From: Lachnospiraceae bacterium 28-4
GTDB taxonomy: Bacteria; Bacillota; Clostridia; Lachnospirales; Lachnospiraceae
Assembly (NCBI GenBank): GCA_000403275.2
Contig: KE159599.1
Location: forward strand, 521,391 to 585,390
Length of the DNA stretch: 64,000 nt
Reading direction: 5' to 3'
The notes beneath the pieces are model-generated. The model did no database searches. It worked only from the letters and a program-made list of their open reading frames with translations, and was not told the DNA's origin. Shown here piece by piece: positions 1-64,000 of the stretch (its first letter is position 1; each line of letters starts with the position of its first letter). Position numbers and translations under genes: made by a program.

Positions 1-560
1 ATCCGGCAAAGCAGATCCAGAGTTTCTTCCGTAGTGATATATTTTTCCCGGATAAACTGCAAAAAACTTCTGTAAAGCGTACCGAGATCCTTTAGCTTAT
101 AATAAAGGGCTCCCCGTTTCTTCGCATATTCGGTCAGTTCCTCCAATTCTTTCACACCGATACCGTACTGCATAAATTCTGAAATCGCCGATTTTACCTC
201 ATGAATATAACCAATCTTATTCAGATTGCCTCCGATCACGGGCATGTCTTCCCCGATATCTTCTGCCACTTTCCGCAGCACCAGGCTTTTCCCCGTATCA
301 TCCAATACCGCGCGGTCGTCTCCTCCCACTTCTTCCAGGATTCTGTAGGAAAGTCTGCCGAAACTGAGTACCTCGATATTCATCAGCCCGTTCCTCGGAT
401 GCTCCCTTACCAGATCCATCTCCGTCTGCATCGTAAACTGATCCGGCACTATGACAAAAAAATGAGTGCCGGGTTCCTCCATGGAACGCTTTATAATCTC
501 TTTCTGTAATCCCGTGCTTTTTCCGGCCCCCGAAGCCCCGAAGTAAAACCTAAGCCCCAT
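1..560 (-). CDS. addB: ATP-dependent helicase/nuclease subunit B, N-terminal part (runs off the window)
   Basis: The reading frame starts at the ATG at 560 behind GGGAGGG and runs without a stop off the low-coordinate end, giving about 186 residues. The N-terminus has a P-loop, GASGAGKST, near residues 8-16, followed by VIVPDQFTMQTE and a segment reading EVLSFGRLSYRILEE, which is the start of the AddB subunit of the AddAB double-strand-break repair helicase-nuclease of Firmicutes. The complex resects broken ends for RecA loading. The C-terminal nuclease and iron-sulfur cysteines lie outside the window. addA would be expected just downstream, also outside. Recognition rests on the N-terminal motifs, which are distinctive for the family. 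Confidence 0.9.
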   Translation of the reverse strand, partial: MGLRFYFGASGAGKSTGLQKEIIKRSMEEPGTHFFVIVPDQFTMQTEMDLVREHPRNGLMNIEVLSFGRLSYRILEEVGGDDRAVLDDTGKSLVLRKVAEDIGEDMPVIGGNLNKIGYIHEVKSAISEFMQYGIGVKELEELTEYAKKRGALYYKLKDLGTLYRSFLQFIREKYITTEETLDLLCR

Positions 561-580
561 GACACCCTCCCTTTTCCCAT

Positions 581-599
581 GCAGCAGCTATGCTGCTGC
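581..599. repeat. Short palindrome upstream of addB
   Basis: GCAGCAGC, a two-base centre and the complementary GCTGCTGC form a small hairpin directly before the addB ribosome binding site, next to the 8-bp tandem array at 611-655. Confidence 0.5.
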
Positions 600-610
600 A
601 TGGCTATTCA

Positions 611-655
611 GCTGCATTGCTGCATCGCTGCGTCGCTGCATCGCTGCATCGCTGC
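611..655. repeat. 8-bp tandem repeat array before addB
   Basis: On the minus strand the sequence is GCAGCGAT repeated with period 8 for about 5.6 copies, two of them with one substitution. It fills the 112-bp gap between the MBL-HAD gene and addB and would lie in the addB leader. No spacer structure is present, so it is not a CRISPR. Copy number could change by slippage. Confidence 0.75.
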
Positions 656-672
656 GTTAATATCATCCCCTT

Positions 673-2373
673 TTACAGATAAGGAATCATTTCCCGCACC
701 GACTGAAAAATCAGATCCGGCTTCACCTCCGATTTTTCCACATCGCCGGCGGAAGATTCCCCGCTCAGCACAAGCACACTTTTCAGCCCGTGCTTCTTTC
801 CCGCCGCAATATCCGTGTAAAGCCGGTCGCCTACCATAGCGGTTTTCTCCCTCTCCGTCCCGGTTCTCCCGATCAGATAATCCACAATATCGCCGTTCGG
901 TTTCCCGATCACCCGATCCGGATATCTTCCCGCCGAAGCATATATAAAGGCGTGGATCGCTCCCGCATCGGGAATAAAACCGTCCGCCGTAGGGCAGTTG
1001 TAGTCGGGATGTGTGGCGATATAAGGCAGACCGGCTCTCACCAGATCGCATACCTTGCACATCTTTCCATAATCCAGCGTAGTATCGAAAGCCGTCACCA
1101 CTACTTCCGCAGCCTCCGTAGCAAGAACAATCCCTTCTTCCCTGAACTCCCTTTGCAGCAACTCGTTTCCCAGCAAAAATACTCTTTTTCCCGCATAATG
1201 CTTCTTCAAATAAAAAATCGCCGCCTGTCCCGAAGTAATGATCTTATCCGCACCGACCTCCAGCCCCATGCGCTTTAACTTCTCCACATAGACTTCCGGG
1301 CTTTTTGATGAATTGTTCGTTAAAAATACATACCGTTTCCCCCGCTTTTCGATCTCTTCTAAAAATTCCCTGGCTCCCTCGATCCATTGTTCCCCAAGGT
1401 AGATCGTCCCGTCCATATCCAGGGCAAAGCATTCGATATCCTTTAGCAGTCCGCCCTCATCCCGGTCTATCGCTCCATATCCCATGCGGTTCTCCCTGAC
1501 GGCGCGCCACCAAAGCCGGTTCCCCCGGAATCCTGTTTCTATTTCTCCGCGCCCTTTCATCCACGAGAGATAAGATCGCAGCGTGGAGCCTATCAATACA
1601 TATTGGTTCGCATCCATGACCATCCCATACCTGTCAAATACCTTCTGAATAACCTCCTCCGTTCCGGTCTCTTCTTTACAAATATCTCTCAGCAGATCCG
1701 CGATCCCGAACACTTGATTCCTGTTCCGTTCCACAATAGCATCCATATCCGTATATACTTCCCCATGAGAGGGTATAAACAGCCTTCCCTCCAAATCTTT
1801 CAGCCTGTCCAGGCTCTTTAAATATGCCTCCACATCATATAGGAAAGAAATATGGTATTTTTCTATGATCTTCTCTCCGCTGATCCCGTCCGCAATGAAC
1901 CAGACGCCGTCTTCCGTCCCAAAAGCCGTCATGGAAAAAGAATGCCCGTCAATGCGCACCATGCGCATTCCTTCCGGCAAAACTTCCTCTGTCAACTCTT
2001 CCGCCCTGCTTTCCTGCGCCAGCAGAAACTTATTCCTCAATTCTTTATAGGGATTTCCTCCAAATAAAAAAACGGGCTCCAAAGCCGTATTCTCTGCAAA
2101 AACCCGATCCAGCCCCGCACAATATGCCTTGCATCCTGTCCGTTCCTGTATCACTCTGTTTCCGCCCACATGATCCGCATGGGAATGGGTGTTCAATATC
2201 ATTTCCGGCCGCCACCCGTTCGCCGCCAGTATCTTTAACACCTTTTTCCCCGCATCCTTATCATTTCCGCTGTCAATCAGACAGACCTTCTCATCATTAA
2301 TCCTGTATATTCCAATCTTTGAAGGACAATCGATATAGTATGTCCTTTCCCCTGCCTGAATCAATTCGTACAT
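673..2373 (-). CDS. Fusion of metallo-beta-lactamase-fold hydrolase and NagD-type HAD phosphatase
   Basis: One continuous 566-residue frame carries two enzymes. Residues 1-215 are a metallo-beta-lactamase-fold hydrolase: THSHADH at 62-68, FIADG near 160 and PSHGE near 201 supply the metal ligands. Residues 216-300 are a helical linker like the C-terminal part of glyoxalase-II-like proteins. Residues 313-566 are a HAD-IIA (NagD/PGP-like) phosphatase with FALDMDGTIYLG (nucleophile Asp319), FLTNNSSKS as motif II and MVGDRLYTDI as the terminal acidic motif. Substrates cannot be told from sequence. Start taken at the ATG after GAGGTATAAAG. No frameshift is needed, and addB follows 112 bp downstream. 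Confidence 0.85.
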   Translation of the reverse strand: MYELIQAGERTYYIDCPSKIGIYRINDEKVCLIDSGNDKDAGKKVLKILAANGWRPEMILNTHSHADHVGGNRVIQERTGCKAYCAGLDRVFAENTALEPVFLFGGNPYKELRNKFLLAQESRAEELTEEVLPEGMRMVRIDGHSFSMTAFGTEDGVWFIADGISGEKIIEKYHISFLYDVEAYLKSLDRLKDLEGRLFIPSHGEVYTDMDAIVERNRNQVFGIADLLRDICKEETGTEEVIQKVFDRYGMVMDANQYVLIGSTLRSYLSWMKGRGEIETGFRGNRLWWRAVRENRMGYGAIDRDEGGLLKDIECFALDMDGTIYLGEQWIEGAREFLEEIEKRGKRYVFLTNNSSKSPEVYVEKLKRMGLEVGADKIITSGQAAIFYLKKHYAGKRVFLLGNELLQREFREEGIVLATEAAEVVVTAFDTTLDYGKMCKVCDLVRAGLPYIATHPDYNCPTADGFIPDAGAIHAFIYASAGRYPDRVIGKPNGDIVDYLIGRTGTEREKTAMVGDRLYTDIAAGKKHGLKSVLVLSGESSAGDVEKSEVKPDLIFQSVREMIPYL

Positions 2374-2400
2374 CCTTTATACCTCATTTCTGCCGGCATG

Positions 2401-2464
2401 AGCCGACGAAATCGAACAGGGGAAGTTCATCCTCCCCTGCCCGCGCGCCGGGCATCCGTCGGCT
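2401..2464. repeat. Intergenic nested hairpin
   Basis: AGCCGACG (2401-2408) pairs with CGTCGGCT (2457-2464). Inside it CAGGGGA (2417-2423) pairs with TCCCCTG (2433-2439). It lies in the 5' leader of the MBL-HAD gene. Its downstream flank, read on the minus strand, ends GGCAGAAATGAGG before the start codon, resembling the ribosome-binding end of the repeats at 40.5 and 57.7 kb. Confidence 0.6.
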
Positions 2465-2500
2465 TGCTGACATATTTCATTTGGCCGCCTCTGTGCATTC

Positions 2501-2527
2501 AAAAACGGGCAGCATATCCGCTGCCCG
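2501..2527 (-). terminator. Rho-independent terminator of the cytosolic chemoreceptor gene
   Basis: CGGGCAGC (2506-2513), a six-base loop and GCTGCCCG (2520-2527), followed on the minus strand by TTTTT. It begins 12 bases after the stop codon of the upstream gene. Confidence 0.85.
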
Positions 2528-2539
2528 CCGGTCTTTTAT

Positions 2540-3904
2540 CTAAGCCATGGAAAGCTGTATAATCGTTTCCATATCCCTGATCAATTCTTTGGAATAAGTT
2601 TCCGCATTCCGGTAGATATTCTCCGCTTTCATATAATCGCCGCCCTGAATCGCCTTAATAACTTCTCCGCCGAACTGATGGAACCGCTGGTGCTTCGACC
2701 CCAGCCCTTCCCATACCGCTTCGACTCCCGGTATATCCGGTTTCATCGCATAATAGAAATGGCCGAATCCGCACTTCGAAGAATCCAGCTGCAACGGCGC
2801 AATCTCCTTCGAACTCACCATCTTCCTCAAATTATTAAGCCACGTTCTGTGCGCATTGATCGCATTATTCATGTACTGGGCAAATTCCTGGCGCTCCAGA
2901 TGATAGAAAGCATCTTCCGCCATATTTCCCATCTGCCTTACCGCCCCGTCCAGCGTCTTCTCTATATCTGCTACCGGTTCCACCGCTTTCTGCAAAGCAA
3001 CGCTTACGTCCTGCATCACAACCGTATTGTTTCTGATCTGGTTCTCCATCTCAGCCATGGAACTGCTGATCTCCTCGCTCAAAGCTGCCAGCGAACTGAT
3101 AGAGTCGTCCACCTGGGATACATGGCTCTGATTTTCGCTGTTAATTTCCCAGACGTGTCCGATTCTTCCGGTCATCGTCCCAAGAGCCTCTATCGTATCA
3201 TCCGCACTCTTCATGCTCTTCTGGGAGGCTGCCCTGATACCTTCCACAAAATTGCCCATATCGCCCGTTAATTTCTGCGTCTGCTCCGCAAGCCCGCGGA
3301 TCTCATCCGCTACCACCGCGAAACCTTTCCCAGCCTCTCCGGCCCGCGCCGCCTCAATGGAAGCGTTCAAAGCCAACAGATTCGTCTGCATCGAAATAGC
3401 GTCAATTCCTGCAATGACCTCATTCATTCTGGCGATCACATCGAACAGAGCGTTCATATCTTTCTGCATTTTCCTGGATATTTCAATCGTCTGCCCGGAC
3501 AACTCCTTGATCGATGTGAGTTCCTCCTGGCCGACCTCGATTTTCTTATTCACTTCATTCATTTCTTCGGAAACATGGATAATCGTATTGGTCAGCTCTT
3601 CCTGGCTATTGACCCTTCCATCCGAAACCGCCGAATTTTCCAGCGCCCCGAAAATGGACTCCGTAGCCGCCGCCACGCTGCGGGCAATCTCCATGATCTG
3701 ATCCGTGTGGTGCTGCATCGTCAGATCCAGGGAACTGATCTGCATCACCGCCTTGATATTCTTATCCAGTACCTCTGCAAACTGCTTTCTGCCGCTTGCT
3801 AACCTCTTATAAATTCCCTCCAGTTCCGGCATCTTGGAATAGTCTTCCGCTTTTAGCTCCGAAACCGCTTTCATAAGTACCGCTTTCTTTTTTCCAACCG
3901 CCAT
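2540..3904 (-). CDS. Soluble methyl-accepting chemotaxis protein with C-terminal CZB domain
   Basis: The 454-residue protein has no hydrophobic membrane segment, so it should be a cytosolic chemoreceptor. The central signalling hairpin is present ([19 protein letters not shown], then [16 protein letters not shown]), with coiled-coil arms on both sides. The last ~110 residues match the chemoreceptor zinc-binding (CZB) domain: an N-terminal HRTWLNNL, then CGFGHFYY and KHQRFHQFG provide the expected His/Cys ligands. CZB receptors respond to zinc-linked redox or oxidant cues in the cases studied; this one's signal is unknown. ATG start follows GAGG by 8 bases. It sits alone between the YesN regulator and a terminator at 2501-2527. 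Confidence 0.9.
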
Positions 3905-3982
3905 CAGTCTAACCTCATTTTCTTATATTCATTTTATTACTTATAGTTTTCACTAATTTGCGCCGGATGTCAATACTTTATT

Positions 3983-4798
3983 TCAAATTTCTTCTTTCTC
4001 TCTCTTTTTTTGAGGTATACTGACCGTATTTCTATATTCATTGGCGGATATTCCTGCCTGTTTTTTAAATACCCTGGAAAAATGCGCCATATCCAAAAAT
4101 CCCACCATTTCAGCAATATCACCGATTCGCAGAGAGGGATTGCCCAAAAGCTCCTTCGCTTTTTCCATGCGGACATGGTTCAATATTTCCGAAAAATTCT
4201 GCCCCGTATACTTATTCAGCAGCTTGCTCAAGTGCCATTGGCTTACATATACGTTATCCGCCACATCGGCCAGCTTCAGCCGCTCCGCATAGTTTGCCCC
4301 TATAAATGCAAGCGCATTTTTTACGATAAAGCTGCTCGCCGCGCTTTCCAGTTCTTCTTTTTCTTCCTGCTCCCCGCTTTCCGCCCTCTCCTCCGAAAAA
4401 TCCTCTTCCCGCAGGGGCGCTTTTTCCTCCAGCCTTTCCAGCATCGCCCGGATGGCCTCGTTCAGCTCATCCATCTTGGAGGGCTTCAACAGAAAACGGC
4501 ATACCCCCAGCCGGATCGACTGCTGGGCATAATCGAAATCCCGGTATCCGGTCAAGATCGTAATTTCCATATCGGGAAATTCGGATTTTAACGCAGCGAT
4601 CATGGCAAGTCCGTCCATCTTTGGCATACATATATCTGAAATGAGCATATCCGGCTTTTCCCTCCGTATCAGCTCCATGCCTTCCACGCCATTATAAGCC
4701 GTCCCCGCCACGATACAGCCGAACTCTTTCCACTTTACCGTTTTTTCAAGCCCTTTTACAATAATCGGCTCATCGTCAATAATCACAACTTTATACAT
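3983..4798 (-). CDS. YesN-type response regulator (REC plus AraC DNA-binding domain)
   Basis: Residues 1-120 are a receiver domain with VVIIDDEP, phospho-acceptor Asp55 in MLISDICMPKMDG and the Lys of LLKPSK. Residues ~165-271 are an AraC-type double helix-turn-helix (ISQWHLSKLLNKYTG-like first helix pair as VSQWHLSKLL, then RIGDIAEMVGF and FSRVFKKQAGIS). A Glu-rich linker joins the two. It begins 10 bases after the permease stop, so it closes the operon that also encodes the cognate YesM-like kinase at 8160-9947. The pair should activate the disaccharide transporter and catabolic genes in response to the extracellular sugar. Confidence 0.92.
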   Translation of the reverse strand: MYKVVIIDDEPIIVKGLEKTVKWKEFGCIVAGTAYNGVEGMELIRREKPDMLISDICMPKMDGLAMIAALKSEFPDMEITILTGYRDFDYAQQSIRLGVCRFLLKPSKMDELNEAIRAMLERLEEKAPLREEDFSEERAESGEQEEKEELESAASSFIVKNALAFIGANYAERLKLADVADNVYVSQWHLSKLLNKYTGQNFSEILNHVRMEKAKELLGNPSLRIGDIAEMVGFLDMAHFSRVFKKQAGISANEYRNTVSIPQKKREKEEI

Positions 4799-4808
4799 AA
4801 CTCCACTG

Positions 4809-5693
4809 TTATCCTTTCACCGCTCCTGCCGTCAATCCTTTCACGATGTATTTTTGTAAAAACAGATACACGATCAACAGCGGAAATACGATCAGCGATA
4901 CGCTGGACGCCATCAGTCCGTAATTCGTTCCTTCCTGGGAAGTCAGAAGACTAAGAAGAACCGTTACCGAATATTCCGGCTTCGTCTTCAGGAAAAACGA
5001 CTGCGTAAACAGATCGTTATAGCTCCATAAGAACGAAAAAATACCAATCGTGGCAAAAGAAGGTTTGCAAAGAGGCATTACCACTTTAAAGAAAAGCTGG
5101 AAAATATTGCATCCTTCCATATAAGCCGCCTCTTCCAGTTCTACCGGAAGCCCTGCAATATAGCCCCGCAGCACTACTATGGCAAAGGACAGATTTCCGG
5201 CGATCTGCGGCAGTATAACCGCCAGCAGGGATTTGGGTATTTGGTTGGTATTGGCCAGCCCGATTATGTTCATCATGCGGATTACCGGAATAATGGTCGC
5301 AAACGCCGGAAACATCATCCCCGCCACTACCATGCTGTTTAACAGCCCTTTCATTTTAAAATCATACCTTACCAGCGCGTAAGATGCAAGGCCGGACAAA
5401 AGAATGACCGCCGCCGCCACGCTTAAGGAGATCACAAGGCTGTTCCGGTACGCCCCCAGAATATTTACCCTGTCAAAAGCCGTTCTGTAATTGTCCAGGG
5501 TAAACAATTCTCCGAATGGAAGGGAGAAAGAGTCCGAACGGATCACCTTTTTATCTTTGAAGGAATTCATCAATATCCAAAACAGGGGATATATAGTTGT
5601 CAGGGCCCATGCCGTCAATACGGCATAGATCCCCGCAGTTCCCAGGGAAATTTTATTATGTCTTCGATTTCTTTTATTATTGATTCCTGCCAT
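4809..5693 (-). CDS. Sugar ABC transporter permease, MalG/UgpE type
   Basis: A 294-residue inner-membrane protein with six predicted membrane segments. A charged N-terminal arm precedes TM1 (YAVLTAWALTTIYPLFWILMN is the first), and the EAA loop is present as ELEEAAYMEGCNIFQLFFKVVMPL, the site that docks the ATPase. This belongs to the carbohydrate uptake CUT1 family. It starts 12 bases after the partner permease stop behind GGGGAAGGG. No ATPase is encoded in this locus; CUT1 systems in clostridia often share one MsmK/UgpC-like ATPase made elsewhere. Confidence 0.92.
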   Translation of the reverse strand: MAGINNKRNRRHNKISLGTAGIYAVLTAWALTTIYPLFWILMNSFKDKKVIRSDSFSLPFGELFTLDNYRTAFDRVNILGAYRNSLVISLSVAAAVILLSGLASYALVRYDFKMKGLLNSMVVAGMMFPAFATIIPVIRMMNIIGLANTNQIPKSLLAVILPQIAGNLSFAIVVLRGYIAGLPVELEEAAYMEGCNIFQLFFKVVMPLCKPSFATIGIFSFLWSYNDLFTQSFFLKTKPEYSVTVLLSLLTSQEGTNYGLMASSVSLIVFPLLIVYLFLQKYIVKGLTAGAVKG

Positions 5694-5705
5694 ATCCCTT
5701 CCCCC

Positions 5706-6593
5706 CTAATAATCTTTTTCTTTAAAGACGGCGTTTACGATTTTTGCCGTAATCACGCCGAGAATAACGATTAGTACGGATATCGCCGAACTATAATCCA
5801 CATTATGCGACTCAAAAGCATGATAATACATGTAAGTGCCCGTCAGCCACGTGCCGTTGCTGGGCATTCCCTTCGGGAACATGATCCACGGCAGGTCGAA
5901 AACCTTTAACGCCCCTGTTACCGCCAGCACTCCGCAAGTGCAGATTACATTATGCAAGAGGGGAAGTGAAATATAACGTACCCTCTGCCATTTCGAAGCC
6001 CCGTCAATCGTTGCCGCTTCATACAGATCGTCGGAAATATTGTTCAATCCTGTAATAAGGATAATAAAATAGAATCCTACATACTGCCATGTCACGGGAA
6101 TCATCATCGTCAGCATGGCATGGGCGTCGTCTTTAAAATCCACCAGCTTTACGGCTCCGAACATTTCCCGGAGCTGGTTCAGCATTCCCTTGTCATACAG
6201 AAAAACAATATTGAACAAAAGCCCCAGCGCGGTAGCTGCTATGACAATAGGGAAAAAATAAACCGTGCGGAAAAACTTCTGCCCCTTTTTAATATTATCC
6301 ACCATAAGTGCAAGCATGATCGCTATGCCGAGCTGGCCCACAATCGTCGCCGCTATCATTTTCAGCGTATTGACCAGCGCCGTCCTTATATTGGCGTCCT
6401 TAAAAAGTTCTACATAATTTGTAAACCATGGGTCGTTCCATCCTTTTGCGGAAGAACCCAGATTATTAATGACCCGGAAGCTGTTCAATATATTCTGGAA
6501 AAAAGGATAATACAGGAAAACAGCCAGAAAAGCAAAAGCCGGGATCAAAAAGAAAATAACCGGTTTTTTATTCTTATAAATATTGGAACTCAT
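5706..6593 (-). CDS. Sugar ABC transporter permease, MalF/UgpA type
   Basis: A 295-residue CUT1 permease with six membrane segments. The N-terminus (KPVIFFLIPAFAFLAVFLYY) is the typical first helix, and the EAA loop reads DDLYEAATIDGASKWQRVRYISLPL. It forms a heterodimer with the MalG-type permease encoded just downstream. The ribosome binding site AAGGAGG lies 13 bases before the ATG, longer than usual, but there is no better start. The 117-bp gap to the binding-protein gene has no clear terminator, so the genes are probably one transcript. Confidence 0.92.
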   Translation of the reverse strand: MSSNIYKNKKPVIFFLIPAFAFLAVFLYYPFFQNILNSFRVINNLGSSAKGWNDPWFTNYVELFKDANIRTALVNTLKMIAATIVGQLGIAIMLALMVDNIKKGQKFFRTVYFFPIVIAATALGLLFNIVFLYDKGMLNQLREMFGAVKLVDFKDDAHAMLTMMIPVTWQYVGFYFIILITGLNNISDDLYEAATIDGASKWQRVRYISLPLLHNVICTCGVLAVTGALKVFDLPWIMFPKGMPSNGTWLTGTYMYYHAFESHNVDYSSAISVLIVILGVITAKIVNAVFKEKDY

Positions 6594-6710
6594 AACGGTA
6601 TTCGCGCCTCCTTCCTAAGCAGCGGACGTCGCACCCTGCGATCCGTCCTTATGTAAAACCGGGGCGGAGGGTACTCCTTCTCCGCCCCGGCGTCTGTCCG
6701 GCTTTTCGTA

Positions 6711-8057
6711 TTATTGGCCGGCCGCCACCAATGCCAGTAAATCCGTTACTGCTGTGGCAATATCCGCCTTACCCGTTACAATGTCAGGCATTCCGTTGAA
6801 TACCGGAACTCTTGCTTCCTGTGTTACCTGGTCCTGTACCGCGCCCGCCATGCCGGTTGCGCCTTCGACCATATCCAGCCCTGCCACTGCCAGGGAAGTC
6901 AGCTGAGATTCATCCACCTGAACCCCGTTTTTCAGAGCTGTCGCCGATACGCTGGCAAACTTGGATACCATGTCATCCGATGTCATATAAGAAATAAATT
7001 CCACGCATGCTTTCTGTTTTTCCGGGTCATCCCATGCTTTCCTCGTAATATACCAGCCGGAGGAAAGGCCGCCGATAATATCCGTCGATTTGCGGTCATT
7101 TTTACCCGGTACATAGGTTACTGTAAAGTTATCGATATCGTCTGTCGAACTCTCTATGCCGCCTACCTTCCAGGAGCCGTCGATCAAAAACGCTGCCTTG
7201 CCGTCAATAAAGAGCTGGAAAGTCTCGCCGTCTGTCGCGGACAATGTATTTTCCGGCAAAAATCCCTTTTCATACAATACTTTCATGTCGCTGATGCCGT
7301 TCACCCATGCTTTTCCGTGATCGTCATCCACAGAACCGGGCAGGACGTTATGCGTCGCCGGAGTCAGATAATTATAAATACAGAATTCAAACCAATAATG
7401 AGGAATTTCTGCAAAGGAAGCCGCGATCGGCGTATATCCCGCATCTTTCACTTTCTGGCAGATCTCCATGAATTCATCCCATGTGGTATCCGCTGTCGGA
7501 ATGTCCACGCCCGCCGCTTCGCAGACCGCTTTATTCACGAACAAGCCTTCCCAGTAGCCATTCACAGGAACGGAATAGTTTTTCCCGTCCGCCGGGGAAG
7601 CCCCCATCATGCCGTCCTTCATGTTCGACGCATAGTCAGGATATACTTCGCGTATTTCTTCAATGGAAACTACCTTTCCTGCCTCTACGAAAGGATTGGA
7701 GTCCACGCCGTTAAAGTAGAAAAGCACATCCGGCTCCGAACCCATTTCAAAATCGGAAATAACTCTTGCCTTAAAAGTCTCCGCCGATGATGCCGACGCA
7801 TCATTGATTTTATTTCCCGTTTCTTCCTGCCATGCGGCGATCGCGTCCTGGTAATTGCCCGCGTTTGTATCTTCTCCCGCATAAGTCGTTGTCACGTTTA
7901 ACGTAACCGGGCTTCCCGCCGGCTCGCTTTCAGCCGCTGCACTCTCTCCCGATGAACTGCTGCTTTGCGCCGGCGCATTCCCTGGTGAACTGTTTCCGCA
8001 GGCTGCCAATGAAAATACCATTGCTCCTGTCAATAACATAGCTAACATTTTTTTCAT
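6711..8057 (-). CDS. Sugar-binding lipoprotein of the CUT1 ABC transporter
   Basis: A 448-residue secreted lipoprotein. The signal peptide MKKMLAMLLTGAMVFSLAAC ends in a lipobox with the acylated cysteine at residue 20, followed by a Ser/Ala/Glu-rich tether. The mature part is a family 1 extracellular solute-binding fold, with AFLIDGSWKVGG and an ITRKAW motif typical of this family. It delivers the sugar to the two permeases encoded downstream. The ATG follows GGGAGG by 8 bases. Given the adjacent GH94 phosphorylase, the ligand is probably a beta-linked disaccharide or short oligosaccharide (inference). Confidence 0.93.
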   Translation of the reverse strand: MKKMLAMLLTGAMVFSLAACGNSSPGNAPAQSSSSSGESAAAESEPAGSPVTLNVTTTYAGEDTNAGNYQDAIAAWQEETGNKINDASASSAETFKARVISDFEMGSEPDVLFYFNGVDSNPFVEAGKVVSIEEIREVYPDYASNMKDGMMGASPADGKNYSVPVNGYWEGLFVNKAVCEAAGVDIPTADTTWDEFMEICQKVKDAGYTPIAASFAEIPHYWFEFCIYNYLTPATHNVLPGSVDDDHGKAWVNGISDMKVLYEKGFLPENTLSATDGETFQLFIDGKAAFLIDGSWKVGGIESSTDDIDNFTVTYVPGKNDRKSTDIIGGLSSGWYITRKAWDDPEKQKACVEFISYMTSDDMVSKFASVSATALKNGVQVDESQLTSLAVAGLDMVEGATGMAGAVQDQVTQEARVPVFNGMPDIVTGKADIATAVTDLLALVAAGQ

Positions 8058-8159
8058 ATCTCATACCTCCCTGTTTAAAAATTTCCGTTTCGTATCTTGT
8101 ATTTATCATATAAAATAAGATGAAAACAGGGAATTGTCAGACTTGTTATTTCTTGTCTT

Positions 8160-9947
8160 TTATTGGTTAGTTGCCGTCTGCTTTTTCATTTCCTCCGCCC
8201 CGACTACAATCCTGCTCATCGTTTCTCCGTTCCCGTCGTTCTTTATCGTGAGTCCAAAGCCTTCGCCATAAATAATGCGTATTCTCCTGTTCACGTTGCG
8301 AATGCCCAGGCTCGCCGAACCCAGTTCTCCCGGTTCATAGCCGTCTGACAGCAATGCCTTTATTTTCTCCTCATCCTCTTCCGACACCGTGCCTGTATTG
8401 CGTACTTCTATTACCAGCCTGTCCTCCTCCCTGCATATGCGGACAGCAATCCTTCCCTCCGCCTGTCCGTTGATGCCGTGTTCCACCGCATTTTCTATAA
8501 TAGGCTGTATAATCAGCCGGGGCACTTTCATCTGAAACAGGCTTTCATCCACATCCTTTTCCACCTTCAGCCGTTCCCCCAGCCTCTGGGATATGATAAA
8601 CAGATAAGCCTCCACATACGACATTTCTTCCTCCAGCGTGACGAACCTCCTATGTCTCCTGTCCATGGTCGCCTCCAGCATCACCGACAGGTTTTCGATC
8701 ATCCGGCTCACCTTATAGTTTTCATTGATCCTCGCTTCCCAGTTAATGATCTCCAGGGCATTGTTCAGAAAATGCGGGTTGATCTGCGCCTGAAGCGCCA
8801 TGATCCTCGCATCCTTCAGCGCCAGTTCCTCCGTATAAATCTTATCGATCTGATATTGCAGCCGGGCGGACATTTGATTAAACGCCTCCTCCAGATATTC
8901 AAACTCCTGACTGTTCGCATCCCTTTCTATCTGATAGCCGAAGTTCCCCTCCTCCAGCATATGGTATGCCCGAACCAGGCTCCCGATCGGCCTGGTCACC
9001 TTCCTGCTGAAAAAATGAAACACGATAATGACCAGAGGAACCATAAAAAGAATAAGAATCACGGATATATATTTTACCGCATAAGTTTCATCAATGACCG
9101 CCTGCCTGTCCAAAGCTATAATATAACCGATATAATGCCGCTCCGGCTTCCTCACCGCATAAGCAAAGTATTCCTTTCCCCTTTTAACCAGACGGCATTC
9201 CCGGTTGTTCTCTTTCAGCAATTCCGCCCCTATCCCCGGCGTTCCGGCGAAAACGCCGCCGTTGTCTTCCGTTAAAAAAACACCGTCCACATAAACAGCG
9301 CTCCCCATATACCCCCAGGAACTGTCCAGACTTCCGAACACCACATCTTTATTCAGTTCCATAGTCAGCACGGCATAAGGATGGTACGACGGCGTCATCA
9401 AATTACGGACAAGATACACCCCGCCCTCTATCTCCACGACCGCCACATCCGTATCCAGTTCCGGATAAATCTCCAACACCTTCGGCATTACCTTATCTTC
9501 AAACCGCCGGCTCGCCTGATAGACCGCATTGCTGGTGCTTCCCCTGTAAGCGGCAAAAAACTGCTCCTCCGGATCATCGGTAAAAAACAAAGACGTATAC
9601 AAAAAACTGTCATTATAACAATAATGCTGCTCCAGAAAAAGATGAACCGTCTTCTGCAAAGCCAGCCTGTCCCCGTTCTCCATATACTCCCCATAACATT
9701 CCTTGATCGTAGGCAGATAAGAAGCATTCCTGGAAGCCTCCACCGCGGCATCCATCCGCATCTCGCAGATCCTGACCGCATTATCCACGGAAGTAACGAT
9801 CGTGCGCTCCGTCTGCGAATTAATCTTCCCCGCCGCCACATAAAGCATAACATAAGCAATCACCGCCAGCGGCAGCAGCCAGCAAAGAACAAGCAACGTA
9901 ACCATCCCCCACTTCAAAGGAGCCTTCCTATCCCTGCACTCTCCCAT
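8160..9947 (-). CDS. YesM-type membrane sensor histidine kinase
   Basis: A 595-residue kinase. TM1 is near residues 14-36, an extracellular sensor region follows to about 290, TM2 is near 292-315 (VILILFMVPLVIIVFHFF), then HAMP (residues 316-370). The phosphoacceptor is His392 in INPHFLNN, the signature of the YesM/LytS family, and the C-terminal ATPase has IIQPIIENAVEHG and SLGIRNVNRR. It pairs with the YesN regulator at 3983-4798, which sits at the other end of the same operon, bracketing the transporter genes. GGGGG lies 5 bases before the ATG. Confidence 0.93.
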   Translation of the reverse strand: MGECRDRKAPLKWGMVTLLVLCWLLPLAVIAYVMLYVAAGKINSQTERTIVTSVDNAVRICEMRMDAAVEASRNASYLPTIKECYGEYMENGDRLALQKTVHLFLEQHYCYNDSFLYTSLFFTDDPEEQFFAAYRGSTSNAVYQASRRFEDKVMPKVLEIYPELDTDVAVVEIEGGVYLVRNLMTPSYHPYAVLTMELNKDVVFGSLDSSWGYMGSAVYVDGVFLTEDNGGVFAGTPGIGAELLKENNRECRLVKRGKEYFAYAVRKPERHYIGYIIALDRQAVIDETYAVKYISVILILFMVPLVIIVFHFFSRKVTRPIGSLVRAYHMLEEGNFGYQIERDANSQEFEYLEEAFNQMSARLQYQIDKIYTEELALKDARIMALQAQINPHFLNNALEIINWEARINENYKVSRMIENLSVMLEATMDRRHRRFVTLEEEMSYVEAYLFIISQRLGERLKVEKDVDESLFQMKVPRLIIQPIIENAVEHGINGQAEGRIAVRICREEDRLVIEVRNTGTVSEEDEEKIKALLSDGYEPGELGSASLGIRNVNRRIRIIYGEGFGLTIKNDGNGETMSRIVVGAEEMKKQTATNQ

Positions 9948-10005
9948 AACCTCCCCCTTTCATCCCTAATCCCCTGACAGGCTTTGTGAAATCGACAGCC
10001 TTGCC

Positions 10006-10100
10006 GAATATTCCGCCCATATCTTTCAGGAAAATCCAACTGGGCCTGGTGCAATGCCCGGCGCAGTTGGATTTTCCTGAAAGATATGGGCGGAATATTC
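10006..10100. repeat. 95-bp palindrome with 37-bp perfect arms (family E)
   Basis: Arms 10006-10042 and 10064-10100 are perfectly complementary, with a 21-base centre that can pair further (GGGC/GCCC). An outer TGTGAAAT/ATTTCACA pair (9985-9992, 10113-10120) reaches the phosphomutase stop codon. It lies between the phosphomutase and the kinase gene on the minus strand. The same design, with five paired substitutions in the arms, recurs at 38099-38247. It may terminate or process the transcript; there is no T-tract. Confidence 0.85.
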
Positions 10101-10115
10101 TCTCAACCCCCTATT

Positions 10116-11528
10116 TCACAATCCTAAAAATTCTTCATAAATACCGCATACCTGTTTCGCCATCTCAGGTTCCGGCATCTCGCAGAATACGCGGATCAAC
10201 GGCTCCGTTCCCGAAAATCTTCCGATCACCCATCCGCCATTTTTAAAGTATACCTTGCTGCCGTCCAAATAGGAAACCCGGTCGATCTCGAAGGGAAGCT
10301 CCGGTATTTTCTTCTCCACCATCAAAAGTTTATGCATTGCGTCTTTCTTTTCCTGGTTAAATTTATAATCCCTTTCTTCCATAAAGATAGAACCGCATTC
10401 CTCTTCGATCTCCTTATAAATCTCCGACAGTTTTTTCCCTGTCACTGCGATCATTTCCACCAAAAGCGCCGCCGCATAAATGCCGTCTTTGCCGTTAATG
10501 TGGCCGCGTACCGTAAGGCCGCCCGAAGACTCGCCGCCGATAGTCGCATCCACCTCGTTCATCTTCGCGGAAATATGCTTAAATCCTACCGGCACTTCAT
10601 AGCATTTCTGCCCGAACCGCTCCGCCACTTTGTCCAGCATATGGGTCGTGGCAATATTTCTTACTACCGGACCTTCCCATCCCTTATATTTTACCAGATA
10701 GTAATAAAGCAGCACGAGGATATCATTGGGATGCAGAAAACGCCCGGTGTCGTCGATAACGCCGATCCGGTCCGCATCCCCGTCCGTAGCGATGCCGATA
10801 TCCGCCCGGTAATCGATCACCGCATTCTGGAGGGGCCTGAGCGTTACCGCATTGGGCGCGGGCAGTTTGCCGCCAAAAAGCGTGTCGTGCCTGTCATGGA
10901 TGACCGTCAGTTCACATCTGGCCGTATGGAGGATCGTCGCCAGTGAAGTCTCGCTTACCCCATATAAGGGATCCAGCACTACCCGCAGCCCCTTTGTACG
11001 GATCGCATCCATATTCACTGCCGATATAATATTATCCAAATACTCGTTCAACGGGTATATTTCCTGAATCAGTCCGAGGGACAGCGCTTTTTCATATTCC
11101 ATCTCTCCGATCGGTTCCCCGTCCGCTTTCCTGATATACTCCTCAATATCTTTCGTCTGAACCTCATCCGCGTCCCTGCCTCCTGCCGTAAATACTTTAA
11201 TGCCGTTATAAACCGCAGGGTTATGGCTCGCCGTCACCATCATTCCATAGGGGAACTCATGCTTCATTACATAAAACATGATTAACGGAGTCGGTGACGA
11301 TTTGTTAATCAGATAAGCTTTCACTCCTTCCGCGGCGAATACTTCCCCCGCCCATTGCATAGCCTCTTTCGCCAGAAACCTCCGGTCATAGCCGATCACA
11401 ATTCCTTTATCCGCTTTTCCCTCCGCTTTCATCTTATCGCACAACGCTTTTGCCAATAACTGGATATTCGCCTTTGTAAACTCGTCTCCGATAATCGCGC
11501 GCCAGCCCCCCGTACCAAATTTAATCAT
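10116..11528 (-). CDS. Phosphohexomutase (phosphoglucomutase/phosphomannomutase family)
   Basis: About 470 residues of the alpha-D-phosphohexomutase superfamily. Visible motifs are KFGTGGWRAIIGDEF at the N-terminus, the phosphoserine loop TASHNPAVYNG, the metal-binding DGDADRIG, the sugar-binding GGESSGG and the phosphate-binding FSGTEPLIRVF near the C-terminus. It interconverts hexose-1-phosphate and hexose-6-phosphate. It overlaps the end of the GH94 phosphorylase gene by 8 bp (14 bp if the upstream ATG at 11534 is used), so the two are translationally coupled. It likely feeds the sugar-1-phosphate made by the phosphorylase into glycolysis or amino-sugar metabolism. Confidence 0.92.
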   Translation of the reverse strand: MIKFGTGGWRAIIGDEFTKANIQLLAKALCDKMKAEGKADKGIVIGYDRRFLAKEAMQWAGEVFAAEGVKAYLINKSSPTPLIMFYVMKHEFPYGMMVTASHNPAVYNGIKVFTAGGRDADEVQTKDIEEYIRKADGEPIGEMEYEKALSLGLIQEIYPLNEYLDNIISAVNMDAIRTKGLRVVLDPLYGVSETSLATILHTARCELTVIHDRHDTLFGGKLPAPNAVTLRPLQNAVIDYRADIGIATDGDADRIGVIDDTGRFLHPNDILVLLYYYLVKYKGWEGPVVRNIATTHMLDKVAERFGQKCYEVPVGFKHISAKMNEVDATIGGESSGGLTVRGHINGKDGIYAAALLVEMIAVTGKKLSEIYKEIEEECGSIFMEERDYKFNQEKKDAMHKLLMVEKKIPELPFEIDRVSYLDGSKVYFKNGGWVIGRFSGTEPLIRVFCEMPEPEMAKQVCGIYEEFLGL

Positions 11529-13932
11529 TTGCATTTCCTTCCTTTCCCATCACGACTCTTACCTGATGTACCGTTCCTTTTTCCATAAGAGGAATGCGTT
11601 CCACCTTCTTTCCGTCGAGATACCGCTCCTTTACGCCTTTCATTACGCCGTCGGGGTTGGACACTTCTATTTCATAAGTGACGCCCCTCCACCTCCTGAC
11701 CATAGAAAACCCGCTCCAGTCCGCAGGTACGCAAGGGTCTATTTCCAGCGTTTCAAACCCCGGACGCATACCGAGGATATATCTCGTTGCGGAAAAATAA
11801 GCCCATCCGCCGCTTCCGGTCATAAAAGGATGCCTCGCCCTTCCATGGGCCGAATGATCCTTTCCCATAATGAACTGACAGTATGAGTAGGGTTCCGCTT
11901 CTCTTATTTCTATTTTATCATTCTGCCAGTAAGGACACAAGGCATTATAAAATTTCATTGCGCGGTCTCCCCTGCCCAATTTGCATTCCGCCGCCCATGC
12001 CCAGGGATTGGGATGGGAAAATACCGCTCCGTTTTCCTTTACTCCCGGATAAACCCTCGTCACAAAACCGATGTCGTCGTCCGGCACGGTATAGGAGGGG
12101 GCATTCAGCATAATCCCCCATGGCGTATAAAGATATTCGTCCACGCTGTCCATGGCAAGACGGCCCTTTTCTTCATCCGCCGCGCCGGAAAGAACGGCCC
12201 AGGCATTGGATTCCAAATGGACTCTCCCCTCCCTGTCCTCTTTTGTCCCGATTTTCTTCCCGTTCCCCGTAATCCCGCGGATAAACCATCTTCCGTCCCA
12301 CAATTCCTCATTGCAGACATCTTTCACCCGGCTGGCGATCTCCCTGTATTTCTCCGCATCTCTTTTCCTGCCCAAATATTCCGCCAATTCTATAAAGTTT
12401 TCCAACGCCCAGTAATGCAGGAAAGAAACCATGGCGCTTTCCCCGCCGCCCAGGTTCAGGCAGTCGTTCCAATCCGCCCGCAGTCCTTTGCAGATTCCCG
12501 TTTCTCCTACCTGCTCCGCAGAAAAATCCAGAATCCGCATCATATGCTCATAAACCGTTCCTTCTCCTCCGTCCGCATAAGTCACCGTTTCATCCACAAA
12601 TTCCTTTTCCCCTGTCTCCTTGATATATTCCACAATGGAAGAAACCAGCCATAATGCATCGTCCGAACAGGCGTCCTTCAGCCCGTGTACGATACTTTCC
12701 CTATCCGGTTCCGGTACGACGGTGGGCGACCGGAAAGGCTTTTCCCCCTGTTCCGGGGCAAACCATTCCGGCTGGAACAGATGCAGCCCATATCCGTCGG
12801 AAACGAGTCCCCGCAGCAATTCTATAATGCGCTTCCTGCATTTTTCCGGATTGGAATGGGGAATCGTCATGGCATCCTGCGCCGTGTCCCGATAGCCCAG
12901 GCCGACCCTTCCGCCCACCTCGATAAAGGAGGCAAACCTTGAAAACATAACATTAATTTCCGACTGGTAAAGAGTCCATATGTTAATCAGCGTATTCATC
13001 CCTTCGTTCGGCGTCCTTATTTGTAAGTTTTGCAGTTTTTTATCCCAAAACTTTCTCAAATCCTCATATACCCGATCCACCGCTTCCCAGCTGCCGTATC
13101 TCTGCCTCGCCTTCCTTCCCTCTTCCCGGTTCCCTTCCCCGAGGATAAACAGAATTCTTATCTCCTCCCCCGGTTCCAGCCGGATATTCTTCTGCAAGGA
13201 GCCGCAATGATTGCCCCCAAGTTCATGAGAACCGCCGCATTGCCCCAGTTCCACGGCCGCCGGACGATCCTCCGACCGGTAACTGCCGATAAACTTATCC
13301 CGCAGACAGTCAAACCCGTCCGGTTCCGCAGTGGAAGTAAAATACTGGCAGCCGAACTCCTCATAAAACAAATCATACTCGATCACCCCGTCCTCATAAG
13401 AAGAACCGGAACAATAAAGGCTCATCTGAAAATTCTGGTTATCGATGGCAATATGGTGAAAGGAAAATTCACAATAAGTAAACAGGCTCAAATCCCTGGG
13501 CTTCGTATCCTCATTTTTCACCACTACATCCCAAAGTTCCGCCTTATCGCCCAATGGCACTGATAAAGTCTGTTTCGCCCGTATTTTATTATAATTACAC
13601 TCATAGACAGAATAAGAAAGCCCATGGCGGCAGATATACTCTGCTTCCTCCAAAGGCTTTCCTACCGGCTGCCAGGAAATGCTCCAATAATCCCCGTCTT
13701 CATTATCCCTGAGATACACATAGTGGCCCGGTCTGTCCATCGGGACGCTGTTTCCCCGGAACCTGGTGATCCTATGGTATTCCGGCGTCTTATAAAACAT
13801 ATATCCCCCGGCCGTGTGGTTTACTACCACACACACATCCTCCACACCCAGATAATTCGTCCAGGACACGGGCAGATCCACCCTGTCGATCACATATTCC
13901 CTCTTTCCATTATCAAAATAACCGTATTTCAT
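11521..13932 (-). CDS. GH94 disaccharide phosphorylase, most like N,N'-diacetylchitobiose phosphorylase
   Basis: An 803-residue cytosolic inverting phosphorylase. The N-terminal beta-sandwich (MKYGYFDNGKREYVI, then NYLGVED) and the (alpha/alpha)6 barrel are complete. The proposed general acid is Asp490 in GLRADWNDCLNLGGGES. LGYRDTAQDAM and SHPNPWAWAAECKLGRGDR are also family segments. From memory, the wording around the catalytic Asp is closer to chitobiose phosphorylase than to cellobiose phosphorylase, but cellobiose or another beta-glucoside cannot be excluded. The start is the ATG preceded by GGAGG at 7 bases, two codons after an earlier ATG with no usable spacing. A TATAAT lies at 13977-13982 without a good -35, as expected for an activated promoter. 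It is first in the operon. Confidence 0.85.
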   Translation of the reverse strand: MKYGYFDNGKREYVIDRVDLPVSWTNYLGVEDVCVVVNHTAGGYMFYKTPEYHRITRFRGNSVPMDRPGHYVYLRDNEDGDYWSISWQPVGKPLEEAEYICRHGLSYSVYECNYNKIRAKQTLSVPLGDKAELWDVVVKNEDTKPRDLSLFTYCEFSFHHIAIDNQNFQMSLYCSGSSYEDGVIEYDLFYEEFGCQYFTSTAEPDGFDCLRDKFIGSYRSEDRPAAVELGQCGGSHELGGNHCGSLQKNIRLEPGEEIRILFILGEGNREEGRKARQRYGSWEAVDRVYEDLRKFWDKKLQNLQIRTPNEGMNTLINIWTLYQSEINVMFSRFASFIEVGGRVGLGYRDTAQDAMTIPHSNPEKCRKRIIELLRGLVSDGYGLHLFQPEWFAPEQGEKPFRSPTVVPEPDRESIVHGLKDACSDDALWLVSSIVEYIKETGEKEFVDETVTYADGGEGTVYEHMMRILDFSAEQVGETGICKGLRADWNDCLNLGGGESAMVSFLHYWALENFIELAEYLGRKRDAEKYREIASRVKDVCNEELWDGRWFIRGITGNGKKIGTKEDREGRVHLESNAWAVLSGAADEEKGRLAMDSVDEYLYTPWGIMLNAPSYTVPDDDIGFVTRVYPGVKENGAVFSHPNPWAWAAECKLGRGDRAMKFYNALCPYWQNDKIEIREAEPYSYCQFIMGKDHSAHGRARHPFMTGSGGWAYFSATRYILGMRPGFETLEIDPCVPADWSGFSMVRRWRGVTYEIEVSNPDGVMKGVKERYLDGKKVERIPLMEKGTVHQVRVVMGKEGNAND

Positions 13933-14080
13933 CCTCATCCCTCCATACTGTCCGGCAAAAATTTTCTTTTTCTATTATTATAGCTTCCGCAAGCCCGTGG
14001 ATGGTATGGATAAGTATGTGAATATTTGTCTTTTCTTGGGAAACGCAAAGAAGGAGCGAACCACCACATGAAAATGATTC

Positions 14081-15130
14081 TCAGTGCAATAGTTCCCTAT
14101 AAATGCGCAGCACATTTCCGCTGCATATCTTTTCTATCTCTCCCTCTCTCAGCCCGCTCTTTTTCAATGCATCGGCCAGCCTTGGCATATAAGAAAAATC
14201 CGGTAATTCCCTGTGTCCTTCGATTCCGTCAAAATCGCTTCCAAGGCCGATACAATCAATGCCCCCCACATGGATCATATGCCGGACATGCCTTATAATG
14301 GCTTCCAGGCTTCCCGGATTTTCTTCTCCTTCCGGTACTTCCTCCAAAAAATCAGGGCAGAAATTAATCCCCATAACGCCCCCTCTTTCGCTCAATTTCC
14401 TTATCATGTCGTCGGTCATATTCCGTACCCAGGGATCAATGGCCCTCGCATTGGAATGGCTTGCTACAAAAGGTTTGTTCGTCATGCGCAGCACATCATA
14501 AAATCCGGCGTCCGACAGATGGGAAACATCGATCACCATCCCAAGCCGCTCCATCTCCGCCACGAATTCCCTTCCTTTTTCCGTCAGTCCCCGTTCCATA
14601 TCCGCCCTTCTGTGAAAAGGCACCATACCGGCCGACGGTTCGCCCTGCCCTTTTCCGGCGCTATGAACTCTTTCTTCCGCCATCTTCCGAATGTCCAGAG
14701 CCGGATAACCTATTTCATTCGGATAGTTCCATGTCAGCGTCATCATCCGCACCCCCAGCCGGTACAAATGCTCCAGGCGTTCCACCTTCCCTTCGCAGAC
14801 GCCCCCTTCTTCCACCGTCAGCAAAGCCGATATTTTTCCCTCCTTACGGTTCTTTTCGATATCTCCGTAACAGGAAACAGGCGCTATCCTGCCTCGATTG
14901 GCTTCCAATTCCTCATAGTAAAGATCCGCCATTCCCAGCACATCCTCCCATGGATTCTCCGTCTTTCCCAAATCGACGTACAGGGCAAAATTCTGCACCA
15001 GGGAATCTCCGGCTTCCAGCTTCCGCAGATCCACATGCCCTCCATTCTCCGCCAGTCCCTCTCTGCTCCCCGCCTTCCTCTTTTGGTATAGGCCGGAAAT
15101 CGTATCGCAATGCATGTCTGCTATCTTCAT
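14081..15130 (-). CDS. Membrane-dipeptidase-type peptidase (family M19)
   Basis: A 349-residue metallopeptidase. MKIADMHCDT at the N-terminus supplies the His-x-Asp zinc ligands. Later motifs are VEEGG (bridging Glu), VIDVSHLSD, FVASHSNARAI and IGLGSDFDG, all typical of renal-dipeptidase-like enzymes that split dipeptides, including those with D-residues. There is no signal peptide, so it should act in the cytosol. The ATG at 15130 follows AAGGAG by 7 bases and is preferred to the ATG 12 codons upstream. It stands alone. Confidence 0.92.
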   Translation of the reverse strand: MKIADMHCDTISGLYQKRKAGSREGLAENGGHVDLRKLEAGDSLVQNFALYVDLGKTENPWEDVLGMADLYYEELEANRGRIAPVSCYGDIEKNRKEGKISALLTVEEGGVCEGKVERLEHLYRLGVRMMTLTWNYPNEIGYPALDIRKMAEERVHSAGKGQGEPSAGMVPFHRRADMERGLTEKGREFVAEMERLGMVIDVSHLSDAGFYDVLRMTNKPFVASHSNARAIDPWVRNMTDDMIRKLSERGGVMGINFCPDFLEEVPEGEENPGSLEAIIRHVRHMIHVGGIDCIGLGSDFDGIEGHRELPDFSYMPRLADALKKSGLREGEIEKICSGNVLRIYRELLH

Positions 15131-15457
15131 GGTGTTTGGCTCCTTTCCGCTTTTTATATGAATCATTGTTAAATGCCATACTGATATTGTCTTGTTTGGG
15201 ATTCCCCAAATAAAGATTGAAAATATTTCTGTTCTGATTTCGTTCGGTTAAAATGAGATCATTACTATTATACAATACAATGCCAGTATTTAAGTAGAAA
15301 ATCTGACTGCAGCGGGAAGTTCATCATATTGTACCTCTTTCCATTCTCATTGTAAGAAAATAAAGTTATGAGTAATCCATACTTCCGCTAAAGTTAATTA
15401 CGCCGCCTTTCGATTCGACCTGCTCCACTTTACTATTATCAATTCTATACCCTCCGC
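15131..15457. other. Gene-free stretch between the dipeptidase gene and the ABC-permease operon
   Basis: No credible gene or RNA seen. On the minus strand a TATAAT at 15267-15272 could be the -10 of the dipeptidase promoter, but the matching -35 is poor. No terminator is evident downstream of the permease at 15458. Confidence 0.5.
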
Positions 15458-16237
15458 TTACCAACCTTTTTTGGCTATTGCCTTTTTACCCTTTTTTGCT
15501 TTTTTAACTGGTACATTTCCTTTTGCAGTAAATACAAAAACAGCAGAAATCATCAATGCCGCAATCATACTAAACAAACAAGTTGATACATTCCAATGTA
15601 CAGCAGAATCATAACTTCGGTAACTGATTAAACCCAAACTTGCAGTAACGGGATAAATATTGGCTAACGCAGCATTTCCAGAGGCAAACATACCGCCATA
15701 ACCATAAACAAAAGCAATAATTGTTCCGATCATATGTCCGTTTGGTATACGGGCGGCGAATGCAATAACAGGCATGACACCAATATACAAAAACAGGCAG
15801 TTAAAAACAATCTGAATAAATGTCTGCAATATTGATGTTACAGAAATTCCCGGAAATCCTATCATCAAATCAGCGATTACCGTAAATGCCGCACTTACCA
15901 GCCCAAAAAGCAAAGAAAGCAATGCACATACAAGCAGCTTCCCCCACAACAAACTGCTATATGAAACGGGTATCGTCAAAATGCTTTTCAGCGTATCATC
16001 TTTTGCTTCCCTTTCTATAATATATCCGGCAATCAAAACAATACACATGGGAAAAATCATGGTAACATTGTTTTTGATCACCTGTTCCGTAAAGAAAGAA
16101 AATGTCCAGACTGTTCCGTCCAATGCGGTTGTGGAAAAAAGCGTCAACAGGACGGAAAGCAGCATCAGAAAAACACCTGCCCATATCATATGATACCGCT
16201 TTAATTTCCATATTTCGGTCTTAACCATGCGAAACAT
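15458..16237 (-). CDS. ABC-2 type permease, lantibiotic-immunity type (second permease)
   Basis: A 259-residue protein with six hydrophobic segments, starting MFRMVKTEIWKLKRYHMIWAG, and an extremely basic C-terminus (VKKAKKGKKAIAKK). It resembles the E/G subunits of lantibiotic-immunity and bacitracin-type exporters. The start is the ATG two bases after the upstream stop, with AGGAG 9 bases away; an earlier ATG lies inside the previous gene. With the genes at 16239 and 17020 it forms a three-gene transporter. Codons are more AT-rich than in neighbouring metabolic genes, which suggests acquisition. Confidence 0.85.
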   Translation of the reverse strand: MFRMVKTEIWKLKRYHMIWAGVFLMLLSVLLTLFSTTALDGTVWTFSFFTEQVIKNNVTMIFPMCIVLIAGYIIEREAKDDTLKSILTIPVSYSSLLWGKLLVCALLSLLFGLVSAAFTVIADLMIGFPGISVTSILQTFIQIVFNCLFLYIGVMPVIAFAARIPNGHMIGTIIAFVYGYGGMFASGNAALANIYPVTASLGLISYRSYDSAVHWNVSTCLFSMIAALMISAVFVFTAKGNVPVKKAKKGKKAIAKKGW

Positions 16238-16238
16238 A

Positions 16239-17036
16239 TCATTCATCTCCTCTCTTTTTATACATATAATCAATCACCATTACTGAAAGCAAAGCGATAA
16301 CGGCTAAAATAATGATTGTCTGAAATGTAGTCGGAATTAAATATTCCAGCATTCCCACGCCGTCCATAGCGCCATGTGCGGTTAAATTTCCTGCGCTCCA
16401 TAGGGTTGTAAGCGGAATAGGCATCAGCCAGCACATCACTTTGGGCAGTGCGCCAAAAGATGATTCGGCTGTCAAACTTAGGACACTGTAAAAAACACAT
16501 AATAAAACAGAAAATACATAGTTCTTGCTAAAGAACACTACGAGAACGACTAACGGCAGCGTCCCGGCGGTAATAAAAATCCCCATTTCCAGCGCAAAAA
16601 ATAATCTGTAAACAATGCTGTTTACTTCTGCAATCATCCCGCCGCACAGGATTGATATAAATGCCGATGTCAGACTAAAAATACTTCCAAAAAAGAACAA
16701 GACAATTATTTTTGCCAAAATCATCTGTGTGCTTGTGACAGGGATTGTACGCAGGTTTTTAAATGTATCATTATCCCGTTCCATAAAAAAGAGCATGGCC
16801 GCCATCACCCCGATCACGCATGGCAAAAGAAGTTCTATCCCATATCCCATAACAAACTGAAAATAATCATTAAAAATATCTATTTTGCTGTCATATTGTC
16901 CTACTGCCTGGGGCATAGTCATCAATGCTGTCAGCGGCACGGGAAATAAAAATGCCGAAAGAATAACCATCCATATAAATTTTTTTCGCTTCAATTTCGA
17001 AAACTCACAAATAACAAGTTTAAGCAATCCCTTCAC
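16239..17036 (-). CDS. ABC-2 type permease, lantibiotic-immunity type (first permease)
   Basis: A 265-residue six-helix membrane protein, beginning KGLLKLVICEFSKLKRKKFIW, a common opening of LanE/CprB-like permeases. Its coding sequence overlaps the ATPase gene by 17 bp. The first in-frame start is GTG at 17036, hard against AGGGGG. A TTG three codons later (17027) has better spacing from GGGGG, so the exact start is open. It ends two bases before the next permease start. It would form a heteromeric exporter or immunity pump with its neighbours. Confidence 0.85.
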   Translation of the reverse strand: MKGLLKLVICEFSKLKRKKFIWMVILSAFLFPVPLTALMTMPQAVGQYDSKIDIFNDYFQFVMGYGIELLLPCVIGVMAAMLFFMERDNDTFKNLRTIPVTSTQMILAKIIVLFFFGSIFSLTSAFISILCGGMIAEVNSIVYRLFFALEMGIFITAGTLPLVVLVVFFSKNYVFSVLLCVFYSVLSLTAESSFGALPKVMCWLMPIPLTTLWSAGNLTAHGAMDGVGMLEYLIPTTFQTIIILAVIALLSVMVIDYMYKKRGDE

Positions 17037-17943
17037 CCCCTGTTACACGTTTGAAGTAATCTTCAAGGCTTTCTTCACAAGTATGGGCTTCCGATACTTC
17101 CAAGCCATTTTCTACAAAAGCAGTAACAATTTTTCCTATTGGTAAATCAAGATTATGCACCTGTATATTATGGTCATCCTGTATGGTAAACTGGCTTTCA
17201 TAGAAGATACACTCTAAAATTCTTGCCGCCTGTGCCGTATCAGAAACAACAAATCGGATATGTTTGCTGCTCTTTGCTTCCAGCTGCGCAAGACTTTCTT
17301 CTTCCAGCAATGCACCGTGGTCAATAATGCCTATATCATCAGCCAATAATGCAATTTCAGAAAGGATATGGCTGGAAATCAAAATTGTTTTTCCACGCTC
17401 ATTGCAGAGGCCACGGATAAAGGAACGGACTTCTGCGATTCCAATCGGGTCAAGACCGTTAATCGGTTCGTCCAGAATCAAAAGTTCCGGATCATGCATA
17501 ATGGCAAGGGCAATCGCCAGCCGCTGTTTCATGCCAAGTGAATATTGGGAAAACAGCTTCTTATCTTTGTAAGGCAGGCCAACCAAATCAAGTGCGTTTT
17601 TAATTGCGCCTCGGTTCGGCACACCCCGCAGGGCAGCAAAAATGCGCAGGTTTTCCGTAGCGGTAAGATTAGGATAAAATCCGGGGGATTCAATCAGGCT
17701 GCCAATACGGGGCAGCAGCTTCTTTTCACTTGCCGCCAAAGGCTTTCCCCAAATCGACACTTCCCCGGAAGTCGGTTGTGTAAGTCCAAGCAGCATTTTC
17801 ATTGTCGTCGTTTTTCCGGCTCCATTTCTGCCAAGCAGACCATAGATACGCCCTTTCCGAACATGGATATTCAGATTAGCAACACTTTTCTGTGTTCCAT
17901 ATTGTTTTGTAAGATTTTTTGTTTCAATTACATATTTGCTCAT
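17020..17943 (-). CDS. ABC transporter ATP-binding protein, lantibiotic/bacitracin resistance type
   Basis: A 307-residue ATPase: Walker A GRNGAGKTT near residue 38, Q-loop GSLIESPGF, signature YSLGMKQRL, Walker B LLILDEPINGLDP and an H-loop in ISSHILSEI. The C-terminal ~90 residues are the extension seen in BcrA/CprA/NisF-like ATPases. The ATG follows GGGAGG by 7 bases. The promoter region at 17988-18044 carries four 11-bp direct repeats, a likely binding site for the response regulator encoded next door. The role is export of, or protection from, cationic peptide antibiotics (inference from family and context). Confidence 0.93.
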   Translation of the reverse strand: MSKYVIETKNLTKQYGTQKSVANLNIHVRKGRIYGLLGRNGAGKTTTMKMLLGLTQPTSGEVSIWGKPLAASEKKLLPRIGSLIESPGFYPNLTATENLRIFAALRGVPNRGAIKNALDLVGLPYKDKKLFSQYSLGMKQRLAIALAIMHDPELLILDEPINGLDPIGIAEVRSFIRGLCNERGKTILISSHILSEIALLADDIGIIDHGALLEEESLAQLEAKSSKHIRFVVSDTAQAARILECIFYESQFTIQDDHNIQVHNLDLPIGKIVTAFVENGLEVSEAHTCEESLEDYFKRVTGGEGIA

Positions 17944-17987
17944 TACGGAACCTCCCTTTTATGGAATAAAAGTTTTTCATGTCTGCT

Positions 17988-18044
17988 ATTCTATCATGCC
18001 AACCTTGTATTAACCTTGCACGAACCTTGCATTAACCTTGTATT
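17988..18044 (-). promoter_or_regulatory. Four-copy 11-bp direct-repeat operator and promoter of the ABC operon
   Basis: Positions 18001-18044 are four abutting 11-mers on the plus strand: AACCTTGTATT, AACCTTGCACG, AACCTTGCATT, AACCTTGTATT. One-helical-turn direct repeats are what OmpR/PhoB-type regulators bind. On the minus strand they run into a TAGAAT -10 (17988-17993), occupying the place of the missing -35, as at an activator-dependent promoter. The likely activator is the regulator at 19047-19739. Confidence 0.85.
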
Positions 18045-18061
18045 TAAAGAAGCAAATCTCT

Positions 18062-18092
18062 GAAAAAATAAAATCCCCGCAGGACGGAGATT
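18062..18092 (-). terminator. Terminator of the response regulator-kinase operon
   Basis: AATCCCCG (18072-18079) and CGGAGATT (18085-18092) pair with one G-T wobble around a five-base loop, followed on the minus strand by TTATTTTTT. It lies 28 bases after the kinase stop and separates that transcript from the ABC operon. Confidence 0.8.
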
Positions 18093-18119
18093 CTATTGCC
18101 ACCATGAAACAGTGCTGAT

Positions 18120-19043
18120 TCATTCTGCCAGTGGGAAAAGCAGGATAAAAACGGTTCCCTCTCCCGGTGTGCTTTCCACTGTTATTGTTCCATTCAATTT
18201 GACTACAAGCTGATGTACGATAGACAGACCAAGTCCGCTGCCTTTTTCAGACCGCCCTTTATCACATTTATAAAGCCGCTCAAAAATATGTTTCAAATCC
18301 TTCTTATCAATCCCTACTCCATTATCAAACAAAAGAATTTTTATATTCCCTCCCTGCCCTGATAAAGATATTTCTATTTTATCCGCATGGCTATGGGAAA
18401 TCACATTTTGTATCAGATTGTTTAATATCCGCATATATCCGCCTGGATCAATCTGCACCCGAAACGGCTGCTCTGGAATGTTCACTGTGAAATCTATCTG
18501 CGTATCTTCAAATATGGGTATCCAGTCAATCAGTATGTTCCGTGTCAGTTCCGTTAAATCAACAATAGATATATTCATCGAAAATTCATTTGAACCCAGC
18601 TTGAACCAGTCAAAAAGCACGTCTATATATTCTTTTAAATCGTGGGCTTTCCTGCGGGCTGTTTCTATATAATCGTCACGTTCTTTCCCATCAACAATCC
18701 CTTTATGTGCAGCGTCCAAATATCCAATCAGTGTGGTAAGCGGTGTCCTTACATCATGGGAAAGGCTCGTCATAAGCTGCCTGTTGGTTTCTTCTGTTTG
18801 ACGATAGGCAGAAAGCCCGTTCTCGTAAGACAGGATAATATCGTTGATTGCATAAGCAAGTGGAGCCACAAGTTCATGTGTTTCCGATAAGATACGCCTG
18901 TTCCCATTTCCATTTTTTACATCTTCCAAAACGTCAGACATTTCTAATAGCTGCTTTTTCACACGCCGGACTATAAAAAAAGCCCCGCAAACCGAAGCAA
19001 ACGCAACACCCAGTGCAATCATTGTAACTGCTTCCGTATACAA
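18120..19043 (-). CDS. Two-component sensor histidine kinase (peptide-antibiotic sensing type)
   Basis: A 307-residue kinase with a single N-terminal membrane helix (residues ~5-25) and almost no extracellular domain, as in intramembrane or lantibiotic-sensing kinases. A HAMP-like helix follows, then the phosphoacceptor His96 in SLSHDVRTPLTTLIGYL, the N-box LIQNVISHSHA, and DNGVGIDKKD and GSGLGLSIVHQL of the ATPase. The start is TTG, well placed 8 bases after GGGAGG. It is coupled to the regulator gene, whose stop overlaps the ribosome binding site. Confidence 0.92.
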   Translation of the reverse strand: MYTEAVTMIALGVAFASVCGAFFIVRRVKKQLLEMSDVLEDVKNGNGNRRILSETHELVAPLAYAINDIILSYENGLSAYRQTEETNRQLMTSLSHDVRTPLTTLIGYLDAAHKGIVDGKERDDYIETARRKAHDLKEYIDVLFDWFKLGSNEFSMNISIVDLTELTRNILIDWIPIFEDTQIDFTVNIPEQPFRVQIDPGGYMRILNNLIQNVISHSHADKIEISLSGQGGNIKILLFDNGVGIDKKDLKHIFERLYKCDKGRSEKGSGLGLSIVHQLVVKLNGTITVESTPGEGTVFILLFPLAE

Positions 19044-19046
19044 TAT

Positions 19047-19739
19047 TCACACCTCCCTATTGAAACGATAGCCAATCCCTTTCACTGTCTGTATATACCG
19101 TGGATTGCCCGGATTCTCTTCTATCTTTTTCCGCAGACGGCTGATAATTGCCATAATATTGCTGTCATCATAGACATAATCTTCTCCCCATACATTTTCA
19201 TAAATTTGCTGCTTTGTTAATATCTTTCCCTGATTTTTTGCAAGAAGCAATAGTAAATCAAATTCTTTCGGCGGCAGTTCAAAATCACCATTTACCGCAT
19301 GGATAGAACGGTTATTAAAGTCAATAACCAGCCCGTCGAAATCAAATGTCTGTAACTGTCCGTCTTTTGGATTAAAGCGAGTATAGCGTCTAATCAATGA
19401 TAGAATACGGGCAATCAGCTCGTCCATGTCAAAAGGTTTTGTTAGATAGTCATCAGCCCCCGCCCGTAAACCACGCACTTTTGAAGCACTATCATTTTTT
19501 GATGTAAACATCAGGATTGGCAGACTGCTTTCTTTTCTGATCAGCTCCAAAGTTTCAAAGCCGTCAAAACCGGGCATCATGACATCCAATATAACAAGCT
19601 GGTATTCTTTTTCCTTCAGTTGCAGCAGACCGGATTTTCCGGAATAACAGCAGTCGGCTTCTATGCTTTCCTGTAAAACAGCCTGCTTGATTAGTACACA
19701 AAGCTCCTTGTCATCATCTATAATCAAAATCCTGTTCAT
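19047..19739 (-). CDS. OmpR/VanR-type response regulator
   Basis: A 230-residue regulator. The receiver domain has LIIDDD, phospho-acceptor Asp52 in LVILDVMMPGFDG, and KPFD. The C-terminal winged helix contains LPPKEFDLLLLLAKNQG, the VWGEDY loop and RYIQTVKGIGYRF. The start is the ATG preceded by GGAGG at 10 bases; an in-frame ATG 11 codons upstream lacks a site. It should bind the 11-bp direct repeats at 18001-18044. The organisation (regulator, kinase, separate ABC operon) recalls CprRK/CprABC of Clostridioides difficile. Confidence 0.93.
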   Translation of the reverse strand: MNRILIIDDDKELCVLIKQAVLQESIEADCCYSGKSGLLQLKEKEYQLVILDVMMPGFDGFETLELIRKESSLPILMFTSKNDSASKVRGLRAGADDYLTKPFDMDELIARILSLIRRYTRFNPKDGQLQTFDFDGLVIDFNNRSIHAVNGDFELPPKEFDLLLLLAKNQGKILTKQQIYENVWGEDYVYDDSNIMAIISRLRKKIEENPGNPRYIQTVKGIGYRFNREV

Positions 19740-19863
19740 TATTGACGTTCCTCCGTTCATTAAATTACACATCGATATGCCGAGATTACAGCCACATTAC
19801 AATTATATGTGGAGATTTGGGCAATGACAAGTACCTAAAATTGCATTCTGTCTTTTTGTCAAA

Positions 19864-19892
19864 CAAAAAAAGCCCTGCATGATACAGAGCCT
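19864..19892 (-). terminator. Terminator downstream of the NCS2 permease gene
   Basis: AGCCCTG (19871-19877) and CAGAGCC (19885-19891) pair, with two G-T wobbles, and are followed on the minus strand by TTTTTTTG. It lies about 110 bases past the permease stop. Confidence 0.7.
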
Positions 19893-20009
19893 TTCCAATC
19901 ATCTTTGTCCTCTAATTTTGGGTGTTTTCTTTTCTAAAACTTATTTTTCAGGCTTATCTCCGCCTTTTGGCACTTTACCCGTTCTTTTTCCCGCTTGCAT
20001 GCGGCCCGT

Positions 20010-21380
20010 CTATCTTTTCGTCGTCTTCCTCGTCCCGCTCATATCCACGCAGGTATCCGAAGGAGCTTCTTCATCAAAGGTATAATCTTTTCCCGGAAGA
20101 ACCGCATTGAGCAGAATTCCGGTCAGCGCTCCTACCGCCAGCCCCGACAGACGGATAGCGATATCGCCTATCTGAAAAACAACCGCCCCGTTATTGCTGA
20201 AATTAATACCGATGGAAAGCACTAATATAAGCGCCGCAATAATTACATTCCTGCTCTTGGAAAAATCCACCTGGTTTTCCACCACATTGCGCACCCCGAC
20301 TGCGGATATCATACCATAAAGCACAAGAGACACGCCGCCCAGAGTCGCCGTAGGCATAACGGAAATTACCGCCGCCACCTTCGGAGAGAAAGAAAACAAA
20401 ATGGCGAAACCGGCCGCAATGCGGATTACCCTTGGGTCATACACTTTTGTCAGGGAAAGCACTCCCGTATTTTCCCCATAAGTCGTATTGGCCGGCGCGC
20501 CGAACAAAGAAGCGATAATCGTCGCCAGCCCGTCCCCGCACAAAGTTCTGTGCAGTCCGGGATCTTTGATATAATTTCTCCCCACTGTGGAAGAAATAGC
20601 TGACATATCGCCGATATGCTCCACCATAGTTGCAAGCGCAATCGGCATAATCGTAATCACGGAAGTCACAAGAAGGGAAACATCCGGCTCCCGGAAAACA
20701 GCGAACACCGTTCTGTCCCATACGACCGGCATCCCGATCCATGCCGCTTCTTTTACCAGCGTAAAATCCACGTTGCCCGTAACGGCCGCCACCACATAAG
20801 AACCTACTACTCCAAGAATGATCGGCACGATTTTGACCATGCCCTTTCCCCAAATATTGCAGACCACAACGATCGCAATCGCCACAAGCGCGATCCACCA
20901 GTTCGCTTCGCAATTATTGATTGCCGACTGGGAGAGATTCAAACCGATGGCAATGATAATCGGCCCCGTCACGATGGGCGGGAAATATTTCATGACCCTC
21001 CCTGTCCCAAAAGCTTTGATAAAAGCTGCCAATATCAAATACAGCGCCCCGGAACATGCCACGCCGAAACATGCATAGGGGAGCAAATGAACCTCGCCCT
21101 TCGGAGCAATCGCCCAATACCCTGCCAAAAATGCAAAAGACGAACCGAGAAATGCGGGAACTCTTCCTCTGGCCAGAAAATGGAACAAAAGCGTTCCAAG
21201 CCCCGCAAACAAAAGCGTTGTGGAAACGCTAAGCCCGGTCAGCGCGGGAACAAGCACCGTCGCACCGAACATGGCGAACATATGCTGAATACCAAGAATC
21301 AGCATCTTCGGCATTCCAAGCTGCCTGGCATCAAAAATTCCATCTTCGCCAATCGCTGCTTTTTTATTTGTATTACTCAT
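20010..21380 (-). CDS. Uracil/xanthine permease (NCS2 family)
   Basis: A 456-residue nucleobase:cation symporter with the usual 14 segments. The N-terminal LGIQHMFAMFGATVLVP, the conserved IVTGPIIIAIGLNLS and the substrate-site region NTTYGENTGVLSLTKVYDP match UraA/PyrP uracil permeases more than xanthine/urate carriers. The C-terminus is cytosolic and polar. It is a single-gene transcript with its own promoter (21426-21454); GGAGGAGATAGTAAG precedes the ATG. No purine riboswitch or PyrR site was seen in the short leader. Confidence 0.92.
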   Translation of the reverse strand: MSNTNKKAAIGEDGIFDARQLGMPKMLILGIQHMFAMFGATVLVPALTGLSVSTTLLFAGLGTLLFHFLARGRVPAFLGSSFAFLAGYWAIAPKGEVHLLPYACFGVACSGALYLILAAFIKAFGTGRVMKYFPPIVTGPIIIAIGLNLSQSAINNCEANWWIALVAIAIVVVCNIWGKGMVKIVPIILGVVGSYVVAAVTGNVDFTLVKEAAWIGMPVVWDRTVFAVFREPDVSLLVTSVITIMPIALATMVEHIGDMSAISSTVGRNYIKDPGLHRTLCGDGLATIIASLFGAPANTTYGENTGVLSLTKVYDPRVIRIAAGFAILFSFSPKVAAVISVMPTATLGGVSLVLYGMISAVGVRNVVENQVDFSKSRNVIIAALILVLSIGINFSNNGAVVFQIGDIAIRLSGLAVGALTGILLNAVLPGKDYTFDEEAPSDTCVDMSGTRKTTKR

Positions 21381-21425
21381 CTTACTATCTCCTCCGTATC
21401 TTTTTATCCGGCCAATGCCTTTCCT

Positions 21426-21454
21426 ATCTTATTATAAACAGAATTTTCCGTCAA
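21426..21454 (-). promoter_or_regulatory. Promoter of the NCS2 permease gene
   Basis: TTGACG (plus-strand complement at 21449-21454), a 17-base spacer and TAAGAT (21426-21431), about 45 bases before the start codon. Confidence 0.65.
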
Positions 21455-21509
21455 TAGATTTCTCTGACAGTTTGCTTCCATGCTGTGAGCTTTAGAAGCA
21501 CTTCTCACG

Positions 21510-22427
21510 CTACCGCCCATCCCTCCAAATCAGGTTTCTCCAACGGATAATTTCTTCTTCCGTCATAAATCCGCTGGAAGTTCCCATAAAACCAATCTTA
21601 TAGGATGCAAACAGCATTGCGTTCTTTACCGCGAATACGGAATCCCCCGTCTTATTATAAAAATGCAGGAAGCAGGAAAAGAGCGCATTCCCCGCCCCGG
21701 CCGTATTGACGGTTTTGTGGGTTTTTACCGTATTGTAATGGACAATAATATTTTTATTTTTATCATACAAAATAAGGCCCTCCGCCCCCTGCCCCAGAAT
21801 AATGATCCCAGGGCGGTATTTCGCCGCCAGTGACTTCACAAAATCATACGGATCGCCCTTTAACCGGTCATCGCTGATATACAGAATGTTGACCCCTCTT
21901 AGGAAATCCTCATTATAGACCACTTTCTCTTCCCTGTACTCCCTGATGTTCACGGCAATGGGCTTGCGCAGTTCCTTTCCTATCTCCATCAACGGCCGGC
22001 AGAAATTGGCGTTGGAAACCACCAGCATCTCCGCCCGTTCCGCCCGTTCCCTGAACAAATCCCTGTCATAGGAAACATCTCTGAGGTTTTTAATATCTTC
22101 AAAAATCTGCTGTTTTCTGTTATCGTCATAAAGCACTACCGCCTCCGGCGTACTGGCAAGCCTCGGCAGTACATAATCCGTCACAAGCTTTACCTCGCTG
22201 TCCGGCGGATTGATCAGTTCCATGCTTTCCCCGCTGCCTATCATCGTCATCAAATCCACCGAATTCCCCAGCCATTTTAATGCCAGAGATTCATTATAAG
22301 CATCTCCGCCCGTACTGGTAAAAATAGTATTCGGCTTTCCCGTAATGCCCGCGTACTCCACAGGAATCCGATCCACCTTCACAATCGTTTCTCTTTGTAC
22401 GATACCAGCCACCAAAAATTTCCCCAT
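21510..22427 (-). CDS. PfkB/ribokinase-fold protein lacking the catalytic aspartate
   Basis: A 305-residue protein of the ribokinase fold: FLVAGIVQRE at the start, a GGDAYNESLALKWLG glycine-pair motif, an IILGQGAEGLILYD strand and the C-terminal anion-hole motif. That motif normally reads DTTGAGD; here it is VNTAGAGNA, with Asn247 in place of the catalytic base. The codon is clearly AAT. The protein may bind a sugar or nucleoside without phosphorylating it, or be a divergent kinase. The ATG follows AGGAGG by 6 bases and is preferred to an ATG 45 codons upstream, whose stretch is repeat DNA. It follows the FMN-binding gene after a 118-bp spacer with hairpins. Confidence 0.8.
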   Translation of the reverse strand: MGKFLVAGIVQRETIVKVDRIPVEYAGITGKPNTIFTSTGGDAYNESLALKWLGNSVDLMTMIGSGESMELINPPDSEVKLVTDYVLPRLASTPEAVVLYDDNRKQQIFEDIKNLRDVSYDRDLFRERAERAEMLVVSNANFCRPLMEIGKELRKPIAVNIREYREEKVVYNEDFLRGVNILYISDDRLKGDPYDFVKSLAAKYRPGIIILGQGAEGLILYDKNKNIIVHYNTVKTHKTVNTAGAGNALFSCFLHFYNKTGDSVFAVKNAMLFASYKIGFMGTSSGFMTEEEIIRWRNLIWRDGR

Positions 22428-22462
22428 AGCAGTCCTCCTATCAATATCTGATCCTGTACGCC

Positions 22463-22537
22463 AACCCCCATGCCGCCTCCCGGCGGCACAAGCTATCCGT
22501 GGTGTGAGAAGACTTGCAAAGCAAGTCTTCTCACTAC
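22463..22537. repeat. Multi-hairpin intergenic repeat (family D, copy 1)
   Basis: Two hairpins: GCCGCC/GGCGGC near 22472-22486, and a perfect 14-bp stem GTGAGAAGACTTGC with loop AAA and its complement at 22504-22534. A 24-base block (22468-22491) and a 28-base block (from 22501) recur at 54656-54679 and 54719-54746. It lies just after the FMN-binding gene stop. Confidence 0.85.
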
Positions 22538-22545
22538 TTCCCGTG

Positions 22546-22989
22546 CTATTCCGCCGGAACAACTGCCGCGGAAGAGTCTCCTTTCTGCGCCTGTCCGATC
22601 GCAGCCTCGATCAGCCTGGCAAAATTACCGCCGGAGTGAGTCGCCCCGGAAAGAGTATCCACTTCTGTATCTTTCTGCCCCTCGATCAGCTGCTCCACAT
22701 ATCCTCTCGTATACTTGTTGGGATAAATGCCCGTTCCCGCCTCCATGTTGCGCATATATTCATTATCCCACGCCTTAATAAAACCGCTGGGATCTTTTGC
22801 ATTAAACTCCGCGGAAATAATTCTGTCGTTCTTCACATAAATGCATACATACTCTTTCCATCCATGGGAAAAATCCGACATTTCCGCCGTATAATAGCCG
22901 TTTTCCATTTTATTCCCCGAACCGCATCCCGCAAACGCCGCTAGAAAACATGTCATAATCAGAAGAACCGCCGTTTTTTTCATTTTCAT
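22546..22989 (-). CDS. FMN-binding-domain lipoprotein
   Basis: A 147-residue lipoprotein. The signal peptide ends in LAAFAGC, so the cysteine about 20 residues in is the lipid anchor. The rest is a single FMN-binding domain related to RnfG/NqrC: GYYTAEMSDFSHGWKEYV at the start and DTLSGATHSGGNF at the end, where the SGATHS threonine is the site of covalent flavin attachment in related proteins. Its role is probably extracytoplasmic electron transfer. The ATG chosen has AGGA 7 bases upstream; two others lie within six codons. It follows the membrane chemoreceptor by 37 bp. Confidence 0.88.
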   Translation of the reverse strand: MKMKKTAVLLIMTCFLAAFAGCGSGNKMENGYYTAEMSDFSHGWKEYVCIYVKNDRIISAEFNAKDPSGFIKAWDNEYMRNMEAGTGIYPNKYTRGYVEQLIEGQKDTEVDTLSGATHSGGNFARLIEAAIGQAQKGDSSAAVVPAE

Positions 22990-23026
22990 AATCATTTCCT
23001 TTCCGCAATCTTCCAAAATTCTTCTA

Positions 23027-25006
23027 TTATATCGTTCGAAGCTTTACTGCCTCCACCACTTCCGCCAGTTCTCCGGCTTTCTGCAAAGATCTGGCTGCGG
23101 TTTCATCCGTTTTTCTGGACAGTTCCTGATTGGCATTGGCTACTTCCAATACCTTTTCGATCTCATCCCCCACTTGGTCCAGCGCGTTTTGCTGCTCCCT
23201 TGCCACTGCTTCTATTTCATTGGAAATGCCCGTAAATTCCTTCGTTACTTCCTGGATCTCCTGGAACGAGCCTGCGGTCGTCTCAGCCGCTTTCATTCCC
23301 TTGTCGATCGAGCGGCTGGCCTGGCCGATGATCGCCACGGTCTGTTTCAATGCTTCCGCCGTCTCATCCGCAAGCACTCCGATCTGCTGCGCAACGATAC
23401 CAAAGCCTCTTCCCGATTCTCCGGCTCTGGCTGCCTCGATAGAAGCATTCAATGACAGCAGACTGGTCTGATCCGATATTTCCTCGATCATTTGGCTGAT
23501 ATGGATGATTTCCTGCATATTGGCATAAATATCGTTCATTGCTTCCAGCATGGTATCCATCTGTTCTTTGCCCTGATCGGCTTTTTCCTGTGCGCCGGCC
23601 GCAAAGCCTTTTACATTGGACGCGCTCTCGTTGATCTTTCCTATCCGGTCCGTCACCATCCGAATACTGCCTGTCAGACGATCCAGTGCCTTTTCCTGCT
23701 CCATAGAACCCCCGTACAAACGCTCCGCATAGCCCGATACCTCCGAAGAATTCCGCCCCACCGCCTTTGACGACTCATAAATATGATGCATCGTTTCATT
23801 CAGGGAATCCGTAATCTTGCAAAGGGCTTTCCTGATCGCAACAAAATCACCGGTAAAGCTGTCCGGTACTTCCTGGGAATAATCCCCCTCCGACAGCCTT
23901 CCAAGCACCCTTCCCAAATCTTCTATATAAGCATCCACATTTCCAATCGTTTTCGCCAGAGCCTCCGTCATAACCTGGGCTTCATCCCCCGTCTCCGCAA
24001 TCACCACTTCGTCTTTCAGATTGCCTTCTGCCAGGGAAGCCAGTCTGCGCGTCGCCAAAGACAAAGAATCCGATATCTCCCTGCTCACTTTGCCGCTGTA
24101 TGCCACGGCTCCCGCCATAAGCAAGATTCCAAGCGCAATGCTCACGATACCGGTCACAACCACCGCTCCCATAAAGTCGCTGTTAGGCGCATCCACCACC
24201 AGCGTCCAATTTGTTCCGGCCACCGGGGAATAAGCGGCATAATGATATACCCCATGCATCCGCAGGCCTGCCGCCCCCGTCTGGAAATCCGTCATTGCGT
24301 CAAATATTTTGTCATTTCTTTTGGAACCATACAAATCGTAAATATTATTCCGAGCCGGCATATTTTCTTTTTCCCTGTCCGCAATAATATCTCCTTCTTC
24401 GTTAATGATATACGCTCCCCCGTTTACTCCGATATTGATATTTCCCAATACATCGTTCAGCAGGTCATATTTATAACTGCCGATCAAATACGCATAATTT
24501 TCATCTTCCTTTTTCAGCGTGATTGCCACGGCAACCTGCCAGATGCCATCCTCATACACCGGTTCGCCGATCACTATATTGTTCGTCACCGCCACATTCT
24601 CATAATACTCTCTTCCGGCAATGGATTCCGGCGATTTTTCATCCCCATACAGCTTCCGCCCCTCCATGTCATATGCCGCCAGCCAGACAAATTCTATACG
24701 GCTCTTCCTTTCCTCCAGAACTTCCAATTTTGCCGCCTCGTCCGCCGTCTCGTCCACCAGAACCTCCTCCAACGCCAGATTTGCCATCCTGTCCGTCAGG
24801 AGATGCAGATTGGAACTGATATTCTGGGAAGATATTTTTGCTACCATTTGCATATTATCCAATAAAAGGGTTTTGGTCGTTATCAGATTGCTGACGATCA
24901 TAGCCGTTATTAACAGCACTCCGAGCAGCACGGACACCGACATCACGCAAAAAATAATTTTCTGTTTGATCCCCTTTTCTCTTTTCTCATTTTTCTGAAA
25001 TTCCAT
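23027..25006 (-). CDS. Membrane methyl-accepting chemotaxis protein with extracellular Cache domain
   Basis: About 660 residues: TM1 near residues 20-42, an extracellular dCache-type sensor (residues ~45-280), TM2 (VVVTGIVSIALGILLMAGAVAY), HAMP-like helices and a signalling domain with tip [17 protein letters not shown]. The sensor contains VWLAAYDMEGRKLYGDE and YHYAAYSPVAGTNWTLVVD, typical of small-ligand Cache domains. The ligand is unknown. Start is ambiguous: this ATG has GGAAAGGAA 12 bases away, while one 10 codons upstream has no site. The downstream FMN-binding lipoprotein is 37 bp away and may be co-transcribed. Confidence 0.9.
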   Translation of the reverse strand: MEFQKNEKREKGIKQKIIFCVMSVSVLLGVLLITAMIVSNLITTKTLLLDNMQMVAKISSQNISSNLHLLTDRMANLALEEVLVDETADEAAKLEVLEERKSRIEFVWLAAYDMEGRKLYGDEKSPESIAGREYYENVAVTNNIVIGEPVYEDGIWQVAVAITLKKEDENYAYLIGSYKYDLLNDVLGNINIGVNGGAYIINEEGDIIADREKENMPARNNIYDLYGSKRNDKIFDAMTDFQTGAAGLRMHGVYHYAAYSPVAGTNWTLVVDAPNSDFMGAVVVTGIVSIALGILLMAGAVAYSGKVSREISDSLSLATRRLASLAEGNLKDEVVIAETGDEAQVMTEALAKTIGNVDAYIEDLGRVLGRLSEGDYSQEVPDSFTGDFVAIRKALCKITDSLNETMHHIYESSKAVGRNSSEVSGYAERLYGGSMEQEKALDRLTGSIRMVTDRIGKINESASNVKGFAAGAQEKADQGKEQMDTMLEAMNDIYANMQEIIHISQMIEEISDQTSLLSLNASIEAARAGESGRGFGIVAQQIGVLADETAEALKQTVAIIGQASRSIDKGMKAAETTAGSFQEIQEVTKEFTGISNEIEAVAREQQNALDQVGDEIEKVLEVANANQELSRKTDETAARSLQKAGELAEVVEAVKLRTI

Positions 25007-25113
25007 AAAACATCCAAGTTCCTTTCCTTCCGTCATTCATCATTTTTATGCACAGATAGTTTTATTATATAACAATTCTTTCTATCTGCACAGAAAATTT
25101 TTATGCTTTTAGC

Positions 25114-25566
25114 AGAAATCAATTTTACCGGCCAGCGGAAAGGATGGGGCAGGGCGGGGACACAGAAAGCGGCAGACGGCAGGGCAACGGCGGGCGGCGG
25201 AAAGTAGAAGGCGGCGGAAGGCGGAACAGGGGCAGCGGGCGGCATTTTCTCGTGCGGCTTCGGGAAATGGATTTTCTAAATATTCCGGTAAAGTTGTATC
25301 TGCCGTACGCAACCGCGCGCGATTCGCCATCCAGGCTCATTGCGCGCTTTTTGTGACATCCATGTCACCAAATTGCTGTTTTTGGAACGGAATATTAAGA
25401 AAATCTCATTTCTCTTCGCAAAGCAGCTTCGAAAATGCCGCCCGCTGCCCCTATCCCGCCTTCCGCCGCCTTTTACTTCGCGCCGCCCGCCGCTGCCCTG
25501 CCGCCTGCCGCTTTCTGCGTCCCCGCCCTGCCCCATCCTTTCCGCTGGTCGGTAAAATTGATTTCT
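25114..25566. repeat. 453-bp giant palindromic element A
   Basis: Arms 25114-25249 and 25431-25566 are both 136 bases and pair without gaps with about nine mismatches, most giving G-T pairs. The arms have strong strand bias (G/A-rich left, C/T-rich right). A 180-base core contains weaker complementary segments and an apical palindrome GTGACAT-CC-ATGTCAC. The core is about 90 percent identical, in inverse orientation, to the core at 34909-35075, while the arms are unrelated in sequence. It fills most of a 640-bp gap before a plus-strand gene. Open frames here have no ribosome sites. Confidence 0.88.
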
Positions 25567-25648
25567 TCGTATACTTTACCTGTGCATTCGTCCCCGGATC
25601 ATGTATAATGGTGATATATATCTAAAATAGGAAAATTGGAGGACTGCC

Positions 25649-26410
25649 ATGAAAGAACAATTATATACGATCCCCCTTAACGATGCCATAAACGCCAATG
25701 ACGAATGCCCTTTCTGCTTTATTGAAAGAAATGTGGAACAAGATTTGCTGGATTTTGTTTTAGGCTCCGGCTCTTCTTATATGGAAAGCGATATCCGTGA
25801 AGCCACGGATAAGGCCGGATTCTGTAGAAGCCATTTTAAAAAAATGTTCGATTATGGCAACACCCTCGGAAACGGATGGATACTGAAAACCCATTTTCTG
25901 CATATGAATAAGCAAATGCATGACCAATTCCGCTCCTTTGTCCCCCAGAAAACGCCTCTGATGGGCAAGCTGAAAAAAAATGCCGCCCAGCGCAGTTCCA
26001 TCGGCGTCTGGGCAAAGGAACAGGAAAAATCCTGCTACATATGCAAACGGTTCGAAGATACCTACGACCGTTATCTGGATACTTTTTTCGTGATGTATAA
26101 AAAAGACGGGGAATTCCGCAACAAAGTAAAAAATGGAAAAGGATTCTGCCTTCCCCATTTCGGCGATCTGTGCGACGCGGCGGAAACCCGGTTAAATGAT
26201 AAAGAAAAAGCGGAATTTTATCCTATGCTTTTTACACTGATGGAAGAGAATATGAAACGGCTTTCCGATGATGTGGCATGGCTGGTGGAAAAGTTCGACT
26301 ACCGCAACCAGGCCGCCGACTGGAAAAACTCCAAAGACGCGGTGCAGCGCGGAATGCAGAAACTGGCCGGAGGATATCCCGCCGACGATCCTTACAAAAT
26401 GAATAAATAG
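25649..26410 (+). CDS. DUF6062 family protein
   Basis: A 253-residue soluble protein with four short Cys/His motifs, ECPFCF, FCRSHF, SCYICK and FCLPHF, evenly placed in two similar halves, which suggests two metal-binding or thiol sites. This layout matches the DUF6062 family common in Lachnospiraceae and other clostridia; no function is known to me. The ATG follows GGAGG by 6 bases. A TATAAT at 25604-25609 is a plausible -10. It is transcribed against the DJ-1 gene, with a shared terminator hairpin at 26421-26456. Confidence 0.85.
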   Translation: MKEQLYTIPLNDAINANDECPFCFIERNVEQDLLDFVLGSGSSYMESDIREATDKAGFCRSHFKKMFDYGNTLGNGWILKTHFLHMNKQMHDQFRSFVPQKTPLMGKLKKNAAQRSSIGVWAKEQEKSCYICKRFEDTYDRYLDTFFVMYKKDGEFRNKVKNGKGFCLPHFGDLCDAAETRLNDKEKAEFYPMLFTLMEENMKRLSDDVAWLVEKFDYRNQAADWKNSKDAVQRGMQKLAGGYPADDPYKMNK

Positions 26411-26420
26411 AAAATACAGC

Positions 26421-26456
26421 GGCGGAACCTCCCGGCCTTATGGTTCCGCCCTTTTA
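26421..26456 (+). terminator. Terminator between convergent genes
   Basis: GGCGGAACC (26421-26429) pairs with GGTTCCGCC (26442-26450), followed by CTTTT. It ends the DUF6062 transcript and overlaps the last codons and stop of the opposing DJ-1 gene. Confidence 0.75.
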
Positions 26457-26956
26457 AATTCCCTCCAGAATGCGATCGTTTCCTGCAGGTCGTCCTCATC
26501 TTCAAACAAATCCAGCGCTTTCGCCGTTTCTATCGCAAAATCCACATAGGCATTGGCCCTTGCCGTCACTACATTCCCGTCCCTGATACAATCGAAGTCC
26601 CCGGAATGGGTGGAACGGATCTCTTTTAACAAGCCAGCCCGATCCAGAACATTTACGCCCGCGCAAATTCCTGCGACCAAAGCTCCCCTGTCACCCAATG
26701 TCCGCAGACAATCATAAACGATATCCCGGTCGATATTCGCTATATCGCCTCCCGGAACGATAAAGCTTCTGACTTCCGATAAATCCACATCCTGCAGCGG
26801 CATATCCGCATGAATGGAATATCCCTCCATAGCTCTTGCCATTTTCCCGTCTATGGAGCAAAATATAAGATCGCTGCCGGTACATTTCAGGAAATAATTC
26901 AATATAACAATCTCATAAATGCAGCAATTATCATATAATAAAACAATGTCTTTCAT
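26438..26956 (-). CDS. DJ-1/PfpI family protein
   Basis: A 172-residue single-domain protein of the DJ-1 superfamily. The nucleophile elbow is LVAGICAGV with Cys98, preceded by FIVPGGD. The family includes glyoxalase/deglycase, chaperone and peptidase members, so substrate is not assignable. The ATG follows GAGGAGG by 9 bases. It lies 19 bp after the TetR gene on the same strand and is likely co-transcribed with it. Confidence 0.9.
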   Translation of the reverse strand: MKDIVLLYDNCCIYEIVILNYFLKCTGSDLIFCSIDGKMARAMEGYSIHADMPLQDVDLSEVRSFIVPGGDIANIDRDIVYDCLRTLGDRGALVAGICAGVNVLDRAGLLKEIRSTHSGDFDCIRDGNVVTARANAYVDFAIETAKALDLFEDEDDLQETIAFWREFKRAEP

Positions 26957-26975
26957 CGTTCCGTTCCTCCTCTTC

Positions 26976-27578
26976 TCACTTGTAAGTCAGCTTCTTCAGC
27001 ATGGCGAGATAAGCCCCCGTCTCCTCATTCAGCATATCGGGATGAAAGGAATTTTCCAGGAAGCGATCCTCCATCATGCCCCGCAGCGTATAAGAGATCA
27101 GCTTATTTAACTTGTCGATATCCACCTCCGGTCGGAAGCATGTCAGATCCGCCCGCTTCATAAAAGCTTTTTCCGCCTCCGGAAGCATATTCCTTCTTTC
27201 CTCCGTGGCATACAATGCCTCCTTCACATCTTCAAAACGGACGCTGTCCAAAAACAGCTGCATGTACGGATAATTCCGCAGCACCTGCATTTTCGCGTTT
27301 TCTTTCATCCTGAGCAGTTCAAAAAAATCCTCCTGGTCTTTGACCGGGCAGCCGGAAAGCTCCAGCATCATAAAGCGCGTGCTGTAATCGTATAAAAAGG
27401 AATACAGCCCCAGTTTATTGATAAAATAATGAAACAGCAGCCCCTTGCTGATACCGGCCTCCGCCACGATATCGTCCGTACTCGCATGACGGTAGCCGTT
27501 TAACGCAAATATTTTTAAAGAAGCGTTTATCATCCTGTCCTGTTTTTCTTTTTTCAAATCAAAAAATTTCTCGTTCAT
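26976..27578 (-). CDS. TetR-family transcriptional regulator
   Basis: About 200 residues. The N-terminal helix-turn-helix is visible in QDRMINASLKIFALNGYRH, then STDDIVAEAGISKGLLFHYF. The C-terminal ligand-binding region is helical and unclassified. I take the ATG at 27578 (GGGGAAAG upstream) because the earlier ATG at 27614 has no site and would lie about 20 bases after the predicted transcription start. The promoter contains a 15-bp palindrome at 27615-27629, so the gene is probably autorepressed together with the DJ-1 gene. Confidence 0.9.
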   Translation of the reverse strand: MNEKFFDLKKEKQDRMINASLKIFALNGYRHASTDDIVAEAGISKGLLFHYFINKLGLYSFLYDYSTRFMMLELSGCPVKDQEDFFELLRMKENAKMQVLRNYPYMQLFLDSVRFEDVKEALYATEERRNMLPEAEKAFMKRADLTCFRPEVDIDKLNKLISYTLRGMMEDRFLENSFHPDMLNEETGAYLAMLKKLTYK

Positions 27579-27614
27579 GTACTTTCCCCATGCTTTTTCT
27601 TCCTCTGTTTTCAT

Positions 27615-27664
27615 TGACTTTATGAGTCAGATTTTAATATATCATATTTTTCTTTCATGCACAA
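27615..27664 (-). promoter_or_regulatory. TetR gene promoter with palindromic operator
   Basis: TTGTGC (plus complement 27659-27664), 17-base spacer, TATATT (27636-27641). Right after the -10 lies TGACT-N5-AGTCA (27615-27629), spanning the expected transcription start, as for autorepression. Confidence 0.65.
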
Positions 27665-27771
27665 TAAAGAATTCAAAAAATAAATCCAGTTTTTTATACA
27701 TAATCTCTTTTCAATTTGAGAAAATAGTATTAATATATTCCTATAACCGTGAAATTGAAAGGAGTACATGT

Positions 27772-28179
27772 ATGGCTAAAAAATTCGGTAAATTTTTAAT
27801 GTTTACTGCATTCGCCGGAGCTGCAATGGCAGGCGCTTATTACTATTTGCAAAATAAGAATTCCTCTTATTCCGACGACATGGATGACGATGATGATTAC
27901 GACGACTTCCATGACGATTCGGATATTGATGCCGAAAATGATGAAAGTTCCCGCAACTATGTTGCACTCGATTTGGAAAAAGCGGAAAATGCCGCTGCAT
28001 CTGCTGTTGACGCTGTAAAGGATGCTGCATCATCAGCTGCCGACACTGCCGCCGATGCCATGAAAGATGCTGCCGATACTGCAAAAAAAGCCGCTAAGGA
28101 TGTGGCAAAAACAGCGGAAGCAAAAGTAGAAGAGTTCTTCGATGACGATGATGACGATAATTCTGCTGATTCTCTTTAA
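27772..28179 (+). CDS. Small membrane-anchored acidic protein with alanine-rich amphipathic helix
   Basis: A 135-residue protein of unknown function. Residues ~8-25 are a single hydrophobic helix (FLMFTAFAGAAMAGAYYYL). Next comes an acidic patch rich in Asp, then residues ~65-120 form a long helix of repeated Ala-Ala-Asp/Lys units (DAVKDAASSAADTAADAMK and similar), like LEA or YtxH-type stress proteins, and a second Asp run at the end. The ATG has AAGGAG 7 bases upstream. It is transcribed divergently from the TetR gene and ends at a strong terminator. A surface or stress role is a guess. Confidence 0.75.
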   Translation: MAKKFGKFLMFTAFAGAAMAGAYYYLQNKNSSYSDDMDDDDDYDDFHDDSDIDAENDESSRNYVALDLEKAENAAASAVDAVKDAASSAADTAADAMKDAADTAKKAAKDVAKTAEAKVEEFFDDDDDDNSADSL

Positions 28180-28190
28180 ATGAATTGTTT

Positions 28191-28226
28191 AAAAAACGGC
28201 GCAGCCTCAGGGCTATGCCGTTTTTT
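28191..28226. terminator. Bidirectional terminator
   Basis: AAAAAACGGC (28191-28200) pairs with GCCGTTTTTT (28217-28226), with a partly paired centre. It serves the plus-strand small protein gene and the minus-strand MocR gene. Confidence 0.85.
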
Positions 28227-28276
28227 GATTACAATAAGCTGGCTCGCAAAGCGTGACAGCGTTTGTTTCCCTCTCT

Positions 28277-29737
28277 TCATCCGCCCCAGACATTTTTCAG
28301 GCGTTTCATGCCCTCCGCGATCTCTTCCTTTCCCAGCGACGCATATCCGAGTACAATAGTATCCCTTTTCCATTGCGGAGCCATCTCCCCTACACAAAAT
28401 TCAGAAAGCCCATACACCCTTACTCCCGCTGCTGCCGCCGCCTTCACCAATTCTTCCTCTCCTCTTCCCTTTCTGTCCTGTAAAAGAATATGCAGACCCG
28501 CGTTCTCGCCGGAAACCACAAAGCCCGCTTCCATCCCTTTTAAACCGTTCAGCACCATATCGTGCTTTTCCCTGTATATTTTCCGCATCCGGTTCAAATG
28601 CCGCTCAAAATGTCCCTTCCCGATAAATTCATTCAAAATTCTCTGGTCGATCCGCGATACCGTGGTGGAATAAAAAGAACATTTCTCCTCATATACCTTT
28701 AAAAGAACCGGCGGCAGAACCATATATCCGATACGGATCGCAGGAGCAATGGATTTGGAAAAAGTTCCGATATAGATCACCTTCCCCGCCCGGTCCGAAG
28801 CCTGCAGAGAAGGAACCGGCTTGCCTCTAAACCGGAATTCGCTGTCATAATCATCCTCGATCAGATAGCGCCCTTCTCTTTCGCCCGCCCATTTCAGCAG
28901 TTCCATCCTGCGCCCTATCGGCATGACGATCCCTGTGGGATACTGATGGGAAGGCATGACATAAGCCACATCCGCCCCGCTTTCCCTCAGCCCTTTCGCG
29001 CTCATTCCGCTGCTATCCATAGCGACAGGATTGATACGGTAGGCAAAAGAATCAAAAATCCGGTAAGCCCTCCGATATGTGGGATTTTCCATGGCAATCT
29101 TTACATGCCTCCCGAGAATCTTTTCCAGCAGCATCAGCAAATAATCGTTTCCCGCCCCTATAACAATCTGTTCCGGCCTGCAGTTTACGCCTCTGGAAGT
29201 ATGAAGATAATGGGCTATCGTTTCCCGCAGCGTATAATCCCCTTTCGGAGAACCTGAAATAAAAATCTCGCTGTTGGCATCCACCAGAATATTCTTCGTG
29301 ATCTTCTTCCATGTGGCATAGGGAAACGCCGACATGTCTATGGTATTGGGAGAAAAATCATAATCATATGCTTTGCCGGCATCATAGGACTCATAGCTTC
29401 CGCGGGTTTGCTTCCCTCCCATTTCCCCGCTTTTCCAATTTTCCCACCCCTTCTCTTCCGGAATCTCTTCCCCCATATCCAGCAGTCCCTCCTCCGGGCA
29501 GACAAAATACCCTTTATAGGGCCTTGCCTCTATATACCCTTCGGATAAAAGCTGGTCATATGCCAGCTCCACCGTGCTTCTCGATACCTGAAGAAACTCG
29601 GCCAAAGAACGAGTAGAGGGAAGCCTCTCCCCCTGGAGCAGCTTCCCTTTTCTTATTTCCCGTTTGATATGCAGATAAATCTGTTCATACAAATGTTTTC
29701 CGCTGTTCTGCCGCAGCTCAATCGTCAAATCATTCAT
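28277..29737 (-). CDS. MocR/PdxR-type regulator (GntR DNA-binding domain fused to aminotransferase fold)
   Basis: A 486-residue fusion. Residues ~10-75 are a GntR winged helix (LYEQIYLHIKREIRKGKL, then LPSTRSLAEFLQVSRSTVELAYDQL). Residues ~110-486 are a fold-type I PLP domain with IEDDYDSEFRF and the PLP lysine in IGTFSKSIAP. Such proteins regulate vitamin B6, GABA or amino-acid genes by sensing PLP and ligands. The target is not clear: neighbours are a DUF2225 gene two bases upstream and a divergent small protein. Confidence 0.9.
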   Translation of the reverse strand: MNDLTIELRQNSGKHLYEQIYLHIKREIRKGKLLQGERLPSTRSLAEFLQVSRSTVELAYDQLLSEGYIEARPYKGYFVCPEEGLLDMGEEIPEEKGWENWKSGEMGGKQTRGSYESYDAGKAYDYDFSPNTIDMSAFPYATWKKITKNILVDANSEIFISGSPKGDYTLRETIAHYLHTSRGVNCRPEQIVIGAGNDYLLMLLEKILGRHVKIAMENPTYRRAYRIFDSFAYRINPVAMDSSGMSAKGLRESGADVAYVMPSHQYPTGIVMPIGRRMELLKWAGEREGRYLIEDDYDSEFRFRGKPVPSLQASDRAGKVIYIGTFSKSIAPAIRIGYMVLPPVLLKVYEEKCSFYSTTVSRIDQRILNEFIGKGHFERHLNRMRKIYREKHDMVLNGLKGMEAGFVVSGENAGLHILLQDRKGRGEEELVKAAAAAGVRVYGLSEFCVGEMAPQWKRDTIVLGYASLGKEEIAEGMKRLKNVWGG

Positions 29738-29739
29738 GA

Positions 29740-30618
29740 TTACCCTTCGCTTCCGGCCGCATTTTTCATCTTGATCTGTTTCATGATCTGTTCCTTGAAT
29801 GCGCGGGCCCTGTCTTTCATTCTCGTATTCGCACTCGTGGAAACAATTACGCCGCTGATCAGCTTCATAGCCACATCATACTGTTCAAATTTGGCCGCCG
29901 TAACAGCAATCAAATAATCTACCGTAGACTCATCCATGCCGCACATGGGAAAAGACTCCGACTGTCTCGCCGCAAGAAAACCATCCAGGGCATTCTTTAA
30001 AAATTCCCTTTCTTCCTCATCGATCTTTTTCTTCTTTTCCGCATACCCTTTTTCATCCTTATCCAGATTCTCTCCCTTTCCCCGGAGAAGCCATGCCGTC
30101 TTTATGCAAATATACGCCTTTTCGCTGGATTTGGCCATCTTTACTATCGCATTGACAAGGGTCAGTTTATAGCGTTCCAGAGCTTCATCATATGTATATA
30201 TCTCCTTGGGCACTTCATCCCTGGATTTGAAATTAGCAGAAATTTTTTCTTTGATTAACTTTGCCTGTGGGCTGGTTATAAATTTAAAGTAACGGCTTAA
30301 AGCGGAATAACCACAGCAAGGACACATAATTACGTCATATTTCAGCATATCCACATGTTCATATTTGGGACGCAGATCCGAATCGCTGCCGATCAGCCTC
30401 GCCTTGCCCGCCTTTACCGTCCTTGATTTGAATTCTTTATCGCAGACAGGACACCTATATGTCTTATCAAACAACAAATCCTGTTCCTGAACTACAGGAG
30501 CCGCCTTTTTTTCTTCTACTTTCTTTTCCTTCTCTTCCTGCTTTGGTTTGCCGTATAAATCCATTCCTTCCAATGAATCCAACCCAAACCTTCCTAATCC
30601 GGATAACAATCCTCCCAT
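29740..30618 (-). CDS. DUF2225 family cysteine-rich protein
   Basis: A 292-residue soluble protein. After a Lys/Glu-rich N-terminal stretch come YRCPVCDKEF and MCPCCGYSALSRYF, a zinc-ribbon-like pair. The remaining half is helical and resembles tetratricopeptide-type repeats (SSEKAYICIKTAWLLRG, YLIAVTAAKFEQYDVAMKLI). This is the DUF2225 architecture, function unknown. The ATG follows GGAGG by 8 bases; an ATG five codons upstream is poorly spaced. The stop is two bases before the MocR start, so the two are likely coupled. Confidence 0.88.
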   Translation of the reverse strand: MGGLLSGLGRFGLDSLEGMDLYGKPKQEEKEKKVEEKKAAPVVQEQDLLFDKTYRCPVCDKEFKSRTVKAGKARLIGSDSDLRPKYEHVDMLKYDVIMCPCCGYSALSRYFKFITSPQAKLIKEKISANFKSRDEVPKEIYTYDEALERYKLTLVNAIVKMAKSSEKAYICIKTAWLLRGKGENLDKDEKGYAEKKKKIDEEEREFLKNALDGFLAARQSESFPMCGMDESTVDYLIAVTAAKFEQYDVAMKLISGVIVSTSANTRMKDRARAFKEQIMKQIKMKNAAGSEG

Positions 30619-30658
30619 ATTGCAAACCTCCAATATCTTATGCTCTTTTTGCTGCTAC

Positions 30659-32365
30659 TCAATTTTTGGGCAGTACATAGGAACTTTTCAGCGATACAAT
30701 CCTATTAAACACAAGCGCATCCTTTTTCGAATCCTTGCAATCCACACAAAAATATCCCTGGCGCACGAACTGGAAACTATCGAATGCCTTTGCATCTGCC
30801 AGCGCCGGCTCCAGATAGCATTCCTTCAAAACCGTCAACGAATCGGGATTCAGATTCAAAGATCCGTCTTCATTATATACGCCTTTCTCTTCATCAATAA
30901 TATTCTCATATAACCTGACTTCCGCCTTTACTGCCTGAGCAGCAGGAACCCAATGGATCGTCCCCTTTACCTTCCTGCCCGTAAAGCCCGTTCCGCATTT
31001 CGTTTCCGGATCATACGTGCAATGCACCTCCAGAATATTTCCTTCCTCATCCTTTACGCAGCCAGTACATGTAACAAAATATGCGTTCATCAAACGTACC
31101 TCGTTGCCGGGATATAAACGGAAATATTTTTTTGGAGGCTCCTCCATAAAATCTTCCCTGTCAATATATAATTCCCTTCCAAACGGCACTTCCCGCGTTC
31201 CCATGGCTTCATTTTCCATATTATTAGCGACCGTCAGCATCTCCGTCTGTCCTTCCGGGTAATTATCGATAATCAGTTTCACCGGATCCAGCGCCGCCAT
31301 CATCCGGGGCTTTTTCAGCTTCAGATCTTCCCGGATACAATATTCCAGCATGGCGTAATCTGCCGATGAGTTGCTTTTGGATACGCCGCACAGATCCACG
31401 AACATTTTGATGGATTCCGGCGTAAATCCTCTTCTCCTGAGGGCCGCCACGGATACCAGTCTCGGATCATCCCAGCCGTCCACCACGCCCTCTTCCACCA
31501 GTTTTTTAATATATCTCTTCCCTGTCACCACATTCGTCAAGTACATTTTCGCAAATTCGATCTGCCTCGGCGGATTGGGATATTCCAGTTCCCTTACCAC
31601 CCAGTCATAAAGCGGCCTGTGGTCTTCGAATTCCAATGTGCAGATAGAATGGGTAATCCCTTCAATCGCATCCTCGATCGGATGGGCAAAATCATACATC
31701 GGATAAATGCACCACTTATCCCCCGTATTATGATGTGTCATATGGGCCACCCGGTAAATAATGGGGTCGCGCATATTGATATTGGGCGATTTCATGTCAA
31801 TCTTAGCCCGCAGCACCTTTTCCCCGTCCTTATATACCCCATTTTTCATTTCTTCGAATAATTTCAGGTTCTCTTCAACGCTTCTTTCCCTGTTCGGATC
31901 TTCCTTGCCCGGCTCCGTCAAAGTTCCCCTGTATTCCCTCATCTGCTCCGCCGTCAAATCCGACACATATGCCTTGCCTTTCTCGATCAGCTTCACAGCG
32001 CCTTCATACATTTGTCCAAAATAATCGGAAGCAAAAAACAGGCGGTCTTCCCAATCCGCCCCCAGCCAGGCAATATCTTCCTTAATAGACTCTACGTATT
32101 CCGTCTTCTCTTTCGTCGGGTTCGTATCATCAAAACGCATATTAAACTGTCCGTGGTATTGTTGTGCCAGACCATAATTCAGCAATATGCTTTTCGCATG
32201 ACCAATATGCAGATATCCATTCGGCTCCGGCGGAAATCTGGTATGCACCCTGTCATAAACTCCCTCTGCCAGATCCTTATCGATCATCTGCTCTATAAAA
32301 TTTCTGGAAACAGTCTCCTTTTCCCCTTCCTGCCGTATATTCTCCGTTTTTACACTTTCACCCAT
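30659..32365 (-). CDS. glnS: Glutaminyl-tRNA synthetase
   Basis: A 568-residue class I synthetase charging tRNA-Gln. HIGH is at residues 53-56 in [14 protein letters not shown]. The catalytic core has [10 protein letters not shown], and the C-terminal half is the two-barrel anticodon-binding domain. The usual KMSKS-equivalent (VMSKR in many GlnRS) is VTGKR here, followed by RYIKKLV, a form I associate with some clostridial enzymes. GlnRS selectivity for Gln over Glu is indicated by the overall match rather than one residue. The ATG follows GGGAG by 6 bases. No T-box leader is present. Confidence 0.95.
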
Positions 32366-32497
32366 AGCACTCTCCCGCCGCAGTCTGCCGACATTCGGCG
32401 CGGAATTACCTCCTCATATCAAAAATTATAAAAATGAATATTCAGTCAATAATAACTATATTATCATAAATGAACCAATTAATAAAGGTTAAATTTT

Positions 32498-32533
32498 AAA
32501 AAAAGACAGCCATCGGATACCTTCCAATGGCTG
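32498..32533 (-). terminator. Terminator of guaB
   Basis: CAGCCAT near 32508 pairs with ATGGCTG near 32526-32532, extended by partly paired flanks, followed on the minus strand by a TCTTTTTTT tract. It lies about 90 bases after the guaB stop. Confidence 0.8.
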
Positions 32534-32624
32534 CTACACGTCCTTTTGTTGTATGCAGTTACTATTCCTTCGGTTGATTCCGTCCTTTTTTCTTCCGTCC
32601 AAAACAAGACATTACCGGACTTTC

Positions 32625-34097
<1,473 letters not shown>

Positions 34098-34120
34098 TTA
34101 TTTCCTTTGATACGATAAAC

Positions 34121-34168
34121 AAATAGTGATGTAAGTTTGAAAAAGTTTATCAAACTTACATCACTATG
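34121..34168 (-). terminator. Long perfect hairpin after the membrane protein gene
   Basis: Arms 34123-34140 and 34150-34167 pair perfectly over 18 bp with a nine-base loop, directly abutting the stop codon of the gene at 34169. The minus-strand tail is TTTGTTTAT, moderately U-rich, so a terminator is likely. Confidence 0.7.
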
Positions 34169-34684
34169 TCAATCCGTAAATACTTTTCTCGGCGCAATAT
34201 TTTTAATCGCCTTTACCATATCCATGCTTGGTTCCAGAATAACCCTGATACCCCCGTCGTAATACATGGCATACCTCATATCCGGCTGATTTTCCACGCC
34301 GGAGCTGTAGTCTACCGTTTTTACCGTCCTGTTCTTATATTCATCCAAATGCCATGATTTGATGGGCGCAAGAATTTCCATGCTTTCGATCTCATATTTA
34401 TTCACTGTTTTTCTCTTTGTCTTTGCCATAACTTTATCAATGGTGATTTCCTTATCCAAATAAAGGTATTCATATTCCAGATCTGTATTCATTAAAATAA
34501 AATAGGATGCCGCCGCCATGAGAAGACCAACAATCATCGCCGGCCACAGAATAAAGCCCACTAGTATAAACACAACCGCCATCGATAACGTCAGCATTCT
34601 GAGAAATACCATTCCCGTACTCGTTTTTTTCTTTATCAGGCATTCCACATATGTTTCACTCATCATATTGATCCAATCCTCCAT
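34169..34684 (-). CDS. Membrane protein of unknown function with two helices
   Basis: A 171-residue protein. After a short N-terminal arm (SETYVECLIKKKTS) two hydrophobic helices sit close together (VFLRMLTLSMAVVFILVGFIL and PAMIVGLLMAAASYFILM). A ~90-residue cytosolic or surface beta-rich domain follows. I think it belongs to a Lachnospiraceae family annotated DUF6106, but I am not certain. Two starts are possible: the ATG at 34684 with AGGAG 9 bases upstream, or the ATG near 34663 preceded by GGAGG. It ends at an 18-bp hairpin. Confidence 0.7.
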   Translation of the reverse strand: MEDWINMMSETYVECLIKKKTSTGMVFLRMLTLSMAVVFILVGFILWPAMIVGLLMAAASYFILMNTDLEYEYLYLDKEITIDKVMAKTKRKTVNKYEIESMEILAPIKSWHLDEYKNRTVKTVDYSSGVENQPDMRYAMYYDGGIRVILEPSMDMVKAIKNIAPRKVFTD

Positions 34685-34850
34685 GCCGGAACGCTCCTGC
34701 CGGATGCTGCGCTCCTTTTCTTATCATCATATTATAAAATCTTCAAACTTTCAAGGGGTAACTCAGGGAAATCCATTTTGTCGGGCTTGACTGCAAGTAG
34801 TACGCGGAGCGGGGCAGAGGAAGGGAGCGAAGCGGAGGACGGAAGGGCCA

Positions 34851-35133
34851 GGAGGGAGAGGGCAAAGGAGGCGGGGGAGGCGGCAGCGGGCAGCGTTTTC
34901 GAATCTGCGTTACGCAGAGAAATGAGATTTTCTTAATATTCTGTTCCAAAAACAGCAATTTGGTGACCTGGATGTCACCAAAAGCGCGCAATGAGCCCGG
35001 ATGGCGAATCGCGCGCGGTTGCGTACGATTGATACTCTTTTACCGGAATATTTAGAAAATCCATTTCCCGAAGCAGCAGATTCGAAAACGCTGCCCGCTG
35101 CCGCTTCCCCCGCCTCCTTTGCCCTCTCCCTCC
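34851..35133. repeat. 283-bp giant palindromic element B
   Basis: Arms 34851-34908 and 35076-35133 are 58 bases each and pair almost perfectly, the one difference being a G-T wobble. They are purine-rich on one side and pyrimidine-rich on the other but differ in sequence from the arms of element A. The enclosed core is about 90 percent identical to the core of element A in opposite orientation, including an apical near-palindrome GGTGAC...GTCACC. It lies between the two-helix membrane protein and the GNAT gene. Confidence 0.85.
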
Positions 35134-35189
35134 CGGCATTGTGTTATCTTTACTTTTTGGCGCGAAATTTTTTTACAGTACCGTATCAG

Positions 35190-35672
35190 TTATCGTTTCA
35201 TCCTTATGACGAATTCTTCGGTTCCTTCTTCAAGTCTGCGGTCTTTGGTGATGGAAAAGCCGTGGGCGCGGTAAAAGCGGATGGCTGCATGGTTTTTTTC
35301 CAGCACCATCAGATTTTTGGCATGGAGGTTTTCAATGGCATAGTCGATCAGTCTTGCTCCGATTCCCTGGTTCTGAAAAAAGGAATCCACATATAGTTCA
35401 TGAATCCAGCCGTCTTCCACATGAAGCATTCCTTTGACAAATTCATCGTCGTATACCCAGATGCTTTCCAGCTTTTGTTTATTTTCCATATATTCCTGCG
35501 CCAAAGGAAGCACCTGGATCTCGCCGAAGGAAACTTTATCATTCTGAAAAATAGACCGGTAATTCATCCTTTTTGTAAAAACCAAAATTTCTGCCAGCCT
35601 TGATACATCCTGTATGGCCGATTTTCTTATGCAGTTCCCGCCAAACCTGTCGGATACTGTCCTCTCACACAT
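35190..35672 (-). CDS. GNAT-family N-acetyltransferase
   Basis: A 160-residue acyltransferase. The acetyl-CoA-binding loop is FFQNQGIGARLIDYAIEN, preceded by the strand HELYVDSF and followed by LMVLEKNHAAIRFYRAHGF, the usual end of the fold. The substrate is not predictable. The ATG at 35672 follows AGGAGG by 9 bases. It stands alone between giant palindrome B and the divergent hicAB genes. Confidence 0.9.
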   Translation of the reverse strand: MCERTVSDRFGGNCIRKSAIQDVSRLAEILVFTKRMNYRSIFQNDKVSFGEIQVLPLAQEYMENKQKLESIWVYDDEFVKGMLHVEDGWIHELYVDSFFQNQGIGARLIDYAIENLHAKNLMVLEKNHAAIRFYRAHGFSITKDRRLEEGTEEFVIRMKR

Positions 35673-35838
35673 CAACTAATCCCTCCTAATATCATCCTTT
35701 ACTACCTTAACATTTGTCATTCCCGTTATTCGATATTATAATATTTTATAATGAATTTCATAAATGTACAACACTCATGGAATGAACCTCTTATTCAGAT
35801 AGATTCCCTTCTATCGTGTATTATAAAGAATAAAACCA

Positions 35839-35867
35839 TTGACAACGCGCATAATACGCATTATGAT
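35839..35867 (+). promoter_or_regulatory. hicAB promoter with palindromic operator
   Basis: TTGACA (35839-35844), 17-base spacer, TATGAT (35862-35867). CATAAT-ACGC-ATTATG (35850-35865) is a perfect inverted repeat lying between and over the -10, a likely binding site for autorepression by HicB or the HicAB complex. Confidence 0.75.
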
Positions 35868-35920
35868 ATAATCAAATAAACGGAAGGGAGAGATGCCATG
35901 GATGAATAAGGAGGTATCGA

Positions 35921-36100
35921 ATGCGATTTAGAGAAATTGAAAGTATGATATTAGAAGATGGATGGTATCAGGTAAAGCAAAAAGGTTCACACCACCAATA
36001 CAAACACCCGACCAAACCTGGAAAAGTCACGATCCCAGAACATGGAGGGGATTTGAATCCCGATACCGTAAAATCAATTATGAAACAAGCAGGGCTTTAA
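35921..36100 (+). CDS. hicA: HicA toxin (mRNA interferase)
   Basis: A 59-residue protein starting MRFREIESMILEDGW and containing KGSHHQYKHP, where the second histidine of GSHH is the catalytic residue of HicA double-stranded-RNA-binding-fold RNases. HGGDLNPDTVKSIMKQAGL is the usual C-terminus. AAGGAGG lies 6 bases before the ATG. It is followed 40 bp later by hicB, with a promoter-operator region at 35839-35867. The gene is more AT-rich than its neighbours, as for mobile toxin-antitoxin pairs. Confidence 0.93.
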   Translation: MRFREIESMILEDGWYQVKQKGSHHQYKHPTKPGKVTIPEHGGDLNPDTVKSIMKQAGL

Positions 36101-36140
36101 GCCTCATTCGTTCAATTTATATAAATGGAGGTAAATAATA

Positions 36141-36542
36141 TTGAAGCTAATTTATCCGGCTGTATTTAAGCCTTTTACAGATCAAAGCGGTGGATATGTG
36201 GTAGAATTTCCGGACTTGCCCGGTTGTGTAACAGAAGGAAAAGACTTAGCACAGGCTATTGAAATGGGAATTGACGCCGCCAGTGGTTGGATATTAGGAG
36301 AACTTGAAGATGGGAAACAAATCCCACATGCTTCCGACTATTCCGAAGTAACTGCTGAAAATGGGTGTATGATAAATATGTTATTATTAGACATTGATGC
36401 CTATGAAGAAAAATATGGTGAAAAAGCAGTAAGGAAAAACCTTACTATTCCTGCATGGCTGAATACTTTTGCCGAAAAAAATAATATCAATTTCTCTAAA
36501 CTTTTACAAGACACCTTATTCTCAATGGCACAGGCAAAATAA
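36141..36542 (+). CDS. hicB: HicB antitoxin
   Basis: A 133-residue antitoxin. The N-terminal partial RNase H-like fold (YPAVFKPFTDQSGGYVVEFPDLPGCVTEG) neutralises HicA. The C-terminal part (TIPAWLNTFAEKNNINFSKLLQDTLF) is a ribbon-helix-helix DNA-binding domain for operon autoregulation. The start is TTG, 9 bases after GGAGG. It ends at a strong terminator. Confidence 0.93.
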   Translation: MKLIYPAVFKPFTDQSGGYVVEFPDLPGCVTEGKDLAQAIEMGIDAASGWILGELEDGKQIPHASDYSEVTAENGCMINMLLLDIDAYEEKYGEKAVRKNLTIPAWLNTFAEKNNINFSKLLQDTLFSMAQAK

Positions 36543-36546
36543 ATAT

Positions 36547-36573
36547 AAGCTGCCCATAGGGCAGCTTCTTTTT
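36547..36573 (+). terminator. Terminator of hicAB
   Basis: AAGCTGCCC, three-base loop, GGGCAGCTT, then CTTTTT, starting four bases after the hicB stop. Confidence 0.9.
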
Positions 36574-36627
36574 GAACTTCCCATTGTACTGTTACCATTA
36601 TGCCTTTTACCGAATGGAGGATCTATC

Positions 36628-37386
36628 ATGGCAATGAGAGATGAAGTAAAAGAACAACAGCAAAAACTGAAAGGAAAAAGTGTCCGTGAAAAGCTGGAAT
36701 ATTTCTGGGACTATTACAAAGTACACACGATCGTTGTTTTATTCGCGGCCTTTGCCATCGGCATTTTTATTAAAGATATGATGGCAAGCAAGGACGACGC
36801 TTTTTCCGCCCTTGTTCTCAATTCCTACGGCTATGAGCAACAGGCTGATTTTCAGGAAGACTTCGCCGCCTATGCGGGAATCGACACGAAAACTTATAAC
36901 TGCCAGATCGATGCTGCTTCCACGCTTTCCCTGGATGCCATGACGCAGCTCGACCTGGCATTCTCACAGCGGCTGGCCGGAATGGTGCAGACTAACGCCC
37001 TGGACGCTTTTGTCAGCGACGCGGAAATATTCGGACATTATGCGGAAGGCATGATGTTCCAGGATCTACGCGGAGAGTTGAGCGCGGAGGAATATGAAAA
37101 ATATGAGCCCTATTTTTATTATGTGGATGCGGTCTTTATCGAAGAAAAAAATCGGGTACAGGAAGAAGAGCCCTATTCCGATTCCCCGCAGGAAACCGCC
37201 GCTGATCCCACCGATCCTTCCGCCATGAAAGACCCGGTGCCGGTTGGCATCTATCTGCCGGATTCTGCAAAGCTCGCGCAGTGGAACTGCTATATGAATA
37301 CCGAAGAGGCACCGGTATTCGGCTTTGTATTCAGCGGCAAACACCCGGATACCGCCCATTTGTTTCTCGCTTATCTGACAGAGTAA
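36628..37386 (+). CDS. Single-helix membrane protein of unknown function
   Basis: A 252-residue protein. A charged N-terminal region (VKEQQQKLKGKSVREKLEYFWDYYKVH) is followed by one membrane helix (residues ~33-50, TIVVLFAAFAIGIFIKDMM), then a ~200-residue extracytoplasmic domain. The N-terminal sequence is familiar from unannotated Lachnospiraceae proteins. An acidic, proline-containing insertion lies near residue 180. The ATG follows GGAGG by 7 bases. It is separated from hicB by a terminator, so it is not part of the toxin-antitoxin pair. Confidence 0.75.
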   Translation: MAMRDEVKEQQQKLKGKSVREKLEYFWDYYKVHTIVVLFAAFAIGIFIKDMMASKDDAFSALVLNSYGYEQQADFQEDFAAYAGIDTKTYNCQIDAASTLSLDAMTQLDLAFSQRLAGMVQTNALDAFVSDAEIFGHYAEGMMFQDLRGELSAEEYEKYEPYFYYVDAVFIEEKNRVQEEEPYSDSPQETAADPTDPSAMKDPVPVGIYLPDSAKLAQWNCYMNTEEAPVFGFVFSGKHPDTAHLFLAYLTE

Positions 37387-37444
37387 AAAATTGCTGTTTT
37401 AAAAAGGGTTCCGGCCTGTGGCAAATGGCATTCCATCCATTTTG

Positions 37445-38056
37445 TCATTTCCTCACCCGCTGCCAGCGTCCGGCCTCCTTTCCTGTCTCCACAATTTTTT
37501 CATAACAGGCATCAAAAAACATTTGGCAACTTTTGCAAAAATAACTTTTATATGTACCGGAAACCGGATCATAGTCCCGGTACCGTTCCTCAATCGTCTC
37601 CATCCTGTCTTCATTCAGGTTTCCAAGCCGGTATTTATCCAAAGCATAAAAATCACAGGGAAAAACACTTCCGTCCGCTTCTACCACATTCTGCAGCCCG
37701 CAGTTCCCCCTCTGGCTGCATGCCTCCGCCCTATATCCCATGGCAAGCGCAATATAGTTTTCAAACTGCCGGATAAAAGGCTGCTTTCGCTTCTTCACAT
37801 CTTCATACCAGAGCCGGAAAAGCCGGATCAAAAATTCCCCATAAGCTTCCGGCGTCAGAGCATACCCTCTTTTCCCATGCACTTCTCCCAGAGGATCGAG
37901 ACAGGCGATGTACTGCTGGTACTTCCACCCCCTGCTCCGGTAGTCCTCATAAATTTCCTGTTGCCTTTTCTCCGCTTCGTCGCGGTAAAAGCAATAATGG
38001 CATGCCATGTTGCACGTGCTGGAAACTGGCTTGATCAGAATGCTTGTTCCTTTCAT
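37445..38056 (-). pseudogene. Internally deleted anaerobic sulfatase-maturating enzyme
   Basis: The 203-residue frame starts MKGTSILIKPVSSTCNMAC with the radical-SAM cysteines Cys15, Cys19 and Cys22, but at about residue 30 it jumps to GWKYQQYIACLDPLGEVHG, which in full-length enzymes (about 370 residues) lies far downstream. Roughly 170 residues of the SAM-binding barrel are missing. The C-terminal SPASM cysteines (CSQRGNCGLQ, FPCDFY, CKSCQMFFDAC) remain. The frame is kept and a good site (AGAGGAAGAT) precedes the ATG, so it may be expressed, but it should not be catalytic. It follows its presumed substrate, the sulfatase gene. Confidence 0.8.
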
Positions 38057-38098
38057 ATCTTCCTCTCTTCAGGAGATTGCAAAAAATAGGTTGTGAAA

Positions 38099-38247
38099 AG
38101 ATTCTGCCAATATATTTCATGAAAATCTAACTGTGCCGGGCATTCCACCAAGACCACAGAAAATATTCGAATAAAAGTCCTCTTCTTTTCCGTGGTCTTG
38201 GTTCCATGGCACAAAAAAGATTTTCATGAAATATATTGGCAGAATCT
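38099..38247. repeat. 149-bp palindrome with 30-bp perfect arms (family E)
   Basis: Outer arms 38099-38128 and 38218-38247 are perfectly complementary. Inside, GTGCC (38133-38137) pairs with GGCAC (38208-38212) and CCAAGACCAC (38148-38157) with GTGGTCTTGG (38192-38201). It lies between the sulfatase and the maturase remnant. The outer arm aligns with that of the 10006-10100 element, with five substitutions each mirrored in the opposite arm. Confidence 0.88.
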
Positions 38248-38309
38248 TCCGCAAATTGATTGATTATGCCATCCCCTGTTTGCTCGTTTTTTCTTTATTT
38301 ATGCCTCAT

Positions 38310-39770
38310 TTATGTCTCACAGATAATCCCTGGGCCATAAGGAGCCAGTGACACCATAATATAAGGACAGGTACAATTATCCCCTGTATCCCGTGCAAAT
38401 TCCCACATTTTCCCGCACATCTGCTCTACCACCTCTTCATATGCCTTCTCTTTTATCAGATTGCGCATTTCCAGTGGATCCTTTTCCAAATCATACAATT
38501 CATCATAGTCAAAGCCGTTGAACACATATTTCCATTTGCGGTTCCAAACCGCCCGCTGTATGCCGTAAAGTTCGTTCCCATTGGTCTGTGTATGCATCTC
38601 TGTTCTCCAGCCTTGCAGTTCTTTCCCGAATAGAGCGTCCGCAAAAGATCTTCCGGCAAATGAGATCTCCGTCTCCACGCCGGCCAGTTCCAAAATAGTC
38701 GGGGCAAAATCGGAAAGGGAAATAAAATCGCTGACAACCTTATGCCCCCGTATCGCTCCGCCCCCTACGGCCCCGCATATATGATAAGCCTCCCGGAAAC
38801 AAGGCAGCCCTTTTGTCCAAAGGCCGTGGCTTCCCAGATAATCACCGTGGTCCGTCAGGTAAAACACATACGTATCCTCATAGATTCCTTTTTCTTTTAT
38901 CGATTGCAGCAGTTTGCCAAATAAAGCATCCTCATAGGAAACAAACGCCAGATAACGCTTCGTGCATTCGATCTGTTCCTCTTCCGTCAAGTCAAACCGG
39001 TCCCTCGTCCGCCGGTACAGCGCCGGCTTATCTTCCATCCTGTCGCCGAAGCTCTCCGGCAGCGTTACCTCCACATCCTTATACATATCTATATATTCCT
39101 GCGGCGGACAATAGGGATCATGGGGGCCTGTCGTTCCCACATAAAGAAAAAACGGTTCTTCCTCCTCATATCCCGCGATCAGTTTGCATGCCTCTTCCAC
39201 CGTTGTCGTATCCCCGTAGGGATTTTCGCTGGACCCGAATTGATAATAATAAGGGTAACCTTTTCTGGCAATCTGGCCAAATTCCTTTTTGATGCCGGCA
39301 GCATCAATCCCCTCTTTTTTGTTATATACTTCCTTCCAGTCCATCACACGGGGAATATTCTCGGGCACAAACCGCCCATAATTGGATATGTATTCATGCA
39401 GGACTTTTTCAAACCCGCGTTCCATGGGTCCCTCATAGGCGCTCACATGCCATTTCCCCGAAAAAAAATTGCGGTATCCCTTCTCCCGCAGCAACTCCGG
39501 GAACATAGTTACGCCGTCATATACCCCCCTGGAAATCGCATTGTCGATCTCTACATTGTGCCAGACGCCATGCTGGGAGGGATACAATCCGGTAAAAAAA
39601 GTCGCTCTCGAAGGGCAGCAATGGGGGGATGGGCAAAAGGCCTCTTCCAGTACTACCGCCGACCGGCAAAACTCCTCAATATTCGGCGTCAGCGCCATAT
39701 GATCCGGCCGTATGGTATCCCCATTTTGCTGGTCCGTCATAAATACAACGATATTTGGTCTCTTTTTCAC
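38310..39770 (-). CDS. Cys-type sulfatase (formylglycine-dependent)
   Basis: A 486-residue sulfatase of the alkaline-phosphatase fold. RPNIVVFMTDQQNGD supplies the first metal Asp. The signature C-x-P-S-R is Cys51-Cys52-Pro53-Ser54-Arg55, so Cys51 should be converted to formylglycine by an anaerobic radical-SAM maturase. GTTGPHDPYCPP and YLTDHGDYLGSHGLWTKG are further active-site segments. There is no signal peptide, so it should act in the cytosol on an imported sulfate ester (choline sulfate-like, aryl or sugar sulfate cannot be decided). The start is GTG, four bases after the ATPase stop. It is part of the LacI-controlled transporter operon. Confidence 0.92.
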   Translation of the reverse strand: MKKRPNIVVFMTDQQNGDTIRPDHMALTPNIEEFCRSAVVLEEAFCPSPHCCPSRATFFTGLYPSQHGVWHNVEIDNAISRGVYDGVTMFPELLREKGYRNFFSGKWHVSAYEGPMERGFEKVLHEYISNYGRFVPENIPRVMDWKEVYNKKEGIDAAGIKKEFGQIARKGYPYYYQFGSSENPYGDTTTVEEACKLIAGYEEEEPFFLYVGTTGPHDPYCPPQEYIDMYKDVEVTLPESFGDRMEDKPALYRRTRDRFDLTEEEQIECTKRYLAFVSYEDALFGKLLQSIKEKGIYEDTYVFYLTDHGDYLGSHGLWTKGLPCFREAYHICGAVGGGAIRGHKVVSDFISLSDFAPTILELAGVETEISFAGRSFADALFGKELQGWRTEMHTQTNGNELYGIQRAVWNRKWKYVFNGFDYDELYDLEKDPLEMRNLIKEKAYEEVVEQMCGKMWEFARDTGDNCTCPYIMVSLAPYGPGIICET

Positions 39771-39774
39771 ATTA

Positions 39775-40521
39775 TCACCACCATCTAATCAATTCCGTTA
39801 CTTCGTTTCTCATCTCCACAAACCGCTCATCCGCCACGTCCCTTGGCCTGGGCAGATTACAGGAGATGATTTTCTTAACCTTTGTCGGCTTATTCGTTAA
39901 TACCATAATCCTTTCCCCCAGATAAACTGCTTCTTCCACATTATGCGTAATAAAAATTACCGTTGTTCCTGTTTTCTGCCAAAGCTTGACCAGCTCGTCC
40001 TCCAGGCGGAACCGCAAGTCCAGATCCAGCTGCCCATAAGGTTCATCCATAAGCAGCAGTTCCGGATATGTGGCAAAGGCTCTCGCTATGACCGTCCTCT
40101 GCAGCATACTGATGGATAATTGTTTCGGATAATAATTTCTGTATTCCGTAAGGCCTACCAGTTCCAGCATTTCCTCCGTGCGTTCCTTTTTCATTCCGGC
40201 CGGCATTCTTTTTATGCCTAGCCCAAACTGGATATTCTGTTCAACGGTCAGCCATTCCATTGCCGAGCTTTCCTGCAAAATATAAGAAATATTATTTTTC
40301 TTGCAGTTGATCGGCGCTCCATCCACCAGAATTTCACCGTTTGTTATGTCATACAGTTTTGTAAGGCAATTTAAAAAAGTAGTTTTCCCACAGCCCGTCG
40401 GTCCTACGATGCAAAGAAACTCGCCTTCCATCACATCAAACGATATATCATCCAGCACCAGCAGCTCACCAAACCTTTTCGTCAGATTTTTGGCCTGCAC
40501 CTTTCTTTTTCCCTGTTCCAT
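39775..40521 (-). CDS. NitT/TauT-type ABC ATPase with degenerate signature motif
   Basis: A 248-residue ATPase like SsuB/TauB. Walker A is GPTGCGKT (residues 40-47), Q-loop ILQESSAMEWLTV, Walker B LLLMDEPYGQLD and H-loop FITHNVEEA. The signature that should read LSGGM/Q is LSISM (residues 135-139), confirmed from the codons TTA TCC ATC AGT ATG. So one of the two ATP sites of the transporter, formed with the partner ATPase at 40631, is probably inactive. The start codon lies at the edge of the 111-bp repeat at 40519-40632, which supplies a weak GGGG site. Confidence 0.92.
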   Translation of the reverse strand: MEQGKRKVQAKNLTKRFGELLVLDDISFDVMEGEFLCIVGPTGCGKTTFLNCLTKLYDITNGEILVDGAPINCKKNNISYILQESSAMEWLTVEQNIQFGLGIKRMPAGMKKERTEEMLELVGLTEYRNYYPKQLSISMLQRTVIARAFATYPELLLMDEPYGQLDLDLRFRLEDELVKLWQKTGTTVIFITHNVEEAVYLGERIMVLTNKPTKVKKIISCNLPRPRDVADERFVEMRNEVTELIRWW

Positions 40522-40632
40522 CGTTTACCCCATTTCTGTGCGGCTTTATTGCGCAAAGCCAGCTTGGCTTTTAAGTTTGTGGATGCCGCGCAGACACAAA
40601 CTTGGGATTGAAAATTTTTAATTTTCAATCTT
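40519..40632. repeat. Start-codon-linked structured repeat (family C, copy 1)
   Basis: Positions 40573-40632 are identical over 60 bases to 57742-57801. It contains the hairpins AAGTTTGTG/CACAAACTT and GATTGAAAAT/ATTTTCAATC and an alternative GCGGC/GCCGC pairing. This copy has an extra AAAGCCA/TGGCTTT hairpin. On the minus strand it begins at the stop of one ATPase gene and ends exactly at the start codon of the next, contributing its ribosome binding site. Confidence 0.9.
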
Positions 40633-41386
40633 ACCTCTTTCTGTTCAGCATTGCACTAATTTCCTTGCGCAGACTTAAAAATTCCGGGTCTACGTAACTC
40701 CTTGGCCTCGGAAGGTCAATTTTTATATCCTTCAGCACCGTCGAAGGGCAATCCGTCATTATAATGATACGGTCTGCCAGATAAATTGCCTCTTCCACGT
40801 TATTCGTCACAAAAACCACCGTCCGCTTTTCCGTGCTGCTGATCCGTATTACTTCATCCTGCATCAAATATCTCGTCTGGGCATCCAGCGCGCCAAACGG
40901 CTCGTCCATCAACATCACATCCGGTTTTGTACAATAAGCCCTGGCAATACCTACCCTTTGTTTCATACCGCCTGAAATCTGGACCGGATAAGCCTTTTCA
41001 AACCCGTTCAGTCCCACCAGATCGATATATTTCCCCGCCTCCTCCCGCCGCATTCTGCTATCCATGCCGCGGACTTTCATGCTGTATTCCACATTTTGCA
41101 TTACCGTAAGCCATGGGAATAAGAGAATATCCTGAAAAACCACCGCCCGGTCCGGGCCCGGCCCGGATACCGTTTCTCCCATTTTTAATACTTCTCCGTC
41201 CGTAGCTTCCTCCAATCCTGCAATAATATTGAGCAGCGTCGTCTTCCCGCACTGGCCGGGACCGAAAATAACTACAAATTCATTCTTATCTACATGAAAG
41301 CTTACGTTTTTCAGCACTTCATTTTTTTCCCCTTCTTCATTGACAAACAGCTTTCGGACATTTTTTACCTCAATCATTGAACTCAT
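40631..41386 (-). CDS. NitT/TauT-type ABC ATPase with canonical motifs
   Basis: A 251-residue ATPase with Walker A GPGQCGKTT, Q-loop VVFQDILLFPWLTV, intact signature ISGGMKQR, Walker B VMLMDEPFGALDAQT and an H-loop region FVTNNVEEA in which the usual histidine is Asn. It should pair with the degenerate ATPase at 39775. The ATG overlaps the end region of the permease gene (stop one base upstream) with GAGG 7 bases away. Part of the sulfate-ester uptake operon. Confidence 0.92.
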   Translation of the reverse strand: MSSMIEVKNVRKLFVNEEGEKNEVLKNVSFHVDKNEFVVIFGPGQCGKTTLLNIIAGLEEATDGEVLKMGETVSGPGPDRAVVFQDILLFPWLTVMQNVEYSMKVRGMDSRMRREEAGKYIDLVGLNGFEKAYPVQISGGMKQRVGIARAYCTKPDVMLMDEPFGALDAQTRYLMQDEVIRISSTEKRTVVFVTNNVEEAIYLADRIIIMTDCPSTVLKDIKIDLPRPRSYVDPEFLSLRKEISAMLNRKR

Positions 41387-42166
41387 CTATTTACCTCGTA
41401 CATTCCATGCGCACAGCCTTCTTTCCGCCGCCCTGATCAGAAGCGCCAGCAAAAGCCCGATCATGCCTATTACAACAATTCCTGCAAATATCTGAACCAT
41501 ATTCATCGAACTCTGTCCGGCTAAAATAATCCATCCTACGCCCTCCGAGGAACGAACCATCTCCGCCGCAAGAACCGCCGCCCATGCAGATCCAACGGCC
41601 ACCTGCAGGCCGTTAAAAATCTGGGGAACCGCACAGGGCAGCACTACACGGACAAACAACTGCTTTTCCTTCGTCCCAAGCATCCTTGCCACTCCCAGAA
41701 GTTCCGGGCTGACCGCTTTTACCCCATCCATCACGTTCGTCATAATGATCATTACCGCCGTAATAAAGATAATAAAGTATTTCGATTTTTCCCCGATTCC
41801 AAACCATAAAATAGCAAGCGGTATCCACGCCAGTGATGGGATGGAACGCAGAAGCAGGTAAAAGGGCCTGATCACCGCCTCCCCCACTTTAAACCAGGAA
41901 GCGGCAAATCCCAGAAGAATGCCAACAATACAAGCCAGCACATACCCTATCAATACCCGGGAAAGACTCCACAGGATATGTTCCCAAAGCAATTTCTTCC
42001 CAATCGGCGCCACAAAGCCGGCAGCAATGAATTTTAACACTTCCACAGGATCCGGCATTAACCTGCCCAGTTCCTCATTGCGGGAACCCAGGTACCAGAT
42101 AAGAAATAAAGTGACAAGGCTGATAATCGTCCACACTGATTTTCTCAAACTTTCTCTCTTTTTCAT
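41387..42166 (-). CDS. NitT/TauT-type ABC permease (second)
   Basis: A 259-residue membrane protein with six helices of the SsuC/TauC family. The EAA loop reads KAVSPELLGVARMLGTKEKQLFVRVVLPCAVPQIFNG. Its start overlaps the stop of the first permease (ATGA), so translation is coupled. Two different permeases and two different ATPases imply an asymmetric transporter, unlike the homodimeric design usual in this family. Confidence 0.92.
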   Translation of the reverse strand: MKKRESLRKSVWTIISLVTLFLIWYLGSRNEELGRLMPDPVEVLKFIAAGFVAPIGKKLLWEHILWSLSRVLIGYVLACIVGILLGFAASWFKVGEAVIRPFYLLLRSIPSLAWIPLAILWFGIGEKSKYFIIFITAVMIIMTNVMDGVKAVSPELLGVARMLGTKEKQLFVRVVLPCAVPQIFNGLQVAVGSAWAAVLAAEMVRSSEGVGWIILAGQSSMNMVQIFAGIVVIGMIGLLLALLIRAAERRLCAWNVRGK

Positions 42167-42942
42167 TTACGGTTTCCTTTCACAAAAACTCTTTCTGCCA
42201 TTTCCAGCGCCATTGTCAAAAAGGCTCCTATCAGCCCTATCGTCAGCATTCCCACAATCACCAGATCCGGGCGTCCTAAGCTCCGCGCCACCTGGATCAT
42301 ATAACCGAGGCCGCTCTGGCTGGCCAGCAGTTCCGCGGCAACGATTCCCAGCCATGCCATGCTCAGCGACACCTTCAATCCGGTAAACAGATATGGCAGG
42401 GAGGACGGCAGCGCCACCTTGAACAGAATTTCCAGCCTTCCCGCCCCAAAAATCTGTGCCACCCATATCTGTACCTCATTCGTTTGCTTGATTCCCGAAT
42501 ATATATTCACCACGGTACCGACAAAAACATTAACGAATATGATCGCCGCTTTCGCTTTCAGGCCAATCCCCAGCCATACCGTGACCACCGGTATCCATGC
42601 CACCCCCGGTATGGTACGCAGAAAATCAAAAACCGGGCGCACCATATCGTCTACCGGCTGATACCAGGCCATCAGCACCCCTGAGGGAATACCTGCCGCC
42701 ACCCCGATGATATAACCGATCAGGACTACTTTCAAACTGGCTCCGATATGGCCGAACAAGGTATTTCCATCAGGCGTCTTCGTCGATAACTTTTCCACAA
42801 AAGACCGGGCTACTTTTACAGGGCCGGGCAGCATTCCCTTCCTGAATACCTGGAATACATCGGAAAGAAGATACCACACAACTAAAAACAAAATAATAGT
42901 TCCAATGCTGATCAAATAATACTTAAATTCCTTTTTCCTCAT
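42163..42942 (-). CDS. NitT/TauT-type ABC permease (first)
   Basis: A 259-residue SsuC-like permease. The first helix YYLISIGTIILFLVVWYLL and the EAA loop (IWVAQIFGAGRLEILFKVALPSSLPYLFTG) are clear. It overlaps the binding-protein gene by four bases (ATGA) and the next permease in the same way. It differs enough in sequence from the gene at 41387 to be a separate subunit, not a recent copy. Confidence 0.92.
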   Translation of the reverse strand: MRKKEFKYYLISIGTIILFLVVWYLLSDVFQVFRKGMLPGPVKVARSFVEKLSTKTPDGNTLFGHIGASLKVVLIGYIIGVAAGIPSGVLMAWYQPVDDMVRPVFDFLRTIPGVAWIPVVTVWLGIGLKAKAAIIFVNVFVGTVVNIYSGIKQTNEVQIWVAQIFGAGRLEILFKVALPSSLPYLFTGLKVSLSMAWLGIVAAELLASQSGLGYMIQVARSLGRPDLVIVGMLTIGLIGAFLTMALEMAERVFVKGNRK

Positions 42943-44003
42943 TTTTCCTGCGCTTCCTTAATTAACTGAATTGCATCCGTAATAACTTTCGTATCGATAT
43001 TCGTTTCCAGCGCCTGATAAACGCTCTCATCCATGGCTCCTGCACCCACATAACATTTTACTAATTCTTTCATCCATACGCCGGTTTCCTTTTCAAAGAT
43101 ATTGTCCATATCGTTATATGTATTCCAGCCGCATTCATCCGCCACGTCTTTTTCCGTGAAATCCGTCCTTCCGTGATCCGTATAGAATTTCGTTACCATT
43201 TCTTCCTCATATGTCTGGTCAGCATTCAAATATCCGCAAGCTTCCAGCCAGGCCGCCATAAATTTTACGCATTCATCGTAGGATTCCTTATAAAATTCTT
43301 CACTTACAATCATACAGTCCTGCTGAGGATTCCCCTGCTGTTTTAAGCCTCCTACCAATACATAGCCTTCCGCCAAAAGCTTCAGTCCCGCAGAAGGCGA
43401 ACCGATGCATGCCAAATCCCCCTGGCCGGAAACAAAAGCCGTATAAACGTTGGATGTCTCCATATTTAAAAATTCTACATCTTCTATGCTGAGTCCGAAT
43501 TTGGAAACATAATCAATCGCCATATAATGGGAAATGTTTCCGACGGTGCCTAATACGGTTTTCCCTTTTACCGTATCCGTACTTCCGATCACTTCCGGAT
43601 AGTCGCTCAAATTGCTGCCGGCTGCCACGATATCGCTGTCCGGCCTTGCGATGATCCAGGCGCCGTCCATTTCATATTCCACGTCCGCAATCAGCATCGC
43701 ATTATAATTGGAGACTGCCGTCATCCCTCCGGCGCCGATCGGTCCGATATCCCATTCTCCGGCACCCAATGCCTCCGACATGGAACCGCCGGAAGGAAAA
43801 TCTACGACTTCCATGGAAAACCCATATTTCTCATCCAGCCCTTTATCCTGGATTACCTCTATCGGAACCCCCAGATAATAGGGCATTGTTCCCACACGTA
43901 TCAATGATTTCTCTTTTTCCTTCCCGCTTCCGCATCCGCCCAAGGCCACGATTCCTAATGCCATAATTATAATTGCCGTTATTCGTTTTTTTAATTCTTT
44001 CAT
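42939..44003 (-). CDS. NitT/TauT-type solute-binding lipoprotein
   Basis: A 354-residue lipoprotein. The signal peptide ends in VALGGC, so the cysteine near residue 24 is lipidated. The fold matches periplasmic binding proteins for nitrate, taurine, sulfonates and aromatic sulfates: RVGTMPYYLGVPIEVIQDKGLDEKYGF, then EALGAGEWDIGPIGAGG. The ligand is probably the sulfate ester cut by the sulfatase. The ATG follows GGGAGG by 6 bases; an earlier in-frame ATG at 44150 overlaps lacI and has no site. A LacI operator lies at 44020-44033, just upstream of the ribosome site. Confidence 0.92.
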   Translation of the reverse strand: MKELKKRITAIIIMALGIVALGGCGSGKEKEKSLIRVGTMPYYLGVPIEVIQDKGLDEKYGFSMEVVDFPSGGSMSEALGAGEWDIGPIGAGGMTAVSNYNAMLIADVEYEMDGAWIIARPDSDIVAAGSNLSDYPEVIGSTDTVKGKTVLGTVGNISHYMAIDYVSKFGLSIEDVEFLNMETSNVYTAFVSGQGDLACIGSPSAGLKLLAEGYVLVGGLKQQGNPQQDCMIVSEEFYKESYDECVKFMAAWLEACGYLNADQTYEEEMVTKFYTDHGRTDFTEKDVADECGWNTYNDMDNIFEKETGVWMKELVKCYVGAGAMDESVYQALETNIDTKVITDAIQLIKEAQEK

Positions 44004-44019
44004 ACCATACCTCCCATTG

Positions 44020-44033
44020 TTGACTCGTGTCAA
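44020..44033. promoter_or_regulatory. LacI-family operator before the binding-protein gene
   Basis: TTGAC-TCGT-GTCAA, a 14-bp inverted repeat 17 bases upstream of the start codon. The same 14 bases on the other strand occur at 45127-45140 in the lacI promoter. Confidence 0.85.
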
Positions 44034-44098
44034 TATCTGCCTAAAAAAAAGAAATATTTGGAAATGATATATGATATCTGCCCTCCTCCCCGCATATA

Positions 44099-45085
44099 TC
44101 ATTTCCTCCTCAAGCTTGACTCCCTGAGAATCAGTTTCGGCTCTATCCAATAATCCTCTACTGTCCGGCCCTGTATTTTATCGATCAGCATAGAAATGAT
44201 CGTCTGTCCTAATTTTTCTATATGTATGTCAATCGAAGTAATCGACGGGTTTGCGAACATTGACTGATCCGTATTGTCATAGCTGACAACCGCCACATCC
44301 CCGGGAACTCTTAAGCCTATTTCCTGCACTCCCTTCAATACTCCCACCGCCACCGCATCGTTGCTGCAAATAAAAGAATCCGGGCAGTTCTCCCTGCGAA
44401 ACCTTGTCCGAACCGCTTCATAGGAATCCCTTGCGCTTAAGATATCATAAAGCACCAAACTCTGCGACATAATGCCGGAAGCTTTTTGAAAGCATTTCGT
44501 CTTTTCATCGATCTGCGTCTCTTCCCGTCCGCTGGCCCCCGAAACATAGCAGACGCGGGAATACTGCTGTTCCTTCAGATGTTTCATAATATTTTCAAAG
44601 ATCATGCTGTTATCGATCACGATTTTCGCCATATCCCCATCTTCAATATTCCAGTTAATGTCCTGGAGCATGACCATCGGCACCTGATTCTGCCTGATCG
44701 TATCGTACAATTCTTTTCTCATCCTTCCATTGGAAAAAAAGATGCCGCTCACCTGATAGGAGCAGATTTCCTGAATGTACTTTTGGTCGCTGATCACATT
44801 GCTGAATAAAATGAAGTAGCCATGGTTATAGGCCGCCGTCGTGGCGCTGGAAATCAGCTGGGAATAAAATGGATTCCTGATTTCATTGCAAAGGAAGACC
44901 AACTGTTTGCTCTTTTTCTTTTTTAAGGACTGGGCTACCAGATTCGGATGGTAATGCAGCTTGTCAATAGCCGCCTGAATCCGCTCCCCCGCTTCTTTGC
45001 TCACATATCCGCTTTTATTTACATAATAAGAAACACTCGTTGGAGATACGCCGGCTTCTCTTGCAATGTCTTTTCTGGATACCAT
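44099..45085 (-). CDS. LacI-family regulator of the sulfate-ester locus
   Basis: A 328-residue repressor. The N-terminal helix-turn-helix is VSRKDIAREAGVSPTSVSYYVNKSGYVS, followed by the hinge helix region YHPNLVAQSLKKKKS, then a periplasmic-binding-protein-like effector domain (CNEIRNPFYSQLIS, DSFICSNDAVAVGVLKG, VVSYDNTDQS). It controls itself and the transporter-sulfatase operon, as two identical operators show (44020-44033 and 45127-45140). The ATG follows GGGGAG by 8 bases. Confidence 0.93.
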   Translation of the reverse strand: MVSRKDIAREAGVSPTSVSYYVNKSGYVSKEAGERIQAAIDKLHYHPNLVAQSLKKKKSKQLVFLCNEIRNPFYSQLISSATTAAYNHGYFILFSNVISDQKYIQEICSYQVSGIFFSNGRMRKELYDTIRQNQVPMVMLQDINWNIEDGDMAKIVIDNSMIFENIMKHLKEQQYSRVCYVSGASGREETQIDEKTKCFQKASGIMSQSLVLYDILSARDSYEAVRTRFRRENCPDSFICSNDAVAVGVLKGVQEIGLRVPGDVAVVSYDNTDQSMFANPSITSIDIHIEKLGQTIISMLIDKIQGRTVEDYWIEPKLILRESSLRRK

Positions 45086-45111
45086 CCTTTTCTCTCCCCT
45101 TTCCTGTTCTC

Positions 45112-45140
45112 ATTATATGATACATATTGACACGAGTCAA
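45112..45140 (-). promoter_or_regulatory. lacI promoter with overlapping LacI operator
   Basis: TTGACT (plus complement 45135-45140), 17-base spacer, TATAAT (45112-45117): close to consensus. The operator TTGAC-ACGA-GTCAA (plus strand 45127-45140) covers the -35, so binding should block the gene's own promoter. Confidence 0.88.
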
Positions 45141-45190
45141 TTATAGAAAAATTACAATATTTTTTAGTGTTTTTTAGCAAATATGCCCGA

Positions 45191-48100
45191 CTATATTTCA
45201 TTCACCTCATTTTCACACATTTTTTCTGCCTGTTCCATGATCAGATCAACGGCAGCAGCCTGTTTATCCGGTGGATACTTATACTTTCTAAGAAGCCGCT
45301 TAATCGTAATCCGCATCTGGGCCCGGACACTTTCCCGTATATTCCAGTCCACCTTAATATTCTTTTTCACACTGATTGTCAATTCCCTGGCAATTTGCTT
45401 CAGGACTTCGTTTTCATAAAATTCCCTTGCAGATTCATTCGAAGAAATTGCATCATAAAATGCCAGTTCGTCGTCCGACAGCCCAAGCTGTTCCCCCCTT
45501 TTAGAAAGTTCATTCATATCCCTCGCCATATCGACTAATGCCTGAATAACCTCTGCTGTTTCCAACGAACGTTTTTGGTATTGTATCACGGAAGCCTCCA
45601 GCATTTCTGAAAACTTTTTGGCCTGAACCACATTCTTTTCCGCAATATACCTGATCCTGCCATTTAGCAGCCGGCGCATGAGCTCCAAAGCCAGATTTTT
45701 TTGTGGCAAATTTCTTATTTCTTCCAGAAATTCATCCGACAATATGGAAAGATCTGGTTTATCCAGTCCGGCCGCCGCAAATATATCCACCACTTCTTCC
45801 GAAATAACCGATTTGGAAACCAGTTGCCCTATTTCATAATCCATTCTATCTTTTGTTTTTCCTGTTTTTCCCTTTGGCAGTCTTTTTGTCATTCCTGACT
45901 TGACAGCCTTAAAATAACTGATTTCTTCATTGATCTTCCCGGCCTGTTCCGATGTCGCACAAAGAGCATATACTTTGCCGATTTCCGTAACCAGGCGAAG
46001 AAATTCTTTCTTTTCCTCCGCTCCTTTTCCCAATACGAAATCCACGCCTGACACAATGCATGTCACTCTCTCACCAGCTGTCCCCTTCCAATATACGGAA
46101 TAATCCAACCCATGCAGTATTCCCCGGATCTGCTCACATTTTTCAAGCAGAAGATCGACCGCTTTCTGCGGATCAACTCCCGTTGTCTTTCTGTCCGCAG
46201 GACTATATTGAATTAATGCACTCCTCAAATTATCGGCGATCCCAATATAATCAACAACCAGTCCTCCCGGCTTATCTTTAAACACTCTGTTCACCCTCGC
46301 AATAGCCTGCATCAGATGATGTCCGCTCATCGGTTTATCGAGGTACATAGTATGAAGGCAGGGTACATCGAAACCAGTCAGCCACATGTCGCAGACAATC
46401 ACGATCTTCAATTCATCGTCCGCATCTTTCATTCGCTTTGAGAGAATCCTTCTTTGGGCCGCCGTCGTCGCATGCAGCTGGTATTCCGGCGGGTCAGACG
46501 CTTTCGATGTCATAACGACCTTTATTACGCCATTCTCCAGTTCATCGCTGTGCCATTCCGGACGGCATTTTTTTATTTTAGAATATAATTTAACGGCTAT
46601 ATTCCTGGACATTGTCACAAACATGACTTTGCCATCGATCGCCCGCTGCCTCTGGTCATAATGCAAAAGGAAATCTTTTACAACATCATCCAAGCGTCCA
46701 TTTGTCCCCACGACTGCCTCAAGCCTTGCCCATTTTTTCTTTTGGCTCTCCGCGTAATCCTCTTCCACTCCCTCCACAATGATATCATATTCCTCATCAA
46801 TTTTAGGCTTCCATTCCTTCGAAAAATCCAATTTCGCAATTCTGCTTTCATAGTAAATCGGTACGGTAGTTTGATCCCTTACCGCCTGGCTCAAATCATA
46901 AATATCGATATAATCGCCGAATAAGGCAGGAGTATTTTTATCTTCCAATTCAACCGGCGTTCCCGTAAATCCAATAAAGGACGCATTGGGCAGTGCATCC
47001 CGCATATATTTTGCAAAGCCATAGGATATTCTTCCGTCTTTTTCCTTTGCTTTCAATCCATATTGGCTGCGATGCGCCTCATCGGCAATCACTACTACAT
47101 TGAGTCTTCTCGTCAAAGCCTCCATGGAACCATCGCTTTCATCGGGCGCAAACTTCTGGATAGTAGTAAATATAATTCCACCTGCCTGTACGTCCAGAAG
47201 CTTCTTCAGCTCTTTTCTCGTGTCCGCCTGTTTCGGAGTCTGGCGCAAATAACCGGCGCTTTTGGAAAATGTAGCAAAAAGCTGGTCGTCCAGATCGTTT
47301 CTATCCGTAATAATAACAATAGTCGGATTATTTAATTCCAAAACAAGCTGTCGTGCATACATCAGCATGGAATAACTCTTTCCGCTGCCCTGCGTATGCC
47401 AGACCACGCCAACTTTTCTGCTTCCATTTTCAGAAACCGCCAAATGTGTCTCATACAAAGCTTTGTTGACCGCAAAAAACTGGTGATACCCGGGAAGGAT
47501 CTTATACGCCTTATCTTCCTCCTGCACAAAAAAACTATATTTTGAAATGATATCTAAAAACCTTTTTTTATCCATCATCCCATACAGCATAACCTGTAAT
47601 TGGGAAAGCCCGGAAGAAACTTCCTTGCTGCCGTCAACCGTCCGCCAGAACATAAAACGATCCAGATCAGAAGTAATCGTCCCAACCTTCGCATTAATAC
47701 CATCGCTCGTTATCATAAACGCATTATAATAAAATAAAGAGGGAATATCCTTTTTGTATGTCTGAAGCTGATAAAAACCGTCTATCATTCCCACACGTTC
47801 GTCCGCTATATTTTTCAGTTCTATCACAACGACGGGAATGCCATTTAAAAAAACAACGATATCCGGCCTTCGTTCCTTTCCGTTTTCAATTACGGTGTAC
47901 TGGTTCACTGCCATAAACTCATTATTTTCAATATCTTCCGCATCGAAAATATATGCTTTTTCCGTTCTGTAGCTGCCATCTTTCCGGCTGATTTCAACAT
48001 CAATGCCCTCCGTCAGCATCTTTTGGAAATTCTCATTATTCTGCGTGATGGACATACTCTGCTGGCGGATGATTTTTTTCGTCAGTTCCGCAATGATATC

Positions 48101-48292
48101 ATCCGAATATTGCCTGTTGATCCGTTTTAATGCATGATGCAGCCTGTCGTACAAAACCACGTCTCCAAAGCGTTCCCTTTCAGAAAAACTGCCGCCCGGA
48201 GAAAGATCCGGCCCATACTGCGTCTGATAACCCAGATCCTGAAACCACCCCATTACCGCCCGTTCCAGATTATTTTCTATGAAAATGGCCAT
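45191..48292 (-). CDS. hsdR: Type I restriction endonuclease subunit R
   Basis: A 1033-residue translocating nuclease. The N-terminal PD-(D/E)xK nuclease has RRPDIVVFLNGIPVVVIELKN. The helicase motor has Walker A VVWHTQGSGKS, the DEAD-like VVIADEAHRSQYG, SFIGFTGTPVE and the C-terminal QAIARVNRVFKDKPGG. A helical C-terminal domain contacts the methylase core. Length is normal for HsdR. The ATG is two bases after the FRG-gene stop with AGGTGA upstream, so translation is coupled. It is the last gene of hsdM-hsdS-FRG-hsdR. Confidence 0.95.
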   Translation of the reverse strand: MAIFIENNLERAVMGWFQDLGYQTQYGPDLSPGGSFSERERFGDVVLYDRLHHALKRINRQYSDDIIAELTKKIIRQQSMSITQNNENFQKMLTEGIDVEISRKDGSYRTEKAYIFDAEDIENNEFMAVNQYTVIENGKERRPDIVVFLNGIPVVVIELKNIADERVGMIDGFYQLQTYKKDIPSLFYYNAFMITSDGINAKVGTITSDLDRFMFWRTVDGSKEVSSGLSQLQVMLYGMMDKKRFLDIISKYSFFVQEEDKAYKILPGYHQFFAVNKALYETHLAVSENGSRKVGVVWHTQGSGKSYSMLMYARQLVLELNNPTIVIITDRNDLDDQLFATFSKSAGYLRQTPKQADTRKELKKLLDVQAGGIIFTTIQKFAPDESDGSMEALTRRLNVVVIADEAHRSQYGLKAKEKDGRISYGFAKYMRDALPNASFIGFTGTPVELEDKNTPALFGDYIDIYDLSQAVRDQTTVPIYYESRIAKLDFSKEWKPKIDEEYDIIVEGVEEDYAESQKKKWARLEAVVGTNGRLDDVVKDFLLHYDQRQRAIDGKVMFVTMSRNIAVKLYSKIKKCRPEWHSDELENGVIKVVMTSKASDPPEYQLHATTAAQRRILSKRMKDADDELKIVIVCDMWLTGFDVPCLHTMYLDKPMSGHHLMQAIARVNRVFKDKPGGLVVDYIGIADNLRSALIQYSPADRKTTGVDPQKAVDLLLEKCEQIRGILHGLDYSVYWKGTAGERVTCIVSGVDFVLGKGAEEKKEFLRLVTEIGKVYALCATSEQAGKINEEISYFKAVKSGMTKRLPKGKTGKTKDRMDYEIGQLVSKSVISEEVVDIFAAAGLDKPDLSILSDEFLEEIRNLPQKNLALELMRRLLNGRIRYIAEKNVVQAKKFSEMLEASVIQYQKRSLETAEVIQALVDMARDMNELSKRGEQLGLSDDELAFYDAISSNESAREFYENEVLKQIARELTISVKKNIKVDWNIRESVRAQMRITIKRLLRKYKYPPDKQAAAVDLIMEQAEKMCENEVNEI

Positions 48293-48293
48293 A

Positions 48294-49190
48294 TCATTCA
48301 CCTGCTTTTTCACAATGTCTTTTCTTTATGTACGCCGCTTGATGCTCCAGTTCCGGATATACAAACGCTTCATTGATTCCAATCATATCCAGTTCGTGTA
48401 AAATGGAAGCCTTTTGTTCCGCCGGTATCCGCAAATATCTCGGAATCCCCTCGTCAACATACGCGCTCAACGTATCTCTCAAGTCAAATTTATTTTTTAA
48501 ATAATAGTCGGGAGCGGATATATCAATGCCAAGAATGAGGAATGCACCGTTCTGCCTTCTTATTCTTTCGTTATTTTTCGGTGCGACTACAGGAACATAT
48601 TTGTTTTGAAATTGTATTTTCAACCGTTCCAACCTCTGGCCAAAGCCCGACTTCATATCATCGCTCAACCCTTTTCTGGAAAAATAATCCAGAAAATCCC
48701 CCTCGCTCTTCCCGTCATATTCTGCAAGTGCAGAAAGCAGCCTTACCTCCTTCTGGGTAGGACGCTGCAATGACTCAATAAACAGGATCAATTCGCCGTC
48801 TTTGCTTTCATACTCGGCACAGGCAAAATAAAGAGCGACCAAAGGATTTGTGGTGATATCCAAAAGCCGGGTAGGCAGCCCGTAATGCTGCATTTTCACC
48901 AACTGTTCAAAATCCGTCATATGGCTTCCGAATTCCCGCGGTTCCTGCAGGATCAGTTCGTTGACCAAAGCCGTTTCCTTAGCCAGAAGCCCGTTTCTGA
49001 AAATGCTTCCGTCCACGCCAAAATCCACATCCGACTGGCCGCGAAATAATAAGGTTCCCGATATTCCATTTTCTAAAATAACGCGATTGTAATCGGATAG
49101 TTTTGAAAGCAAATGGGAAACACTGAAGACCGACAACTGCTCGTCCAATTCATCGTCAAGATATTCTTTAAGAATCGCATATTCGTTCAC
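48294..49190 (-). CDS. FRG-domain protein embedded in the type I restriction operon
   Basis: A 298-residue protein. FRG motifs are visible: TLLFRGQSDVDFG near residue 48, then MQHYGLPTRLLDITTNPLVALYFACAEYESKDGELILF near 105-140, which is the highly conserved core with the ADP-ribosyltransferase-like fold proposed for the family. FRG proteins are frequent in defence islands. The start GTG shares its first base with the hsdS stop, and the stop is one base from the hsdR start, so it is made together with the restriction enzyme. Its role here is unknown; a modulator of restriction or an independent toxin are possible. Confidence 0.88.
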   Translation of the reverse strand: MNEYAILKEYLDDELDEQLSVFSVSHLLSKLSDYNRVILENGISGTLLFRGQSDVDFGVDGSIFRNGLLAKETALVNELILQEPREFGSHMTDFEQLVKMQHYGLPTRLLDITTNPLVALYFACAEYESKDGELILFIESLQRPTQKEVRLLSALAEYDGKSEGDFLDYFSRKGLSDDMKSGFGQRLERLKIQFQNKYVPVVAPKNNERIRRQNGAFLILGIDISAPDYYLKNKFDLRDTLSAYVDEGIPRYLRIPAEQKASILHELDMIGINEAFVYPELEHQAAYIKKRHCEKAGE

Positions 49191-50335
49191 TATTCATCAT
49201 CTCCCTTCACCATTAGTTCGCCACTCATTAACCGGGGAAGAAGAGTATCCCGTATCTCCCCCAATACTGCGTTTTCCTCTTTCAGTTTGGCGATTTTCCG
49301 TTCCATAGGTTCTACCAGTCTTTCAAATTCTATCTGAAGCCTCATCGGAGGCACCGCCATAGGAAACATTTGAAACGCTTCCAAAGGGAAATTCTGTCTC
49401 GTCGTTCCGATTGCATGATGTTTTATCATTTCTAAAAATATCGGTTGTTTCATATAATAATCAAAAAATGCGGGAGTAATTGTCTGTTTCATCTCAAATA
49501 CAATGTAAATCGGACTGACAAGCCCCACTTCCCAATCCTTTAACATAGCAATCGAACCGATATTGGCTCTGGCCGGATTGTATGCGACCTGACCCCGCCG
49601 CACGATTTTATAATTTTTTGTGCTTTTACTATAAACCTGTTTTGAAAAAATATCTTTTGACGCCTTAAACTCTCCTTCTTTGACAACGGAAAGAACCGGA
49701 TAATCATTTTCCATCTGATTCTTATCTTTTACTTCCGCAATCTGCTCAAATACATTGGATTTCGTCCAACCGCCGGAACCGGCACACCCTTCAGGATAAT
49801 ACATATCTTCAAGATTCGAACGAATAAACAATTTCTTGTATATTTCAACGGCAATATTCTCTAACGTTGAAATGCTGCTTAAGTTGGCATTTATTTTATC
49901 TTCGTAGCCTGATAAGCTTTCGGCTATCTTATCCTGCACGCCTTTGGAAAAATCAGGTATCTGTATCGCATTCATATTGCCTTGGCTTAGCTTTGGCTGG
50001 GCCGATCCCGTAACGTATTTGGAAATATCGCTGCTATTCATCCACAGGCACAAAAACCGGAGATTCGCATGTTTTTTTGCCGTTACGACATGGGCATGGT
50101 TATTCACCCAAAATTTTCCCTTTACAATCGATGCAATCGGTTTCTTACGGGATCTTAAGTTTTCCCCATCTTCAGCTATCAGCAAATATTCCCCGTCAAA
50201 AAGATAATCGTCCACATAATCGATGATTCCCTGTGCCCCATAATATGGATATATTTTTTCTATATTTTCCCGTTGTTTCGACGATAGGGGTATCCGTCTA
50301 TTGTCATGATTTATAATCAAATCTCCCAAAAACAT
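49190..50335 (-). CDS. hsdS: Type I restriction specificity subunit S
   Basis: A 381-residue subunit with two target-recognition domains. The first is residues ~1-130, ending in IQIPDFSKGVQDKIAESLSGYEDKI, the first conserved helix. The second is ~185-325 (PVLSVVKEGEFKASKDIF, YNPARANIGSIAML), ending in the second helix FERLVEPMERKIAKLKEEN and RDTLLPRLMSGEL. The start is the ATG with AAGGGGG 6 bases upstream, 12 bases after the hsdM stop; an earlier ATG overlaps hsdM. The sequence is more AT-rich than hsdM, usual for variable specificity genes. Recognition sequence not predictable. Confidence 0.93.
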   Translation of the reverse strand: MFLGDLIINHDNRRIPLSSKQRENIEKIYPYYGAQGIIDYVDDYLFDGEYLLIAEDGENLRSRKKPIASIVKGKFWVNNHAHVVTAKKHANLRFLCLWMNSSDISKYVTGSAQPKLSQGNMNAIQIPDFSKGVQDKIAESLSGYEDKINANLSSISTLENIAVEIYKKLFIRSNLEDMYYPEGCAGSGGWTKSNVFEQIAEVKDKNQMENDYPVLSVVKEGEFKASKDIFSKQVYSKSTKNYKIVRRGQVAYNPARANIGSIAMLKDWEVGLVSPIYIVFEMKQTITPAFFDYYMKQPIFLEMIKHHAIGTTRQNFPLEAFQMFPMAVPPMRLQIEFERLVEPMERKIAKLKEENAVLGEIRDTLLPRLMSGELMVKGDDE

Positions 50336-50346
50336 CTTAGTCCCCC

Positions 50347-51903
50347 TTACCGCCATTTGTTCCAGCCTATTCTGTCCAGGCTGGCAAGTATCTCCTTGTC
50401 AATCTCCCGCGATTCTGCCATGATTCTGAAAAGATCGCCGGTCAGCCTTTCCATTTTAACATCGAAGGGTTCCTGGTCTTCTTTTATCGGAACAACTCCG
50501 ACATAACTTGCGGGCGCTAAATTATAATCTTTTTCCCTTATCTCTTCCAAAGTTGCTATTTTCCAAAATCCCGGTTTATCTTCGTAAAATATTTCTGCGC
50601 CGCCCTCTTTCACGGCCTTTTTCCCATGATTGCGGAAAGAATGATACGCAGAAGTAATCTCATCAATCGTTTTCGCGGTAAGCTGCCGCTGCGTCCGGCT
50701 GTCCTCATACGGTTTCGTTTCCATCTTTCTCGCATCGATAAAAAGAATTTCTTTATGGCGGTCACGATATCCATTTTTCAGTTTATTGCGCGTTATAAAC
50801 CACAGGCAGACCGGAATGGATGTCGTTGAAAATAATTTTTCAGGCAATGTCACGATGCAATCCACTTTATCATCCTCTACCAAATTTTTACGGATGTTAT
50901 ATTCGCTGATTGTAGAAGAAGACAAAGAACCGTTCGCCAATACGAAACCGGCTGTCCCGCTCGGTGCCAGATGATATAACATGTGCAAAATCCACGCATA
51001 GTTTGCATTTCCTGCCGGGGGAATTCCGTATTTACTCCACCTCAGATCATCCATCAGCCTTTCTCCTCCCCAGTCGCTGATATTAAAAGGCGGATTTGCC
51101 ATTATATAGTCCGCTTTTAAGCTCTTATGCTGGTCATTATGAAAAGAATCCGCATTCTGCTGTCCCAAATCAGCCTCTATCCCGCGAATAGCAAGGTTCA
51201 TCCTGCAAAGCTTCCATGTATTATAATTGGACTCCTGCCCATAGATCGCCAGCTGTCCGTCCAAACGCCCCTGCCTGTCTTCTACAAAACGCTTGCTCTG
51301 TACAAACATGCCTCCGGAACCGCAGCACGGGTCGTATACACGGCCATCATGAGGTTCGACCATTGCCACGATCAACTCGACCACGCTTCGGGGCGTATAA
51401 AATTCCCCACCCAATTTGCCCTCGGCACGGGCAAATTTTCCCAGGAAATATTCGTATACGGATCCTAATGTATCTTTATTTTTATCATTGCCGATCTCCA
51501 GTTCCGATAACAGATCTATCAATTCGCCCAGGGCGCGCTTGTTCAGCGATGCCCTTGCAAAGTCTTTGGGTAAAACACCGCGCAGAGACGAATTTTCCCT
51601 TTCGATCATATCCATGGCGTGATCGACCGCCTGCCCGATCGTCGGATCTTTCGCTTTATTTTTAATCGTTTCCCAGCGTGCTTCCTCCGGAACCCAAAAA
51701 ATATTCTTTGCTAAATATTCGTCCCTGTCTTCAGGATCGGCATATTCATCCCGTTCTATTTCCTGGTATGCCCGATCAAAACTGTCGGAAATATATTTCA
51801 AAAAAATAAGTCCAAGACATACATGTTTATATTCCGCCGAATCCATATTGTTGCGGAGCTTATCCGCCATCATCCATAAATCTTCTTTTCTTAACTCCGC
51901 CAT
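50347..51903 (-). CDS. hsdM: Type I DNA methyltransferase subunit M
   Basis: A 518-residue N6-adenine methyltransferase. The N-terminal helical domain (RKEDLWMMADKLRNNMDSAEYKHV) is followed by the SAM-binding motif VYDPCCGSGGMFVQ and the catalytic MANPPF. The start is the ATG with GGAGG 8 bases upstream; an ATG 15 codons earlier has no site. It is first in the operon and, with HsdS, sufficient for modification. Confidence 0.95.
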   Translation of the reverse strand: MAELRKEDLWMMADKLRNNMDSAEYKHVCLGLIFLKYISDSFDRAYQEIERDEYADPEDRDEYLAKNIFWVPEEARWETIKNKAKDPTIGQAVDHAMDMIERENSSLRGVLPKDFARASLNKRALGELIDLLSELEIGNDKNKDTLGSVYEYFLGKFARAEGKLGGEFYTPRSVVELIVAMVEPHDGRVYDPCCGSGGMFVQSKRFVEDRQGRLDGQLAIYGQESNYNTWKLCRMNLAIRGIEADLGQQNADSFHNDQHKSLKADYIMANPPFNISDWGGERLMDDLRWSKYGIPPAGNANYAWILHMLYHLAPSGTAGFVLANGSLSSSTISEYNIRKNLVEDDKVDCIVTLPEKLFSTTSIPVCLWFITRNKLKNGYRDRHKEILFIDARKMETKPYEDSRTQRQLTAKTIDEITSAYHSFRNHGKKAVKEGGAEIFYEDKPGFWKIATLEEIREKDYNLAPASYVGVVPIKEDQEPFDVKMERLTGDLFRIMAESREIDKEILASLDRIGWNKWR

Positions 51904-51963
51904 TGTACTTTCCTCCACGACCTGACAGATCCGTAAGCATTGCCCCAAAACCCTTTTTCATCC

Positions 51964-52038
51964 ATTTTCATAAAAAGCATGGCGCAGCCGGAACCCGGGA
52001 TTGCCGCGCTCCGGCTGTGCCATGCCTTTTATGAAAAT
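51964..52038. repeat. 75-bp palindrome between lysC and hsdM
   Basis: Arms 51964-51992 and 52010-52038 pair over 29 bp with one G-T wobble and one mismatch, around a 17-base loop. It could end the lysC transcript before the restriction operon, though no T-tract follows. It resembles family E in size and position but the sequence relation is weak. Confidence 0.8.
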
Positions 52039-52062
52039 AGACTTCCGTAGGCTGCAGCTTTT

Positions 52063-53382
52063 TCACAGCTGCAGCTCCACAAATATTTTATAAATCGCAC
52101 GGATCGCATTCTCAAAATCATCATCGGACACGCCGATAATGATATTCAGCTCACTGGAACCCTGGTCGATCATTCTTACGTTCACATTAGCATGGGCCAG
52201 CGCCGAGAATATTCTGCCCGCCGTTCCCCTCGTTGATTTCATGCCCCGCCCTACTACCGCGATCAGTGCCAAATCCGATTCTATATCTATCGTATCCGGA
52301 TCGGCCAGCCTGTGGATCGCGGATACTACTTTCTGTTCTTTATCGATAAATTCATCCTGGTGGACGAAAACCGTCATCGTATCGATGCCGGAAGGAACAT
52401 GTTCAAAGGAGATCCCATAGTCTTCAAAAGCCTGAAGAACCTTCCTGCCAAATCCTATTTCCGAATTCATCATATCCTTTTCAATATTTACCGAGCAAAA
52501 GCCCTTCTTTCCCGCAATTCCCGTAATCACATAATGGGACTTCTGGCAAGTGCTTTCCACAATCCATGTCCCCCTCGCTTCCGGGCAGTTTGTATTGCGG
52601 ATATTAATCGGAATGCCTTCCCTCCTCACCGGAAAGATCGCGTCTTCATGAAGTACGGCAGCCCCCATATAAGCCAGCTCCCTCAGTTCCCTGTAAGTAA
52701 TGGTATCAATTCCCGGAGGATTATCTATGATTCTCGGATCGGCCAGCAAAAATCCCGACACATCGGTCCAGTTTTCATACACATCCGCTTTCACCGCCCT
52801 CGATACGATGGAACCCGTAATATCGGACCCGCCCCTGGAAAAAGTCTTGACCCGTCCGTCCTCGTATGCTCCGTAAAATCCGGGTACTACCGCCCGCTCC
52901 ACATTTTTCAGGCGCTCCGCCAGCACCCGGTTCGTTTTTTCCGAATCGAATTCTCCCTGTTCGTCAAAAAAAATCACCGTCGCCGCATCGATAAACTCAT
53001 AGCCAAGATACGCCGCCATAATGATTCCGTTCAAATATTCCCCCCGGGACGCCGCATAATCTTCCCCGGCTTTTTCCCTGAAATTTTTCCCGATCGTCTG
53101 AAACTCGCCGTCCAGCGACAGATCCAGATGCAAACCATCTATAATTTCTTTGTAACGCTCTTCAATATCCCGCAATCCGTCCTGAAAGTCCCCGTCCGCT
53201 TCCGCCGTGGCATAACAGGCATAAAGCATATCCGTCACCTTCGTATCCTTATCATGCCGTTTACCCGGCGCGGAAGGAACCACATAGCGCCTTTCCTCAT
53301 CGCTGCGGATAATTTCCCCGGCCTTCATGAACTGCTCTGCGCTGGCCAGGGAACTCCCTCCAAATTTGACTACTTTTTTCAT
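52063..53382 (-). CDS. lysC: Aspartate kinase
   Basis: A 439-residue monofunctional aspartokinase phosphorylating aspartate for lysine, threonine and methionine synthesis. KKVVKFGGSSLA is the N-terminal nucleotide motif, and FSRGGSDITGSIVSRAV a catalytic segment. Two C-terminal ACT domains (SVNIEKDMMNSEIGF and LIAVVGRGMKSTRGTAG) bind the feedback amino acid. It is the last gene of ACT protein-hom-apgM-lysC. GGAG lies 8 bases before the ATG. Confidence 0.95.
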   Translation of the reverse strand: MKKVVKFGGSSLASAEQFMKAGEIIRSDEERRYVVPSAPGKRHDKDTKVTDMLYACYATAEADGDFQDGLRDIEERYKEIIDGLHLDLSLDGEFQTIGKNFREKAGEDYAASRGEYLNGIIMAAYLGYEFIDAATVIFFDEQGEFDSEKTNRVLAERLKNVERAVVPGFYGAYEDGRVKTFSRGGSDITGSIVSRAVKADVYENWTDVSGFLLADPRIIDNPPGIDTITYRELRELAYMGAAVLHEDAIFPVRREGIPINIRNTNCPEARGTWIVESTCQKSHYVITGIAGKKGFCSVNIEKDMMNSEIGFGRKVLQAFEDYGISFEHVPSGIDTMTVFVHQDEFIDKEQKVVSAIHRLADPDTIDIESDLALIAVVGRGMKSTRGTAGRIFSALAHANVNVRMIDQGSSELNIIIGVSDDDFENAIRAIYKIFVELQL

Positions 53383-53420
53383 AATATTTTCTCCGTTCTG
53401 CCTTTTTTAATTTTATATGA

Positions 53421-54629
53421 TCAAGGTTCCAAAAGGTGCCCGATCAACCGATATCCCTGCTCCTCATAATTTCCGCTTTTTTTTGCGTTCTCCTCATTAT
53501 AATCCCAGTCCCCGGCAAGAGGCGCAGTGCTGTCGTACAGCATATAGGGCACGCTGTCCGCCGTATGGGTGCGTACACGTATGGGCGTGGGATGATCCGG
53601 CAGTACCAGCAGACGGTAATCCACCTGCCTGTTGTCCAGGCATTCGGTCAGGGGTTTCAGCACCCTTTCATCCAAATATTCGATAGCCTGTACTTTTTTC
53701 TCCACACTTCCCTGATGTCCCATTTCATCGGGAGCCTCTATATGAATATAGACAAAATCATAACCGTCTTCCAGCAACGCTTTCAAAGCTGCCTGTACTT
53801 TCCCTTCATAGTTGGTATGCAAGCCGCCGTTCGCTCCTTCTACCTGGCAGACGCCCATACCAGCTCCTGTGGCGATTCCCTTCAGCAAATCCACGGCAGA
53901 AACCATCATTCCCTTTTTTCCCGTTTTTTCCTCAAAAGAATCCAGTTTCGGCTTCGTACCCGCTCCCCAGAACCAGCAGCAGTTGGCAGGATTTAACCCC
54001 TTCTTCTTCCTCTCCTGATTGACCGGATGATTCACCAATATATTATAACTGCGTTTCATCATTTCCCGCAAGACTTTATCTTCCGGCAGATGCTGCCCAA
54101 TCGTCTGTCCGAGTACATCATGGGGAGGCGTCAGTTCCACGACTTTTCCCCTGTCCCAGACAAGACAATGCCGGTAACTCGTTCCCGTATAAAAGCGATA
54201 GGCTTCCGTCTCCAGCTCTTTTCTCACGGCCTCCAGCAATACCGCGCAGTCCTCCGTACTGATTTCGCCGGAACTATGGTCAATAATTCTTTTTTCTTCA
54301 AAAACAGCTTCCTCTTCCGAAATCGTAACGATATTACAGCGCAGCGCAATATCCGTCTCCTTCATCGCTACCCCGATGCTGAGCGCTTCCAATGGGGAAC
54401 GCCCTGAATAATAGATCGAGGGATCATAGCCGAGTACCGCCAGATTCGCCGTATCGGAGCCCGGTTTCATTCCTTCCGGTATCGTATGCACCATTCCGAT
54501 CTGCGACATTTTACTCAGCCTGTCCATCGCTGGCGTCTTTGCAAAAGCGAGCGGAGTCCTGCCTCCAAGGCTTTCGACCGGCTCATCCGCCATCCCGTCC
54601 CCAAGTACAATAATATATTTCATTCCCAT
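53421..54629 (-). CDS. ApgM-family phosphomutase homologue, possible homoserine kinase
   Basis: A 402-residue protein of the archaeal-type cofactor-independent phosphoglycerate mutase family in the alkaline-phosphatase superfamily. KYIIVLGDGMADEP at the N-terminus has the metal Asp, then SDTANLAVLGYDP with the catalytic Ser, and VYIHIEAPDEMGHQG and LVLPDHPTPI with further metal ligands. It lies between homoserine dehydrogenase and aspartate kinase, and no thrB is in the operon, so homoserine phosphorylation is a plausible role (inference from context). The ATG has GGAGG 6 bases upstream; the upstream ATG belongs to the adjoining repeat. Confidence 0.88.
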   Translation of the reverse strand: MGMKYIIVLGDGMADEPVESLGGRTPLAFAKTPAMDRLSKMSQIGMVHTIPEGMKPGSDTANLAVLGYDPSIYYSGRSPLEALSIGVAMKETDIALRCNIVTISEEEAVFEEKRIIDHSSGEISTEDCAVLLEAVRKELETEAYRFYTGTSYRHCLVWDRGKVVELTPPHDVLGQTIGQHLPEDKVLREMMKRSYNILVNHPVNQERKKKGLNPANCCWFWGAGTKPKLDSFEEKTGKKGMMVSAVDLLKGIATGAGMGVCQVEGANGGLHTNYEGKVQAALKALLEDGYDFVYIHIEAPDEMGHQGSVEKKVQAIEYLDERVLKPLTECLDNRQVDYRLLVLPDHPTPIRVRTHTADSVPYMLYDSTAPLAGDWDYNEENAKKSGNYEEQGYRLIGHLLEP

Positions 54630-54650
54630 ATCTTTCCTCCGCTGCATGCT

Positions 54651-54803
54651 AACCTCCATGCCGCCTCCCGGCGGCACAACCCATTAATGGGAAGAACGCC
54701 GCATTTCAGGCGTTCTTCGGTGTGAGAAGACTTGCGAAGCAAGTCTAGAGTTTCTCCGCGAAGCATCCTTTGCTGCGAGTGGTTAGAAACTCTTCTCACA
54801 CTA
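54651..54803. repeat. Multi-hairpin intergenic repeat (family D, copy 2)
   Basis: Hairpins in order: GCCGCC/GGCGGC; GAAGAACGCC (54691-54700) with GGCGTTCTTC (54709-54718) and loop GCATTTCA; ACTTGC/GCAAGT nested in GTGTGAGAAG...CTTCTCACAC; and AGAGTTTCT/AGAAACTCT. It ends at the hom stop. Blocks match copy 1 at 22463 and copy 3 at 56088. It lies in the 174-bp gap between hom and apgM. Confidence 0.88.
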
Positions 54804-56012
54804 CTAACCTTCCAGTCTTATTCTATTCAAAACACAGCCCAGTCTTTCCGCTTTTTCATTGAATTCTTTTTCGCTCATCTCTTCCGTGATAAACGCATAC
54901 TCATCTTTCACATCCGCCACGACTACCCGGATCAGACCGAAAATATCAACCGCTTCTTTTTCCAGCCCGGCTTTTGTACGGACAAAAAAACGATGCCTGA
55001 TATTATCCACATTTGTCTGCTTGACATCTTCGTCATCCCAGAAGCACATGATCGTCTTGCCGATATGCCTTGCGCAGTCCACCACGTCCGATACAACAGC
55101 GCTCGCCGTCGGGAGTTTGCCAGCGCCGCGCCCGTAATACATAGAGTCCCCCAGCATATTGCCATGGACAAATACCGCGTTGAATACTCCGGTGACGCTG
55201 TACAGGGGATGGCTCATCGGGATCATAAACGGCGCGACCATAGCATAAAAACTGCCGTCCTCACATTCCCGGCTCATAGCTAAGAGCTTAATGGAACGAT
55301 CCAGAGCCCGCGCATATATAAAATCTTCCGTCGTGATCTTTGTAATTCCTTCCGTATAGATATCTTCGTATTTCACATTTTTTCCTGTCATCAGAGAGGA
55401 AAGAATCGCGATCTTGCGGCAAGCGTCGTAACCTTCCACATCCGCTTCCGGATTTCTCTCCGCATATCCCTTTTCCTGGGCTTCTTTCAGCACTTCCTCA
55501 AATCCCGCCCCTTCCGATGCCATTTTGGAAAGAATATAATTCGTCGTGCCGTTGAGAATTCCTGTGATCCCATCGATTTTTTCCGCCGTCAGGGAATAAT
55601 TGATCGGACGAATAATCGGAATTCCTCCGCCTACGCTGGCCTCAAACAAATAATTGCATTTATGTTCCTTCGCCAGACGAATCAACTCCGGCCCATGGTT
55701 CGCCACCAGTTCCTTATTGGAAGTGCAGACGCTCTTCCCCAGCAGGATCGCCCTCTTGGAAAATTCATAAGCCGGATGGATTCCTCCCATCGTTTCACAA
55801 ATCACCTGCACCTCCGGGTCATTCATGATCAGTTCCACGTCATGCACTACCTTGTCCTCATACGGATCGCCCGGAAAGTCCCGCAGATCAAGAATATATT
55901 TAATATTCAGATTTTCCCCTGATTTCTTATTGATCTCTTCCTTATTTTTTTCAATAACCTCTACTACACCGCTGCCTACCGTCCCATACCCTAATACCGC
56001 TACATTTATCAT
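54804..56012 (-). CDS. hom: Homoserine dehydrogenase
   Basis: A 402-residue NAD(P)-dependent enzyme reducing aspartate semialdehyde to homoserine. The Rossmann motif is INVAVLGYGTVGSGV, the catalytic region TGILNGTTNYILSKM and AYAERNPEADVEGYDACRK is the substrate Lys/Asp segment. The C-terminal ~80 residues are an ACT domain for threonine feedback. The ATG is preceded by GAGG within the conserved CAGAAATGAGG end of a hairpin leader. Second gene of the operon. Confidence 0.96.
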   Translation of the reverse strand: MINVAVLGYGTVGSGVVEVIEKNKEEINKKSGENLNIKYILDLRDFPGDPYEDKVVHDVELIMNDPEVQVICETMGGIHPAYEFSKRAILLGKSVCTSNKELVANHGPELIRLAKEHKCNYLFEASVGGGIPIIRPINYSLTAEKIDGITGILNGTTNYILSKMASEGAGFEEVLKEAQEKGYAERNPEADVEGYDACRKIAILSSLMTGKNVKYEDIYTEGITKITTEDFIYARALDRSIKLLAMSRECEDGSFYAMVAPFMIPMSHPLYSVTGVFNAVFVHGNMLGDSMYYGRGAGKLPTASAVVSDVVDCARHIGKTIMCFWDDEDVKQTNVDNIRHRFFVRTKAGLEKEAVDIFGLIRVVVADVKDEYAFITEEMSEKEFNEKAERLGCVLNRIRLEG

Positions 56013-56018
56013 TTTTTC

Positions 56019-56080
56019 CTCATTTCTGCGCCGCTTTGTCTAATGTTGATAAAATAAAACAAGCCTGAGAATGCGGCGCC
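56019..56080. repeat. Hairpin leader before hom (related to family C)
   Basis: On the minus strand GGCGCCGCAT is followed by an AT-rich stretch and the complementary GCGGCGCAGAAATGAGG, ending 6 bases before the ATG. The 3' end matches the ribosome-binding end of the repeats at 40.5 and 57.7 kb (GCAGAAATGGAG), while the stem changes from GCGCGGC to GCGCCGC with the partner arm changed to match. Confidence 0.6.
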
Positions 56081-56087
56081 ACCCCCA

Positions 56088-56238
56088 AACCTCCATGATT
56101 CCTCTCTGCGGAATCACACAATCCCCCGGAGCTGAAGCTCCGATGAAAAATGCCGCATTTTGGGCATTTTTCCAAACATTTAGAAACTCTTAGGCTGCGT
56201 CCTTTGCAGCCTTAGTGTTCCTTAATGTTTTTCTCACA
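56088..56238. repeat. Multi-hairpin intergenic repeat (family D, copy 3)
   Basis: Hairpins: GATTC/GGAATC; CGGAGCT/AGCTCCG; GAAAAATGCC (56145-56154) with GGCATTTTTC (56163-56172) and loop GCATTTTG; CTTAGGCTGC/GCAGCCTTAG. The third hairpin matches 54691-54718 with the same 10-bp stem and 8-base loop, two base pairs being changed in both arms. It lies between the ACT gene and hom. Confidence 0.85.
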
Positions 56239-56682
56239 CTAATCTTTGGCCAAAACCTTCACATAATGCACGCCTTCCTGCCGCTCCAAAACTTCCAGCA
56301 TCCGCGACATATCCCCCGTTGCCGGCAGCACCTGGACGCTGACACTGAGCGATGCGATCCCATTAATCGGAATGCTCTGATGAATCGTCAATATATTGGC
56401 CCTGAAATCCGCGATCACTTTAAGCACATCCGAAAGAAGCCCCGGCTCATCGTTGATTTGCAGCGTCAGCGTAATCGTTGTTCCCTGGGAACTGTCATGA
56501 AACGGAAAAATATCGTCCTTATATTTATAAAAAGAACTGCGGCTTATCCCCAGCCGCTCCGTCGCCTCATGGATGCTCGCCGCCCTGCCTGTCTCCAAAA
56601 GCCTTTTGGCCTCCACTACTTTTAAAAGCACCTCCGGTACCGCTTTTTTCTTTACAACAAAATAACTGCTTGTGGTATCCAT
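56239..56682 (-). CDS. UPF0735 ACT-domain protein (PheB-like)
   Basis: A 147-residue protein. The N-terminal part has a helix-turn-helix-like region (SIHEATERLGISRSSFYKYKDDIFPF) and the C-terminal half an ACT domain (TLTLQINDEPGLLSDVLKVIADF). Such proteins usually head hom-thr operons in Firmicutes and probably act as an amino-acid-sensing regulator, though the mechanism is not settled. The ATG at 56682 is 6 bases after AGGTG; an in-frame GTG lies three codons earlier. The promoter is at 56824-56852. Confidence 0.9.
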   Translation of the reverse strand: MDTTSSYFVVKKKAVPEVLLKVVEAKRLLETGRAASIHEATERLGISRSSFYKYKDDIFPFHDSSQGTTITLTLQINDEPGLLSDVLKVIADFRANILTIHQSIPINGIASLSVSVQVLPATGDMSRMLEVLERQEGVHYVKVLAKD

Positions 56683-56823
56683 ATCATACACCTGTACTTC
56701 CTTATATAACGCCGGTCAAATCTCCGCTGTAGCCAACGGTCATCTGAACCCCGCGGCATCCGCCGGCATACTCCAGTACGATACTGTATCTCCTTAGCGC
56801 ACATCTGTATGCCACCGGAAGAT

Positions 56824-56852
56824 ATTTTATCACATCGGTTCGCATATAGCAA
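56824..56852 (-). promoter_or_regulatory. Promoter of the ACT-hom-apgM-lysC operon
   Basis: TTGCTA (plus complement 56847-56852), 17-base spacer, TAAAAT (56824-56829). It leaves a leader of about 135 bases with a GC-rich region but no T-box and no Thr-rich leader peptide that I can see. Confidence 0.6.
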
Positions 56853-56896
56853 CTAAAAAATAATACTCTTTATAAACGCTCTCATCCGATTACAAC

Positions 56897-56932
56897 AAAA
56901 AGCCAACCACTTATTTCTATAGTTGACTTTTT
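56897..56932 (-). terminator. Terminator of the RelA-like cassette
   Basis: AAAAAGCCAAC (56897-56907) pairs with GTTGACTTTTT (56922-56932), one G-T wobble; on the minus strand it ends in CTTTTTGTTG. It lies about 45 bases after the last gene of the cassette. Confidence 0.7.
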
Positions 56933-56978
56933 ATAAACTCATATTCTTATTATATTGTTGCATTTTTTTAATAGCATA

Positions 56979-57482
56979 TCAAAATTCGACATCTTCCTTT
57001 TTAAGATATTCGTAATAATATGGCTCTAACATCAGTATCATTGATTCTTTTGTAATATCCCTAAACCGAAACGAATACAATAGCTCCCTGATATGTAATC
57101 TATTTATTCCATCTCCCTCCGAAAAATCCTCATTATACTTTTTCAAGAGCGAAACATATAAATGCAAGGCAAATTTTTCATTAATCCTTTCCGCGTCTTC
57201 ATTACTTGCATCAACCCAAAAGGGTCTTAATTTCAAGAACCAGTAACAGTATAGAGCCGTTTCTTTGTACTCAGAAGTAATCATCTCATTATGGAATACT
57301 TTAAAATAATGCTTTCTTTTATGAACTCTGACAATAATATCCCTCAAAGCATTAATGTTGGTTTGAACCGACCTATATTGGTATAAATCACTACCATCAC
57401 AAAAATCATGTAACAGTTTATCTAAATCGCTTATTTCTTCCATAAATTCTTGTTCTGTCATCCATTTGTATTTTTCTGACAT
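56979..57482 (-). CDS. Helical protein of unknown function, third gene of RelA-like cassette
   Basis: A 167-residue soluble, helix-rich protein I do not recognise. It is rich in Tyr, Phe and Glu (SLLKKYNEDFSEGDGINRL, MLEPYYYEYLKKEDVEF) and has no membrane helix or catalytic motif. It starts 24 bp after the 65-residue gene, with GGGGG 12 bases before the ATG. The codons are AT-rich like the rest of the cassette. As the last gene of a synthetase cassette it could be an immunity or partner protein (inference). Confidence 0.6.
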   Translation of the reverse strand: MSEKYKWMTEQEFMEEISDLDKLLHDFCDGSDLYQYRSVQTNINALRDIIVRVHKRKHYFKVFHNEMITSEYKETALYCYWFLKLRPFWVDASNEDAERINEKFALHLYVSLLKKYNEDFSEGDGINRLHIRELLYSFRFRDITKESMILMLEPYYYEYLKKEDVEF

Positions 57483-57506
57483 ATCAAAATCATGCCCCCA
57501 AACTAC

Positions 57507-57704
57507 TTATTTATCCAAATTATTGTAAATCATATGAAGAAAATCTTTGTTCTCTTTTAACAGTCTGCCGCTGGATTCAACTAACTGAGACAAAGTTGAA
57601 GCCTCATCAATTTTTTTATTTGTATCTACCTGATCATTACTATTGCGAAAAGCCTCTCGAATCTGCTCTTCATCATACCCAAAGTATTGCCTTCTCTTAT
57701 CCAT
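57507..57704 (-). CDS. Small protein of unknown function, second gene of RelA-like cassette
   Basis: A 65-residue charged helical protein (DKRRQYFGYDEEQIREAFRN, then SGRLLKENKDFLHMIYNNL). No known family recognised. The start codon and its GGAG site lie inside the family C repeat at 57700-57801. Position between the synthetase and the 167-residue gene, and size, fit a small antitoxin, but this is unproven. Confidence 0.55.
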   Translation of the reverse strand: MDKRRQYFGYDEEQIREAFRNSNDQVDTNKKIDEASTLSQLVESSGRLLKENKDFLHMIYNNLDK

Positions 57705-57801
57705 CGTTTACTCCATTTCTGCGCGGCTTTTTGCGCATATCAAGTTTGTGGATGCCGCGCAGACACAAACTTGGGATTGAAAATTTTTAATTTTCAATCT
57801 T
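57700..57801. repeat. Start-codon-linked structured repeat (family C, copy 2)
   Basis: Same 60-base block as copy 1 (57742-57801 equals 40573-40632), followed on the minus strand by GCCGCGCAGAAATGGAGTAA and the start codon. TGCGCGGC pairs with GCCGCGCA as an alternative to the AAGTTTGTG hairpin, so two folds compete, one of them closer to the ribosome binding site. Confidence 0.9.
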
Positions 57802-57813
57802 CTCCCCTCCGCT

Positions 57814-58836
57814 CTATATAATGCAGATATTGTGTTCTTTACATATTCTATCTATGTCCACATCAAATTTCTGATATAACTCATAATTTTTTCTGTTCAT
57901 CTGATTCATAGACGAGTTCCAAACTTTCTTAAAATATCGATCAGCATCATTTATGATTAGTATGTTTCGTATAATCCCATCCAAAGATCTCCAATCAGCC
58001 TTTTGAACTTCTTTTTCATACTCAAAACGCACTAATTCATTTAATTCTTTTATAGTATTTAATCCAAATAGCTTTAACTCATTAAGAATCAAGTCTACAT
58101 CTCTAAATACTTGTGGTGATATACCAGGAAACTTCCAAGCCATAAATCTTTCTAATGACATGGAATTTATTTGATATTTCAAACAGCCATTTTCTATTTC
58201 TTGTTCTATCTTACTAATATAGCTGTCAAAAGATTCTACATATGCATCCATTTCTAAATCTGCCAGTTCCAGCATTCCTGCCAGTAAATTTTTTCTTCGT
58301 TCCAGATCTTCTGGCAACTCGCCTTCAAACTTATAACCTTTCTCGTGAGTAATTTCAGACCATGTATGAGCAATTAAACTAGTAACCTGAATTTCACATT
58401 TCAGTCCTTCAAATTTTTTGTTTTCCAGCATCCGAACCCTGTCTTCGCTAAAAGACACTATATAGTGATTACCTCGATAACCTACCTTATCACTTCCTAA
58501 AGTAAGCGTTTTATCAACAGAATTTTCAATATCCACATCAAAAATCCTTTTAATTATTCCCACAATTAAAAGAATATCTTTTTTGCTATATGTTATAATT
58601 CTAACACCTGCTAAATCCGTAATTTCACTATTTTCATTATACTTGTCTTTTCGAAGCTTTTTCCTCAGGCTTTCTACTTCTTTTGCACGCTTGGAATAAG
58701 ACGCAATTTTTATATCAGGATATTCTTGTTTTATAATTGCCTTTAAAATATTAAGAACTTGTTCCGCAAATTCTTCGTAAAGAGTTCGTTCCCTAGAATA
58801 TCGTCTAATTCTTTCTTCCACATATTGCTCATTCAT
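57814..58836 (-). CDS. RelA/SpoT-type nucleotide synthetase domain protein
   Basis: A 340-residue protein. Residues ~40-170 are a (p)ppGpp synthetase-type domain: SYSKRAKEVESLRKKL (46-61, ATP-binding basic segment), DLAGVRI (74-80), GYRGNHYIV (119-127, Tyr expected to stack on the acceptor base), EIQVTS (148-153) and HTWSEITHE (157-165). There is no hydrolase, TGS or ACT domain. The ~170-residue helical C-terminal part is unknown to me. So it is a synthetase-only protein, either a small alarmone synthetase or a toxic one (toxSAS). It heads an AT-rich cassette with two small genes. The ATG has AGGA 5 bases upstream. Confidence 0.8.
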   Translation of the reverse strand: MNEQYVEERIRRYSRERTLYEEFAEQVLNILKAIIKQEYPDIKIASYSKRAKEVESLRKKLRKDKYNENSEITDLAGVRIITYSKKDILLIVGIIKRIFDVDIENSVDKTLTLGSDKVGYRGNHYIVSFSEDRVRMLENKKFEGLKCEIQVTSLIAHTWSEITHEKGYKFEGELPEDLERRKNLLAGMLELADLEMDAYVESFDSYISKIEQEIENGCLKYQINSMSLERFMAWKFPGISPQVFRDVDLILNELKLFGLNTIKELNELVRFEYEKEVQKADWRSLDGIIRNILIINDADRYFKKVWNSSMNQMNRKNYELYQKFDVDIDRICKEHNICII

Positions 58837-58945
58837 ATCCTGTCTACCATCGCATATCCACTTTTAAACAATCATCAAAACGAGACTTAATCAGTGTACC
58901 ACATTATTATGCCCTATTCAATATTTTTTACTATATTCTTTATAA

Positions 58946-58975
58946 AATGAAAAAGGGATGGAATTAATCCATCCC
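58946..58975 (-). terminator. Terminator overlapping the end of the XRE gene
   Basis: GGGATGGA (58955-58962) pairs with TCCATCCC (58968-58975) around ATTAA, followed on the minus strand by TTTTTCATTTT. The stop codon and last three codons of the upstream gene form the stem and loop. Confidence 0.85.
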
Positions 58976-59902
58976 CACGGCTTTCCGAAGCTCCTTCTTG
59001 ATCTCCTCCGCAACATCCTGGTTCCCCGCTTGTATCTTCAACTCCCCTTCGGAAGTCTGGATCACAAGCCTTGATCCTGATCGGCCGATCCGTGAAATAT
59101 CGCTGAACAAATAGCTCTCTGTCTCATAAGTGGGCAGAAGGATTCCCTTCATTCTTTCCCCGCTGAGCAGAAGCCTTTTTCCCGTGATCGCCAGAACCGT
59201 ATGCCACATCATCTGCCATTCATTCTTCGAATATTCTTCCCCCGCCGCTGAAAAAACCACGGACTCGCCTTCTTCCAGATTTTTCTCCACTTCCGCAAAT
59301 GCGGTCCGGTAATTCTTTTTATCCGCCGCTCTGTATTTCTGCGCAAAACGCAGCATTTCCTGTGCATCCCTCATCTTGACACCTCCTGCATTCTTTGACA
59401 ACAACTCGATTTCTTTTTGTGTAAGAAGGGCATTCTGGCGGTTACAGGCAAAACCGGCCAATTCCAGTATCACGCCGAGCGCCGCAAAGATTCCGGTCAG
59501 CAGACCATCCACCCCGTCAGAAAATAAAACGGACAGGATTCCGAACTGCGATTGCCCGAGAGCCAGAAGCAGACAAACCAGCCCCGTCCCGAAATAACCC
59601 CCGAGTTTTTTCGCTTTGTTCTGTTTCTCCCGGCCTGACCAGGCAAGAAGCACATTCATGCTGCCAAGGACTTCCGTATTCGCCTCTTTTTCCATCCGTT
59701 TTCCATTTAAAAGTTCCGAAACGGTTACATCCAATTCTCCGGCGATATCCCATAAAAGGGAGAAGTCCGGCATGCTCCGGCCATTTTCCCATCTGGAAAC
59801 ACTGCGGTTGCTGACCCCCAGCCGCTCCGCGAGCTGCTCCTGTGTCAGTTTTTTTTCTTTCCGCAAAAGGGCGATCCACTTTCCGATCCGCTCCTGATCC
59901 AT
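58964..59902 (-). CDS. XRE-family regulator with membrane helices and PH-like domain
   Basis: A 312-residue protein. Residues ~5-62 are a helix-turn-helix (GKWIALLRKEKKLTQEQLAERLGVSNRSVSRWENG). Residues ~105-165 hold two hydrophobic helices (GTGLVCLLLALGQ..., GLLTGIFAALGVILELAGFA), so the DNA-binding domain would be membrane-tethered. The C-terminus (~215-312: AITGKRLLLSGERMKGIL, then RIGRSGSRLVIQTSEGELKIQ) looks like a bacterial PH domain. The ATG has GGAGG 8 bases upstream. A palindrome at 59936-59963 may be its operator. Confidence 0.82.
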   Translation of the reverse strand: MDQERIGKWIALLRKEKKLTQEQLAERLGVSNRSVSRWENGRSMPDFSLLWDIAGELDVTVSELLNGKRMEKEANTEVLGSMNVLLAWSGREKQNKAKKLGGYFGTGLVCLLLALGQSQFGILSVLFSDGVDGLLTGIFAALGVILELAGFACNRQNALLTQKEIELLSKNAGGVKMRDAQEMLRFAQKYRAADKKNYRTAFAEVEKNLEEGESVVFSAAGEEYSKNEWQMMWHTVLAITGKRLLLSGERMKGILLPTYETESYLFSDISRIGRSGSRLVIQTSEGELKIQAGNQDVAEEIKKELRKAVGMD

Positions 59903-59935
59903 TCCAATACCCTCCATATTTCAAGAACCTCTCGC

Positions 59936-59963
59936 AACGAATTCTTCGTACGCAAAATTCGTT
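59936..59963. promoter_or_regulatory. Candidate operator before the XRE gene
   Basis: AACGAATT-N12-AATTCGTT, an inverted repeat 34-61 bases before the start codon, suited to a dimeric autoregulator. No clear -35/-10 was paired with it. Confidence 0.4.
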
Positions 59964-60044
59964 ACAAAAACCTTATCACGGCGGCGTCAGAATGAACAGG
60001 ACACAAAGTGAGAATACCGGATATACAGGTTTTTTATTATTATA

Positions 60045-61352
60045 TCATTCTACAGTATTCAAAATGCCGATAAATACAGGGACATTTGTTTCATTTTCCA
60101 CAATGGCATATACAAAAGGGCTATTCAAATATACATAATATATCTCCATCTCCGGCGGCTCTGACGCTGCCGCCGCACACCCTTCCACCGTCGCCGCTAC
60201 CGCTTCCGTTCCAAGTTCCCCTACGGAAATACAAGTTTTGTGAACCACTTTGCTGATATAAATATTTTTGTCAGGAAAAGCCCCCATCCCTCTGAAATCC
60301 GCCTTTTGCCAGTCAAAGGCATCGCTCATGCCGAGATCTGACAGAATGCCGCCCAGATCCGCTTCATATTCCGCCTCAAATTTTGGCAGACTGGTTTCCA
60401 CGACCACTTCCGTCCTGGCTTCCGAAAGCAGCTTCCGAAAATGCTCTCCGTCCATGGACTCCATATATTCTTCCGGGTTCATTCCTTCCTTTGGCTTTAT
60501 CGCGACGAAGCAGAAGCCTTCCTTATAAGGTTTCACAAAACCAACCGCATTCTCATCTTCAATATATGTGCTTTCCGTCTTACACATATAAAAAACTTTT
60601 TCTTTTTCTCCCCCGGCATTGGTAAAGCTCCCTTCATTTACCTCATATTCCTTATAGGCCCACATCCACTCCGCATCAAAAACAACGGTATTGACAAGGT
60701 ACATCACCGCGTCTTCCCCGATCTCATCCAGAATATTCGTTACCTTTCCCCCTGTTTTTTCCTCCGCCCATGCGTTTATGTTTCCCAGCGCTTCCTCGCG
60801 GAAGGGGATCTGATAAATATCCGCATCATAATAAAAAGCATTTTTTTCCAAAAAATCTTTTTCCAATACAAGCTGCTCATCATCCCGGAACCACATGGAA
60901 TTAGCTACGTTCAGCCTGGTTTCTTCCATATTCGAAAATCCATTCGTCCACGCTTTCAGGTTCCTGTTCCACCCATCCACATCCTGGTTTTTCCCAAAAA
61001 CGGAAAGCATCTGATCCAGCGTATCCCCCCCAGCGCCATTCGCAGTTATCGCCATGGCTGTCATGACCGATAGCGGGGATACCATCACATTATCTCCATC
61101 TTTTCCCTTCCTATCCCCCTTCAGCAGTTCGATGGCGAAATCCGCCGCATCCGCATAAAAGATTTCTTCCGGCTCTTCTGCCATTTCCTCTTCCCGGTTA
61201 TCCTGCTCTCCCATTCTTTCCTCCCTCGTTTCGCGCATCAAGTCTTCCGCCATACTTTCGCCTCGCGCCTCTTCCTCTCCCGCCGTCTTTTTTCCGCACC
61301 CGCAGCACAACAGGCAAAAAACTGCCACCCAAAGAACCGCCCTTCCTTTCAT
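60045..61352 (-). CDS. Serpin (serine protease inhibitor), probably a lipoprotein
   Basis: A 435-residue protein. The N-terminal hydrophobic segment ends at a cysteine (Cys19 in CLLCCGC), a slightly unusual lipobox, followed by a Glu/Arg-rich tether of ~45 residues. Residues ~65-435 are a full serpin: NVMVSPLSVMTAMAITANGAGG, then NSMWFRD, LVNTVVFDAEW, and the C-terminal NSPFVYAIVENETNVPVFIG. The reactive-centre loop begins at Gly381 (GTEAVAATVEG) with small residues, the mark of an inhibitory serpin. By the usual numbering P1 is near residue 395, in AAAAS, suggesting elastase-like proteases as targets. AAGGAG lies 8 bases before the ATG. Confidence 0.93.
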   Translation of the reverse strand: MKGRAVLWVAVFCLLCCGCGKKTAGEEEARGESMAEDLMRETREERMGEQDNREEEMAEEPEEIFYADAADFAIELLKGDRKGKDGDNVMVSPLSVMTAMAITANGAGGDTLDQMLSVFGKNQDVDGWNRNLKAWTNGFSNMEETRLNVANSMWFRDDEQLVLEKDFLEKNAFYYDADIYQIPFREEALGNINAWAEEKTGGKVTNILDEIGEDAVMYLVNTVVFDAEWMWAYKEYEVNEGSFTNAGGEKEKVFYMCKTESTYIEDENAVGFVKPYKEGFCFVAIKPKEGMNPEEYMESMDGEHFRKLLSEARTEVVVETSLPKFEAEYEADLGGILSDLGMSDAFDWQKADFRGMGAFPDKNIYISKVVHKTCISVGELGTEAVAATVEGCAAAASEPPEMEIYYVYLNSPFVYAIVENETNVPVFIGILNTVE

Positions 61353-61403
61353 ATGCCTTTCTCCTTTCTTCCGATTCGGGAATTCCTTCCGCCCCGCCTC
61401 CGT

Positions 61404-62006
61404 TTATCTTCTTCTATCCGCCTTTTTATACTCCTGGATTCTCTCTTCAATCGATGTATAATCCCGCTCAAACAATTCTTCACAAAGCTGGGCCTGCAAG
61501 ACGTTCTCCGGCACTTTTTCCAATATTTTGCCCGCCACGAACATCTTGCTCTTTTCTTTATATTTGGGAAGTCCGTTCAGTTCCTGTATATGGGCCAGCT
61601 CCGGCCTCCATAAAATACTTATCTTTTTCTTCCAGTTCACTCCCGGGTTCCTGCAAGGCTTGCGCAGGACATAGAAATCCACGCCGCTTTCCGTCCGCTC
61701 TGCCGTGATGATCCCCCACCATCCCGGCACATGTTCCTCCACATGCAGACCGTGGCTGGCCCCGACCGCCACATAATTATAATCATAATAAATATTATAA
61801 TCTTTGATCTGTCGTTCCAGCCTCGCGTATGTATCCGCATCGCTTTTGATCTCAATGCCATATAATGCGTCAGGCGTCACCATAACAACGTCAGCCCTGG
61901 ATTTCCCCATCGTTTTCTCTTCCAATATCCTGACCTTCCCGTAGGTTTCTTCCAGAAAATCGAATAAAGGTTCCCTGATATCCTTGTCACGCAATCCATG
62001 TTTCAT
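61404..62006 (-). CDS. sce7726 family protein
   Basis: A 200-residue soluble protein. SRADVVMVTPDALYGIEIKSDADTYARLERQIKDY resembles a PD-(D/E)xK nuclease core, with Asp, Glu-x-Lys and a following Gln/Lys helix. This layout is found in the sce7726 family, whose function is not known to me. The ATG has AAGGA 6 bases upstream. It precedes the serpin gene by 51 bp on the same strand. Confidence 0.75.
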   Translation of the reverse strand: MKHGLRDKDIREPLFDFLEETYGKVRILEEKTMGKSRADVVMVTPDALYGIEIKSDADTYARLERQIKDYNIYYDYNYVAVGASHGLHVEEHVPGWWGIITAERTESGVDFYVLRKPCRNPGVNWKKKISILWRPELAHIQELNGLPKYKEKSKMFVAGKILEKVPENVLQAQLCEELFERDYTSIEERIQEYKKADRRR

Positions 62007-62147
62007 CTGTTTTCCTTTGCCATAAGCCCCAACATACTTTTTACCCGCCCAATTCCATCAGGATTTCCCGCATCCTTACCCGCATGAAAAATATGGCCGT
62101 CTTGTTTTTTTCTATTATACAACATTTATCCGGCACACAAAACAGTC

Positions 62148-63404
62148 TTATGACAAATTCCCATCATTCATTTCAACTGGCAATCCGCCGCAGAACAGTG
62201 CAATCGCCAGCACCACTACTCCTGCCGCCGCCAGTATGAGATAAACGGCATGGCCCAACCTGTCAAAAAGGATACCGTAAACAGCATGACCCAGCGGCTG
62301 GGCGCACATGGAAATTGCCACCGCATAGGACATCACCTTGCCGATCAGATGATTCGGCGTTTTTTGCTGGATATAAGACAGGGCGAAAACAGAAAAAACG
62401 GACGCAGAAATCTGAATGCCGCAAAACCCGGTCAGATTCACCGCATATCTTGCCATGTTTCCAAATGGGAGCAGAAATGCCGCCCCGGACAGAAGAAAAC
62501 ACAAGCCAACCGGAGCAATCCCCCCGCCGAACCTGTTTCCCCCTTGTTTTCCTGCCAATACGCCGGCCATGATACCGCCGAGGATCGCCGCCAACCCCAT
62601 AAAGCTTTCCGCAATGCCGTACATGCCAGCACTCATTCCAAGAATATTGCGGACAATAAAGGGCAGTCCCACGATAATCGCTCCTGAAACAAGAAAGTTC
62701 ATCGCCGTTGCCAGAAGAAGCATTTTTAGAATATCCGGCTGCTCCTTACCGATAAACCGCATGCTCTCTTTAAAATCCTCCCGCACGATCGTTCCTATCT
62801 TTTCTTTTTTCTCCGGTCCGTGATACTCCAGCCTGATAAAACATTCCAATCCAGCCGTCAGGAAAAAGCAAATCGTCGTCAAAAACATGACCGGCCCGAT
62901 CCCGACCGCCGTATACAAAACGCTTCCGAGAACAGGCGCGGTCAAAGATGCAACAGCGGCCACCTGGTTTACCGCGGCATTCCCCTTTACAATATTATCC
63001 CCCGTCTGCATCTGCGGAACACATGCCTGTACCGTGGGCGACTCAAATGCTCCCAGAACCGACAGAACCACAAGCAATATCCCGACGGCCGCAACATCCA
63101 TATGATATACGGCGGCGCTGCGGAACAGCAAAGCGGCAGCCAGAACGGAGATCCCGGACAGCAAATCCAACGCTACCATGATATTCCTCCGATTGGCTCT
63201 GTCCGCGAGAATGCCTCCCAGTGGAGCCAGCACAATAGCCGGAACGGTCGCCAGCGCCAAAATGCCCGCAAAAACTGCGGCGGAACCCGTTACCTCCAGC
63301 ACATACATGGAAAGGGCGAATTTCAGTATAAAATTCCCGAACAAAGAACTGACCTGCCCCAAAATAAGCATCATAAAATTTCTGGAAAACAATTTTTCTT
63401 TCAT
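62148..63404 (-). CDS. MFS efflux transporter
   Basis: A 418-residue major-facilitator protein with 12 predicted helices. The N-terminus NFMMLILGQVSSLFGNFILKFALSMYVLEVTGSA and the first cytoplasmic loop LGGILADRANRRN match the MFS_3/MefA-like drug-efflux group. The substrate is unknown. The ATG follows AAGGAG by 9 bases. It lies downstream of the truncated TetR gene, with a palindrome in its promoter region, so TetR probably represses it. Confidence 0.9.
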   Translation of the reverse strand: MKEKLFSRNFMMLILGQVSSLFGNFILKFALSMYVLEVTGSAAVFAGILALATVPAIVLAPLGGILADRANRRNIMVALDLLSGISVLAAALLFRSAAVYHMDVAAVGILLVVLSVLGAFESPTVQACVPQMQTGDNIVKGNAAVNQVAAVASLTAPVLGSVLYTAVGIGPVMFLTTICFFLTAGLECFIRLEYHGPEKKEKIGTIVREDFKESMRFIGKEQPDILKMLLLATAMNFLVSGAIIVGLPFIVRNILGMSAGMYGIAESFMGLAAILGGIMAGVLAGKQGGNRFGGGIAPVGLCFLLSGAAFLLPFGNMARYAVNLTGFCGIQISASVFSVFALSYIQQKTPNHLIGKVMSYAVAISMCAQPLGHAVYGILFDRLGHAVYLILAAAGVVVLAIALFCGGLPVEMNDGNLS

Positions 63405-63420
63405 TTACTCTCTCCTTTTC

Positions 63421-63441
63421 ATACATTCCGAACGAATGTAT
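63421..63441. promoter_or_regulatory. Palindromic operator before the MFS gene
   Basis: ATACATTC-CGAAC-GAATGTAT, a perfect 8-bp-arm inverted repeat 17 bases upstream of the MFS start codon, after the TetR gene terminator. Its size and symmetry fit a TetR-family operator. Confidence 0.7.
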
Positions 63442-63450
63442 ATTCTTAAA

Positions 63451-63486
63451 AAATAACCACCGGATCCATCGTATTTCCGGTGGCTT
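63451..63486 (-). terminator. Terminator of the TetR gene
   Basis: CCACCGGA (63457-63464) pairs with TCCGGTGG (63476-63483), followed on the minus strand by TTATTTTTT. It begins just after the TetR stop codon. Confidence 0.85.
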
Positions 63487-63492
63487 TAGTTC

Positions 63493-64000
63493 TTACTCCG
63501 TTTTTTCTGCCAAATAGCCTTCTTTCACCATATTGACAATTTTATCTATGACTTCCTCGTCAAATAATGGCAATCCTGCGGCATGATACATCTCGCTTAC
63601 GAGTTCGAGTTTGCGCTTTATTTCTCCGCCGTTCGCCGGATAAATGGAAGGCATGATCCATATGTCCAGCAGAGGAAGCAGCTCCGCTAATTCCTTCGCA
63701 TATTGGGTTGTGATGGAACCGTCCCTGTTCCCCTCCTCGATCAATTCCTGAAAAATAGGGCTGAGGACGCGGCGGTTCGTCTCTATCGTTCCTGCCAGGA
63801 TACGGGGATTTTTCATAATAGGAATCGCCTGTCTCGTTATCTCTACCCGTTCCCGATCAGACAAGTTCAGCAGCATAGCCGTCCTCATTTTCTGAAGTCC
63901 GTTCAAATCTTTGCGGTTTCTGATCTCTTCGAAAGGATTATGGTCAAAAAACATCTTATCCCCCAAAGCGTCCATAATATCCTCTTTGGACTTAAAATGA
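63493..64000 (-). CDS. TetR-family regulator, C-terminal part (5' end outside the window)
   Basis: The open frame continues to the window edge. At its start it reads HFKSKEDIMDALGDKMF, the end of a TetR DNA-binding domain (usually YYHFKSKE), so the first ~40 residues are missing and the ATG at 63975 is internal. The rest is a helical ligand-binding domain of ~150 residues. It probably controls the MFS gene downstream through the palindrome at 63421-63441. A terminator follows the stop. Confidence 0.85.
   Translation of the reverse strand, partial: HFKSKEDIMDALGDKMFFDHNPFEEIRNRKDLNGLQKMRTAMLLNLSDRERVEITRQAIPIMKNPRILAGTIETNRRVLSPIFQELIEEGNRDGSITTQYAKELAELLPLLDIWIMPSIYPANGGEIKRKLELVSEMYHAAGLPLFDEEVIDKIVNMVKEGYLAEKTE

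Follow-up and report, generated by a model that had tools for sequence, protein, structure and literature searches.

A MITE-like element family built around the TwoAYGGAY RNA motif, with arms most likely kept complementary by DNA-level copying

Background

Correia, RUP and ERIC sequences are bacterial MITEs or palindromic repeats that are short, non-coding and multi-copy, with terminal repeats and a target duplication. The elements described here, which came to light in a 64,000-nucleotide stretch (hereafter the window) of the genome of Lachnospiraceae bacterium 28-4, are comparable to these in their shortness, non-coding nature, copy number, terminal repeats and target duplication, but differ from them in possessing an RNA-like core and arms that stay paired while their sequence drifts. 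Earlier reports describe palindromic elements of Rickettsia that lose their identity over time and nematomorph mitochondrial palindromes reaching 284 bp (PMC6649704), yeast inverted repeats that are homogenised, and whose spacer is inverted, by template switching (PMC8604942), and template-switch patterns in RNA genes, the largest of 59 bp (PMC8794818). With the template-switch inverted repeats and the nematomorph palindromes our elements share arm rewriting, spacer inversion and mirrored substitutions; what sets them apart is that they form a bacterial mobile family whose members are dispersed and whose spacer measures about 160 nt.

The core of the elements corresponds to the TwoAYGGAY RNA motif (Rfam RF01731), the likeness consisting of a full-length match and of a basal stem that carries two hairpins with GGA in the loop. 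The motif was listed among probable RNAs without a cis-regulatory role, from the human gut, gamma-Proteobacteria and Clostridiales (Weinberg 2010, PMC2864571), its two GGA hairpins were proposed to bind CsrA, making it a CsrA-sequestering sRNA (PMC4333381), and its annotated helix was lengthened on covariation grounds (PMC7657543). Rfam types RF01731 as cis-regulatory. The accessible text of Weinberg 2010 mentions neither mobility, terminal repeats and 9-bp duplications nor dozens of copies and concerted arms, and in the open literature searched we found no description of TwoAYGGAY as a mobile element. Likewise, the open literature searched on Lachnospiraceae MITEs, palindromic mobile elements, concerted inverted repeats and CsrA yielded no report of such an element.

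Results and discussion

Two giant hairpins with a shared core

The two copies in the window, elements A and B, consist of the following parts (window coordinates):

25102..25110, no strand: left 9-bp copy of the target duplication of A, TATGCTTTT, matching the right copy at 7/9 positions
25111..25126, plus strand: left terminal repeat of A, AGCAGAAATCAATTTT, the consensus with 3 changes
25114..25249, plus strand: left arm of A, 136 nt, 93% complementary to 25431-25566
25255..25421, minus strand: core of A, TwoAYGGAY RNA motif RF01731, 120.6 bits (gathering threshold 43)
25431..25566, minus strand: right arm of A, pairing with 25114-25249
25554..25569, minus strand: right terminal repeat of A, a match to the end motif
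25570..25578, no strand: right 9-bp copy of the target duplication of A, TATACTTTA
34764..34779, plus strand: left terminal repeat adjoining B, CAGGGAAATCCATTTT; no right-hand partner was found and its membership in B is uncertain
34847..34908, plus strand: left arm of B, 62 nt, 97% complementary to the right arm
34910..35076, plus strand: core of B, TwoAYGGAY RNA motif RF01731, 107.1 bits
35076..35137, minus strand: right arm of B, pairing with 34847-34908

Recomputation returned the ungapped 136-nt arms of A, with 181 nt between them, at the same coordinates and the same 93% as the original prediction, which had also described the arms of B as pairing almost perfectly; this holds for B, over 62 nt and not the 58 given there. 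The minus strand of A folds at -363.9 kcal/mol against -172.8 kcal/mol for its shuffles (sd 7.2; n=100; z -26). An arm-extension score of 103.5 for A and 51 for B compares with a mean of 0.5 and a maximum of 7.5 among 200 pairs of unrelated flanks, which excludes chance as the source of the pairing. The cores are oppositely oriented, as had been noticed, and both are full-length matches to the covariance model of RF01731, so that the design does belong to a named family where none had been recognised. The view that the arms of A and B cannot be aligned applies to the outer arms, whose alignment score of 11.0 is reached by 438/500 shuffles, so that they are no more alike than shuffled sequence, and does not extend to about 28 nt adjoining the core, which are common to both elements. 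The genes on either side of A encode a chemotaxis receptor (MCPsignal, dCache_1; 23027-25036, minus strand) and a DUF6062 protein (25649-26410, plus strand). In a related MAG (L182) the matches flanking A are about 211 bp apart, compared with a distance of about 660 bp in the window; this site is empty by length only, as the intervening sequence is too diverged for a base-level junction.

Family size and spread

The genome from which the window derives (G000, 4.28 Mb) contains 62 matches to RF01731, falling into two subfamilies of 22 and 40, and in 61 of these the flanking arms pair over at least 31 nt (range 31-145 nt); the sole copy without such arms (C2:1029249) adjoins a truncated IS. The initial observation is thereby confirmed, and the phenomenon is much larger than first described: an absence of further copies, or copies with unpaired arms, had been named as grounds against it, and what we found were these 62 copies, 61 of them with paired arms. 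A relative available as a draft assembly (G009) has 53 copies. Several of its contigs (such as C2, C16, C29, C30, C75, C81, C91 and C96) start or stop in or beside elements, which therefore seem to break assemblies, making draft copy numbers probable underestimates.

Among the 16 genomes of the genus, own genome included, 12 have matches, with 4 to 58 each among the matches listed. Counting the own genome again, a match occurs in 39/250 sampled genomes of the bacterial family (37 above the cut-off; at most 10 candidates scored per genome) and in 40/398 of the phylum (34 above the cut-off; at most 6 candidates scored per genome); these matches indicate that the TwoAYGGAY element is not a local oddity. 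The related genomes, ranked by protein identity, are mostly Lachnospiraceae isolates and MAGs. In genomes other than G000 and G009, arms of at least 30 nt flank 41/44 usable copies, drawn from 50 loci of the genus and family searches (6 were too short; L080, also short, was omitted). Ten loci of the phylum sample, one of them too short, comprise 8 distant ones with arms of 25-34 nt and one from the same bacterial family (L304) with arms of about 50 nt.

Terminal repeats, target duplications and empty sites

A terminal inverted repeat with the consensus CACGGAAATCMATTTT lies at the outer arm ends of both subfamilies, and its inner 13 bases have 50 hits in G000 compared with 0 for the reversed pattern. 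Elements with both ends are about 340-460 bp long. A 9-bp target duplication matches at 6/9 or more positions in 29/57 copies, against 0.9% in a control of 3,000 random pairings; these 57 are the copies with both ends among the 115 of G000 and G009, the others having no recognisable end or too little flank. Two empty sites were found: at one, a G009 copy is bounded by the exact duplication CTTCATGCC and the corresponding G000 site (L102) is cleanly empty; at the other, the L088 locus, G000 is occupied and L329 is empty. Based on the terminal repeats, the duplication and the empty sites, A and B are copies of a non-autonomous, MITE-like insertion element. The original prediction had seen no terminal target duplication and had considered a classic MITE not obvious; both statements have to be given up, although for B only the left end motif was recovered, the end motifs and decayed duplication being those of A.

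A same-place copy in G009 exists for 11/62 G000 copies, a count obtained from a draft assembly and a search limited to the fetched loci. Several shared loci have cores that are not mutual closest relatives and may represent separate insertions or replacements. We considered whether the G009 element at the position of B is the same insertion with fully replaced arms and rejected this, as the G009 copy is bounded left and right by a duplication of its own, GTCAGGGAAA; since that duplication lies inside terminal-repeat-like sequence common to both genomes, the two are probably separate insertions. The copy C2_229286 and its G009 counterpart were similarly rejected as one insertion because the two, although found at one site, fall into different subfamilies.

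Among the inspected pairs of G000 end motifs (at most 2 mismatches, about 1-4 kb apart) we found no autonomous transposon with the same ends. A 3.4-kb pair contains ordinary genes, and a 1.9-kb pair (C1:190021-191929) turned out to be an element interrupted by an IS that encodes a DDE_Tnp_1 transposase, with ends of its own and a duplication of 10 bp. This IS is present in 8 G000 copies, one of them partial (C1:190202-191788 and seven further places, L291-L298), and in 6 of the 8 the host is a TwoAYGGAY element, entered at its first GGA hairpin with duplication of 10 bp (for example CCATCCATGG); it has no match in 15 relatives at E 1e-50. It is comparable to the ISs that target REP palindromes, such as ISRm22 of the IS4 family with nine copies in REPs (PMC1525189), the target being the TwoAYGGAY hairpin and not a REP. 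The elements themselves differ in size and architecture from REP/BIME palindromes, which measure 20-40 bp and go with a REP-associated transposase.

A few arrangements deserve separate mention. At L103 (G000:C3:678000-680400), near position 1170, two terminal repeats stand about 18 bp apart, likely a deletion remnant of about 50 bp. Where G000 copies neighbour each other within 500 bp, 4/5 pairs have cores that are mutually closest or second closest, compared with 0/3 such pairs in G009. Among the matches listed, 14/15 pairs of elements with starts at most 500 bp apart are divergent (including C3:653045-/653430+ and C1:1195130-/1195564+), and close pairs also occur in G009, G013, G023, G052, G101 and G223.

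An RNA-like core

Full-length cores of G000 and G009, with 4 truncated cores and 1 aberrant core omitted, have GGA in both loop windows in 107/110 cases compared with 11% of shuffled cores. Mismatches within the core hairpins comprise 32 G-U against 8 A-C cells, or 16 against 6 distinct types, and in the basal stem 26 G-U against 20 A-C distinct types; the hairpin excess is modest after collapsing copies by descent. The GGA loops together with the hairpin mismatch spectrum suggest that the core is a functional RNA. The paired GGA-loop hairpins are shared with the CsrA-sequestering sRNAs, which the elements depart from in reaching up to dozens of mobile copies per genome; the core would be transcribed and would bind a protein such as CsrA, CsrA binding being putative here.

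The genes neighbouring the 62 G000 copies, as delimited by mechanical ORF calls, are divergent in 22 cases, run in the same direction in 18 + 17, and are convergent in 4, with 1 unassigned; given these mixed orientations, the elements do not occupy the position expected of the cis-regulatory type assigned by Rfam. By the same calls, elements between divergent genes outnumber those between convergent ones (22 against 4). Calls placing 14/62 copies inside a long ORF were set aside, such mechanical predictions being unreliable with GC-rich arms.

Arms evolving in concert

We compared the innermost 82 nt of the two arms within each of 97 copies with arms of at least 55 nt. The median likeness of the own arms is 0.962, against 0.720 for the nearest other copy (never above 0.890), and in 94/97 copies the own arms are more alike than the nearest other copy. 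The proposal that structure is kept independently of sequence is therefore upheld, own arms being 96% alike and the nearest other copies 72%. The same behaviour extends to the ends of the element: variants in one terminal repeat are echoed in the partner repeat in 69/132 cases, against a mean of 17.3 and a maximum of 28 in 500 shuffles.

Insertions shared between G000 and G009 carry mirrored differences. Counting inside the arms only, and excluding other same-place pairs because their cores are not close, we observed columns changed in both arms together at 16/69 arm columns in C3_179914/C8_18904 (core rank 1 both ways), 26/86 in C1_921605/C102_17660 (core rank 3 both ways), 11/38 in C2_1325088/C76_144372 (core rank 3 both ways) and 28/79 in C2_679145/C60_825 (core ranks 2 and 17). 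In the same four pairs, in this order, the own arms of a copy differ at only 2, 4, 3 and 3 columns in G000 and 4, 1, 1 and 5 columns in G009. A fifth pair, C2_128811/C79_9037, has 20/71 mirrored columns and an identical insertion point, with core ranks of 38 and 39; here the element may have been replaced since insertion.

In 60/62 G000 copies the purine fraction of the 5' arm is high, at 0.55-0.75, and copies from other genomes scatter around 0.5. This richness is not accounted for by the template-switching explanation developed below.

Copying into host DNA

A palindrome at L088 (G000:C1:1396341-1396723) has perfect 102-nt arms, encloses a spacer that gave no RF01731 match and extends 15 nt past the terminal repeats into host DNA. 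The empty site in G009 has the same, native 5' flank and continues with a different 3' flank; in G000 the reverse complement of the 5' flank stands in place of the latter. Thirteen loci of relatives correspond to this place, several of them too diverged or short for a junction alignment; the 5'-flank motif occurs in the G000 orientation in two (L329 and L334) and as its reverse complement in none. L088 thus shows the source and the target of one copying event in host DNA, and it is the one clean case of flank overwrite. Along with the mirrored multi-base changes in the arms, it provides what is looked for in a template switch, namely a copied sequence whose template and destination can both be identified.

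At L175 a 21-nt overrun is found for which the G009 counterpart has a different yet mirrored version, and no empty site is at hand; insertion into the loop of a native terminator is a less likely explanation of this mirrored flank. At L018, neither version of the flank is present in G009. Across the family, at least 10/12 bases outside the ends are mirrored in 2/57 copies, against 0/20,000 controls, suggesting that flank overwrite is rare; L088 and L175 fall outside this test as they have no RF01731 match.

Template switching and its alternatives

In light of these observations we propose that the arms are kept complementary by copying at the DNA level, most likely through template switching at the hairpin, which is the one among the causes offered at the outset that is favoured for the arms by the mismatch spectrum, the mirrored changes, the outward fading of arm agreement and the flank overrun. 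A transposase supplied in trans would have moved the element, consisting of the terminal inverted repeat, long arms and TwoAYGGAY core, into a site where it generates a 9-bp target duplication. Once the element is in place, the arms would extrude as a hairpin, and the nascent replication strand would switch template onto the opposite arm, such that a mutation in either arm is either reverted or copied to the other. The hairpin shape would in this way be inherited while the sequence of the arms drifts. Such copying would be strongest near the core, fade outward and sometimes overrun the element into the host flank; it could also invert the spacer, and the core would meanwhile evolve in the manner of a functional RNA that presents GGA in two loops. 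The flanks of G000 and G009 differ by about 10-15%, so that the comparison captures end states, from which we infer the copying, and not single mutational steps; among forms of templated repair, replication template switching appears to be the route.

The main alternative is that the arms are homogenised by homologous recombination between them, through gene conversion or crossing over, and not by template switching at a hairpin; we consider this conceivable, if doubtful. At one shared site (C1_921605) G000 and G009 have the core in opposite orientations with respect to its flanks, a known by-product of template switching (PMC8604942) that recombination would also be expected to produce. However, arm mismatch rises from 2.3% beside the core to 10% at 100-119 nt, with 174/5,081 mismatches in the inner and 215/2,870 in the outer positions (p 3e-15) and 3/67 in the last bin of 120-139 nt. 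Taken copy by copy, the outward trend is significant in 6/24 copies with at least 4 mismatches and an inward one in 0. As mismatch is lowest beside the core, the copying seems to start there; agreement that is best at this point and fades outward is what pairing begun in a hairpin predicts. Moreover, copying past the end of homology is unlike conversion bounded by homology.

We regard it as improbable that the arms are paired through compensatory mutations selected to keep a long hairpin in RNA (or DNA), although the GGA loops and the G-U excess of the core hairpins would accord with selection on an RNA. A selected RNA hairpin tolerates G-U pairs but not A-C mismatches. On the strand that corresponds to the core RNA, mismatched arm positions total 230 G-U and 239 A-C (G000, 104/107; G009, 72/70; the 44 copies of other genomes, 54/62), and this equality does not support selection on RNA as the keeper of the arms, which had been among the causes first offered; equal transcription and selection of both strands would likewise balance the two. 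Also at odds with such selection are the arms of L088, which are perfect around a spacer other than TwoAYGGAY in a palindrome that enters the host flank, and the variation in arm length, from 31-145 nt in 61 copies to 25-34 nt in 8 distant genomes. Less credible still is an ordinary MITE, with arms perfect at transposition that decay later and copy differences that mark old subfamilies: the element is MITE-like and shares few insertions (the 11/62 above), but if arms were perfect at birth and not later, closely related sister copies would be required, whereas the 14 copies with own arms at least 0.99 alike have their nearest other copy at 0.76 (median) and are thus not fresh subfamily members, and both the mirrored differences at shared insertions and a flank overwrite outside any transposed unit speak against it.

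Implications

With these findings, an Rfam candidate RNA of unknown function can be identified concretely: it forms the core of a mobile element. Going further, TwoAYGGAY might be a selfish, shape-inheriting element whose long perfect hairpin is renewed in place by template switching and whose RNA core serves as a decoy for a CsrA-like protein, spread through gut Bacillota genomes; we offer this as a speculative reading. If it were true, covariation in such families would in part be a replication artefact and not a proof of RNA function.

The dozens of copies per genome amount to a natural experiment on a disputed matter, the use of compensatory changes as proof of a selected RNA structure. 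Set against the usual inference of RNA structure, the mirrored arm changes seen here arise without any preference for G-U and even enter the host flank. Part of the covariation signal of RF01731 that was used to lengthen its helix (PMC7657543) may have its origin in template copying. The count of G-U against A-C mismatches is a cheap test that separates these causes, and it is applicable to other RNA families defined on the basis of covariation.
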